A program made the position numbers and the translations under genes. Under the pieces are notes generated by a model, which did no database searches, had not been told where the DNA came from, and saw only the letters and a list, made by a program, of their open reading frames with translations. From Acidobacteria bacterium RIFCSPLOWO2_12_FULL_66_21 (GTDB lineage Bacteria; Acidobacteriota; Vicinamibacteria; Vicinamibacterales; 2-12-FULL-66-21): a stretch of DNA of 38,361 nucleotides. Below, piece by piece: positions 1 to 38,361 of this stretch (the stretch's first letter is position 1; each line of letters opens with the position of its first letter). The stretch spans positions 190,096-228,456 of the forward strand of contig MELC01000086.1 of assembly GCA_001767455.1 (NCBI GenBank), in the 5' to 3' direction.

Positions 1-749
1 ACCGCGGCGTACGCCTGCGGCACGACGAGGTCCACGTCGTACTTCGGCAGCGCGTGCGCGCCCGGATCGCAGACGGACACGTAGAGGTTCTCGCCGGCGC
101 GACTTGGCACGATCGCGCGATCGTGCGCCCGAGAGAGCGCCGCCCATGGCGCGACCACCGCGGCCGTGGCGGCTGCGACGACCACCGCATGGCGCCACTG
201 CCCTCCAAGCGCCAGGATCAGCAGAAGGGCCATCCCCACCGGCGCGAACATCACTCGCAGGAGGAGCAGCAGGCCCATGCACAGCCCAAGGAGCGCGGCG
301 GCGGGAAGCCGATCCATGCGGCCGTACTGCCACGCGGCGGCGACGAGGAGGCTCACCGACAGTGTCACCTCGATCGGCGCGACCGACTGCCTGACATAGT
401 AGGGATACACCGCGTAGAAGAGCGTGGCCGCGACGGCGGCGCGCCGGCTTCCCGTGGCGCGGCCGGTCAGATGGAACAGGAGCACGCCGGCGGCCGACGC
501 GACGAGCGCCTGGATCAGCATGACGAGCGCGAAGCGATCCGCCGTGACCGCGCGTGCCGCCGCAAGGAACAGGGGGTAGAGCGGCTCGTAGGCGCCCGCC
601 GGCGCGCCATCGAGCGCGAACCTGTGGGTCGTCAGCAGGCTGTCGGCGATGCGCCAGTAGAAGTTCGGTTCAGGCTGGCGCGTCACGGCCAGCGCGATGA
701 GGCGCGGTGCGGCGCAGGCCGCGAAGAGCGCGCCGGCCGTGCGGCTCAT
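1..749 (-). CDS. GT-C-like polytopic membrane protein, partial (C-terminus beyond the window)
   Basis: The frame is open from an ATG at 749-747 to the left window edge, giving about 249 residues. It starts MSRTAGALFAACAAPRLIAL and is rich in hydrophobic helices. It is clearly a paralogue of the next gene upstream: shared blocks include (Y/I)EPLYP, YPYxVRQSV, RxGENLxVS and the KYDVDL/RYDVDL pair, in the same order and spacing. The ATG overlaps the TGA of that upstream gene by four bases (ATGA), so the two are probably translationally coupled. The general look (short first loop, then an 'EPLYP' segment and many membrane helices) resembles GT-C/ArnT-type glycosyltransferases that use lipid-linked sugars, but no substrate can be inferred. 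The C-terminal half lies outside the window. Confidence 0.8.
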   Translation of the reverse strand, partial: MSRTAGALFAACAAPRLIALAVTRQPEPNFYWRIADSLLTTHRFALDGAPAGAYEPLYPLFLAAARAVTADRFALVMLIQALVASAAGVLLFHLTGRATGSRRAAVAATLFYAVYPYYVRQSVAPIEVTLSVSLLVAAAWQYGRMDRLPAAALLGLCMGLLLLLRVMFAPVGMALLLILALGGQWRHAVVVAAATAAVVAPWAALSRAHDRAIVPSRAGENLYVSVCDPGAHALPKYDVDLVVPQAYAA

Positions 750-2014
750 GGGACCAACCGAAGCCTGGGGATGCCGTGTCCGCGCCAGTCCAGCGAGCCG
801 AGCGCGCGATCGATCGCGCAACCCGCGTAGAACATGAGCGCGAAGAGCATCGGGGCGAGCAGACGCGTCGTTGGAAAGAAGATGGTGTGCACGAGGATGA
901 CCGACGCCGGTACGGCGAGCAGCAGGGCCTCGGAACGGCGTCGGCGCCATCGGAGCACGATGCCGGCCAGCGCCGCGACGCGAAGCACGGTCGCCGCGAT
1001 GGCGTGCAGCGCCTCCCACGACCACGGACGCCGGGCCATGTTCTGAACGACGACATGCCCGCCGAGGACGACGGCTCGCGTCCGCGGATCCTTCGGGTGG
1101 ACGGGCAGGAGCCGCGGAACGAAGGCGTACGCGAAGTTCGTCGCCTTCAGCTTGGCGATCTGCCACGGATCATCGCGGACCCGGGAGAACGCGAGGGACA
1201 AGTACATGGAGTCGGTCGCGCCGCCGCTCTTGACCGCGGCGTCCGGCAGTTGCCGCTCGACGGCCTGGGACGCCAGCGGCAGGAGGAGATCGACATCGTA
1301 CCTGGGAACGAAACCGTCAGCCTGCGGGACCGCCGACACTAGGAGATTCTCGCCGATGCGCGTCGGCAGCACGGATCCGTCGACCGAGAAGCATCGGACG
1401 GTCCACGGCCCGACGATGGCGGCGGTGGACAGCACGAAGGCGGCCATCTCACGGCGCTGTCCGCGCACCCAGAGGATCGCGGCGGCGCAGATCGCAATCG
1501 GCAGCAACGACGCACGTGTCAGGAGGACGAGGCCGAACACCGCTCCGCAGGCGACGGCCCGGCGCCAGCCGGCGATGCGAACGAACTGCCACGTCGCCGC
1601 GAGCAGCAGCGGAATATGCACGTTCAACGACTGAAAGGCGACCGACTGCCGCACCAGGTACGGATAGAAGGCGTAGAGACCGGAGGCCACGAGCGCCGCA
1701 CGTGTGCTGCCGCTCAGATGGCGCGTGAGCCGGAACAACAGCACCCCCCCGATCCCGGTGGCGACAATCTGCGCCAGGGCGACCAGCCAGACTTGATCGC
1801 GCGTGCACCAGCGGGCGAGCGCGAGCAGCGCAGGGTACAGTGGTTCGATGTAGGTCGTCGGAGCCGCCCCGTACCCGAACGTGCCGTGCTGCACCAGCCC
1901 GTCGGAGAGGTGATAGTAGTAGGTCGGGTCGGGACGTCCGAAATAGCAGAGTGCCGCGAGGCGAGGAAGCACACTGCAGGTGAACACGAGCCAGGAGAGG
2001 CAGCGTGGTGACAT
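746..2014 (-). CDS. GT-C-like polytopic membrane protein (glycosyltransferase family 39-like)
   Basis: A 422-residue integral membrane protein with about nine or ten hydrophobic segments. The N-terminal helix is followed by a loop containing PDPTYYYHLSDGL, then IEPLYPALLALARW. Many GT-C enzymes carry an acidic residue followed by aromatic residues in this first external loop, which is why a dolichyl-phosphate-mannose-type glycosyltransferase or a relative is the best guess. The C-terminal half has helices with basic loops (RWRRRRSE) and ends RLRLVP. It is followed by a paralogue that overlaps its stop codon by four bases, so the pair looks like a tandem duplication in one operon. Substrate and partner are unknown; enzymatic function is inferred from topology only. 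Confidence 0.75.
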   Translation of the reverse strand: MSPRCLSWLVFTCSVLPRLAALCYFGRPDPTYYYHLSDGLVQHGTFGYGAAPTTYIEPLYPALLALARWCTRDQVWLVALAQIVATGIGGVLLFRLTRHLSGSTRAALVASGLYAFYPYLVRQSVAFQSLNVHIPLLLAATWQFVRIAGWRRAVACGAVFGLVLLTRASLLPIAICAAAILWVRGQRREMAAFVLSTAAIVGPWTVRCFSVDGSVLPTRIGENLLVSAVPQADGFVPRYDVDLLLPLASQAVERQLPDAAVKSGGATDSMYLSLAFSRVRDDPWQIAKLKATNFAYAFVPRLLPVHPKDPRTRAVVLGGHVVVQNMARRPWSWEALHAIAATVLRVAALAGIVLRWRRRRSEALLLAVPASVILVHTIFFPTTRLLAPMLFALMFYAGCAIDRALGSLDWRGHGIPRLRLVP

Positions 2015-2061
2015 CCGTCGCTCGGAATGAGAAGCGGGCGCGGTCAGGATAGGCCATCAGT

Positions 2062-2715
2062 ATGCGTCAACGCAACCAGCCGGGACGAATCTTTCTCCTT
2101 TCTCCAGCCAACTGCTCCGGGCCGCGCGCGCGGATGGTCCTGTCGGCCCGTGCCCGGTTCGACCTGGCGGTCCGGTTGCAGCAGGGCCAGGTGGCCATCG
2201 GCGAGGTCTTTGCGTTCATCAGCGGCCTCTACTTCAAAGGCAAGCTCGCCTACGCGCGCGAATTCGCGAAACCGCCAGAGCCGGGCACCGGGCTGGCGGC
2301 GAGCGGCGCGCTCGTCATCACGCCCACCGCGGGCCTTCGCGCCGTCGAGACGCCGGTCACGAACGACGCGCTGCGGAAGTTCGCGGCCGTGGACATCGCC
2401 GTCGGCGACCCGCGCTACCGCACGCCGCTCGTCGCGAGCGCCCGCGCGATCCGCGAGGAGATCACCGGCGAGTGCGAGGTGGTCCTGCTCGGAAGCATCG
2501 CGTCGGCGAAATACGTCGAGATTCTCCTGGAGATCTTCGGCGAGCGCCTGCTGTTCCCGATCGACTTCGTCGGCCGGGGCGACATGAGCCGCGGCGGGCT
2601 GCTCCTGCGGTCCGTCCGTTCCGGCGAGGAACTCCCGTACGTGCCCGTTCAGGGAGCGGTGCGGCACGGTCCGAGACCTCCGAAACTGGATCCCAGGACA
2701 CGGGTGAGATTCTGA
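2062..2715 (+). CDS. Conserved protein of unknown function ('LLSPANCSG' family)
   Basis: A soluble protein of 217 residues. It begins MRQRNQPGRIFLLSPANCSG and continues with a helical region (RFDLAVRLQQGQVAIGEVF), then FISGLYFKGKLAYAREF, and a central VVLLGSIASAKYVE segment followed by LLFPIDFVGRGDMSRGG. I recall this ordered set of motifs from a conserved bacterial family without an assigned role; I cannot name a fold or a reaction. A purine-rich AGGA lies about 15 bases before the ATG. The last 20 residues are basic and low in complexity. It ends 65 bases before the peptidase gene and is on the same strand, so co-transcription is possible but not shown. Confidence 0.75.
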   Translation: MRQRNQPGRIFLLSPANCSGPRARMVLSARARFDLAVRLQQGQVAIGEVFAFISGLYFKGKLAYAREFAKPPEPGTGLAASGALVITPTAGLRAVETPVTNDALRKFAAVDIAVGDPRYRTPLVASARAIREEITGECEVVLLGSIASAKYVEILLEIFGERLLFPIDFVGRGDMSRGGLLLRSVRSGEELPYVPVQGAVRHGPRPPKLDPRTRVRF

Positions 2716-2780
2716 ACACCTTTCCGTGTTACCTTTTCCGGACCGTTTCCCTGTTTTTCACGACTCGAGGAGAAGCTGCT

Positions 2781-5552
2781 ATGCATTCCCATGCCGCTCT
2801 GTCGCGCGGCCTGCGGGTGGCGCTCGCCGCCTGCGCGCTCGTCGCGCTCTCGTTCGCCAGCATGCCGCGGGTCCGCGCCCAGGACGGCGCACGCTCGCTG
2901 ACGCCGGTCCCGAACTACGACCTTGCCGCGCAGTGGACGTCGCAGAAGGTGTCGAAGCTCGTGTTCGACACCACGGTCGCGCCGCGGTGGCTCGAAACGA
3001 GCGACCGTTTCTGGTACGCCTACCAGACCCGCGACGGCCGGCGCTTCTCCCTGGTCGACCCGCTCAAGAAGACGCGCGCGCCGCTGTTCGACCACGCGAA
3101 GATGGCGGCCACGCTGACGGCGATCACGCGCATGCCGTACGACGCCCAGCACCTGCCGTTCACGAGCGTGCGGTTCGTGAAGAAGGACGCCGCGTTCGAG
3201 TTCGAAGTGTCGGTGCCGCGCGACGCCGACGTCGTGACCGCGCCGAAGAAGATCACGACGACCGAGCAGGCCGCCAAGGGCGGCGACGAGATCCTCGACG
3301 ACGAGGACGACATGGCGGGCGATCCGCAGCAGCAGGGAGGTCGCGGACGCGCCGGCGGGCCGGCCGCCGCGCCGCGCAACAAGACGCTGCACTTCGAGTA
3401 CGACATGGCGACCGGGAAGGTCACGCTCCTCGAGGACTACAAGGAGGAGCCGCGGCAGCCGCGTTGGGCGTCGCTCTCGCCGGACGGCAAGACGATCGTC
3501 TTCGCGCGCAGCCACAACCTGTTCATGATGGACGCCGACAACTACGCCAAGGCGCTGAAGAAGGCGGACGACCCGTCCATCGTCGAAGTGCAGCTGACCA
3601 AGGATGGCGTGGAGTACTACAGCTTCGCGCGGACGACCGGCGCGGCCGAGCTCGAGCAGGAACAACAGCAGCAGCAGCAACAGCAGCAGCAGCAGGGCGA
3701 GACGCAGCAGGCCGACACGCAGGGGAATTCACAGGACAAGAACGCGCGGGCTCCGGCCATCCAGGCGATCTGGTCGCGCGACTCGAGCCGCTTCGCGACG
3801 ATCCGGCGAGATCAGCGCAAGGTGAAGGACCTCTGGGTCATCAACGCGCTGGCCAACCCGCGGCCGACGCTCGAGACCTACCGCTACGCGATGCCCGGCG
3901 AGGAGAACGTGACGCTGGCGGAGATCCACGTGTTCGACGTGGCGGCGAAGTCCGGTCTGCGCGTCAAAGCCGATCGCTTCGCCGATCAGTCGCTGTCGAT
4001 CGCGACCAAGCCGCAGCGGCCTGGCGCCGGCGGCGGCCGCGGCGGCGGTGGCGTCGGCGCAGGGCCGAACCAGCGCCCGACACCGGCGGAGTGGCTGAGC
4101 GATTCGCCCGACAAGCTGTACCTCACCCGCTTGAGCCGCGACATGCATAAGCTCGACGTGTGCATCGCCGACGCGAAGACGGGCGAGGTGAAGCCGATCG
4201 TCGAAGAGCGTCTCAACACGTACATCGAGACCAAGCCGCTGCGCCTGGTCAACAGCGGATCCGAGCTGATTTTCTGGTCGGAACGTGACGGCTGGGGACA
4301 CTTCTACCTCTACGACGCGAACACGGGCGCGTTGAAGAACCGCATCACCGACGGCGAGTTCGTCACGACGGCGCTCGAGAACGTCGACGAGAAGGCGCGC
4401 GTGGCGTACATCAGCGCGGGCGGGCGCGAGAAGGGTGAGGATCCGTATTACACCCACCTGTACCGCGTCGGCCTCGACGGCAGCGGCCTGAAGCTGCTCA
4501 ATCCCGGCAACGCGACGCACGCGGTTGCCGTGAACGAGTCGGCGAGGTACTTCGTCGACAACGCCTCGCGCGTCGACGGCTCACCCGAGTCCGCGCTCTA
4601 CGACACGCTCGGCAACGTCGTCACCAAGCTGGAGACGCCGGACCTCAGCGCGTTGATGGAAGTCGGCTTCAAGTACCCGGAGCCGTTCATGGTGAAGGCC
4701 GACGACGGGGTCACCGATCTGTATGGCGTGATGTACAAGCCGTTCGATTTCGATCCGCAGAAGAAATACCCGATCATCGCCTACGTGTACCCGGGCCCGC
4801 AGACCGAGAGCGTCACGAAGAACTTCAACCCGCGCAGCACGAGCATCGCGCTCGCGCAGTACGGCTTCATCGTGATCGAGGTGGGGAACCGGGGCGGCAA
4901 CCCGCAGCGGTCGAAGTGGTACCACAACTACGGGTATGGCAATCTGCGCGACTACGGGCTGGCCGACAAGAAGACCGCGATCGAACAGCTCGCGCGCCGC
5001 TATCCCTATGTCGATATCAACAAGGTCGGCATCTGGGGCCACTCGGGCGGCGGGTTCATGTCGGCCGCGGCCATGCTCGTCTATCCGGACTTCTTCAAGG
5101 TGGCGTGGTCGGAGTCCGGCAACCACGAGAACAACATCTACAACAACACGTGGAGCGAGAAGCACCACGGGATCAAGGAAATCGAGAAGGACGGGAAGAC
5201 CACCTTCGAGTACGCCATCGACAAGAACTCGGAGCTGGCGAAGAACCTGAAGGGGCACCTGATGCTCGTGACCGGCGACATCGACAACAACGTGCACCCG
5301 GCCAACACCTACCGTCTCGCCGACGCGCTCATCAAAGCGAACAAGCGGTTCGACTTCTTCATCATCCCGGGCAAGCGCCACGGCTACGCCGACGCGGCGT
5401 CGTACGTCAACGTGCTCAGGGGGGATTACTTCTGCCGTCACCTGCTCGGCAGGGCCGACGAGAGCGTCGACATCACCGAGTTGAACCGCGAGACGGAGCA
5501 GAACGGGAAGCGGCAGACGGGGACCACGACGGTCGGCCGCGGCGGGCAGTAG
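2781..5552 (+). CDS. Secreted S9-family dipeptidyl-peptidase (DPP IV-type)
   Basis: A protein of 923 residues. The ATG at 2781 follows GAGGAGA by seven bases and opens a typical signal peptide (basic start, hydrophobic core, cleavage near VRA-QD), so an in-frame extension upstream to 2472 is rejected. Residues about 40-640 form the beta-propeller expected of DPP IV. The C-terminal alpha/beta hydrolase holds the triad: Ser755 in GHSGGG, Asp835 in DIDNNVHP and His867 in GKRHGYA, in family order and spacing. The family releases dipeptides from peptide N-termini, acting here in the periplasm or outside the cell. The propeller is enlarged by two low-complexity inserts: eleven consecutive Gln at residues 295-305 (CAG/CAA codons) within a Glu/Gln-rich stretch, and a Gly-rich loop near residue 415. 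The gene stands alone. The exact substrate class is not determined. Confidence 0.93.
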   Translation: MHSHAALSRGLRVALAACALVALSFASMPRVRAQDGARSLTPVPNYDLAAQWTSQKVSKLVFDTTVAPRWLETSDRFWYAYQTRDGRRFSLVDPLKKTRAPLFDHAKMAATLTAITRMPYDAQHLPFTSVRFVKKDAAFEFEVSVPRDADVVTAPKKITTTEQAAKGGDEILDDEDDMAGDPQQQGGRGRAGGPAAAPRNKTLHFEYDMATGKVTLLEDYKEEPRQPRWASLSPDGKTIVFARSHNLFMMDADNYAKALKKADDPSIVEVQLTKDGVEYYSFARTTGAAELEQEQQQQQQQQQQQGETQQADTQGNSQDKNARAPAIQAIWSRDSSRFATIRRDQRKVKDLWVINALANPRPTLETYRYAMPGEENVTLAEIHVFDVAAKSGLRVKADRFADQSLSIATKPQRPGAGGGRGGGGVGAGPNQRPTPAEWLSDSPDKLYLTRLSRDMHKLDVCIADAKTGEVKPIVEERLNTYIETKPLRLVNSGSELIFWSERDGWGHFYLYDANTGALKNRITDGEFVTTALENVDEKARVAYISAGGREKGEDPYYTHLYRVGLDGSGLKLLNPGNATHAVAVNESARYFVDNASRVDGSPESALYDTLGNVVTKLETPDLSALMEVGFKYPEPFMVKADDGVTDLYGVMYKPFDFDPQKKYPIIAYVYPGPQTESVTKNFNPRSTSIALAQYGFIVIEVGNRGGNPQRSKWYHNYGYGNLRDYGLADKKTAIEQLARRYPYVDINKVGIWGHSGGGFMSAAAMLVYPDFFKVAWSESGNHENNIYNNTWSEKHHGIKEIEKDGKTTFEYAIDKNSELAKNLKGHLMLVTGDIDNNVHPANTYRLADALIKANKRFDFFIIPGKRHGYADAASYVNVLRGDYFCRHLLGRADESVDITELNRETEQNGKRQTGTTTVGRGGQ

Positions 5553-5562
5553 AGGAGGAGGG

Positions 5563-5618
5563 CACGGAGTCCCCGGATCACACGGAGACACGGAGCACAC
5601 GGAGACGCACGGAGACGC
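5563..5618. repeat. CACGGAG-type short tandem repeat
   Basis: Just after the peptidase stop codon the unit CACGGAGA(C) recurs at irregular 8-11-base spacing (CACGGAG, CACGGAGACACGGAG, CACACGGAGACGCACGGAG). A related copy in opposite orientation lies at 8890-8925, after treY. Both sit at the 3' end of a gene. No coding potential or terminator structure is evident. The rest of the gap to 5717 shows no recognisable feature. Confidence 0.7.
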
Positions 5619-5717
5619 GTGGCCGGTCTGGGCCGCGCTAACGCGCGGTGAGGTGGCCTGATCTCAGACCACCTCGATCGAACTGCTCCGACTTGGCCGT
5701 CATCAGATGATGTCGCG

Positions 5718-5957
5718 TTGCGCGATCTGGGCGGGCTGACACAGACGAAGGAAGCCGTGCGCGATGTGCGTGCGTTCTTTCTCGATTCGCTGCGTCAGGA
5801 TCTGAGGTTCGCGGTCCGCTCCCTCCGGCGTAGTCCGGCATTCGCGCTGGTGGCTGTCCTCACGCTCGCCCTCGTGATTGGTGCAAGCACCGCCATCTTC
5901 AGCGCACTCTACGGGCGTGTCTTTCGCCGCCTTCCCTACGCGGACCCCGGCCGTTCT
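5718..5957 (+). pseudogene. ADOP permease, N-terminal fragment
   Basis: This stretch translates as the tail of the ADOP N-terminal prefix (LTQTKEAVRDVRAFFLDSLRQ), then LRFAVRSLRRSPAFALVAVLTLALV, the first membrane helix of a MacB/FtsX-type permease, and ends at LYGRVFRRLPYADPGR. An intact family member would continue for about 700 residues. Here similarity stops near 5957, where an antisense PIN-domain fragment begins. An in-frame stop at 5649 cuts the prefix domain on the left, so only a TTG could serve as a start. The matching C-terminus of a plus-strand ADOP gene lies at about 6170-6301 in another frame. This is a degraded remnant, not a working gene. Confidence 0.8.
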
Positions 5958-5965
5958 GCCGGCAT

Positions 5966-6148
5966 TCAGGCGACGAGGAGACCCAGGAACACGCGCGGGC
6001 TCACGATGCGGATGCCCTCGTGCTCTTTCAGATCGAGCAGGGCTGAGTCTCCGGCAACCACAAACCGTGCGCGGCCTTCGATCGCTGCGGCGATGTACTT
6101 GTCATCACGCCACGATCCCGGTCCGCCTCGCGCAGGAGTTTCCCGCAA
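5966..6148 (-). pseudogene. PIN-domain toxin-like protein, C-terminal fragment
   Basis: The last 50 codons read as the C-terminal third of a PIN-domain protein: RDDKYIAAAIEGRA, then FVVAGDSALLDLKEHEGI, then a final helix ending in FLGLLVA. In PIN ribonucleases the acidic residues of 'DDKY' and 'GD' help bind metal. The N-terminal two thirds, including the first catalytic Asp, are absent, and the start (MRETPARGG) is unrelated sequence. The fragment lies on the opposite strand between two ADOP remnants, as expected if a PIN gene once inserted into, or recombined with, the permease gene and then decayed. It is unlikely to be functional. Confidence 0.6.
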
Positions 6149-6169
6149 CCAACGGCAGGGGGGGTGTGA

Positions 6170-6301
6170 CGGCCGAATCGCCGCACGACTCGGTGGTCGG
6201 CGCGTTCCGCCGCGCGAGGCGTCGTTGCCGCCGCCGCCGCGCTGGGACCCGCCCGCCGCGCGTCACGAATCGATCCGGTCCAGACCCTGCGCGCGGAGTG
6301 A
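6170..6301 (+). pseudogene. ADOP permease, extreme C-terminal fragment
   Basis: The frame ending at TGA 6299-6301 reads ...AAAALGPARRASRIDPVQTLRAE, the hallmark C-terminus of ADOP/MacB-like permeases (compare PARRAARIDPVRALRAE in the intact gene at 24656-27286). Codons before about 6220 no longer resemble the family. It is in a different frame from the N-terminal fragment at 5718 and separated from it by the antisense PIN remnant. It is most simply the other end of the same dead gene. Confidence 0.65.
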
Positions 6302-6314
6302 TCGCGGTTGTGCG

Positions 6315-7592
6315 CTACTGTCGCAGCGCGACGATTGGATCGAGCCGCGACGCGCGGATCGCAGGCACCAGCCGCGCCGCGACACCGGCCAGAACGGTCA
6401 CGCCGATCGCCGCGGCATAGACGACGCCGTCGTGCGGCTGAACGCCGAACAGCGCCGCCGCCACGAATCGCGAGAGCATCCACGCGAGCAGCAGGCCGAT
6501 GCCGCTGCCGCAGACGACCAGCGCCCCTGCGTGCCGCAGCAGCATCCCGCGGATCGCGGCCGGCGTGGCGCCGAGCGCGACGCGCACGGCTATCTCCGGC
6601 GTCCGCTGCACGCTGACGGCCGCCATCATTCCATAGACGCCGATCGCGGCGATCAGCAGCGCGAGCGCGCCGAGCGCGACCATCAGCGTGCTGTTGAACC
6701 GGCGCTCCGCGGTCAGGCGCGCGAACGACTCGTCCAGCGTCTTCACGACCGGCGGTTTCCCGTCGAGCAGCAGCGGGGCCAGCGACGGCAGGGCGGCAAT
6801 CGTGGCAGCCGGATCGGCGGCGACTCTGGCAACGGTTTCGGAGAACGTGGACGAGCCCTGGGCGAAGGGCCAGTACACCTCGGGTCGCGCGGGCCCCTCC
6901 GGGCCTGTCAACCGCACGGTGGCCACGATGCCGATTACGGTGTTCTCCCCTGGGCCGGTCGACACCTTCGCCCCGATGGGATCCCGGCCACCGAAATATC
7001 GCCGGGCGGCTTCCGCATTGAGGATCACCACCCGTGGGCTCGCCGCACGGTCATCCTGAGTGAAGGTGCGCCCCTGAAGCAGCGTGATTCGCAAGGTCCG
7101 GAAGTAATCCGGCGTCACGAAATGTCCATCGGCCAAGTCGTCGCCCTCGAAGGGCGATGGGCGCCCGGCCACCTCCACGCTGTAACGCGCGCGGCCGCCA
7201 CTCATCGGCAATCCGTTCTGAAGCGCGGCTGCGGATACCACGCCCGGCATCGCGCGAACGCGATCGAGGATGCCGCCGATCGCCTGGTGCGCCGTCGCCA
7301 GCCGCTCGGCGGACGTGCCGGTCGTCCGCGGCAGGCGCGCCTGAAAGTTCAGCACGCCCTCCCGATCGATGCCGAGGTCCACGTTCATCACCCGGATGAA
7401 GCTGCCGAGAAACAGCGCGGTGCCGACGAGCAGCGTCGAGGCCAGCGCGACTTCTCCGACCACGAGCGCATCGGCGAGGCGGCGGCGGCCCGGCGCCATG
7501 CTGCCGCGAGCACCGTCGCCGAGGACGGCCGACAGCGCCGGCCTGGATGCGCGCCACGCAGGCGCGAGACCGAAGATCAGACTCGCCGCCAT
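6315..7592 (-). pseudogene. ADOP permease, C-terminal half (5'-truncated)
   Basis: 425 codons match the second half of an ADOP permease: GLAPAWRASRPALSAVLGDGARG, a helix (LVVGEVALASTLLVGTALFL), the MacB-like periplasmic domain (LRITLLQGRTFTQDD, ARRYFGGRDPIGAKV), three C-terminal helices and the end motif RLVPAIRASRLDPIVALRQ. Intact members have about 800-880 residues; the N-terminal FtsX half is missing. The nearest in-frame upstream codon is the vapC stop TGA (7613-7611), so the open frame begins in the middle of a membrane segment right after vapC. The frame has no internal stop, so the truncation may be recent. An autonomous half-permease cannot be excluded but is unlikely. Confidence 0.75.
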
Positions 7593-7610
7593 GACGGGCG
7601 CGGGCCAGGT

Positions 7611-8018
7611 TCATGCGAGCCAGTTCTCAACCTTCAGACCCGGCACCCGCTTGAATTCGGCAATGTTGGCGGTGACGCACACGGCGTGAATCGCACGGGC
7701 CTGAGCCGCGATCAACATGTCGTCGGCGCCGATGGGCGTCCCCGCTTTCTCGAGCGCGGTGCGAATAGCGGCATAATGACGGTCCACGCCTGCGTCCAGC
7801 GGCAGGATCGTGATCGCCCCGAGCACGGCTTCAACCTGTCGCGTCAACTTTCTCGATCCGCGTTTGGCGGCCCCGTAGCGCAGCTCGCACGACACGATGA
7901 TGCTGGTCAGTACGCGGTCCTCCCCAATGTCGGCGATGCGAGCGGCGACCGGCCCTTGCGGACGTCGAACGAGATCAGAGAGCACGTTGGTGTCGAGCAG
8001 GTACGCCCGCGCCGCCAT
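7611..8018 (-). CDS. vapC: VapC-type PIN-domain ribonuclease toxin
   Basis: 135 residues from the ATG at 8018, one base after the antitoxin stop codon; the longer upstream frame to 8054 only reads back through vapB. The PIN motifs are complete and in order: YLLDTNVLSDLVRRP with the first catalytic Asp, SCELRYGA with the conserved Glu, IGADDMLIAAQA with the central acidic pair, and TANIAEFKRVPGLKVENW at the end. VapC toxins cleave specific RNAs when freed from VapB. The C-terminal 'F-RVPGL-VENW' signature suggests the FitB-like branch. Its stop codon abuts a decapitated ADOP permease in the same frame, which suggests the module arrived by recombination there. Confidence 0.88.
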   Translation of the reverse strand: MAARAYLLDTNVLSDLVRRPQGPVAARIADIGEDRVLTSIIVSCELRYGAAKRGSRKLTRQVEAVLGAITILPLDAGVDRHYAAIRTALEKAGTPIGADDMLIAAQARAIHAVCVTANIAEFKRVPGLKVENWLA

Positions 8019-8019
8019 G

Positions 8020-8253
8020 TCAGATATCCACCGGCTCGGCAACGGGCCGCTCAATGGTCGGGAAGTCCTCGTCGAGCGGTCTCAGCCTCGCGAGGACTGC
8101 GAGGAGAGATGGCCGGGCGACCGGTTCCACCACGAGGCGGCGCCCTTCCTTCCGCAGGAGCGCTTCGCGACCAGGTAATTCCAGGTCCCGCGGAATGCGC
8201 AGCGCCTGGTTTCGACCGTTCTTGAAGAGACGGACGAGACGTTGGGTGTCCAC
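8020..8253 (-). CDS. vapB: VapB-type antitoxin (AbrB/SpoVT-like)
   Basis: 77 residues from a GTG at 8253, preceded by GAGGAGGG at a good Shine-Dalgarno distance. Residues 8-45 (LFKNGRNQALRIPRDLELPG, then LLRKEGRRLVVEP) are the swapped-hairpin DNA-binding fold of VapB antitoxins. The C-terminal tail (LLAVLARLRPLDEDFPTIERPV) is the usual toxin-wrapping segment. It precedes vapC by one base, the standard antitoxin-first order. Such pairs usually repress their own promoter, but the 29 bases before it that are free of other genes show no clear operator. Confidence 0.85.
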   Translation of the reverse strand: MDTQRLVRLFKNGRNQALRIPRDLELPGREALLRKEGRRLVVEPVARPSLLAVLARLRPLDEDFPTIERPVAEPVDI

Positions 8254-8282
8254 TGGCCCTCCTCGGTCAGCATATGCCAGAC

Positions 8283-8729
8283 CTATGCTAGCGTGGCCCG
8301 GCCTCGGGAGGCAAGCAGAGGTCCCCGGCGCGCCGGTCCTGTCGCGGTCCCCGCCGCATGCGTGGCGGCGCTCACCTCGACGCGCGATCGCATCACAGCG
8401 GATGCGCGGATCGTCCAGAGATCCGGAAACGACAGAAACTCCAGCGGCGTCATCGTTTCAAGGATGTCGAGCTGCGCGACCATGACCTTGAGAATGGTGA
8501 GGATGCGCTTCAGCGTGTGCTGCGCGCGGGAGGCCTCGTCGGCGCGCAGCAGCGCCATCACCCGATCGAATTCGTGCAGCAGCTCCTTGAACCACAGCTC
8601 GTACACCTGGTGGATGATGATGAACAGCATCTCATCGTGCTCGCCGTCGGAGCGCGGCTGGCGGAGCGCCAGGAGATCGTCGATCCGCAGGTAGCTGCCG
8701 TACGTGACGGCGCGGCTGTCGTCGCTCAC
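8283..8729 (-). pseudogene. Tryptophan 2,3-dioxygenase, N-terminal fragment
   Basis: From a GTG at 8729 about 100 codons match the N-terminus of tryptophan 2,3-dioxygenase: TYGSYLRIDDLL, then DEMLFIIIHQVYELWFKELL with the substrate-pocket His, and QLDILETMTPLEFLSF. The family then continues with a glycine/serine-rich 'ASGFQS' region and carries the heme-ligand His in the C-terminal half. Here similarity ends near 8426 and the remaining 46 codons are unrelated. Intact enzymes have about 270-300 residues. A tetramer with heme could not form from this piece, so it is a 3'-truncated remnant of a kynurenine-pathway gene. Confidence 0.8.
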
Positions 8730-8889
8730 CGCCCGCTCCCGGACTGCCGCACGACGGCGCCCCCTTTCATCACGAACGAGACCTGCCCATCCCTGTGTTC
8801 ATCAGGGAAGATATTGCTCCAGGACGCCGCGGAGGCCGGCGCCCAGACCGGCCACATCCCCACGCGTCACAGGTGCTCCGCGCTTGATC

Positions 8890-8925
8890 CCCGTGCGTCT
8901 CCGTGGGCCTCCGTGTCTCCGTGTG
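8890..8925. repeat. CTCCGTG-type short tandem repeat (inverse of 5563-5618)
   Basis: The sequence carries CCGTGCGTCTCCGTG, CCTCCGTGTCTCCGTG in a row, the reverse complement of the CACGGAGAC unit after the peptidase gene. It lies nine bases beyond the treY stop codon. The remaining gap back to 8730 shows no other recognisable feature. Confidence 0.65.
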
Positions 8926-8933
8926 AAGCTCCG

Positions 8934-11915
8934 CTACTCCGCTCGCAGGATCCCGACCGGGATTGTCTGGAATATCTCGCCCAGGAACATCCAGGCGGTG
9001 TCGCCGGCGGTTGTCGGGCGGATCTCGGCGCCGGTCAACACGTGGCGGAACGTGCGGTGACGGAGCGACTCGGGCAGCAGCACGCGCGAGGTGCGCCAGC
9101 AGTCGCCTCCGAGCGGCAGCGGGTGATCGGCATCACACAGCGAGGAGACGAGCCGCGGCGCCGCAACCACGACGGCGTCGGTTCCCGAGGTACGGGCGAA
9201 CGCCACGACTCCGCCGCGGACCGTCACTTCCGTCGCGAGCGGCACGTAGTCGCCGGCCGGAAACACGGACGGCATGTCGCGGCGCAGCCGCAGTCCCGCG
9301 GCCGTCACCAACAGCTTGATCCGTCCGTCGGTCCAGTCGGCCAGCATCTGCGCAATCGCGGCGGCGCGTTCGGCCGGAGCCGCCCGGAGCACCGCGTCCA
9401 CTTCGTCCAGCTGCCGGGCGCGCCGGTCGAAGTCCACGGGACGGCGATTGTCGGGATCCACGAGGCGCAGGTCCCACAGGTCCGTGCCCTGGTAGAAATC
9501 GGGCACGCCGGGAGACACCACCTTCAGCGCGACCTGCGCAAGGGAATTCAGCAGGCCGAGCCGTGCGACGCGCTGGCGGAACGGCAACAGCGCGGCGAGA
9601 AAACGCGCGCTGGACGGGCCGCCGAGCGCGCGCTCCACGAAGCGCGCGAGCGCGTCCTCGTAGGGCTGGTTCGAGGTCAGCCAACTGGTGTGCACCTTCG
9701 CCTCGCGCACCGCCTTCAGCATGTACTCCGTGAGCCGCCCGACCAGCTCTTGGCCGGCGGCCCTGCCGGCCGTCAGCTCGGCCGGCCAGACGCCGACCAG
9801 CGTCTGGTAGAACCGGTATTCGTCGTTGCGATCCGGCGCGGGATCGCCGTCGACAATCGTCCGGTGCGAGCGATTCAGCCGCATCCACCGCGAGACCTCG
9901 CGGCTCCACTCGTCGGGGATCTCGGACAGGACGTTGATGCGAGCGCGCACGTCTTCGCCGAGCTTCGTGTCGTGGGTCGCGGTCGCCAGCATCTCGAGCG
10001 GCCAATCGGCGGCGCGCCGCGCGTTCGCCTCGTGGAACTCGTCGGCCGATCGGCCGAAGCGCGACGGATCCCCGCCGACCTCGTTCAACGACAGCAGCGC
10101 GTTGTACCGGTAGAACGCCGTGTCCTCGAGCCCCTTCGCCTGGAGCGGGCCCGTGTACTGCTGGAGCTTCATCGCGAAGCGCCGGCGCTCGGCGGCCTCG
10201 GCGGCGTCAGCGGGCATGTATCCGCCCCTCCGCTCCTGCGGCGGCGGCAGGGCGTCGCCCTCCACCTCGCGGGACAGCACGACCTCGCGGAAGAAATCGA
10301 ACAGCGATGACTCCATCGCCGGATTGCGCCGGCGCGCGCTCGCGATCGCCCGCTCCAGCACCGCGCGATCCTCCGGCGTCCAGCCCTGGAGATCCACGTA
10401 CGTGCGGTAGACAGGGAAGCAGGCGACCACTTCCACGATCACGTCGCGCAGGCTCTCGAGCGTGAAGTCGCGCGACTTGCGGTTGCTCTCGCCGATGCGG
10501 TCGAGCATGTGCGCGAGCACCATCAGCTCGCTCGCCAGGGCCGTGTCCATGATCAGCCGCTTGCTCTCGTAGAGCACGTCGTCGAACGCCGCGGCGCGTC
10601 CGGTCAGCTTCGCGTACACGCGCCGCACGCGCCGGGCCTGCGAGATGTCGACGAAGATGCCGTTCAGGTCGTTGAGGTAGTTGTACCCGGTCGTGCCGTG
10701 CACGGCCCATCGCGACGGCAGGTGCTCGTGGCCGGACAGGATCTTCTCGGCGACGACATACAACGGACGATCGGGCGGGACCGAGCCGGAGCCGCGATCG
10801 ATTCCCCAGACACGCGCCGCGAGAGCCTGCAGCCTGTCGAAGTAGCCGGCCGGATCGAAGAGGCCGTCGGGGTGGTCGACGCGTACCGCGTGGACGTTGC
10901 CGTCGCGAAGGAGATTCGCCAGCAACTGGTGGGTGGCCTCGAAGACCTCCGGGATTTCCACCCGGAGGCCGGCCAGCGTGTTCACGTCGAAGAACCGCCG
11001 GTAGTTGATCTCGTGGGAGGCGGTGCGCCAGTACGAGAGGCGATAGGCCTGCGCCTCGAGCAGCTCGTGCAGCGCGTCGAAACTGCGCGGGTGTCCCGGC
11101 GTTCCGTTGACCTGCCGCACCGCGACGTCGATCGCGCCGCCCACCCGCGGGGCCTCCGATACGAGCCGCGCGAGCCGCGCGCGCGCGACCTCCTTCTCGC
11201 GCTGGCGCTCGACGATACGCTCGGGGCCCTGCTCCGTGTAGGCGGGCATGTTCTGGAGCGACGCGATGATGCTCTGGAACTCGTGCAGGTGCGAATGGTC
11301 CGCTCCCATCTCGACCGTGAGCGGATCCACGGCCAGGACGTAGACCCGCGGCGCCTGGCGCGGATTGATCGGCAGCTCCTGATCGAAGTACCGCAGCACC
11401 AGCTCGCCGTCGACAAAAGCGAGCCGCAGCTCGCCGCGCTCGAGCACGCGCCCGTACTGGTCGCCGAGAATCGGCAGCAGGAGCTTGGCGTGGAGCTCGG
11501 CCTTCACCGGGGTCCAGTCGACGTCGAAGAACTTCGCCGCCGGCGAGCCGGGACCGTTCTCGAGCACGTCGTTCCACCAGGCGTTGTTGCCGGTGCCGAT
11601 GCCCATGTGGTTGGGGACGAAGTCGACCACGTGCAGCATGCGGTGGCTGGCGATCGCGCGCGTGAAGGCGTCGTGCGCCGCGGCCCCGCCCAGCTCCGGG
11701 CTGATCTCGTTGTGGTTGCAGACGTCGTAGCCGTGCAGGCTGCCGGGGGCCGCCGTGAAGTACGGAGCCGTGTAACAGGCGTGCACCCCGAGGCGGTCGA
11801 GATACGGGATGACGTCGCGCGCGGCCGTCAGGGGAAAACCGCCGTGCACCTGCAGGCGGTAGGTGCTGACCGGAACGAAACGCGGGCGATCGCGGTGGAT
11901 TCGGTCGCTCGTCAT
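8934..11915 (-). CDS. treY: Maltooligosyl trehalose synthase (GH13)
   Basis: 993 residues from the ATG at 11915; the longer open frame to 12044 is antisense-like read-through over treZ. TreY isomerises the reducing-end alpha-1,4 bond of maltooligosaccharides to alpha-1,1, giving maltooligosyl trehalose for TreZ. The family start STYRLQ(V)HGGFPLTAARDVIPYLDRLG is complete. GH13 blocks follow: VDFVPNHMGIG, AVRVDHPDGLFDP with the nucleophile region, YVVAEKILS with the acid region, and a C-terminal DFYQGTDLWDLRLVDPDNRRPVDF. The ATG overlaps the treZ stop codon by four bases (ATGA) and has AAGGA just upstream, so translation is coupled. It is the last gene of the trehalose/glucan cluster. Length is at the upper end for the family. 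Confidence 0.95.
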   Translation of the reverse strand: MTSDRIHRDRPRFVPVSTYRLQVHGGFPLTAARDVIPYLDRLGVHACYTAPYFTAAPGSLHGYDVCNHNEISPELGGAAAHDAFTRAIASHRMLHVVDFVPNHMGIGTGNNAWWNDVLENGPGSPAAKFFDVDWTPVKAELHAKLLLPILGDQYGRVLERGELRLAFVDGELVLRYFDQELPINPRQAPRVYVLAVDPLTVEMGADHSHLHEFQSIIASLQNMPAYTEQGPERIVERQREKEVARARLARLVSEAPRVGGAIDVAVRQVNGTPGHPRSFDALHELLEAQAYRLSYWRTASHEINYRRFFDVNTLAGLRVEIPEVFEATHQLLANLLRDGNVHAVRVDHPDGLFDPAGYFDRLQALAARVWGIDRGSGSVPPDRPLYVVAEKILSGHEHLPSRWAVHGTTGYNYLNDLNGIFVDISQARRVRRVYAKLTGRAAAFDDVLYESKRLIMDTALASELMVLAHMLDRIGESNRKSRDFTLESLRDVIVEVVACFPVYRTYVDLQGWTPEDRAVLERAIASARRRNPAMESSLFDFFREVVLSREVEGDALPPPQERRGGYMPADAAEAAERRRFAMKLQQYTGPLQAKGLEDTAFYRYNALLSLNEVGGDPSRFGRSADEFHEANARRAADWPLEMLATATHDTKLGEDVRARINVLSEIPDEWSREVSRWMRLNRSHRTIVDGDPAPDRNDEYRFYQTLVGVWPAELTAGRAAGQELVGRLTEYMLKAVREAKVHTSWLTSNQPYEDALARFVERALGGPSSARFLAALLPFRQRVARLGLLNSLAQVALKVVSPGVPDFYQGTDLWDLRLVDPDNRRPVDFDRRARQLDEVDAVLRAAPAERAAAIAQMLADWTDGRIKLLVTAAGLRLRRDMPSVFPAGDYVPLATEVTVRGGVVAFARTSGTDAVVVAAPRLVSSLCDADHPLPLGGDCWRTSRVLLPESLRHRTFRHVLTGAEIRPTTAGDTAWMFLGEIFQTIPVGILRAE

Positions 11916-13777
11916 CGTTCCTTCAGTATGGCGGCGCCCGGACGCGCGAAGCGAACCGTGGGGCCGCCAGCCTGCCGGTCCACCTGGACGGGCGCCGCGT
12001 CCGGCGCGAACAGCGGATCTTCGGTCGTGAGGACGACCTCCCAATCGGCAGAGCCTGCGGGCTCGGCGATCGCCGGCCCGACCTCGCTGAGATCGATCGC
12101 GCCGCGACCGCGCAGCTTCGCGACGATCCAGAACACCTCCTCGCCGCCGCGCCGCATCACCAGCGTGTCGTCGTCGGGCGCGTGCGCTTCGCCGCGCCGC
12201 TCGTCGCTGGCGCCGAGCGCCGCGTGCGCCAGCCGCAAGGCCAGCAGCGCCGTGGTGAGGCGCCGCACCGCGTCGTGCGGCGGCCGCTCCCGCTCGTTCC
12301 AGCGAAGCCTGCTCGCCTCGAACGTCGATCGCGCCTGCGGATCCGGAATGGCCTCGCGTCCGTCCGGGCTCGAGAACTCGGGAGAGTCCGCGAACTCCCT
12401 GCGCCGGCCTTCCGTCACCTTCGCTCCAAGCGGCGAGTCCAGATCAGTGAAGTAGAGAAACGGCGAGCTGGCGGCCCACTCTTGTCCCATGAAGAGGAGC
12501 GGCGTCATCGGCACCATCGCGAGCACCGTGCTGGCGGCGCGCCAGGCCTCAGGGGCAATCGCGTGGTGCAGCCGATCGCCCAGGGCGCGATTCCCCACCT
12601 GGTCGTGATTCTGCAGGCAGACGACGAAGCGGCGCATCGGGAGGCGGGACGGATCCGTGCCGCGCGGCGCGTTGAAGTGGGGCGAGTGCTGTCCGCTGTA
12701 CAGCCATCCGTCGCGCACGATCCGCGCGAGCTCGCCGGCCGTGCCCTCGTAGTCGGCGTAGTACCCGCGAGAGTCACCGGCCAGCAACCGGCGCATCGCA
12801 TGGTGGAAGTCGTCGGCCCAGACGCCGTCGAGGCCCCAGCCTCCCTCGGCCGCATCCTCAATCATGGCGGCGAAGTTCCGGTGATCCTCCGCGTGCACGA
12901 GGATCGGCCGCCCGGCGGCCTCGCGAACGGCGTCGGCCAGCTCGCAGACGATGTGGCGGGGCGTGTCGTCGGCGAGCGCGTGCGTGGCGTCCAGGCGCAG
13001 CCCGTCGACGTGGTATTCGCGCACCCAGTGGCGCGCGTTGTCGACGATGAACCGCCGGACCATCGCCGAGCCCCCCGCGTCGAGGTTGATCGCCTGGCCC
13101 CACGGCGTGGCGTGGCGATCGGTCAGGTGCTGCGGGTTGAACTCGGGGAGGTACGCCCCCTCAGGTCCGAGGTGGTTGTAGACGACGTCGAGAACGACCG
13201 AGAGGCCGAAGTGATGGGCGCGATCGACGAGCGCGCGCAGGTCGTCCGGCGTCCCGTATGCGCGCGCGGGCGCGTAGAGGCAGACGCCGTCGTACCCCCA
13301 GTTGCGATCGCCGGCGCTCGCGGCCACGGGCATCAGCTCGATCGCCGTGACGCCGAGATCGCGCAGGTGATGGAGGCACTCCGCCGCACCCGCGAAGGTG
13401 CCCGCCGGTGAAAACGTGCCGACGTGCAGCTCGTAGATGACCAGGTCGCGCGCCGCCCGCCCGCGCCATCGCGCATCGGTCCAGCGGAAGATCGCCGGGT
13501 CCACGATCTGCGACGGCCCGTGCACGTCGTCCGGCTGACACCGCGAGGCGGGATCGGGCCGCGGCGCTCTCTCGTCCATCGAGTAGCTGTAGCGATCGCC
13601 CGCGGCCGCGCCGTCGACGGTGCGATCGTAGACCCCCTCGGCGTCCATGCCGAGCAGATACCGCCCCTTCGCGGGGCCGTCGTGCAGGATCACCGACAGA
13701 CTCGAGACTGCCGGCGCCCACACCCTGAACCTGACGCCTCCGGGCGCCGGCAAGGCCCCGAATCCCGCAATCAGCAT
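11912..13777 (-). CDS. treZ: Maltooligosyl trehalose trehalohydrolase (GH13)
   Basis: About 621 residues. TreZ hydrolyses maltooligosyl trehalose to free trehalose. The N-terminal CBM48-like domain ([19 protein letters not shown]) is followed by the barrel: [44 protein letters not shown] with the nucleophile, [11 protein letters not shown] with the acid/base Glu, and [14 protein letters not shown]. The ATG at 13777 was chosen because family members begin close to the '[13 protein letters not shown]' block. It overlaps the treS stop by seven bases. An ATG at 13819 would add 14 residues; neither has a convincing Shine-Dalgarno sequence. It is tightly packed between treS and treY in one transcription unit. 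Confidence 0.93.
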
Positions 13778-16700
13778 TGTAAAGAGTCCACTATTGACCA
13801 GAGCGGTATCCGGGTCCATTCCGGCCGGTTATTGAGCTCGTAGTTCAGCTCGTACAGCGCCTTGTCGAGCACGAAAAGCTGCAGCAGGCCGTCGCGCTGT
13901 GACGGCTCGGCGGGGATGAAGAGCGAGCCGGCGGCGGTCCGGAAGTAGCCGCGCAGAAACGACGCCGTGGCCCACGTTTGCCAGATGCGTGCCCATGGCT
14001 CGATCCGCTGGAACTCGGCGGGGCGCGACGCGGTGTAGGCGAAGAGCGCCGCATAGGCGGCGTAGCCGAACGAACGGACCATTCCCGCGACGTCCTTCAA
14101 CGGGGACTGCTTCCGGCGCCGTTCGTCGATCGGCCGCGCGGGTTCTCCCTCGAAATCGAGGATGTAGAAATCCCCTTCGACCCAGAGGACCTGGCCCAGA
14201 TGGTAGTCGCCGTGGACGCGGATCTTGGAGACGGCGAACTCGAGCGCCGGCGCGGACGTGATTCGTTCGAGCAGCGTGTCGCGCGACAGCAGCAGGGTCC
14301 GCGCGCGCGCGTCGACCTCAGGGGTCAGCAGCCCCGGCGCCGCTGTGTCGAGCGCGTCGAACGCCTTCTGCGCCTGCGCGAGCGCGTCCGCGACGATCTC
14401 GGCGAGATCCGCCGGTGAGAACGGCTCGGGAGCGAACGCCGGGTCCGCCGAATCGCTGGCGAGCGCGAGGTGCATCTCCGCGGTCCTCCGGCCCAGCGTG
14501 TCGGCCGTCGCGAGGTAGCCGCGCATCAGATCCTCGATCTCGCGCGGTGCTTCCGCGATGAGACCCGGGAAGGACGGCGGAAGCGGATCCGGCGGCGGCG
14601 TCCGTCCCTCGATCGCCTCGTAGAAGCGCGCGACCTCGTCGGTCGCATGGCGCCACCCGTCCGCCTGGCTTTCCACGAACTGCTGCATCATTCCGAGCGT
14701 CGCCGCGATTTCCGCGATGCCGGCGTACTCGACGGCGGCGGCGACGGCCGGCACGCGCGTGAACCCCGCCTTCTCGGTCAACTGGCGGCCGATCTCGAAG
14801 TCGGGATTGACGCCGGGCTGGATGCGCCGGAACAACTTCAGAATCAGGCGGTCGTCGTAGACGACCGATGTGTTGCTCTGCTCGGCGGACGTGCGCGCGA
14901 TGCGCGTGAGGTCGCCCGCCGCGCGAAGCCGGTCGAACAGGCCGGTCCTGAGCGTGCGCACGGTGCCGCGCTTCATCGCGACGCGTTCGTCGGCGCCGGT
15001 CGCCTCGAGCATCGTCAACGCGAAGTGGTCGTCGAGCCACGCGTCGAACAGCGTGCCCTTGCGCGCCCCGGTGATGTGGGCGAGGATGGCGTGCGGCGCG
15101 CGCTCCTCGAGGGCCCGCGCGTCGGCATGCGCGGAGACGGCGAGCGGCAGGAAGTAGCGCTCGCGCGCCCCGTTCTCGTATTCCGCTTCGACGATCGTGA
15201 GAAAGAGCGGCTGGGGCCCTTTGCGCAGCAGACCCCAGTCCATGAACCGCGCGGCCCGCATGCGGCGCGCCTTTCCGCCGAACCAACGCTGCCGCTGGAG
15301 GAACGGCACCAGGAGGTCGCGCTCGATGAGCGTGCGCACGTTGCCTTCGAGCAGCGTGTCCCACGCGGCGCCCACGAGGAGCGCGGGCGCCCTCGGCACG
15401 CCGGTCGCGAGCTCCGGGGCCATTCTCGCCGCGACGGCAGGCGCGGTCGTCTGCAGGCGGAACCAGTAGAAGCCGTACGGGCTCAGCGTGAGGAAGTAGG
15501 GCAGCTCGCCGATGCGCGGAAACTCCGTGAGCCCGAGCATCTCGACCGGGATCAGCCCCCGGAAGCGCGAGAGGTCGAGCTCCATCGGCTGCACGGTCCG
15601 CGCGAGGTTCGCGACACACAGGATCGTGTCGTCCTCGTACCGGCGGACATACGCGAGCACCTTCCGGTTCTGCGCCGGGAGGAACTCGATGGTGCCGCGG
15701 CCGAAGACCTTGTGCTGCTTGCGCAGGCCGATCAGGCGCTTCATCCAGTTGAGGAGCGAAAAGAGGGCGCGCTCCTGCGCTTCGACGTTGATCGACGGGT
15801 AGCCGTAGACGGGATCCATGATGGGCGGCGCGAAGAGCCGCGCGGGATCGGCGCGCGAGAAGCCGCCGTTGCGGTCGCCGGTCCACTGCATCGGCGTGCG
15901 TACGCCGTTGCGGTCGCCGAGATAGATGTTGTCGCCCATCCCGATCTCGTCGCCGTAGTAGATGATGGGCGTGCCGGGCATCGAGAACAGGAGGCTGTTG
16001 AGCAGCTCGATCCGGCGGCGGCTGTTCTCGAGCAGCGGCGCGAGGCGGCGTCGGATGCCGACGTTGACCCGCATCTGCGGGTCGGCGGCATACGACTGGT
16101 ACATGTAGTCGCGCTCCTCGTCGGTGACCATCTCGAGCGTCAGCTCGTCGTGGTTGCGCAGGAACATCGCCCACTGGCAGTTCTCGGGGATGTCCGGCGT
16201 CTGCCGGAGGATCTCGACGATCGGGTGGCGGTCCTCCTGGCGCACCGCCATGAACATCCGGGGCATCAGGGGGAAGTGGAACGCCATGTGGCATTCGTCC
16301 CCCTCCCCAAGGTACGGGCGTACGTCGGCGGGCCACTGGTTGGCCTCGGCGAGCAGCATGCGCGCCTGGTAGCGTGAATCGAGCGCGCGGCGAATCCGCC
16401 GGAGAATCCCGTGCGTCTCCTCGAGGTTCTCGCAGATCGTGCCCTCCCGCTCGATCAGATACGGCACGGCGTCGAGCCGCAGCCCGTCGACCCCCCGATC
16501 GAGCCAGAACTGCATCACCTCGATCACCGCGTCGAGCACCGCGGGGTTGTCGAAGTTCAGATCCGGCTGGTGATGGAAGAAGCGGTGCCAGTAATAGGCC
16601 TTCGCGGTGTCATCCCAGCTCCAGTTGGACATCTCCGTGTCGGTGAAGATGATCCGGACGCCCTGGTACTTCTGGTTCGTGTCGCTCCAGACGTAGAAGT

Positions 16701-17088
16701 CGCGTGCGGCCGACCCGGCCGGCGCGCGCCGCGCCGCCTGGAACCACGGGTGCTGGTCCGACGTGTGATTGATGACGAGCTCGGTGACGACGCGGATGCC
16801 GCGCCTGTGGGCCTCCTCCATGAACCGGTCGAAGTCCTGCAGCGTGCCGTAGCTCGGATGGATGTTCTCGTAATCCGCGATGTCGTACCCGTCGTCCCTG
16901 AGCGGCGACGGATAGAAGGGGAGCAGCCACAGGCAGTTCACGCCGAGCCCCTCGAGGTACTCGAGCTTCTGGGTGAACCCCGCGAAGTCGCCCACGCCGT
17001 CGTTCGTGCTGTCGAAGAACGCGCGGACGTGCGCCTGGTAGATGACCGCGTCTTTGAACCACAACGGATCGTCTGCGAGTGCTGACAT
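13771..17088 (-). CDS. treS: Trehalose synthase fused to maltokinase (TreS-Mak/Pep2)
   Basis: 1105 residues in two parts. Residues 1-550 are GH13 trehalose synthase, which interconverts trehalose and maltose: [19 protein letters not shown], nucleophile Asp206 in [11 protein letters not shown], acid/base Glu248 in LLAEANQW, and Asp314 in FLRNHDELT. From about residue 585 a maltokinase follows: the N-cap ([17 protein letters not shown]), a nucleotide-binding segment ([16 protein letters not shown]), the catalytic loop [13 protein letters not shown] and the metal-site YILDFEGEP. The fusion channels maltose to maltose 1-phosphate, the donor for GlgE, encoded directly upstream. Such TreS-Pep2 fusions are known in several phyla. 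The start is clear, since the family motif begins within ten residues of the ATG. Confidence 0.95.
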
Positions 17089-17117
17089 GCTGGTCGTTGC
17101 TCGTGGCTCGTGGCTTC

Positions 17118-17140
17118 GTAGCGCAGCCCTTTAGGGCTGC
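17118..17140. repeat. VAQPFRA palindrome, copy 1 (supplies the glgE stop)
   Basis: The sequence GTAGC followed by GCAGCCCTTTAGGGCTGC is a near-perfect hairpin (eight paired bases around TT). An identical 23-base copy lies at 23346-23368 and a variant at 35186-35209. In one frame it reads V-A-Q-P-F-R-A. On the minus strand its centre contains the TAA that ends glgE, and its left arm encodes the last residues. The preceding bases carry short GCTCGTGG repeats and separate glgE from treS. Confidence 0.85.
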
Positions 17141-19149
17141 CCCATCGACTGAAGCGGTGCGGGCTGCTTCACCTGCAGGATATGCGCAACGCGCGCCGGC
17201 GGATCGAGCCGCACGTAGTTCCACTCGCCTCGCCAGAAGTAGCGTTCCTCGGACAGCAGGTCGAGCACCTCGACCGTCGATTGCGGCGTGAAGCCCCAGC
17301 GGCCGAGCGGAAGCTGGACGAACCCGTGCTGTATGTGGAACGGATCGAGGTTCACCACCATCAGGAGCAGATCCGCGCCATCGGTGGACCGCTTGCTGTA
17401 GCAGAGCAGCTCCGGATTGTCCGTCTGATGGAACTCGAGTCCCCAGTCGTGCTGCAGCGCCGGATGGTTGTGGCGGATCGCATTCACGCGGCCAATCATC
17501 CCGGCCAACGTTCCGGGACGATCGACGTCACGAACGCGGATCCGGTACTTCTCCGAATCGCAGTACTCCTCGCTGTCTTCGCGGATCGGGACGTTCTCGG
17601 CCAGCTCGAAGCCGCTGTAGATCCCATACGAGGCGCCGAGCGTCGCCGCCAGCACGAGGCGAACCTCGAACGCCGGACGGCCTCCGCGCTGCAGGTACTC
17701 GTGCAGGATGTCGGGCGTGTTCGCGAAGAGGTTCGGCCGCATGTACTCGCGGACATCAGTTTGCGTCAGCTCGGTGAAGTACTCGGTCAGCTCCTGTTTC
17801 GTGTTGCGCCAGGTGAAATAGCTGTACGACTGCGAGAAACCGGTCTTGGCCAGGTAGCGCATGATCTTCGGGCGCGTGAAGGCCTCCGACAGAAAGATCG
17901 TCTCGGGGTGATCGCGCTTGATTTCCCCGAGCGCCCACTGCCAGAAGCCGAACGGCTTCGTGTGGGGGTTGTCGACGCGGAATATCTTCACGCCGTGGCC
18001 GATCCAGAACTCCACGATTCGCTTCATCTCGGCCCAGAGCTCCCGCCACGCCGCCGACTCGAAGTCGATCGGATAGATGTCCTGGTATTTCTTCGGAGGG
18101 TTCTCGGCGTACTTGATCGTCCCGTCCGGCCGCCGCCGGAACCACTCGGGGTGCTCGTGAACGTACGGGTGATCCGGCGACGCCTGGTACGCGATGTCGA
18201 GCGCGATTTCGAGGCCGTGCCTCGCGGCAGCCGCGACGAACCGATCGAAGTCCTCGAGCGTGCCGAGCCCCGGGTCGACCGCCGTGTGCCCTCCCTGCTC
18301 CGACCCGATGGCCCACGGGCTGCCAGGATCTCCGGCCCGCGCCTCCAGCGCGTTGTTCGGCCCTTTGCGGAAGCTTCGGCCGATCGGATGGATCGGCGGA
18401 AGATAGAGCACGTCGAAACCCATCGAGGCGACGTAGGGCAGACGGGCGGCCGCTTCCTCGAACGTGGCGCCGCGCGACGGGTCGGTGCCGGCCGACCGCG
18501 GGAACATCTCGTACCACGCGCCGAACCGCGCGCGGGGCGGGTCCACGACGACTTCGAGCACCCGATCGAAGCGGGTGGCGCTCGCGCGGTCCGGACCAGC
18601 CGCCATGATCTCCTCGAGCTCGGCCGAGAGCGCGGCAGCCACGCGTTCATCCTGCCCGCGGTTCACGTCGCGGAGCAGCCCGCCGATCTCGCCGGCCCGT
18701 GGGTGCCCGACCCCGTCGACGAGTGCCGCCCCCTCGAGCAGCTCGCTCGCCACCACCTGGCCGGCCGCGGCTTTTTTCGACAGCTCGACCCGCCAGCTCG
18801 CGAACCGGTCGACCCAGCCTTCCACCGTGTATTCGTAGCGGCCGAGATCCTCGACGGTGAACGAGGCGGTCCACTCGTCGTTGCCGAGCGCCGTCATCGG
18901 CGCCTCGCGCCACGAGTCGTCCCCTGACTTGCGATAGAGGAGGACCGCGGCCACGACGTCGTGACCGTCGGCGAACACGTCCGCCCGCACCACCACCCTT
19001 TCTCCAACGACGCGCTTGATGGGGAACCGGCCGCAATCGACCTGCGGACGGACATGCTCGATCACCACGCGCCGCTGGAGGGCGGGATCCAGGCCAGATG
19101 GTGATTTCTTCTTCCGGCAAGCCGGGTTATTCGTGCGTTTGGCCATCAT
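17131..19149 (-). CDS. glgE: Alpha-1,4-glucan:maltose-1-phosphate maltosyltransferase (GlgE)
   Basis: 672 residues. GlgE transfers maltose from maltose 1-phosphate to the non-reducing end of an alpha-1,4-glucan. An N-terminal immunoglobulin-like domain (VVIEHVRPQVDCGRFPIKR) and a helical linker precede the barrel: FGAWYEMFPRSAG, DVLYLPPIHPIGR, nucleophile Asp393 in KIFRVDNPHTKP, acid/base Glu422 in FLSEAFTRPK, and the family-typical ENPPKKYQDIYPIDFES. These numbers nearly coincide with the catalytic Asp394/Glu423 of the characterised Streptomyces enzyme. The neighbouring TreS-maltokinase makes its donor. The last ten or so residues (QPAPLQSMGQP) and the stop codon come from a dispersed palindromic repeat, so the natural C-terminus probably ended near HILQV. 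Confidence 0.96.
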   Translation of the reverse strand: MMAKRTNNPACRKKKSPSGLDPALQRRVVIEHVRPQVDCGRFPIKRVVGERVVVRADVFADGHDVVAAVLLYRKSGDDSWREAPMTALGNDEWTASFTVEDLGRYEYTVEGWVDRFASWRVELSKKAAAGQVVASELLEGAALVDGVGHPRAGEIGGLLRDVNRGQDERVAAALSAELEEIMAAGPDRASATRFDRVLEVVVDPPRARFGAWYEMFPRSAGTDPSRGATFEEAAARLPYVASMGFDVLYLPPIHPIGRSFRKGPNNALEARAGDPGSPWAIGSEQGGHTAVDPGLGTLEDFDRFVAAAARHGLEIALDIAYQASPDHPYVHEHPEWFRRRPDGTIKYAENPPKKYQDIYPIDFESAAWRELWAEMKRIVEFWIGHGVKIFRVDNPHTKPFGFWQWALGEIKRDHPETIFLSEAFTRPKIMRYLAKTGFSQSYSYFTWRNTKQELTEYFTELTQTDVREYMRPNLFANTPDILHEYLQRGGRPAFEVRLVLAATLGASYGIYSGFELAENVPIREDSEEYCDSEKYRIRVRDVDRPGTLAGMIGRVNAIRHNHPALQHDWGLEFHQTDNPELLCYSKRSTDGADLLLMVVNLDPFHIQHGFVQLPLGRWGFTPQSTVEVLDLLSEERYFWRGEWNYVRLDPPARVAHILQVKQPAPLQSMGQP

Positions 19150-19252
19150 TTATCACTGCGCGTGGGGCCCCACCCCCACGCGCTCTCGCTCGGCGGTCGG
19201 TCTCCGGCCGACTTCCCTCCGGCGCCTCGCTCGGGCCGCAGGCGCTCCGTCA

Positions 19253-19297
19253 GTATGCGTGGGTCCCAATCGGCTATCTGCAATCGACACTCGGCAA
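19253..19297. repeat. Degenerate heptamer repeat beside the glgX stop
   Basis: CAATCGGCTATCTGCAATCG and the following ACACTCGGCAATCAG show the same AATCGGC/ACTCGGC units as the right arm of the large element at 27675-27884. Only one arm is present. The remainder of the gap back to 19150 is GC-rich (CGGTCGGTCTCCGGCCGAC forms a small hairpin) with no gene. Confidence 0.5.
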
Positions 19298-21463
19298 TCA
19301 GTAGACCCCCATCGGTCCCCAGTCGTCGGCGCGCCTGAGATCTTCGTGGCGCGCGCCGAGTCTCAGCACCGCCATCGAGCGTGGCTGCAGCTCGTAGCGA
19401 TCGCCGGCGCCGAGGCAGCGGGCGGGCCGCCAGGGGTCGGCCGTGTCGAGCAGCGTCTCCCAGCGCTCGTGCGGAGAGGTGGCCGGCAGCACGAACGGGG
19501 CCGCTTTGTCACCCGCGTTCAGCATCAGCAGCAGCGTGTCGTCGAGGATGCGCTCGCCGCGTTCGCCGACTTCATCGATCGCGTCGCCGTTCAGCCGCAC
19601 GCCGAGGGTCCGCACGTCCGGCGAGTTCCACGTGTCGTCGGTCATCTCGCGGCCCGACGGGTCGAGCCACGCGATGTCGAGCACGTCGGCGCCGCGAATG
19701 CCGCGCCCCTGGAAGAACCTGCGGCGCCGCAGCACCGGATGATCCTTGCGCAGCCTGATGAGACGGCGGGTGAACTCCAGGAACTCGCGCTCGACGGGCG
19801 TGAGATCCCAGTGGGTCCAGCTGATCTCGCCGTCCTGCGAGTACGCGTTGTTGTTGCCGCGCTGCGTGCGCCCGAGCTCGTCGCCGCCACTGATCATCGG
19901 GACGCCGACCGACAGCATCAACGTCGCCAGCACGTTGCGCCGCTGCCGCTCGCGGAGCTCGGCGATGCGCAGGTCGCTCGTCGGCCCCTCCACGCCGCAG
20001 TTCCAGCTGGAGTTGTGGTTCTCGCCGTCGACGTTGCCCTCGAGGTTCGCCTCGTTGTGCTTCTCGTTGTAGCTGACGAGATCCGCCAGCGTGAAACCGT
20101 CGTGCGCGGTGATGAAGTTGATGCTGGCGTACGGCCGCCGCCCGCTCTGTTCGTAGAGATCGCTGCTGCCCGACAATCGCGTGGCCAGCTCGGAGACGCC
20201 GCCGCCGTAGCCGCCCCAGAACCGCCGCACCGTATCGCGGTACTTGCCGTTCCACTCGGTCCATTTCGCCGGGAAGTTGCCGACCTGGTAGCCGCCTTCG
20301 CCGAGGTCCCACGGCTCGGCGATCAGCTTCACCTGGGAGAGCACCGGGTCCTGGTGGATGATGTCAAAGAACGCGCCGAGCTTGTCCACGGCATGCAACT
20401 CACGAGCCAGCGCGCTCGCCAGATCGAACCGGAACCCGTCGACGTGCATCTCGAGCACCCAGTAGCGCAGGCTGTCCATGATCAGCTGCAGCACGCGCGG
20501 GCTTCGCATGTTCAGCGTGTTGCCGCAGCCGGTGAAGTCCTGGTAGAAGCGCGAGTCGTTCGGCTTCAGCCGGTAGTACGACGCGTTGTCGATCCCGCGC
20601 AGCGACAGCGTCGGCCCCAGGTGATTGCCCTCCGCGGTGTGGTTGTAGACGACGTCGAGGATGACCTCGAGGCCGGCGGCATGCAGCGCGCGGACCATCA
20701 TCTTGAATTCGCGCACCGCGTCCATGCACGACGCCGACGCCGCGTAGCGGATGTCCGGGGCGAAGTACGACAGGGTGTTGTAGCCCCAGTAATTCGTGAG
20801 TCCCTTCTGCACGAGGTGCCACTCGTCCGCATGGTGGTGTACCGGCATCAGCTCGACGGCCGTGACGCCGAGCGACGTCAGATGGCGCACCGCCGGCTCC
20901 GACGCGAGCCCGAGATACGTGCCGCGCAGCGACTCCGCGACGTGCGGGTTCAGGGCGGTGAACCCCTTCACGTGCAGCTCGTAGATCAGCGTCTCGTGCC
21001 AGGGCGTGCGGAGCGGGCGATCGTCGCCCCATGTGAACGACGTGTCGACCACCGCCGCGAGCGGCGCGTACGGCGCGCTGTCCCGATCGTCGAACGTCGT
21101 GTCGTCCTCGCCGAACCGGAACCCGAACAGCGCCTCGTCCCAGCGCATCGCCCGCCCGACCACCTTCGCGTACGGATCCATGACGGGCTTGTTCGGGTTG
21201 AACCGGTGCCCCTGATGGGGCAGGTAAGGCCCGTGGACGCGGTACGCGTAGAGCTGGCCGGGGTGCACGTCAGGGAGATATCCGTGCCACACCATGTCGG
21301 TGTGTTCGGGCAGACGGATTGTGACGGCTTCGACCTCGGCATCCGGTGAATCGAAGAGGCACAACTCGACTCGTGTGGCGTGTTCGGAGAAGATCGCGAA
21401 GTTGACGCCGACCCCGTCCCACGTCGCGCCGAGCGGCGAAGGGGCACCGGGCCATACGCGCAT
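19298..21463 (-). CDS. glgX: Glycogen debranching enzyme (GlgX/TreX, GH13)
   Basis: About 721 residues from the ATG at 21463, chosen because family members open with [23 protein letters not shown] at 21496 would add 11 basic residues. The enzyme cleaves alpha-1,6 branches of glycogen. An N-terminal CBM48 domain is followed by the barrel: [40 protein letters not shown] with the nucleophile, [19 protein letters not shown] with the acid/base Glu, [17 protein letters not shown], and [10 protein letters not shown] typical of GlgX/TreX. It is the first gene of the cluster, supplying linear maltooligosaccharides for TreY/TreZ. 148 bases separate it from glgE. Confidence 0.95.
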
Positions 21464-21514
21464 GTTCCGTCGAGGCACAGAAGGCTTACGTACCACGTAG
21501 AGGCATGACCATGC

Positions 21515-21597
21515 AAGGTGCTGAGGGGTGCTGACGGGTGCTGACGGGCTTGCCGCGCCGAAGCGCCGGAGGCGCGAAGGCGGGTGCTGAAGGGTGC
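21515..21597. repeat. Armed palindromic element, intergenic copy (42-bp core at 21546-21587)
   Basis: Three copies of a 10-base unit (GGGTGCTGAC type) lead into a 42-base GC-rich core at 21546-21587, followed by GGGTGCTGAAGGGTGCT. The core folds as CGCC-GAA-GCGCC-GGA-GGCGC-GAA-GGCG, that is, two nested stems with a GAA/GAA internal loop. The same 42 bases occur, inverted and without a mismatch, inside queA at 23677-23718. It fills most of the gap between the divergent glgX and DUF4112 genes. Confidence 0.9.
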
Positions 21598-21609
21598 TCT
21601 AATCACTGG

Positions 21610-22065
21610 ATGCGTGACGATCGTGCCCTGAACGGGCTCCGCCGGTGGGCCGTTTTGCTCGACAGCGTGTTCCGCGTGCCGGGGACGCGGTGGCGATTCG
21701 GCCTCGACCCGATCGTCGGACTGGTCCCGGGGCTCGGCGATCTGGCAACGCCGCTCTTCTCGATCCTCCTCCTGCTGCAGGCCGTCCGCCTGCGGATCCC
21801 ACGCGTCGTGCAAGTGCGAATGCTGCTCAACGCGGCGATCGACTTCGGGCTGGGCGCCCTGCCGGTGATTGGCGATCTGTTCGACTTCGCGTGGAAGTCG
21901 AACGCGATGAACCTGGCGCTGCTGGAGCGTCACGCGATGCCCGGGTCGAGGCCGACGCAGGGTGACTGGATCTTTGTCCTCCTGATCGTCACCGTGCTCG
22001 CCGTCTTGGCGTTGATCCCCCTCGTGCTGTGGGTGTGGCTGCTCTCGAACGTGAGGCTAATCTGA
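21610..22065 (+). CDS. DUF4112 family membrane protein
   Basis: 151 residues from the ATG at 21610. The longer frame starting at 21538 is made of repeat-element sequence ([12 protein letters not shown]) and is rejected. The family signature is present: LDSVFRVPGTRWRFGLDPIVGLVPGLGD, then ALPVIGDLFDFAWKSNAMNLALLERH. Predicted helices lie at about residues 45-65 and 120-145; the 'DPI-GL-PG-GD' region is amphipathic and may dip into the membrane. DUF4112 proteins have no established function. It converges on the AI-2E family transporter gene. Confidence 0.85.
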   Translation: MRDDRALNGLRRWAVLLDSVFRVPGTRWRFGLDPIVGLVPGLGDLATPLFSILLLLQAVRLRIPRVVQVRMLLNAAIDFGLGALPVIGDLFDFAWKSNAMNLALLERHAMPGSRPTQGDWIFVLLIVTVLAVLALIPLVLWVWLLSNVRLI

Positions 22066-22124
22066 CAGCTTCCAGTCGCCAGCTTCCAGCTTCCAGCTGG
22101 GAGCTGGGAACTGGGAATCGGAAA
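22066..22124. repeat. Heptamer inverted-arm element between convergent genes
   Basis: The entire 59-base gap between the DUF4112 stop and the transporter stop consists of CAGCTTC heptamers followed directly by CTGGGAG/CTGGGAA heptamers. The junction CCAGCTGG is the symmetry centre. As RNA it could fold into a hairpin from either strand, so it could act as a bidirectional terminator, although it has no T-run. Confidence 0.85.
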
Positions 22125-23315
22125 CTATTCTCCCAACAGTTCGCCGATCGGCTGCAGGTCCTCGATGTGATCGCAGATCGCCTTCAGCATCATCAGCATC
22201 GGCACGGCGAGGACCGTCCCCCAGACGCCCCAGACCCAGCTCCAGACGAGAAGGCCGATGAACACGGCGACGGGGTTCATCTGCGCGGCGCGCCCCATGA
22301 GGGCCGGCGTCAGCAGCATCCCTTCGAGGCTGGTGATGGCGAACGCGCTGCCGCACACGTACAGCGTCCACAACACGTCGTTGAACTGCAGGAAGGCGAC
22401 GAGGCCGAGGCCGCCGGTGACGATGACCGGCCCCAGGTACGGGATCGAGTTGAAGATGCCGGCGAGCAGGGCCCAGACGACGTAGTGATCGAGCCCGAAC
22501 CACCAGAGGGTCACGCCGGTGGCGAACGCGACGAGCAGGCTCGTCAGCACCTGCACGCGGATGAAGCGTTCGATCTGGCGGTTGATGTCGTCGAGAATCT
22601 GCAGCGTGATCTTCTTCTGCGAGATCTGCGGGCCTGCGATCTTCACGAGCTTGCGCTTGTAGAGATCGCCGGTGACCAGGAGGAAGTACACCAGGAACAG
22701 GATCATCGCGAACTGGCCGGCGAGCGTCACGAGCCCCATGCCGCCCGACCAGAGATAGTCCGACGCGCGGAACGCCGGATCGACGACCTGGACTTTCGTC
22801 ACGCCCTTCGGCGCGCCGGCCTCCGGCGCGGAGGCTTCGGCGGCGGCCCTGTCGATTTCGGTGGCGGCGCGCCGGACGGTCTGGAGCGCGCCGCTGCCGT
22901 CGTGGCGGTGCATCCGGACGCGCTCGCGGATGCGCTGCGCCGCCTGCGGAACGCTGGCGGCGATGTCGAGCGCCTGGTCGCTCAGCCTGTACACGCCGAC
23001 GCCGATCGCCGCGACGAACAGCGCGACCGCGACACCGGCGCCGACCGCGCGCGCGACGCGAATCCGTTCGAGCGCCGAGACAACCGGCGTGAGCACGTAG
23101 CTGATCAGAATGCCGAGAACGATCGGGATCAGGAGCGCCTGCGCGTAGCGAAGCACCAGGATCGTGCCGAGCACCGCCAGGACGCTGAGCGCCAGGCTCC
23201 GGACGTCCACGGGCATCCGGATCATGAGCGGCTTCGGATCGCCGGAACTGTCGGCGCGCGGTACAACGATCTCTTGATCGCCGGGCGGAAGGACGGGTGT
23301 GTCGTGCTGACTCAT
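22125..23315 (-). CDS. AI-2E family transporter (YdiK/PerM-type membrane protein)
   Basis: 396 residues with about eight membrane helices. The N-terminal pair (ALSVLAVLGTILVLRYAQALL, then IPIVLGILISYVLTPVV) is followed by a soluble helical domain at residues about 100-190. The family core comes next: helices from residue 195, ITLQILDDINRQIERFIRVQVLTSLLV, and LDHYVVWALLAGIFNSIPYLGPVI, the most conserved segment. The C-terminal helices end with MGRAAQMNPVAVFIGLLVWSWVWGVWG and LAVPMLMMLKAIC. Members are annotated as AI-2 exporters or, in some cases, as cation/proton antiporters; the substrate cannot be read from sequence. It is transcribed divergently from queA. Confidence 0.9.
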   Translation of the reverse strand: MSQHDTPVLPPGDQEIVVPRADSSGDPKPLMIRMPVDVRSLALSVLAVLGTILVLRYAQALLIPIVLGILISYVLTPVVSALERIRVARAVGAGVAVALFVAAIGVGVYRLSDQALDIAASVPQAAQRIRERVRMHRHDGSGALQTVRRAATEIDRAAAEASAPEAGAPKGVTKVQVVDPAFRASDYLWSGGMGLVTLAGQFAMILFLVYFLLVTGDLYKRKLVKIAGPQISQKKITLQILDDINRQIERFIRVQVLTSLLVAFATGVTLWWFGLDHYVVWALLAGIFNSIPYLGPVIVTGGLGLVAFLQFNDVLWTLYVCGSAFAITSLEGMLLTPALMGRAAQMNPVAVFIGLLVWSWVWGVWGTVLAVPMLMMLKAICDHIEDLQPIGELLGE

Positions 23316-23345
23316 CTGTAAAAGAACTCACCTGCGGGACCGCCG

Positions 23346-23368
23346 GTAGCGCAGCCCTTTAGGGCTGC
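23346..23368. repeat. VAQPFRA palindrome, copy 2
   Basis: Identical over 23 bases to the copy at 17118-17140 (GTAGC + GCAGCCCTTTAGGGCTGC). It lies between the divergent AI-2E transporter and queA genes, about 36 bases before the queA start, so it must sit in or beside both promoters or leaders. Confidence 0.85.
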
Positions 23369-23403
23369 TATACAGTTGCTGACGAATTTGCACTCTTCGT
23401 GCC

Positions 23404-24540
23404 GTGCTGGTTTCAGACTTCGACTTCGACCTTCCGGATGAGCTGATCGCGCAGCAGGCGGCGCCGCGGGGCGCCTCGCGCCTGCTCGTCCTGGACCGGG
23501 CCGGCGGCGCGATACGCCACGATCGCATCGCGAACCTGCCCGGACACCTCCGCGCCGGCGATCTCCTCGTCGTCAACAACACCCGCGTCTTTGCCGCCCG
23601 GCTCCTGGGCCATCGCGTCCCGAGCGGCGGCGCTGTCGAGTGCCTTCTCCTTTCGCACCCGGCACCCGGCACCTCGGCACCCGCCTTCGCGCCTCCGGCG
23701 CTTCGGCGCGGCAAGCCCTTCAGCACTCTTCAGCACCCCTCGGCACCCGTCAGCGCCCATGAGGTGTGGGATGCCCTGATGCATCCGGGCCAGAAACTGA
23801 AGCCGGGTGCAGTCGTGCGATTCGAAGGGGACGCGGGCGTGCTGATGGCCGAAGTGCTCGAGCGGCGGTTCCACGGACGGCGCACGATTCGGCTGTGGGC
23901 CGAGCCGGGGGGCGACGTCGATGCCCTCGTCGACGCGCTGGGACACGTCCCGCTGCCACCCTATATCAAGCGCGGCGACACGCTGGCCGATCGCGACCGC
24001 TACCAGACGGTGTATGCCGAAGTGCGCGGATCGGTGGCCGCGCCGACCGCGGGGCTGCACTTCACGCCGGAGATCCTCGCCGATCTCGATCGCCGCGGGG
24101 TCGAGCGGGTTGCGATCACGCTTCACGTGGGGTACGGGACGTTCAAGCCGGTGCGCGTCGAGCGAGTCGAAGAGCACACGGTCGATCCCGAGCACTATGA
24201 GATCGGCACCGGCGAGGCGGCCGCCGTCAACGGCGCGCTCGATCGCGGCCGGCGCGTCATCGCCGTGGGCACGACGACGACGCGCGCGCTGGAGGATGCG
24301 GTGATGCGCGGCCGCGGCCGGGTCGAGCCGGGCCCGGGCGTGGCGTCGCTGTTCGTCTATCCGGGGTTCGAGTTCAAGGTGATCGGCGGCCTGCTCACCA
24401 ATTTCCATCTGCCGAAGTCATCGCTGCTGATGCTGGTTGCGGCATTCGGGGGCCGGGAGAATGTACTTGCCGCGTATCGCGAGGCCGTACGGGAGCGATA
24501 CCGCTTCTATTCGTATGGCGACGCTATGTTGATTCTCTGA
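23404..24540 (+). CDS. queA: S-adenosylmethionine:tRNA ribosyltransferase-isomerase, with an element-derived insert
   Basis: 378 residues from a GTG; the family start 'VSDFDFDLPDELIAQ' follows at once. QueA moves the ribosyl group of SAM onto 7-aminomethyl-7-deazaguanine in tRNA to form epoxyqueuosine. The landmarks are present: GDLLVVNNTRVFAARL, HVPLPPYIKRGD, YQTVYAEVRGSVAAPTAGLHFT, VTLHVGYGTF-like ITLHVGYGTFKPVR, AVGTTTTRALE and TNFHLPKSSLLMLV...YRFYSYGDAMLIL. Family length is about 340-350. The excess comes from about 36 residues at positions 84-119, between VECLLL and EVWDALMHPGQKLKPG, encoded by a dispersed repeat. The insert is rich in Pro, Ala and Ser and sits where other QueA proteins have a short loop, so activity may survive. 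Confidence 0.94.
   Translation: MLVSDFDFDLPDELIAQQAAPRGASRLLVLDRAGGAIRHDRIANLPGHLRAGDLLVVNNTRVFAARLLGHRVPSGGAVECLLLSHPAPGTSAPAFAPPALRRGKPFSTLQHPSAPVSAHEVWDALMHPGQKLKPGAVVRFEGDAGVLMAEVLERRFHGRRTIRLWAEPGGDVDALVDALGHVPLPPYIKRGDTLADRDRYQTVYAEVRGSVAAPTAGLHFTPEILADLDRRGVERVAITLHVGYGTFKPVRVERVEEHTVDPEHYEIGTGEAAAVNGALDRGRRVIAVGTTTTRALEDAVMRGRGRVEPGPGVASLFVYPGFEFKVIGGLLTNFHLPKSSLLMLVAAFGGRENVLAAYREAVRERYRFYSYGDAMLIL
23653..23760. repeat. Armed palindromic element inside queA (42-bp core at 23677-23718)
   Basis: Within the queA frame, CACCCGG/CACCTCGG heptamers lead into a 42-base core that is the exact reverse complement of 21546-21587. Units of CAGCACTCTT, CAGCACCCCT and CGGCACCCGT follow. Length and phase keep the queA frame open, adding about 36 residues. 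In reverse orientation the core reads [12 protein letters not shown], as in the intergenic copy. Confidence 0.92.
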
Positions 24541-24655
24541 AATTGCGAATTGTGAGTTGTGAATTGACTGGCAACAGGCTGAAGCCATCCGGATGGACGA
24601 TGCCAGCGCGTGGCATAATTCACCAACTCACCAATTCACCAATTCACGAATTGTT
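24541..24655. repeat. Octamer inverted-arm element (copy A)
   Basis: It starts at the base after the queA stop and ends at the ADOP stop. The left arm is degenerate GAATTG(T/C)G units, the centre GGCTGAAGCCATCCGGATGG (a small palindrome), and the right arm repeats TCACCAAT/TCACGAAT with period 8. The two arms are complementary. The centre is similar to that of the copy at 30724-30872. Confidence 0.88.
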
Positions 24656-27286
24656 TCATTCGGCGCGCAGCGCGCGGACCGGATCGATCCGTGCCGCGCG
24701 GCGGGCGGGGATGGCGCAGGTGGCGGCCGTGACGGCCACGAGACAGATACCCGCCGCCACATACGTGGCCGGATCCGTCGTGGACACCTGGAACACGAAC
24801 GCCGACATCGTCCGGTGCAGGGCGACGGCGCCGAGCGTACCGAGCGCAATTCCGCAGCCGACGAGCACGCCGCTCTCCGTGAGAATCAGACGCATGATGT
24901 CGGAGATCGTGGCGCCGAGTGCGATCCGGACGCCCATTTCGGGAACGCGCTGCGCGACCGATTCGGCGACGACGCCGTACACCCCGATTACCGCGAGTCC
25001 CAGCGCCATGATCGAGAAGAGTCCGACGAGCCACAGGATGTATCGACGCGGCGCGGTCGCCTTCGACAGCCGCTCCTCGAGGGTCTCGATGCGCGTCAGC
25101 GCCTGACCCGGATCGATCTGGCGCATCACGGTCCGGACCGACGGCAACACGGCGAATGGATCGCCGCTCGTCCGTACGAGCATGTTGTTGGTCCAGAACG
25201 TCCTGGTCTGCGCCGTCGGCAGATACAGCGTTGCCGGAGGTTCCGCTTCCAGCTCGGCACGCCGCACGTCCGCCAGGACGCCCACGACGCGGAGCTCCCG
25301 GCCGTCGGTAATGACGCGCTGTCCGAGCACACCGGCGTTCTTCCACAAGCGGCGCGCCAGGGTCTGGTTCACAATCGCAATGAGTGGCGCACGTGAGTCG
25401 TCGCGCCGGTCGAAGAACCGCCCGCTCTCGAGGCGGGCGCCGAGCGCCTCGAGATAGCCTGGCCCCACCGCATCCACGCCGACGGTGACCTTCTCCGTGT
25501 CGCCCGGGGCCGTCACCCTCGTTCCCATGCCGCCTCCGGCGAGCGGGCGAGATCCGATGCCGGCGGCCACGACCCCCGGCAGCGCCCGCACACGATCGAT
25601 CAGGTCGGCTTCGAATTGGGCCTTCGCGCCCTCCGGTCCGTACTTCTGGATGTCGGGTGAGAGGCCGATCGCGATCACGCCGGCGGGGTTGAAGCCAAGG
25701 TCGATGGTGCCAATCTGACGCATGGTGCGAACGAGCAGGCCCGCGCCGATGACCAGCATCAGCGCGAGCGCGATCTCGGCGACGACAAGTCCCTGGCGCA
25801 CGCGGCCGCGGTTCGTCCCGCCTGGCGCGGCCGATCGAAGCGCGCCCGTGACGTCGACCCGCCCCGCGGCGAGCGATGCGACGAGTCCGCACGCAAGGCC
25901 GACCGTCAACGACATCAGCGCGGCGAACGCCACGACGCTGCCGTCGACGGAGATTTCGTCCAGCCGTGGAACGGTGGGAGGCGCGAGCGCCACGAGCGCG
26001 GGAAGCGCCCACCACGCCAGGACAAGCCCCGCGACCCCTCCGGTGAGCGCCAGCAGGAGACCCTCGGTGATCGCCTGGCGGACAAGATGGCCGCGGTTCG
26101 CGCCCAGAGCCATTCGCGTGGCGAATTCCAGCCGGCGCCCTGACGCATGCGCCAGAAGCAGGTTGGCCACGTTCGCGCACGCGATGAGGAGCACACAGAC
26201 AGCGGCCCCCAGCAGGAACCACAACTGCGGGCGCACTGAAGCGGTCAGCCGCTCGAGGAGCGGCTCGACACGCACACCGCGGCCGGCGTTCGCGTCGGGA
26301 TACGCCGCCGCCAGGCGTGCGGCGATCACGTCGAACTCCGCCTGGGCCTGGCGGACCGGAACGCCCGGCGCCAGGCGTCCGACGACGGTCAGGTACCGCG
26401 CGCGGCGCTGGATTGGATCGGGAACGTCCGGCAGCCAGCATTCGGCGGATTCCGACCCCGGAAACGCGAAGCCCGCCTCCAGCACGCCAACAACTTCGAC
26501 CGTCAGGCGGCCAAGGCGAATGCGTCTGCCGACGACATCCGGCCGTCCGCCGAAGTATCGCAGCCACAGGCCGTGGCTCAGAACAACAGCGGTCGGGTCG
26601 GCAGGCGAGCTCGGCTGCTTCGGGTCGCGCGCCTGCACGGCCGCCACGAGTGGCGAGTAGTCAGTGTCGATGAACAACCGGCCGGCGGCCGGGCGCACGG
26701 GCACGATCTTGAAGAACGCGCGCGACACGGTCGCAGCCCTGATCCGTTCGGGATCGGCGCCGGCGACGAGCGTGAGGTCGCGCCCGCTGATCGAGGCAAG
26801 CCCGTCGAGCGATCGTGACTGGGCCTCCCAGTCGATCAGGTTCGCCGGGGAGACTGCTGTCGGCTCGCTGTCCGGCGGCGGACTGACCTGACGGACGTCG
26901 ACGAGCCGGTGGCTTTCGGGGAGGGGCAGACTGCGCCAGAGGACGCCGCGCACGAACGTGAAGACGGCGGCGTTGAGCCCGATTCCGACGGCGAGCGTCA
27001 GCAGCGCGCTCACGGCGAGAGCGGGCCGGCCGCGCAGGAGCCGCATGGCATACCCGGCGTCGCGGCGGAGGATATCGAGATGCTCGCGCGGCGCGCGGCG
27101 CACGTGGTCGGCGAGGGTCCTCGTCCAGAGACGGACGACCGGCGCCAGGCCGCCGCGCCGGCTGGCGGAATCGTGCTGGTCGCGGAAATCCTCGACCATG
27201 TCGTCGCCGAAATCGCCGCGGAACTCCGATGGAAACAGCCGGAGGAGCGCCCGGAACAGCCGCACGTGCCGCGGTGCGCGAGACAT
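24656..27286 (-). CDS. ADOP-family ABC transporter permease (MacB/FtsX-like), full length
   Basis: 876 residues. The N-terminal prefix domain (MSRAPRHVRLFRALLRLFPSE, residues 1-70) is followed by DAGYAMRLLRGRPALAVSALLTLAVGIG, a MacB-like periplasmic domain, and three helices around residues 360-480 (LLGAAVCVLLIACANVANLLLA). A second, similar half has helix LVVAEIALALMLVIGAGLLV, another periplasmic domain and three C-terminal helices, ending ARRAARIDPVRALRAE. This duplicated layout defines acidobacterial duplicated orphan permeases, usually encoded without their own ATPase; none is nearby. MacB-like permeases move substrates by mechanotransmission rather than through a channel. Its ATG directly abuts the padR stop (TAGATG), so both are translated from one message. 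The substrate is unknown. Confidence 0.93.
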   Translation of the reverse strand: MSRAPRHVRLFRALLRLFPSEFRGDFGDDMVEDFRDQHDSASRRGGLAPVVRLWTRTLADHVRRAPREHLDILRRDAGYAMRLLRGRPALAVSALLTLAVGIGLNAAVFTFVRGVLWRSLPLPESHRLVDVRQVSPPPDSEPTAVSPANLIDWEAQSRSLDGLASISGRDLTLVAGADPERIRAATVSRAFFKIVPVRPAAGRLFIDTDYSPLVAAVQARDPKQPSSPADPTAVVLSHGLWLRYFGGRPDVVGRRIRLGRLTVEVVGVLEAGFAFPGSESAECWLPDVPDPIQRRARYLTVVGRLAPGVPVRQAQAEFDVIAARLAAAYPDANAGRGVRVEPLLERLTASVRPQLWFLLGAAVCVLLIACANVANLLLAHASGRRLEFATRMALGANRGHLVRQAITEGLLLALTGGVAGLVLAWWALPALVALAPPTVPRLDEISVDGSVVAFAALMSLTVGLACGLVASLAAGRVDVTGALRSAAPGGTNRGRVRQGLVVAEIALALMLVIGAGLLVRTMRQIGTIDLGFNPAGVIAIGLSPDIQKYGPEGAKAQFEADLIDRVRALPGVVAAGIGSRPLAGGGMGTRVTAPGDTEKVTVGVDAVGPGYLEALGARLESGRFFDRRDDSRAPLIAIVNQTLARRLWKNAGVLGQRVITDGRELRVVGVLADVRRAELEAEPPATLYLPTAQTRTFWTNNMLVRTSGDPFAVLPSVRTVMRQIDPGQALTRIETLEERLSKATAPRRYILWLVGLFSIMALGLAVIGVYGVVAESVAQRVPEMGVRIALGATISDIMRLILTESGVLVGCGIALGTLGAVALHRTMSAFVFQVSTTDPATYVAAGICLVAVTAATCAIPARRAARIDPVRALRAE

Positions 27287-27637
27287 CTATCCCTCGACCG
27301 CGCGGGGAATCAGGTGCTTCACCTGCGCCGTGGCGAGGACGTCCCGCAGCCGTTCGGCCTCCGCGAGCGCGACACGACGGCCGAGGGGCGTCAGGCGATA
27401 GGCGCGGCGCCGCTCCGTGCTGCCGAGCGCCGATCCACGAATCAACCCGTCGGCAAGGAGGCGTTTCAGGATGCCGTACAACGTGCCGGTGCTGAGCGCG
27501 TCGCGGCCGCCGGTACGTTCGGCGACTTCCTTCATGATCGCGTAGCCGTGCTTCTCGCCGTCGACGAGCGACAGCAGCACGTGGAACAGCGCCGGGGTCA
27601 GCGGAAGGAAAGCATCGGGCCGCCGTTCGGTTACCAT
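27287..27637 (-). CDS. PadR-family transcriptional regulator
   Basis: 116 residues, the usual length for small PadR proteins. The winged helix is clear: LTPALFHVLLSLVDGEKHGYAIMKEVAERTGG, then LSTGTLYGILKRLLADGLIRGS with the recognition helix, and the wing ERRRAYRLTPLGRRVALAEAERL. The C-terminal helix (dimerisation) is short. Its stop is immediately followed by the ADOP permease ATG, the standard pairing in which PadR represses the permease operon. The palindrome at 27649-27669, lying between the -35 and -10 hexamers, is the obvious operator for autorepression. The ligand is unknown. Confidence 0.93.
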   Translation of the reverse strand: MVTERRPDAFLPLTPALFHVLLSLVDGEKHGYAIMKEVAERTGGRDALSTGTLYGILKRLLADGLIRGSALGSTERRRAYRLTPLGRRVALAEAERLRDVLATAQVKHLIPRAVEG

Positions 27638-27645
27638 GTCGCGAT

Positions 27646-27674
27646 ACGATACGTCGTACCACGACGTATGTCAA
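27646..27674 (-). promoter_or_regulatory. padR-ADOP promoter with embedded palindromic operator
   Basis: On the minus strand TTGACA (27674-27669) and TATCGT (27651-27646) are separated by exactly 17 bases. A perfect 9+3+9 inverted repeat, ATACGTCGT-N3-ACGACGTAT (27649-27669), spans the spacer and touches both hexamers. The expected transcription start is about 27639, two bases before the padR ATG, so the message would be leaderless or nearly so. A PadR dimer bound here would block RNA polymerase directly. Confidence 0.75.
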
Positions 27675-27884
27675 TGCCGAGAGCCGATTGCCGATTGGCG
27701 ATTGACGGATTGAAGACTGACGATTGCCGATCGAAGAATTGCCGATTCTCGATTGGAGCACGTGAGCCAGTGACATGGCACCCGCATTGGGGCCACCAGT
27801 CGGCAGTCTTCAATTCGTCGATCGCCAGTCCTCAATCGGCAATCCGTAAATCGGCACTCGGCACTCGGCAATCTGCAATATCAT
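27675..27884. repeat. Large heptamer inverted-arm element
   Basis: The left arm (27675-27755) is built from GCCGATT/GCCGATC/GGCGATT units, the right arm (27807-27884) from AATCGGC/ACTCGGC/AATCCGT units, which are their complements. The centre (GAGCCAGTGACATGGCACC and on) lacks the repeat. It fills the whole gap between the padR promoter and the next gene, ending eight bases before that gene's GTG. Confidence 0.82.
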
Positions 27885-27891
27885 CTCGTCC

Positions 27892-28833
27892 GTGAAGCTT
27901 CCGTATGAAGAGTTCGACCTGTCCGGCGTGAAGACCTATCCGCTCGCGTCGCGAAAGAGCAAGGCGAACGCGGCGGACTTCGCGAAGCCGTACCGGGCGG
28001 ACAGCGGCGTCAGCGGCCTGATCGAGTCGTTCCCGGATATCCTCGCGGGCGCCGATTTCAAGGCGGTCGTGGCCGCTATCCGAGGGGCGCACGCGGCGGG
28101 GCGGGGTATTATCTGGGGACTGGGCGCCCATGTCATCAAGACCGGGCTGTCACCCGTCCTGATCGACCTCATGGAGCGCGGGTTCGTCTCGGCGCTGGCC
28201 ACCAACGGCGCGGGGATCATTCACGACTTCGAGCTCGCGCTGTCGGGCGGCACCTCGGAGGACGTCGAGGAAGCGCTCGGCCCCGGTCGATTCGGGATGG
28301 CGGAGGAAACCGGCCGCCTGCTGAACGGCGCGATCAACGACGGCGTGGGCCGCGGGCTCGGGATCGGACAAGCCGTTGGCGCACGGCTGCGGGAGATGGG
28401 TCCGCCGCACGAAGCGCTCAGCATCGTGGCCGCCGCCGATCGCCTGGCCGTCCCGCTGACGGTGCACGTGGCGATCGGCACCGACATCATCCACATGCAT
28501 CCGGACGCGTCCGGCGCGGCGCTCGGCGAGGGGAGCCTGCGCGATTTCCGCTACTTCGTGTCGAACGTCGCACGGCTGGAAGGGGGCGTGTTCCTGAACT
28601 GCGGATCCGCGGTCGTGCTCCCGGAAGTGTTTCTCAAGGCGGTCGCGCTCGCGCGCAACCGTGGCGCGTCCCTCGAGGGGCTCACGACCGTCAATCTGGA
28701 TTTCACCCGCCTTTACCGTCCGCAGACCAACGTTGTCACACGCCCCGTCGCGGGAATCGGGAGGGGCTACTCGCTCGTGGGCCACCACGAAATCATGATC
28801 CCGCTGCTCGCCGCCGCGTTGCGCGACGCGTGA
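27892..28833 (+). CDS. Conserved protein, deoxyhypusine-synthase-like (tentative)
   Basis: 313 residues from a GTG that directly follows the repeat element. The first 20 residues (MKLPYEEFDLSGVKTYPLAS) lead to an NAD-enzyme-like core: RGIIWGLGAHVIKTGLSPVLIDLMERG, then ALATNGAGIIHDFELALSGGTSEDVEEAL, RFGMAEETGRLLNGAI and PLTVHVAIGTDIIHMHP. The C-terminus reads FTRLYRPQTNVVTRP, then GYSLVGHHEIMIPLLAAALRDA. I associate this pattern with bacterial deoxyhypusine-synthase-related proteins (Rossmann-like, NAD and spermidine chemistry), but I cannot identify the catalytic Lys of the eukaryotic enzyme. Bacteria lack its substrate eIF5A, so a polyamine-related role would be the guess. Family assignment is moderate, function weak. 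Confidence 0.6.
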   Translation: MKLPYEEFDLSGVKTYPLASRKSKANAADFAKPYRADSGVSGLIESFPDILAGADFKAVVAAIRGAHAAGRGIIWGLGAHVIKTGLSPVLIDLMERGFVSALATNGAGIIHDFELALSGGTSEDVEEALGPGRFGMAEETGRLLNGAINDGVGRGLGIGQAVGARLREMGPPHEALSIVAAADRLAVPLTVHVAIGTDIIHMHPDASGAALGEGSLRDFRYFVSNVARLEGGVFLNCGSAVVLPEVFLKAVALARNRGASLEGLTTVNLDFTRLYRPQTNVVTRPVAGIGRGYSLVGHHEIMIPLLAAALRDA

Positions 28834-28898
28834 GCGCATTCAACGCATCTCGGTCACGATTCGAAGGCGACCACGTCGGTCGTCGTCGTGCGGCGGAG

Positions 28899-30464
28899 CT
28901 ACCAGCGCGATGCGTCGCAGGGCCGTCGCACGAAACAGCGGCCCTGCTCGGGGAGCATCGGCAAGCCACACGGCTGCCAGCAGGCATCGATGTACGCCGG
29001 ATCCACGAACTGGCGCATCGTCTCGGGCCAGTCGATCAGGATGCTGATGCCGGATTCGTTGATGTAGCGTCCGAGCCGACCGTCGCGCCGCGCGCGCATG
29101 GCGGCGGCGTTCACCTTCCCGTCGAGGTTCGTGACGTTGTCGAAGAAGTAGCCCGAGACGCCGCTGGAGAACGCGCCGACGCGCGCGTCGCGCGGCACGT
29201 GCCTGTCGATGAACTCAGAGGTCACCGACAGGCTGTTGCCGGCCATTCCGCGATGGAGCGTCACCAGCGCCGTGACGGCAAACGCCGCGGCCGCGGCCGG
29301 GAGGATTGCCGTACGCCAACGCGCGCCGGCGAGCGAGGCCAGGCCGACCGCGAGCGCCGGAATCGTGAGGACGGCTGCGAGCGCCGAGTACCGCAGGTAG
29401 AAATACGTGGGCCAGAAGCACACGACGTACACGGCGACGAGCGCCAGGATCGCCGCGGCCCACAGCTCGACGGTATTCCACGCGTTGTCGTCGGCGACCT
29501 TCCGGGCACGGACCAGAAACGGTACGGCGGCGGCAATCAGCGCCGCCGACGCTGCGAGGACGACCCCGCGCGGCCGCATCGACGTCACCAGTTCCGGATA
29601 GAACCACGGCGACAGGTGATGCGCGATCGCCGCGACGACCGCGTGCAGTCGCGTCGTCGCGGAGGCGGCATCGATGAGCCGCGATTGGCTCTCGCCCGAC
29701 GTCGGCATCCAGCGTCCGGAGACCTGATGCACGTAGGCGAACCACGGCAGCACGATCGCACCGGCGGCGAGGCCGGCGGCGAGCACGCGGGAGAACGCGA
29801 CGCGGCCGCCCAGCGCCGCCAGGCCCATGAACAGGGCGAACACGAGGAGGAAGTCAATCCGGGCGAGCGCCGCGATCCCGGCCGCCAGACCGAGTGGAAC
29901 CACGTCGGCGAGCGAGGGCGTCCGTCTCAGGACGCGGATCGACAGGAGGACGCACGAACCCGCCAGGAGTAGATACAGTCCGGTCTCGAGCCCGTAGGTG
30001 AAGAGGCGGAAGAGCGTGTAATTGAACAGCGTCAGCGCCGCGGCGGCGGCGGCGGTCGCGTCGCGGTCGCTCGACGGCGAGAGGGCGCGGGCCGTGCCGT
30101 ACGCAATCGGCCAGAACGCGACGAACAACGCGCCGTTCAGCGCGAGCGCCGCGCGCGCGAACGTCCACCTGTCACCGCCTGTCGCGTGAACGACCGAGGC
30201 GAGCGCGCCGTAGGCGAGCGTCATCAACGGCTGCGTGCCCGTCGTCGGCTGACCGCCGTACGAGAGACCCTGGCCGTTGCCGAGATTCCATCCGATGGCG
30301 ATCATGTAGTAGGCGTCCTCGCCCAGCGGTTTGTCGGAGAGATAGGGAACGTGGCGGCCGTGCTGGAGGCGTTCGGGGAAGCCGCCGGCACTGCGGGCCG
30401 CGAGGAACGAGGCGTACGCGAGAACGAGGGCGGCGGCGACGTATGCCGGGGTTCTGGAGCGCAT
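28899..30464 (-). CDS. GT-C-like polytopic membrane protein (ArnT/GT39-like)
   Basis: 521 residues with roughly eleven hydrophobic segments. The first external loop carries LGEDAYYMIAIGWNLGNGQGLSYGG, with the acidic pair and 'YY' typical of GT-C glycosyltransferases that use polyprenyl-phosphate sugars, then TTGTQPLMTLAYG. The C-terminal 120 residues are soluble and end in a cysteine-bearing tail (ACWQPCGLPMLPEQGRCFVRRPCDASRW). That domain contains FSSGVSGYFFDNVTNLDGKVNA, a pattern I know from membrane glycosyltransferase-like proteins of unknown substrate. It is unrelated at sequence level to the tandem pair at the left edge except in topology. It is transcribed divergently from the tRNA and convergently with the preceding gene. 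Confidence 0.72.
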   Translation of the reverse strand: MRSRTPAYVAAALVLAYASFLAARSAGGFPERLQHGRHVPYLSDKPLGEDAYYMIAIGWNLGNGQGLSYGGQPTTGTQPLMTLAYGALASVVHATGGDRWTFARAALALNGALFVAFWPIAYGTARALSPSSDRDATAAAAAALTLFNYTLFRLFTYGLETGLYLLLAGSCVLLSIRVLRRTPSLADVVPLGLAAGIAALARIDFLLVFALFMGLAALGGRVAFSRVLAAGLAAGAIVLPWFAYVHQVSGRWMPTSGESQSRLIDAASATTRLHAVVAAIAHHLSPWFYPELVTSMRPRGVVLAASAALIAAAVPFLVRARKVADDNAWNTVELWAAAILALVAVYVVCFWPTYFYLRYSALAAVLTIPALAVGLASLAGARWRTAILPAAAAAFAVTALVTLHRGMAGNSLSVTSEFIDRHVPRDARVGAFSSGVSGYFFDNVTNLDGKVNAAAMRARRDGRLGRYINESGISILIDWPETMRQFVDPAYIDACWQPCGLPMLPEQGRCFVRRPCDASRW

Positions 30465-30612
30465 TACTTCTTCGTACGGTCCGGCGTCATGCGCTGAGGC
30501 CGCGCCGCGTGATTATGGCTCAACGGAGTGGCAAGTCAACCTTCATCGCGCCTCGGCTCGCACTGAAATTCTGCGTTTTGCGTGTCACGCCCCGGACCTC
30601 TCGCGCTGACGG

Positions 30613-30618
30613 TATAAT
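30613..30618 (+). promoter_or_regulatory. -10 box of the tRNA gene
   Basis: A perfect TATAAT lies ten bases before the mature tRNA 5' end, which places the transcription start within a few bases of the tRNA. No convincing -35 hexamer is found at 16-18 bases upstream. The rest of 30465-30612 shows no gene. Confidence 0.65.
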
Positions 30619-30628
30619 GAATGGTTCC

Positions 30629-30705
30629 GGCGGTGTAGCTCAGCTGGTTAGAGCATGCGGCTCATATCCGCAGTGTCCGGGGTTCAAGTCCCTGCACCGC
30701 CACCA
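30629..30705 (+). tRNA. tRNA with CAU anticodon (elongator Met or Ile2)
   Basis: A 77-base cloverleaf: acceptor GGCGGTG/CACCGCC, D arm GCTC-AGCTGGTTA-GAGC, anticodon stem-loop TGCGG-CTCATAT-CCGCA with CAT at the anticodon, T arm CGGGG-TTCAAGT-CCCTG, discriminator A, and an encoded CCA. The initiator is excluded: position 1-72 pairs normally and the anticodon stem lacks three consecutive G-C pairs. Whether it is elongator tRNA-Met or the lysidine-bearing tRNA-Ile2 cannot be decided by eye. The gene for TilS, which modifies tRNA-Ile2, lies 168 bases downstream on the same strand. Confidence 0.95.
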
Positions 30706-30723
30706 TCTTTCTTCTATCGATCA

Positions 30724-30872
30724 CAATTGGCGAATTGGTGAATTGGTGAATTGGTGAATTGGTGAATTGAAACGGAGGCTCGAGCCGTCCGTGCGGACGG
30801 TTGGTGCCGGTTGCGCTCAATTCACCACCTCACCAATTCACTAATTCACGAATTCACGAATTCACGAATTTC
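30724..30872. repeat. Octamer inverted-arm element (copy B)
   Basis: The left arm has four perfect GAATTGGT octamers plus partial units (30724-30770). The centre holds a strong hairpin, CCGTCCG-TG-CGGACGG (30785-30800). The right arm (30817-30872) repeats TCACCAAT, TCACTAAT and three TCACGAAT. The element ends at the base before the tilS ATG, leaving no room for a Shine-Dalgarno sequence outside it. Confidence 0.92.
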
Positions 30873-32308
30873 ATGTCTCTGCCCGACCGCGTCCTCCGGA
30901 CCGTTCGGAAATACGGGCTCGTGGAGCGCGGCGGTCGGGTTGTGGCCGCCCTGTCGGGCGGCCCGGACTCAGTGGCGCTCGTCCACCTGCTGCGCGAGCT
31001 GCAGGACCGGGGCGAGTTGACGGTGGCCGGGGTCGCGCACTTCAACCATCAGCTCCGCGGCGCGGAGGCGGACGCCGACGAGGCGTTCTGCGCCGCGCTG
31101 GCGGCGGACCTCGGTCTCGCGATTGAGATCGGGCGCGGCGACGTGCGGGCGTTCGCGCTCGACGAGGGGCGTTCGATTGAAGACGCGGCGCGTCAGGTGC
31201 GCTACGCGTTTCTCAACGAGGCGGCCGACCGGCTCGACGCGGACGTCGTGGCCGTCGGCCACAGCCGCGACGACCAGGCCGAGACGTTCCTGCTGCGGCT
31301 GCTGCGCGGGTCCGGCCCGCGGGGACTCGCGGCCATCCTCCCGCGCGCCGGCCGGATCGTGCGCCCGCTGCTCGACATCCCGCGCGCGGACCTGCGGGAA
31401 TACCTGCGCGGCCGCGCCGTCGCGTTCCGCGAGGACGCGACCAACGCCGACGTCTCGATCCCGCGCAACCGCGTGCGTCACGAGCTGCTGCCGTACCTCG
31501 AGCGCGATTTTTCCCCCGGCATTGTCGAGGTGCTGGCGCGGGAAGCCGCCATCGCGCGCGCCGACGAAGATCGCCTTCAGGCCGAGGCCATCGAAGCGGC
31601 GCGATCGAGCGTCTCAGCAACGACCGGCGCGGCGGGGGAGCCGCGCGTGCAGATTGACAGGACCGCGCTCACCTCTGTCCATCCGGCGCTCGCCGTCCGC
31701 GTGGCGCGGCTCGCGCTGGGCTCGCTCGGCGAACGGGGCTTCATCGGGTTCGAGCACCTCGAGCGTTTCCTGGAGTTCGCGCGCGAGGCGGGGGACGGCG
31801 CCGTGCTGAGTCTTCCGGGCCGACGGGCCGTCATCCGCGGACGCCACGTCGTACTGGACGTCGAGCCGAACCGCAAAAAAACGAGGAAGGAGCAGAACTC
31901 TTTCCGGGTTTTGCTGTCTATACCTGGAGAGGTCACGCTCGAGAGGATGGGTTGGGCGGTTTCGGCCGAGCGGCTCGACGGGGACGCCTGGCCGGGACGC
32001 CGGTGGCTGGCGCGGGCAGCCGAGGTCCCGGTATCGGCGGACGCGTTGCACCTGCCGCTCGCCGTCCGGTGCCGCAGGGACGGAGACCGGTTCCGTCCGC
32101 TCGGGCTGGGCGGTCGCGCGAAGAAGCTGCAGGACTTCCTCGTCGACCGTAAGATCCCGCGCGAAACGCGCGATCTGTTGCCGCTCGTGGTCGACGCCGA
32201 TGACAGGATTGTATGGGTCGTCGGGCAGTCGATTGACGAGGATTTTCGCGTCACCGAGCCCTCGCAAGGCGTGTTACTCTTGAAAGCAAGGCGGTTAGGA
32301 GGCCTAGG

Positions 32309-32312
<4 letters not shown>
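30873..32312 (+). CDS. tilS: tRNA(Ile)-lysidine synthetase
   Basis: 479 residues from the ATG at 30873; an upstream in-frame start at 30801 would only translate repeat sequence. TilS attaches lysine to C34 of the CAU-anticodon isoleucine tRNA, changing its decoding to AUA. The PP-loop [17 protein letters not shown] (residues about 24-40) binds ATP. It is followed by [48 protein letters not shown] and [19 protein letters not shown], all family signatures. The C-terminal TilS domain includes [39 protein letters not shown]. It sits directly before ftsH, a widely conserved order, with a four-base overlap (TTGA). Confidence 0.96.
32297..32302 (+). promoter_or_regulatory. Shine-Dalgarno sequence of ftsH
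   Basis: A full AGGAGG inside the last codons of tilS, six bases before the TTG at 32309. It supports TTG as the ftsH start codon. Confidence 0.8.
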
Positions 32313-34237
<1,925 letters not shown>

Positions 34238-34314
34238 ACTGATTGGTGAATCGGTGAATTGGTGACATGGTGATTTGAACTCACGAGGCCACCAATTCAC
34301 CAACGCGCCAATTT
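34238..34314. repeat. Octamer inverted-arm element (copy C)
   Basis: It begins at the base after the ftsH stop. Left arm: GGTGAATC, GGTGAATT, GGTGACAT, GGTGATTT. Centre: GAACTCACGAGGCC. Right arm: CACCAATT, CACCAACG, CGCCAATT. It ends two bases before the folP ATG, in the context AATTTCG-ATG, much like AATTTC-ATG at tilS. Confidence 0.9.
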
Positions 34315-34316
34315 CG

Positions 34317-35189
34317 ATGCTGCCTCGCCGCCCGTACTCGATCCCGCTACCCAACAGACCCCCGCTGCAACTGGGCGCCCGTACGCTCGTGATGGGCATC
34401 CTGAACGTCACACCCGACTCGTTCGCGGACGGGATGCTGCACTTCGATCCGGACGTGGCGGTGGCCGCCGGGCTGCGGATGATTGTGGACGGCGCGGACA
34501 TTCTGGACGTCGGGGGCGAATCCACGCGTCCGGGTGCCGAGCCGCTGCCGGCCGACGAGGAGCTGCGGCGCGTACTGCCGGTCATCGAGGGCCTGGCCGC
34601 GCAGACGCAGGTGCCCATCTCGATCGATACCTACAAGGCGGCCGTCGCCCGCGAGGCAATCGCGCGCGGCGCGGCCCTCGTCAACGACATCAGCGGCCTG
34701 CAGTTCGATCCCGATCTCGGGCGTGTCGCCGCGGAATCGGGCGCCGCCCTCGTTCTCATGCACAACCGCGGGCGCTCTCGGGACATGTACAAAAAAGCGG
34801 TCTATTCGGACGTGCCGCGCGAGGTCACGGCGGAACTCGCGGCGGCGATCGACCGGGCGACGTCGGCCGGCGTCGCGCGCGAGTCGATCGTCCTGGACCC
34901 CGGGTTCGGCTTCTCGAAGCGCGCGGAGCACAGCTTCGAGGCGCTCGCGCGCCTGGACGCCATCGCCGCGCTCGATCGGCCGATCCTCTCGGGTCCCTCC
35001 CGCAAGTCCTTCCTGAAAGAGGCCCTGGGCGACCGGCCGCCCATCGGCCGCGAGTGGGGCACGGCCGCTGCCGTCGCCGCCAGCGTCCTGCTCGGCGCCC
35101 ACATCGTCCGCGTCCACGGCGTGCGCGACATGGCGGACGTCGTCCGCGTCGCGGACCGGATCCGCGCGGCGCGCTTCGAGTCCGGGTAG
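34317..35189 (+). CDS. folP: Dihydropteroate synthase
   Basis: 290 residues from the ATG at 34317; an earlier in-frame start would translate the repeat. DHPS joins p-aminobenzoate to dihydropterin pyrophosphate in folate synthesis and is the sulfonamide target. All barrel motifs are present: VMGILNVTPDSFADG, DILDVGGESTRPGAEPL, ISIDTYKAAVA, LVNDISGLQFD, LVLMHNRG, IVLDPGFGFSKR, LSGPSRKSFL and the terminal IVRVHGVRDM. It follows ftsH on the same strand. Its TAG stop is part of a dispersed palindromic repeat, so the last residue or two may be element-derived. No Shine-Dalgarno sequence is visible outside the upstream repeat. Confidence 0.96.
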   Translation: MLPRRPYSIPLPNRPPLQLGARTLVMGILNVTPDSFADGMLHFDPDVAVAAGLRMIVDGADILDVGGESTRPGAEPLPADEELRRVLPVIEGLAAQTQVPISIDTYKAAVAREAIARGAALVNDISGLQFDPDLGRVAAESGAALVLMHNRGRSRDMYKKAVYSDVPREVTAELAAAIDRATSAGVARESIVLDPGFGFSKRAEHSFEALARLDAIAALDRPILSGPSRKSFLKEALGDRPPIGREWGTAAAVAASVLLGAHIVRVHGVRDMADVVRVADRIRAARFESG

Positions 35190-35209
35190 CGCAGCCCTTC
35201 TCGGGCTGC
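35186..35209. repeat. VAQPFRA-type palindrome, copy 3 (supplies the folP stop)
   Basis: The variant GTAGC + GCAGCCCTTCTCGGGCTGC differs from the other two copies only in the loop and keeps the GCAGCCC/GGGCTGC stem. The folP stop TAG is bases 2-4 of the element. It lies between convergent genes and could form a terminator-like hairpin in either direction. Confidence 0.8.
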
Positions 35210-35229
35210 CTGGCCGCGCCGTCAGCGGC

Positions 35230-36399
35230 CTACGGCCAGACCTTGCCTCCGGCAAGCGCCTCCAACCAGACCTCCAGCGGCCAGATCTCTATGCCGTCGT
35301 CCGTGCGAAGCCGGCGGGATCCTGTGTAGATGAGGATGCGGCCGGCGAGCCCGCGCAAGCCGGCAATGGCTCTGAGACCGGTGAGCTCCGTCGACGAGAT
35401 TCGCGGCCGCGCCTTGACTTCGATCGCCAGGTACTGCCGGCCGCGCCGGAGCAGGAAATCGACCTCGGTTGCGAGCGTCTGCGCGGGCGCCCAGTACCAG
35501 ATGTCCTCGAAGAGGCTGGCCACCTCGTTGTGAGCGCGCATCACTGACAGGATCCAACCCTCGAAGAGCGGCCCCCGCTCTTCCGCCGTGACGGGTCCGA
35601 GCTGTCGCTTCGCGGCGCGCACGATGCCGGGATCCACCCAGTACAGTTTGGGATGTCTTCGCTCGCGGACTCGCAGCCTGGCCTCGAACGCCGGGAGGCG
35701 CATCGCGACGAGCGTGTCCTCGAGAATCCCGAGATAGCCATCGACGGTGGTGCGAGACGTGGCCGCGTCGCGTGCGATGCCGGCAACGTTGACGACCTGT
35801 CCGTGGAACAGCGCCGCGACCGGCAGAAATCTCGTGAACGCAGGCAGATTCCGCACGAGCGCCTCTCCGCGGATCTCCTCTTTCAGGTAGAGCTGTACGT
35901 AGCTCTCGATGGCGGCGTGGCGGTCGGCGGCCTGCCACACCACTGGAATGGTGCCGTAGCGCAGCGTTTCCGACCGGTCGAAATCCGCCCCGAGCTCCGC
36001 CGGCACGAGGGGAAACATGGTCTCGACGGTCGCGCGGCCCGCCAGCAGGTTCGTTCCGGCGGTCTTCAAGCGCCGCGCACTCGAGCCGAGGAGGACGAAC
36101 CGGCGGCGGGTGGTTTCGATCGCGCGGTGCACCTCGTTGAGCAGCGCGGGCAGCCGTTGGATTTCATCGACCACGACGGACTTGCGTGGCGGCACCGCAC
36201 CCAACTCGGCCGTGAACGCTGATGGGTCGCCCAGCAGTTGCTGGTACAGCCCCTCGTCCAGCAGGTCGAACACGTGCGCGTCGGGGAAGCGCGTCCGCGC
36301 CCACGTGCTCTTGCCGGCCCCGCGCACGCCGAACAAGAAGAAGCTCCCGCCGGGCGGCTGGAGCAGGCGGGGGTACGCCCTGGGCTGCGGCACAACCAT
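35230..36399 (-). CDS. AAA-type ATPase with DUF4143 and a nuclease-like C-terminus
   Basis: 389 residues. The N-terminal ATPase domain has Walker A GVRGAGKST (residues about 24-32), Walker B SVVVDEIQRLP and a sensor-like FVLLGSSARRLK. The middle and C-terminal parts match DUF4143: LPVAALFHGQVVNVAGIARDAATSRTTVDGYLGILEDT is winged-helix-like, and TEVDFLLRRGRQYLAIEVKA carries the D-(x)n-E-x-K core of PD-(D/E)XK folds. Members are abundant in bacteria, often in accessory regions, and have no agreed function. It stands alone between a repeat on each side. A 75-base element at 36402-36476 lies immediately upstream, within its promoter. Confidence 0.88.
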   Translation of the reverse strand: MVVPQPRAYPRLLQPPGGSFFLFGVRGAGKSTWARTRFPDAHVFDLLDEGLYQQLLGDPSAFTAELGAVPPRKSVVVDEIQRLPALLNEVHRAIETTRRRFVLLGSSARRLKTAGTNLLAGRATVETMFPLVPAELGADFDRSETLRYGTIPVVWQAADRHAAIESYVQLYLKEEIRGEALVRNLPAFTRFLPVAALFHGQVVNVAGIARDAATSRTTVDGYLGILEDTLVAMRLPAFEARLRVRERRHPKLYWVDPGIVRAAKRQLGPVTAEERGPLFEGWILSVMRAHNEVASLFEDIWYWAPAQTLATEVDFLLRRGRQYLAIEVKARPRISSTELTGLRAIAGLRGLAGRILIYTGSRRLRTDDGIEIWPLEVWLEALAGGKVWP

Positions 36400-36401
36400 G
36401 C

Positions 36402-36476
36402 CGTCATTTTAACATGCAAACTGACGACGACATTTGCACCCGTTTCGCTGACGGCCGCGGACGATCATCCGCGGAG
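36402..36476. repeat. Two-hairpin element with CRISPR-repeat-like palindrome, copy 1
   Basis: CGTCATTTTAACATGCAAAC with the following TGACGACG forms an imperfect hairpin. GCGGACGATCATCCGC, a palindrome, lies 55 bases from its start. Both blocks recur at nearly the same spacing (54 bases) at 38159-38229. Bases 36453-36475 match the core of the CRISPR repeat at 38273 with about two differences in 23. The element starts three bases upstream of the ATPase gene. Confidence 0.65.
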
Positions 36477-36656
36477 TCTGATGAACAGGAGCGATCGGCG
36501 GGGCCCCGAGCCTCGGGCACGGTTGGCCCGCTTGGCCGGCCAGACCGTGGAGCGTAGACTGGTCGCACGACCAGCCAGCGGAGGACATTCTCAACGACGA
36601 TGTCCAGCGCGCGCGTCGATTCGAACATGAGGCGCGGACGCGGAAAGGCGGGATCC

Positions 36657-37012
36657 ATGGCGGACTTCAGCGCGACCATCAGCACTCTGGAGCAGCAGCG
36701 TCGCGAGCTGCTGGATCAGGTGGCGGCCATCGACCGGGCAATCGCGGCACTGAGCGGGACGGACAGACCGTACCGGCCGGGAGCCGCGCGAGCGGCGGCG
36801 GCCCCCAACCCCGCACCGAGTGCGACTCCGAAGAGGAAGAAGCGACAGTCGCGCTGTCGGAAGACCACAAACGGAAGCTGCTGGAGGGCCAGCAGCGCGC
36901 CAGGGAGAAGCGGATGGCCGCGGAGTCGACCGCCGCCGAGACCGCCGTCCCGCCTGTCGCATGGCCCGGGGCCGGCGCCCCGCGGCTCGTCAAGACGCCA
37001 CCCGAATCCTGA
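36657..37012 (+). pseudogene. Small coiled-coil/basic protein, apparent single-base frameshift
   Basis: From the ATG at 36657, MADFSATISTLEQQRRELLDQVAAIDRAIAAL forms a convincing amphipathic helix, followed by a Pro/Ala linker and the basic patch PKRKKRQ. After that the frame becomes implausible. The -1 frame continues sensibly with LSEDHKRKLLEGQQRAREKRMAAE and ends at TGA 37012. This layout (coiled coil, linker, then an 'L-S--R-K--EGQ-RRW'-like basic helix) recalls small putative DNA-binding proteins. The shift falls near 36836-36850 in an AAGAGGAAGAAG tract. It may be a mutation, a sequencing error or programmed -1 frameshifting. Restored length would be about 118 residues. The strand is opposite to its neighbours. 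Confidence 0.6.
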
Positions 37013-37024
37013 CGGAGGACGGGT

Positions 37025-38023
37025 TCATCGCGCCGGCCCGGGTGCGCGATCGTCGCGGCCGATCGTGTCCGCATACTCCTCGATGAAGAAGATCGGCTTG
37101 TCGGCCACGTAGGCGAGCTCGCGGCTCAACTGCGATCGCGCCGTGACGACGTAGATTCGCTTGCCGCGTGACCGGAGCAGGTCCACGGCCCGCTCGAAGT
37201 CGCTGTCCCCCGAGAACAGGTACGCAACGTCGTAGTTGCCGACCGTGTTGAGCATGTCGAGGACAATCTCCGTGTCGAGGTTCCCCTTGATGATGCGCTC
37301 GCCGGTGTCCTGGTCGCGGATCACCTTCACGGGGCGCCTGCGGACGATGTACCCCGCGTGGGACAGGAAGTCGAGGTAGCGCTGCTGGAGCGGGTCGGAC
37401 GCGGTGAAATCCGCGATGTAATAGAAGCCGGCGTAGAACTGGCCGGCGGCGAGAAAGAACTCGCGCGCCTTGCGGTAGTCGACGAAGTAGGCGGCGGCGC
37501 GGCACGCGCCGTCCATGTTGGCGCCGTCGACGAAGAGCGCGACGCGGTCGGCGGCGCGGATGACCTCGCGTGGACTGACTGCCGCGGGTGGCTTCGGCGC
37601 TGGAACAGGCTGGGGAGCCGGCGGCGGAGCGGGCGGCGCGGGCGCGACGACGGCTGGCTTCGGCTCCGGCGCCTCGGCGGGCGGGCCCGGAGCCGGCGGC
37701 GTGCCCTCGACGGGCCTGGCTGGACGGGCCGCGACGAGCGAGGACAGCCGTTCGGCGATGTCCGACCGGAGGACGGGGTTCGGGATCAGCGCCTCGCGGG
37801 CGAGATCCAGCGGCTCGGCGATGGCGAAGGTCTCCTTGTGGCGGAGGCGGACGGACCAACGCTCGCCGTCGGCCACGCGGTGCATCTGATGAAGGTCCAG
37901 CAGCACGACCTTGCCGCCGGGCAGCCGCGCCACCTTGCGTCCGTCAGCCTGCTCGTGAAACGTGAGCACCGCCTCGACGGGCTCGTCATCGTCGACGGCT
38001 CCGTTCCTGCCGATCGGCGTCAT
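37025..38023 (-). CDS. NYN-domain (LabA-like) putative ribonuclease
   Basis: 332 residues from the ATG at 38023. A longer open frame upstream runs through an intergenic hairpin and is rejected. The first 75 residues form a small beta-rich domain (EAVLTFHEQADGRKVARLPGGKVVLLD). A Pro/Ala-rich linker spans residues about 115-160. The NYN domain follows: RVALFVDGANMDGA with the first metal-binding Asp, GNLDTEIVLDMLNTVGNYDVAYLFSGDSDFERAVDLLRSRG with the central acidic cluster, and KRIYVVTARSQLSRELAYVADKPIFFIEEY. NYN domains share the PIN fold and are thought to cleave RNA. It is the gene closest to the CRISPR array, 249 bases away, but a link is not shown. Confidence 0.88.
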   Translation of the reverse strand: MTPIGRNGAVDDDEPVEAVLTFHEQADGRKVARLPGGKVVLLDLHQMHRVADGERWSVRLRHKETFAIAEPLDLAREALIPNPVLRSDIAERLSSLVAARPARPVEGTPPAPGPPAEAPEPKPAVVAPAPPAPPPAPQPVPAPKPPAAVSPREVIRAADRVALFVDGANMDGACRAAAYFVDYRKAREFFLAAGQFYAGFYYIADFTASDPLQQRYLDFLSHAGYIVRRRPVKVIRDQDTGERIIKGNLDTEIVLDMLNTVGNYDVAYLFSGDSDFERAVDLLRSRGKRIYVVTARSQLSRELAYVADKPIFFIEEYADTIGRDDRAPGPAR

Positions 38024-38155
38024 GGTGCCATGGTACCCGAACGGGCGACGATCGGGTGGCCGGCCGTTTTGCAGGCGCGAACACCGGGGCCAGCCCCTGG
38101 TGGAGGGTGGATTTGCCGACGCGCCGCTCGTGACGATAGCGCGGCCTGACGACCA

Positions 38156-38230
38156 CGTCGTCATTCTGCGGTGCAGAATGACGACGAGGTTGTACGTCCT
38201 TGCGGCAACGCTGCGGATGATCATCCGCGC
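38156..38230. repeat. Two-hairpin element with CRISPR-repeat-like palindrome, copy 2
   Basis: A perfect 14-base inverted repeat with a three-base loop, CGTCGTCATTCTGC-GGT-GCAGAATGACGACG (38156-38186), is followed by the palindrome GCGGATGATCATCCGC (38213-38228). It is related to 36402-36476. The second palindrome lies 74 bases before the equivalent part of the first CRISPR repeat, close to the array's 71-base period, so it may also be a degenerate terminal repeat. Confidence 0.7.
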
Positions 38231-38272
38231 GAAATCGTCCCATCGCTGGTGTCAGCACATTTCCTATTAAGT

Positions 38273-38361
38273 GCTTCAATGGGGCCGCGGATGTTCATCC
38301 GCGGAAACTCTATGCCGACCGCGCTATTACCTTGGATTTTGTAGCTTCAATGGGGCCGCGG
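38273..38361 (-). CRISPR. CRISPR array, leader-distal end, running off the window
   Basis: A 36-base repeat (38273-38308; GCTTCAATGGGG + palindromic CCGCGGATGTTCATCCGCGG less its shared ends + AAAC), a 35-base spacer (38309-38343), and the first 18 bases of a second, identical repeat (38344-38361). On the minus strand the repeat starts GTTTCC and ends ATTGAAGC, the usual crRNA polarity, so transcription should run right to left and the leader should lie beyond the right edge. A degenerate repeat-like sequence at about 38199-38234 fits a decayed terminal unit. No cas gene lies in the window. Confidence 0.85.

Follow-up and report, generated by a model that had tools for sequence, protein, structure and literature searches.

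The queA locus and its inserted loop

The window analysed here, a stretch of DNA of 38,361 nucleotides, carries a queA gene with an in-frame insert and, 2.1 kb away from the repeat copy within it, a second copy of the same repeat in inverted orientation. The features on which the analysis builds are listed below by window position.

19298-21496, minus strand: gene with CBM48 and alpha-amylase domains, neighbour of the intergenic copy
21517-21590, plus strand: intergenic copy, made of GGTGCTGA-type 10-bp units and a hairpin module (repeat search, alignment of copies)
21550-21584, plus strand: putative 35-nt hairpin module of the intergenic copy (alignment of module copies)
21610-22065, plus strand: DUF4112 gene, neighbour of the intergenic copy
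23404-24540, plus strand: queA, encoding tRNA preQ1(34) S-adenosylmethionine ribosyltransferase-isomerase, 378 aa with insert (NF001140, TIGR00113, PF02547)
23653-23760, plus strand: in-frame loop, probably repeat-derived, residues 84-119 (alignments of relatives, structure model)
23674-23747, minus strand: 74-nt repeat copy in queA (93% to 21517-21590; G-rich strand antisense to queA)
23680-23714, minus strand: putative 35-nt hairpin module in the queA insert, YTGCCNCGCCGWAGC...GCGRAGGCGGG (within the exact 42-nt match; signature count)

The reading frame of queA is unbroken, and its product was recognised as QueA by family profiles (NF001140, E 3e-125; TIGR00113; PF02547, E 5.3e-122) and shows the conserved core of this family, keeping all 101 of the positions that are conserved in at least 95% of 139 relatives. 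A structure search returned four matches at E ≤ 0.001, which are chains of the QueA entries 1yy3 and 1vky (two chains) and of 1wdi, with low TM-scores by query length (0.50-0.55). A previous reading of this DNA from its sequence alone had claimed that about 36 residues were added in frame at a place where other QueA proteins have a short loop. The frame and the short loop were borne out, the latter comprising six residues in 76 of 140 QueAs of the order; the size was not, since the window's loop of 37 residues exceeds the common one by about 31. The insert itself was absent from the queA genes of relatives, and no conservation among close orthologues appeared. At the insert, we found neither a target-site duplication nor an exact empty site, and the ancestral loop codons are unrecognisable beside it.

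The sequence-only reading had also suggested modelling residues 84-119. In an AlphaFold2 model based on 65 sequences of the order (mean pLDDT 90.5), residues 93-114 have a pLDDT below 50 and lie between the strands 77-84 and 119-127, and the insert is predicted to form the disordered tip that links these two beta strands. Its assumption that the enzyme tolerates the insert is consistent with the open frame, the complete set of conserved positions and the predicted floppy loop, for a product and an activity that are both predicted.

The two repeat copies are related as had been claimed: bases 21546-21587 are the exact reverse complement of 23677-23718 (42 of 42), with zero further exact bases on either side. 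Beyond this core, a repeat search of the window found 21517-21590 and 23674-23747 to form an inverted pair that is 93% complementary across 74 nt, and tandem GGTGCTGA-type units border both copies, so the flanked element and not the core alone is indeed common to both. The intergenic copy is placed between the starts of the amylase-domain gene and the DUF4112 gene. Seven copies of a 39-nt core (≤3 mismatches) were present in the 6.48 Mb genome compared with none for a reversed-pattern control, and the exact unit pair GGTGCTGANGGGTGCTGA occurred 169 times (97 + 72), again with a control count of 0. Because of these two differences, the match between the copies is not a chance effect, and the core is not confined to the window. 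The earlier proposal of a mobile element thus holds as far as dispersal is concerned; transposition does not follow from these counts.

Other repeats lie nearby. A short palindrome, CGCCGGTAGCGCAGCCCTTTAGGGCTGC, is found just upstream of queA (23341-23369), and AT-rich tandem units of another repeat kind (AATTGCGAATTGTGAGTTGTGAATTG and AATTCACC-like units) directly behind it (24540-24648). Between convergent genes, a run of CAGCTTCCAG-like units faces its own inverse (GGGAGCTGGGAACTGGGAA; 22066-22122).

A composite repeat and its places in the genome

The element had initially been taken for a single palindrome. It is instead a composite of two modules: 10-bp units, GGTGCTGARG, which run head-to-tail with a period of 10 and up to 20 units per array, and an embedded hairpin module, in which YTGCCNCGCCGWAGC is followed by a short variable stem-loop and then by GCGRAGGCGGG. 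Among 27 distinct module copies from this genome and three relatives, 23 measure 30-36 nt and four 44-57 nt. A 15-nt signature of the module was counted 52 times in the genome (reversed control: 2), and modules are nested in the arrays, alternating with units three times in one locus (L070) and twice in another (L076). Head-to-tail units recur at many loci, as seen from the 169 unit pairs and from 34 arrays of at least three units.

Compared with 200 shuffles that preserve dinucleotides, the hairpin of the queA copy was no stronger (inverted-repeat p 0.995, fold z +0.44), and we therefore rejected the view that a palindrome is what distinguishes this copy; its direct repeat, on the other hand, was equalled in strength by 0 of 200 shuffles. 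The description of the core as a putative hairpin module rests on its other copies, in which covariation is weak (1 of 9 pairs). An Rfam scan gave no match at the insert; its one match in the window is a tRNA gene (RF00005, 30629-30702, plus strand). Two further candidates were dropped. A palindrome with a terminal GTAG tag, as in GTAG REPs, was not found: GTAG is interior (GCCGTAGC) and occurs in 9 of the 27 distinct module copies, the other 18, including the queA copy, having GAAG (the search pattern admitted only these two). As for a G-quadruplex as the reason for the element, a G4 motif exists on the G-rich strand of 19 of the 34 arrays and in neither window copy.

Array contexts were studied in 43 fetched loci, drawn from 40 of 208 scored candidates and from the first 100 of 169 unit-pair places, with genes called by a simple codon-usage script rather than a standard gene finder. 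The 34 arrays of these loci tend to lie close to gene 3' ends (≤50 bp in 26 of the 33 with such a neighbour, median 6 bp). Since spacers are short, arrays are often near 5' ends as well (≤50 bp in 14/26, median 47 bp). Their orientation relative to the gene ending nearby showed no bias (13 vs 12), and three of the 34 lie inside open reading frames, one of which is weak.

Within the order, the GGTGCTGANGGGTGCTGA pair was present in 3 of 162 genomes, namely the source genome (G000; 169), G121 (119) and G020 (1). G121 belongs to another family than the source genome and has the same array layout (L262-L273), with the module in some of its arrays. Horizontal spread, loss or parallel growth may explain this sharing along with the near-absence of the pair elsewhere in the order. 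The module signature is more widespread (100/162 genomes), in many cases at counts not above those of the control.

Besides queA, a GluQRS gene of the source genome (L097:792-1781, contig C60) contains 11 ten-bp units in frame, adding about 39 residues directly before the KLSKS motif, and a weakly DUF1302-like gene (L090:874-2133, contig C41) a short C-rich array in frame (APFSTSEHSSAPFST). All four in-gene arrays found, i.e. those of queA, GluQRS, the DUF1302-like gene and the weak open reading frame (L069), are C-rich on the coding strand. In the G-rich direction, each frame of a pure array is closed by a TGA within 30 nt; in the C-rich direction, no frame is. The latter orientation, TTCAGCACCC, is open in all three frames and reads LQHPSAPFST. 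This would explain why inside genes only C-rich, frame-keeping copies persist. A slip by one unit in the GluQRS array would break the frame. In relatives, repeats also occupy another loop of GluQRS, which follows the CxC motif: RIQDQIQD repeats in G057 (L261) and GTGGGGTCAGACCCC, a GGGGTCAGACCCC palindrome, in G002 (L348). QueA and GluQRS, both of the queuosine pathway, make up two of the three well-supported in-gene arrays found in this genome. It is quite doubtful, however, whether repeats preferentially land in frame in queuosine enzymes and have become a part of how these proteins vary; if they did, the frame shift caused by a one-unit slip in GluQRS would render glutamyl-queuosine a phase-variable trait.

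Recurrence at the QueA loop across the order

Among the 162 genomes of the order (probably Vicinamibacterales), 152 gave a QueA match and 142 could be judged from lengths, 31 of which have at least 10 extra residues over all QueA loops. For the loop counts, G127 and G129 were left out, leaving 140 QueAs. At the loop that carries the window's insert, 76 of these have no extra residue, 49 at least 5, 27 at least 10 and 14 at least 20, with a maximum of 64, while at any other QueA loop at most 2 sequences have 10 or more. With an insert-free QueA as query, the matches in 14 genomes of the order were interrupted at query residues 83-91. The 14 carriers of at least 20 extra residues each keep 98-101 of the 101 conserved positions. 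As a control, 125 full-length MurA matches from a profile search of the same 162 genomes, tallied by hand with partial ones left out, included none with at least 10 extra residues (largest +8); as the sole control protein, MurA provides a thin comparison.

Loops with at least 10 extra residues are spread over several groups of the order (4/9 in f1, the source family; 9/24 in f6; 3/12 in f11; 9/39 in f2; 2/7 in f4) and absent from others (f9, 0/27; f12, 0/6; f5, 0/5; f7, 0/4; f15, 0/4). On a FastTree tree computed without the loop, they require at least 19 changes, and those with at least 20 extra residues at least 10; these counts are approximate because 40 of 137 inner branches were drawn open. 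Long versions of the loop also turn up in a few bacteria beyond the order: at least 10 extra residues were seen in 3 of 79 loci of a wider QueA search, which are the best 80 of a longer list less one, include some members of the order and are biased against inserts.

The sequences that fill the loop are of different kinds. Where the window's loop consists of GGTGCTGA units and the hairpin module, those of G029 and G053 are near-perfect palindromes around GGGGTCAGACCCC, those of G012, G109 and G099 contain CAACTCCC units facing their own inverse, those of G027 and G037 GGCTCAGGGCTCA runs, and that of G080 a AAACGACCTCWGAGGTCGTTT palindrome, twice. Internal direct or inverted repeats (p ≤ 0.01) were present in 17 of 27 long loops compared with 7 of 81 control windows of the same genes (Fisher p 4.8e-8; three windows per gene, which are hence not independent; 200 shuffles for inserts and 100 for controls). 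Direct repeats are the commonest internal signal (16/27), and ten of the 27 loops have no internal repeat significant at 0.01.

Some of the filling families abound elsewhere in their genomes. GGGGTCAGACCCC has 57 copies in G053 and 16 in G029, queA ones counted, and is present in 64/162 genomes; CAACTCCCAACTCC, present in 21/162, has 29 copies in G012, 7 in G109 (two in queA) and 6 in G099 (one in queA). Long loops were found in 12 of 36 genomes with at least five copies of three tested families and in 15 of 104 others (Fisher p 0.025, kinship uncorrected), so that repeat richness is linked to long loops only modestly. In group f11, three of 12 loops are long despite near-zero counts of the three tested families.

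Taken together, the same loop has apparently been filled independently, and in frame, many times. The recurrent filling of one enzyme loop by several repeat families across an order seems to be new: in a literature search limited to open-licence papers, no report on repeats in the QueA loop was found in the titles and abstract starts of the matches listed, nor did searches on repeats of Acidobacteria, Vicinamibacter and Luteitalea turn up such a report in the titles and abstract starts of theirs.

Origin of the insert and relation to known repeats

We consider it probable (roughly 0.7) that a dispersed composite repeat gave rise to the insert, at a permissive beta-hairpin tip of QueA which repeat-rich lineages refill with the families at hand. 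The composite repeat would have entered, or have been copied into, the tip. The tip may tolerate very different peptides and would for this reason be filled repeatedly, in repeat-rich lineages, by whichever short repeats are available. Arrays might arise when a short seed is copied and then expands by slippage, while purifying selection would purge copies that break the frame or bear stops. Copying from elsewhere in combination with slippage would account for both the shared modules and the growth with period 10.

An alternative that we regard as possible, yet rather unlikely, is that a REP-type HUH tyrosine transposase (RAYT or TIRYT) placed the insert in trans. The source genome has three Y1_Tnp matches (best E 3e-7), and 104/162 genomes of the order have at least one. 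In the relative G004, a Y1_Tnp gene (locus L350, 575-1276, minus strand) lies amid GGGGTCAGACCCC repeats, which stand on both sides of it (517, 1211 and 1240). GGGGTCAGACCCC fits the GGGGWSAS motif that PMC3733652 reports for TIRYT repeats, along with an Acidobacteria group of these transposases, and has copies inside the queA genes of G029 and G053 and the GluQRS gene of G002. L350 is likely a TIRYT unit of a repeat family that also enters QueA and GluQRS genes, and given the position of the G004 gene between repeats and the motif fit, a Y1 transposase is a plausible mover of the GGGGTCAGACCCC family. For the window's own family, a very limited look beside copies of the GGTGCTGA array and module found no transposase, and tandem decamers are unlike the REP layout.

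It is less probable still that the loops grew in place, through replication slippage on a native GGCACC- or CAACTC-like codon run and with no outside DNA. The units are indeed tandem with a period of 10, short runs occupy the same loop in relatives (e.g. G104, G103, G116 and G117), and direct repeats prevail among internal signals (16/27). Yet the queA copy matches a site 2.1 kb away over 74 nt (93%), a stretch that takes in the 35-nt module, this hairpin module is common to many loci, and the loops of G029, G053 and G080 form near-perfect palindromes rather than expanding runs. Very improbable, too, is an assembly error or a decaying pseudogene: the source assembly is a draft in 91 contigs, but the frame is intact, 101/101 conserved positions are kept, and comparable inserts exist in many separately assembled genomes, including the single-contig G027. 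A conserved functional part of QueA, as the open frame and intact protein core might suggest, is largely refuted and scarcely credible, given that 76/140 QueAs have no extra residue there, that the carriers' sequences are unrelated and that the segment is predicted to be disordered.

If a permissive tip refilled by dispersed repeats is the correct reading, the order offers about two dozen natural insertions, drawn from different families, in one loop of one enzyme, where in-frame repeat insertions have so far been known one by one. These could be used to ask how much a protein tolerates, at what rate repeats enter genes and whether such peptides gain a use. They also serve as a warning that loop peptides of Acidobacteria proteins can be translated intergenic repeats.

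In Cyanobacteria, hairpin-forming small dispersed repeats are nested in heptamer arrays. The window's elements resemble them in layout, in that a hairpin-forming short repeat lies within short tandem arrays. The TAACTGA heptamer arrays that PMC4679880 describes in Beggiatoaceae, some Cyanobacteria and Bacteroidetes are likewise short, tandem and patchily distributed between distant lineages, with 169 sets in one genome, most of them intergenic; their usual place is upstream of a start codon. The unit pair of the present arrays is similarly patchy (3/162 genomes), but the unit is 10 bp instead of 7, arrays lie close to gene 3' ends rather than upstream of starts, and no hairpin module is mentioned in that description of TAACTGA arrays.

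Palindromic repeats of the REP type provide a second comparison. According to PMC3733652, GTAG/CGTC REPs often lie close to gene 3' ends, in-gene dimers or groups of them encode 20-30 residues and larger clusters 43-82, and the recB genes of Xanthomonas campestris and X. oryzae carry different REPs at roughly one position. The QueA loop resembles this last case, as far as it is described there, in that different palindromic repeats occur at about the same gene position in different species. Where the recB case involves two species, the QueA loop requires at least 19 changes over a whole order and has taken up several families, tandem arrays included. The window's module further departs from GTAG REPs in having GTAG inside and not at its end. 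TIRYT-associated repeats (GGGGWSAS, described in that source as including Acidobacteria) are matched by the GGGGTCAGACCCC sequence of relatives' QueA loops, which flanks the Y1_Tnp gene of G004, whereas the window's own insert belongs to another family.

The sequence-only reading had been reminded of Rickettsia palindromic elements (RPEs). Intragenic repeats were described in R. conorii (PMC3733652), and RPEs, according to PMC10969869, are short dispersed repeats that are kept in frame in unrelated genes, whose proteins are apparently tolerant; an RPE is about 150 bp long, and the peptide it encodes is conserved. In-frame insertion of a dispersed repeat into protein-coding genes is what we see in queA, GluQRS and the DUF1302-like gene. 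In place of a palindromic unit of about 150 bp with a conserved peptide, however, there is a 74-nt copy composed of 10-bp units and a 35-nt module, and one site of one gene is hit by many families, so the composite structure and the recurrence at the QueA site go beyond the comparison and set the element apart from RPEs by description. The queA insert works like a Rickettsia palindromic element, though we do not class it as one.
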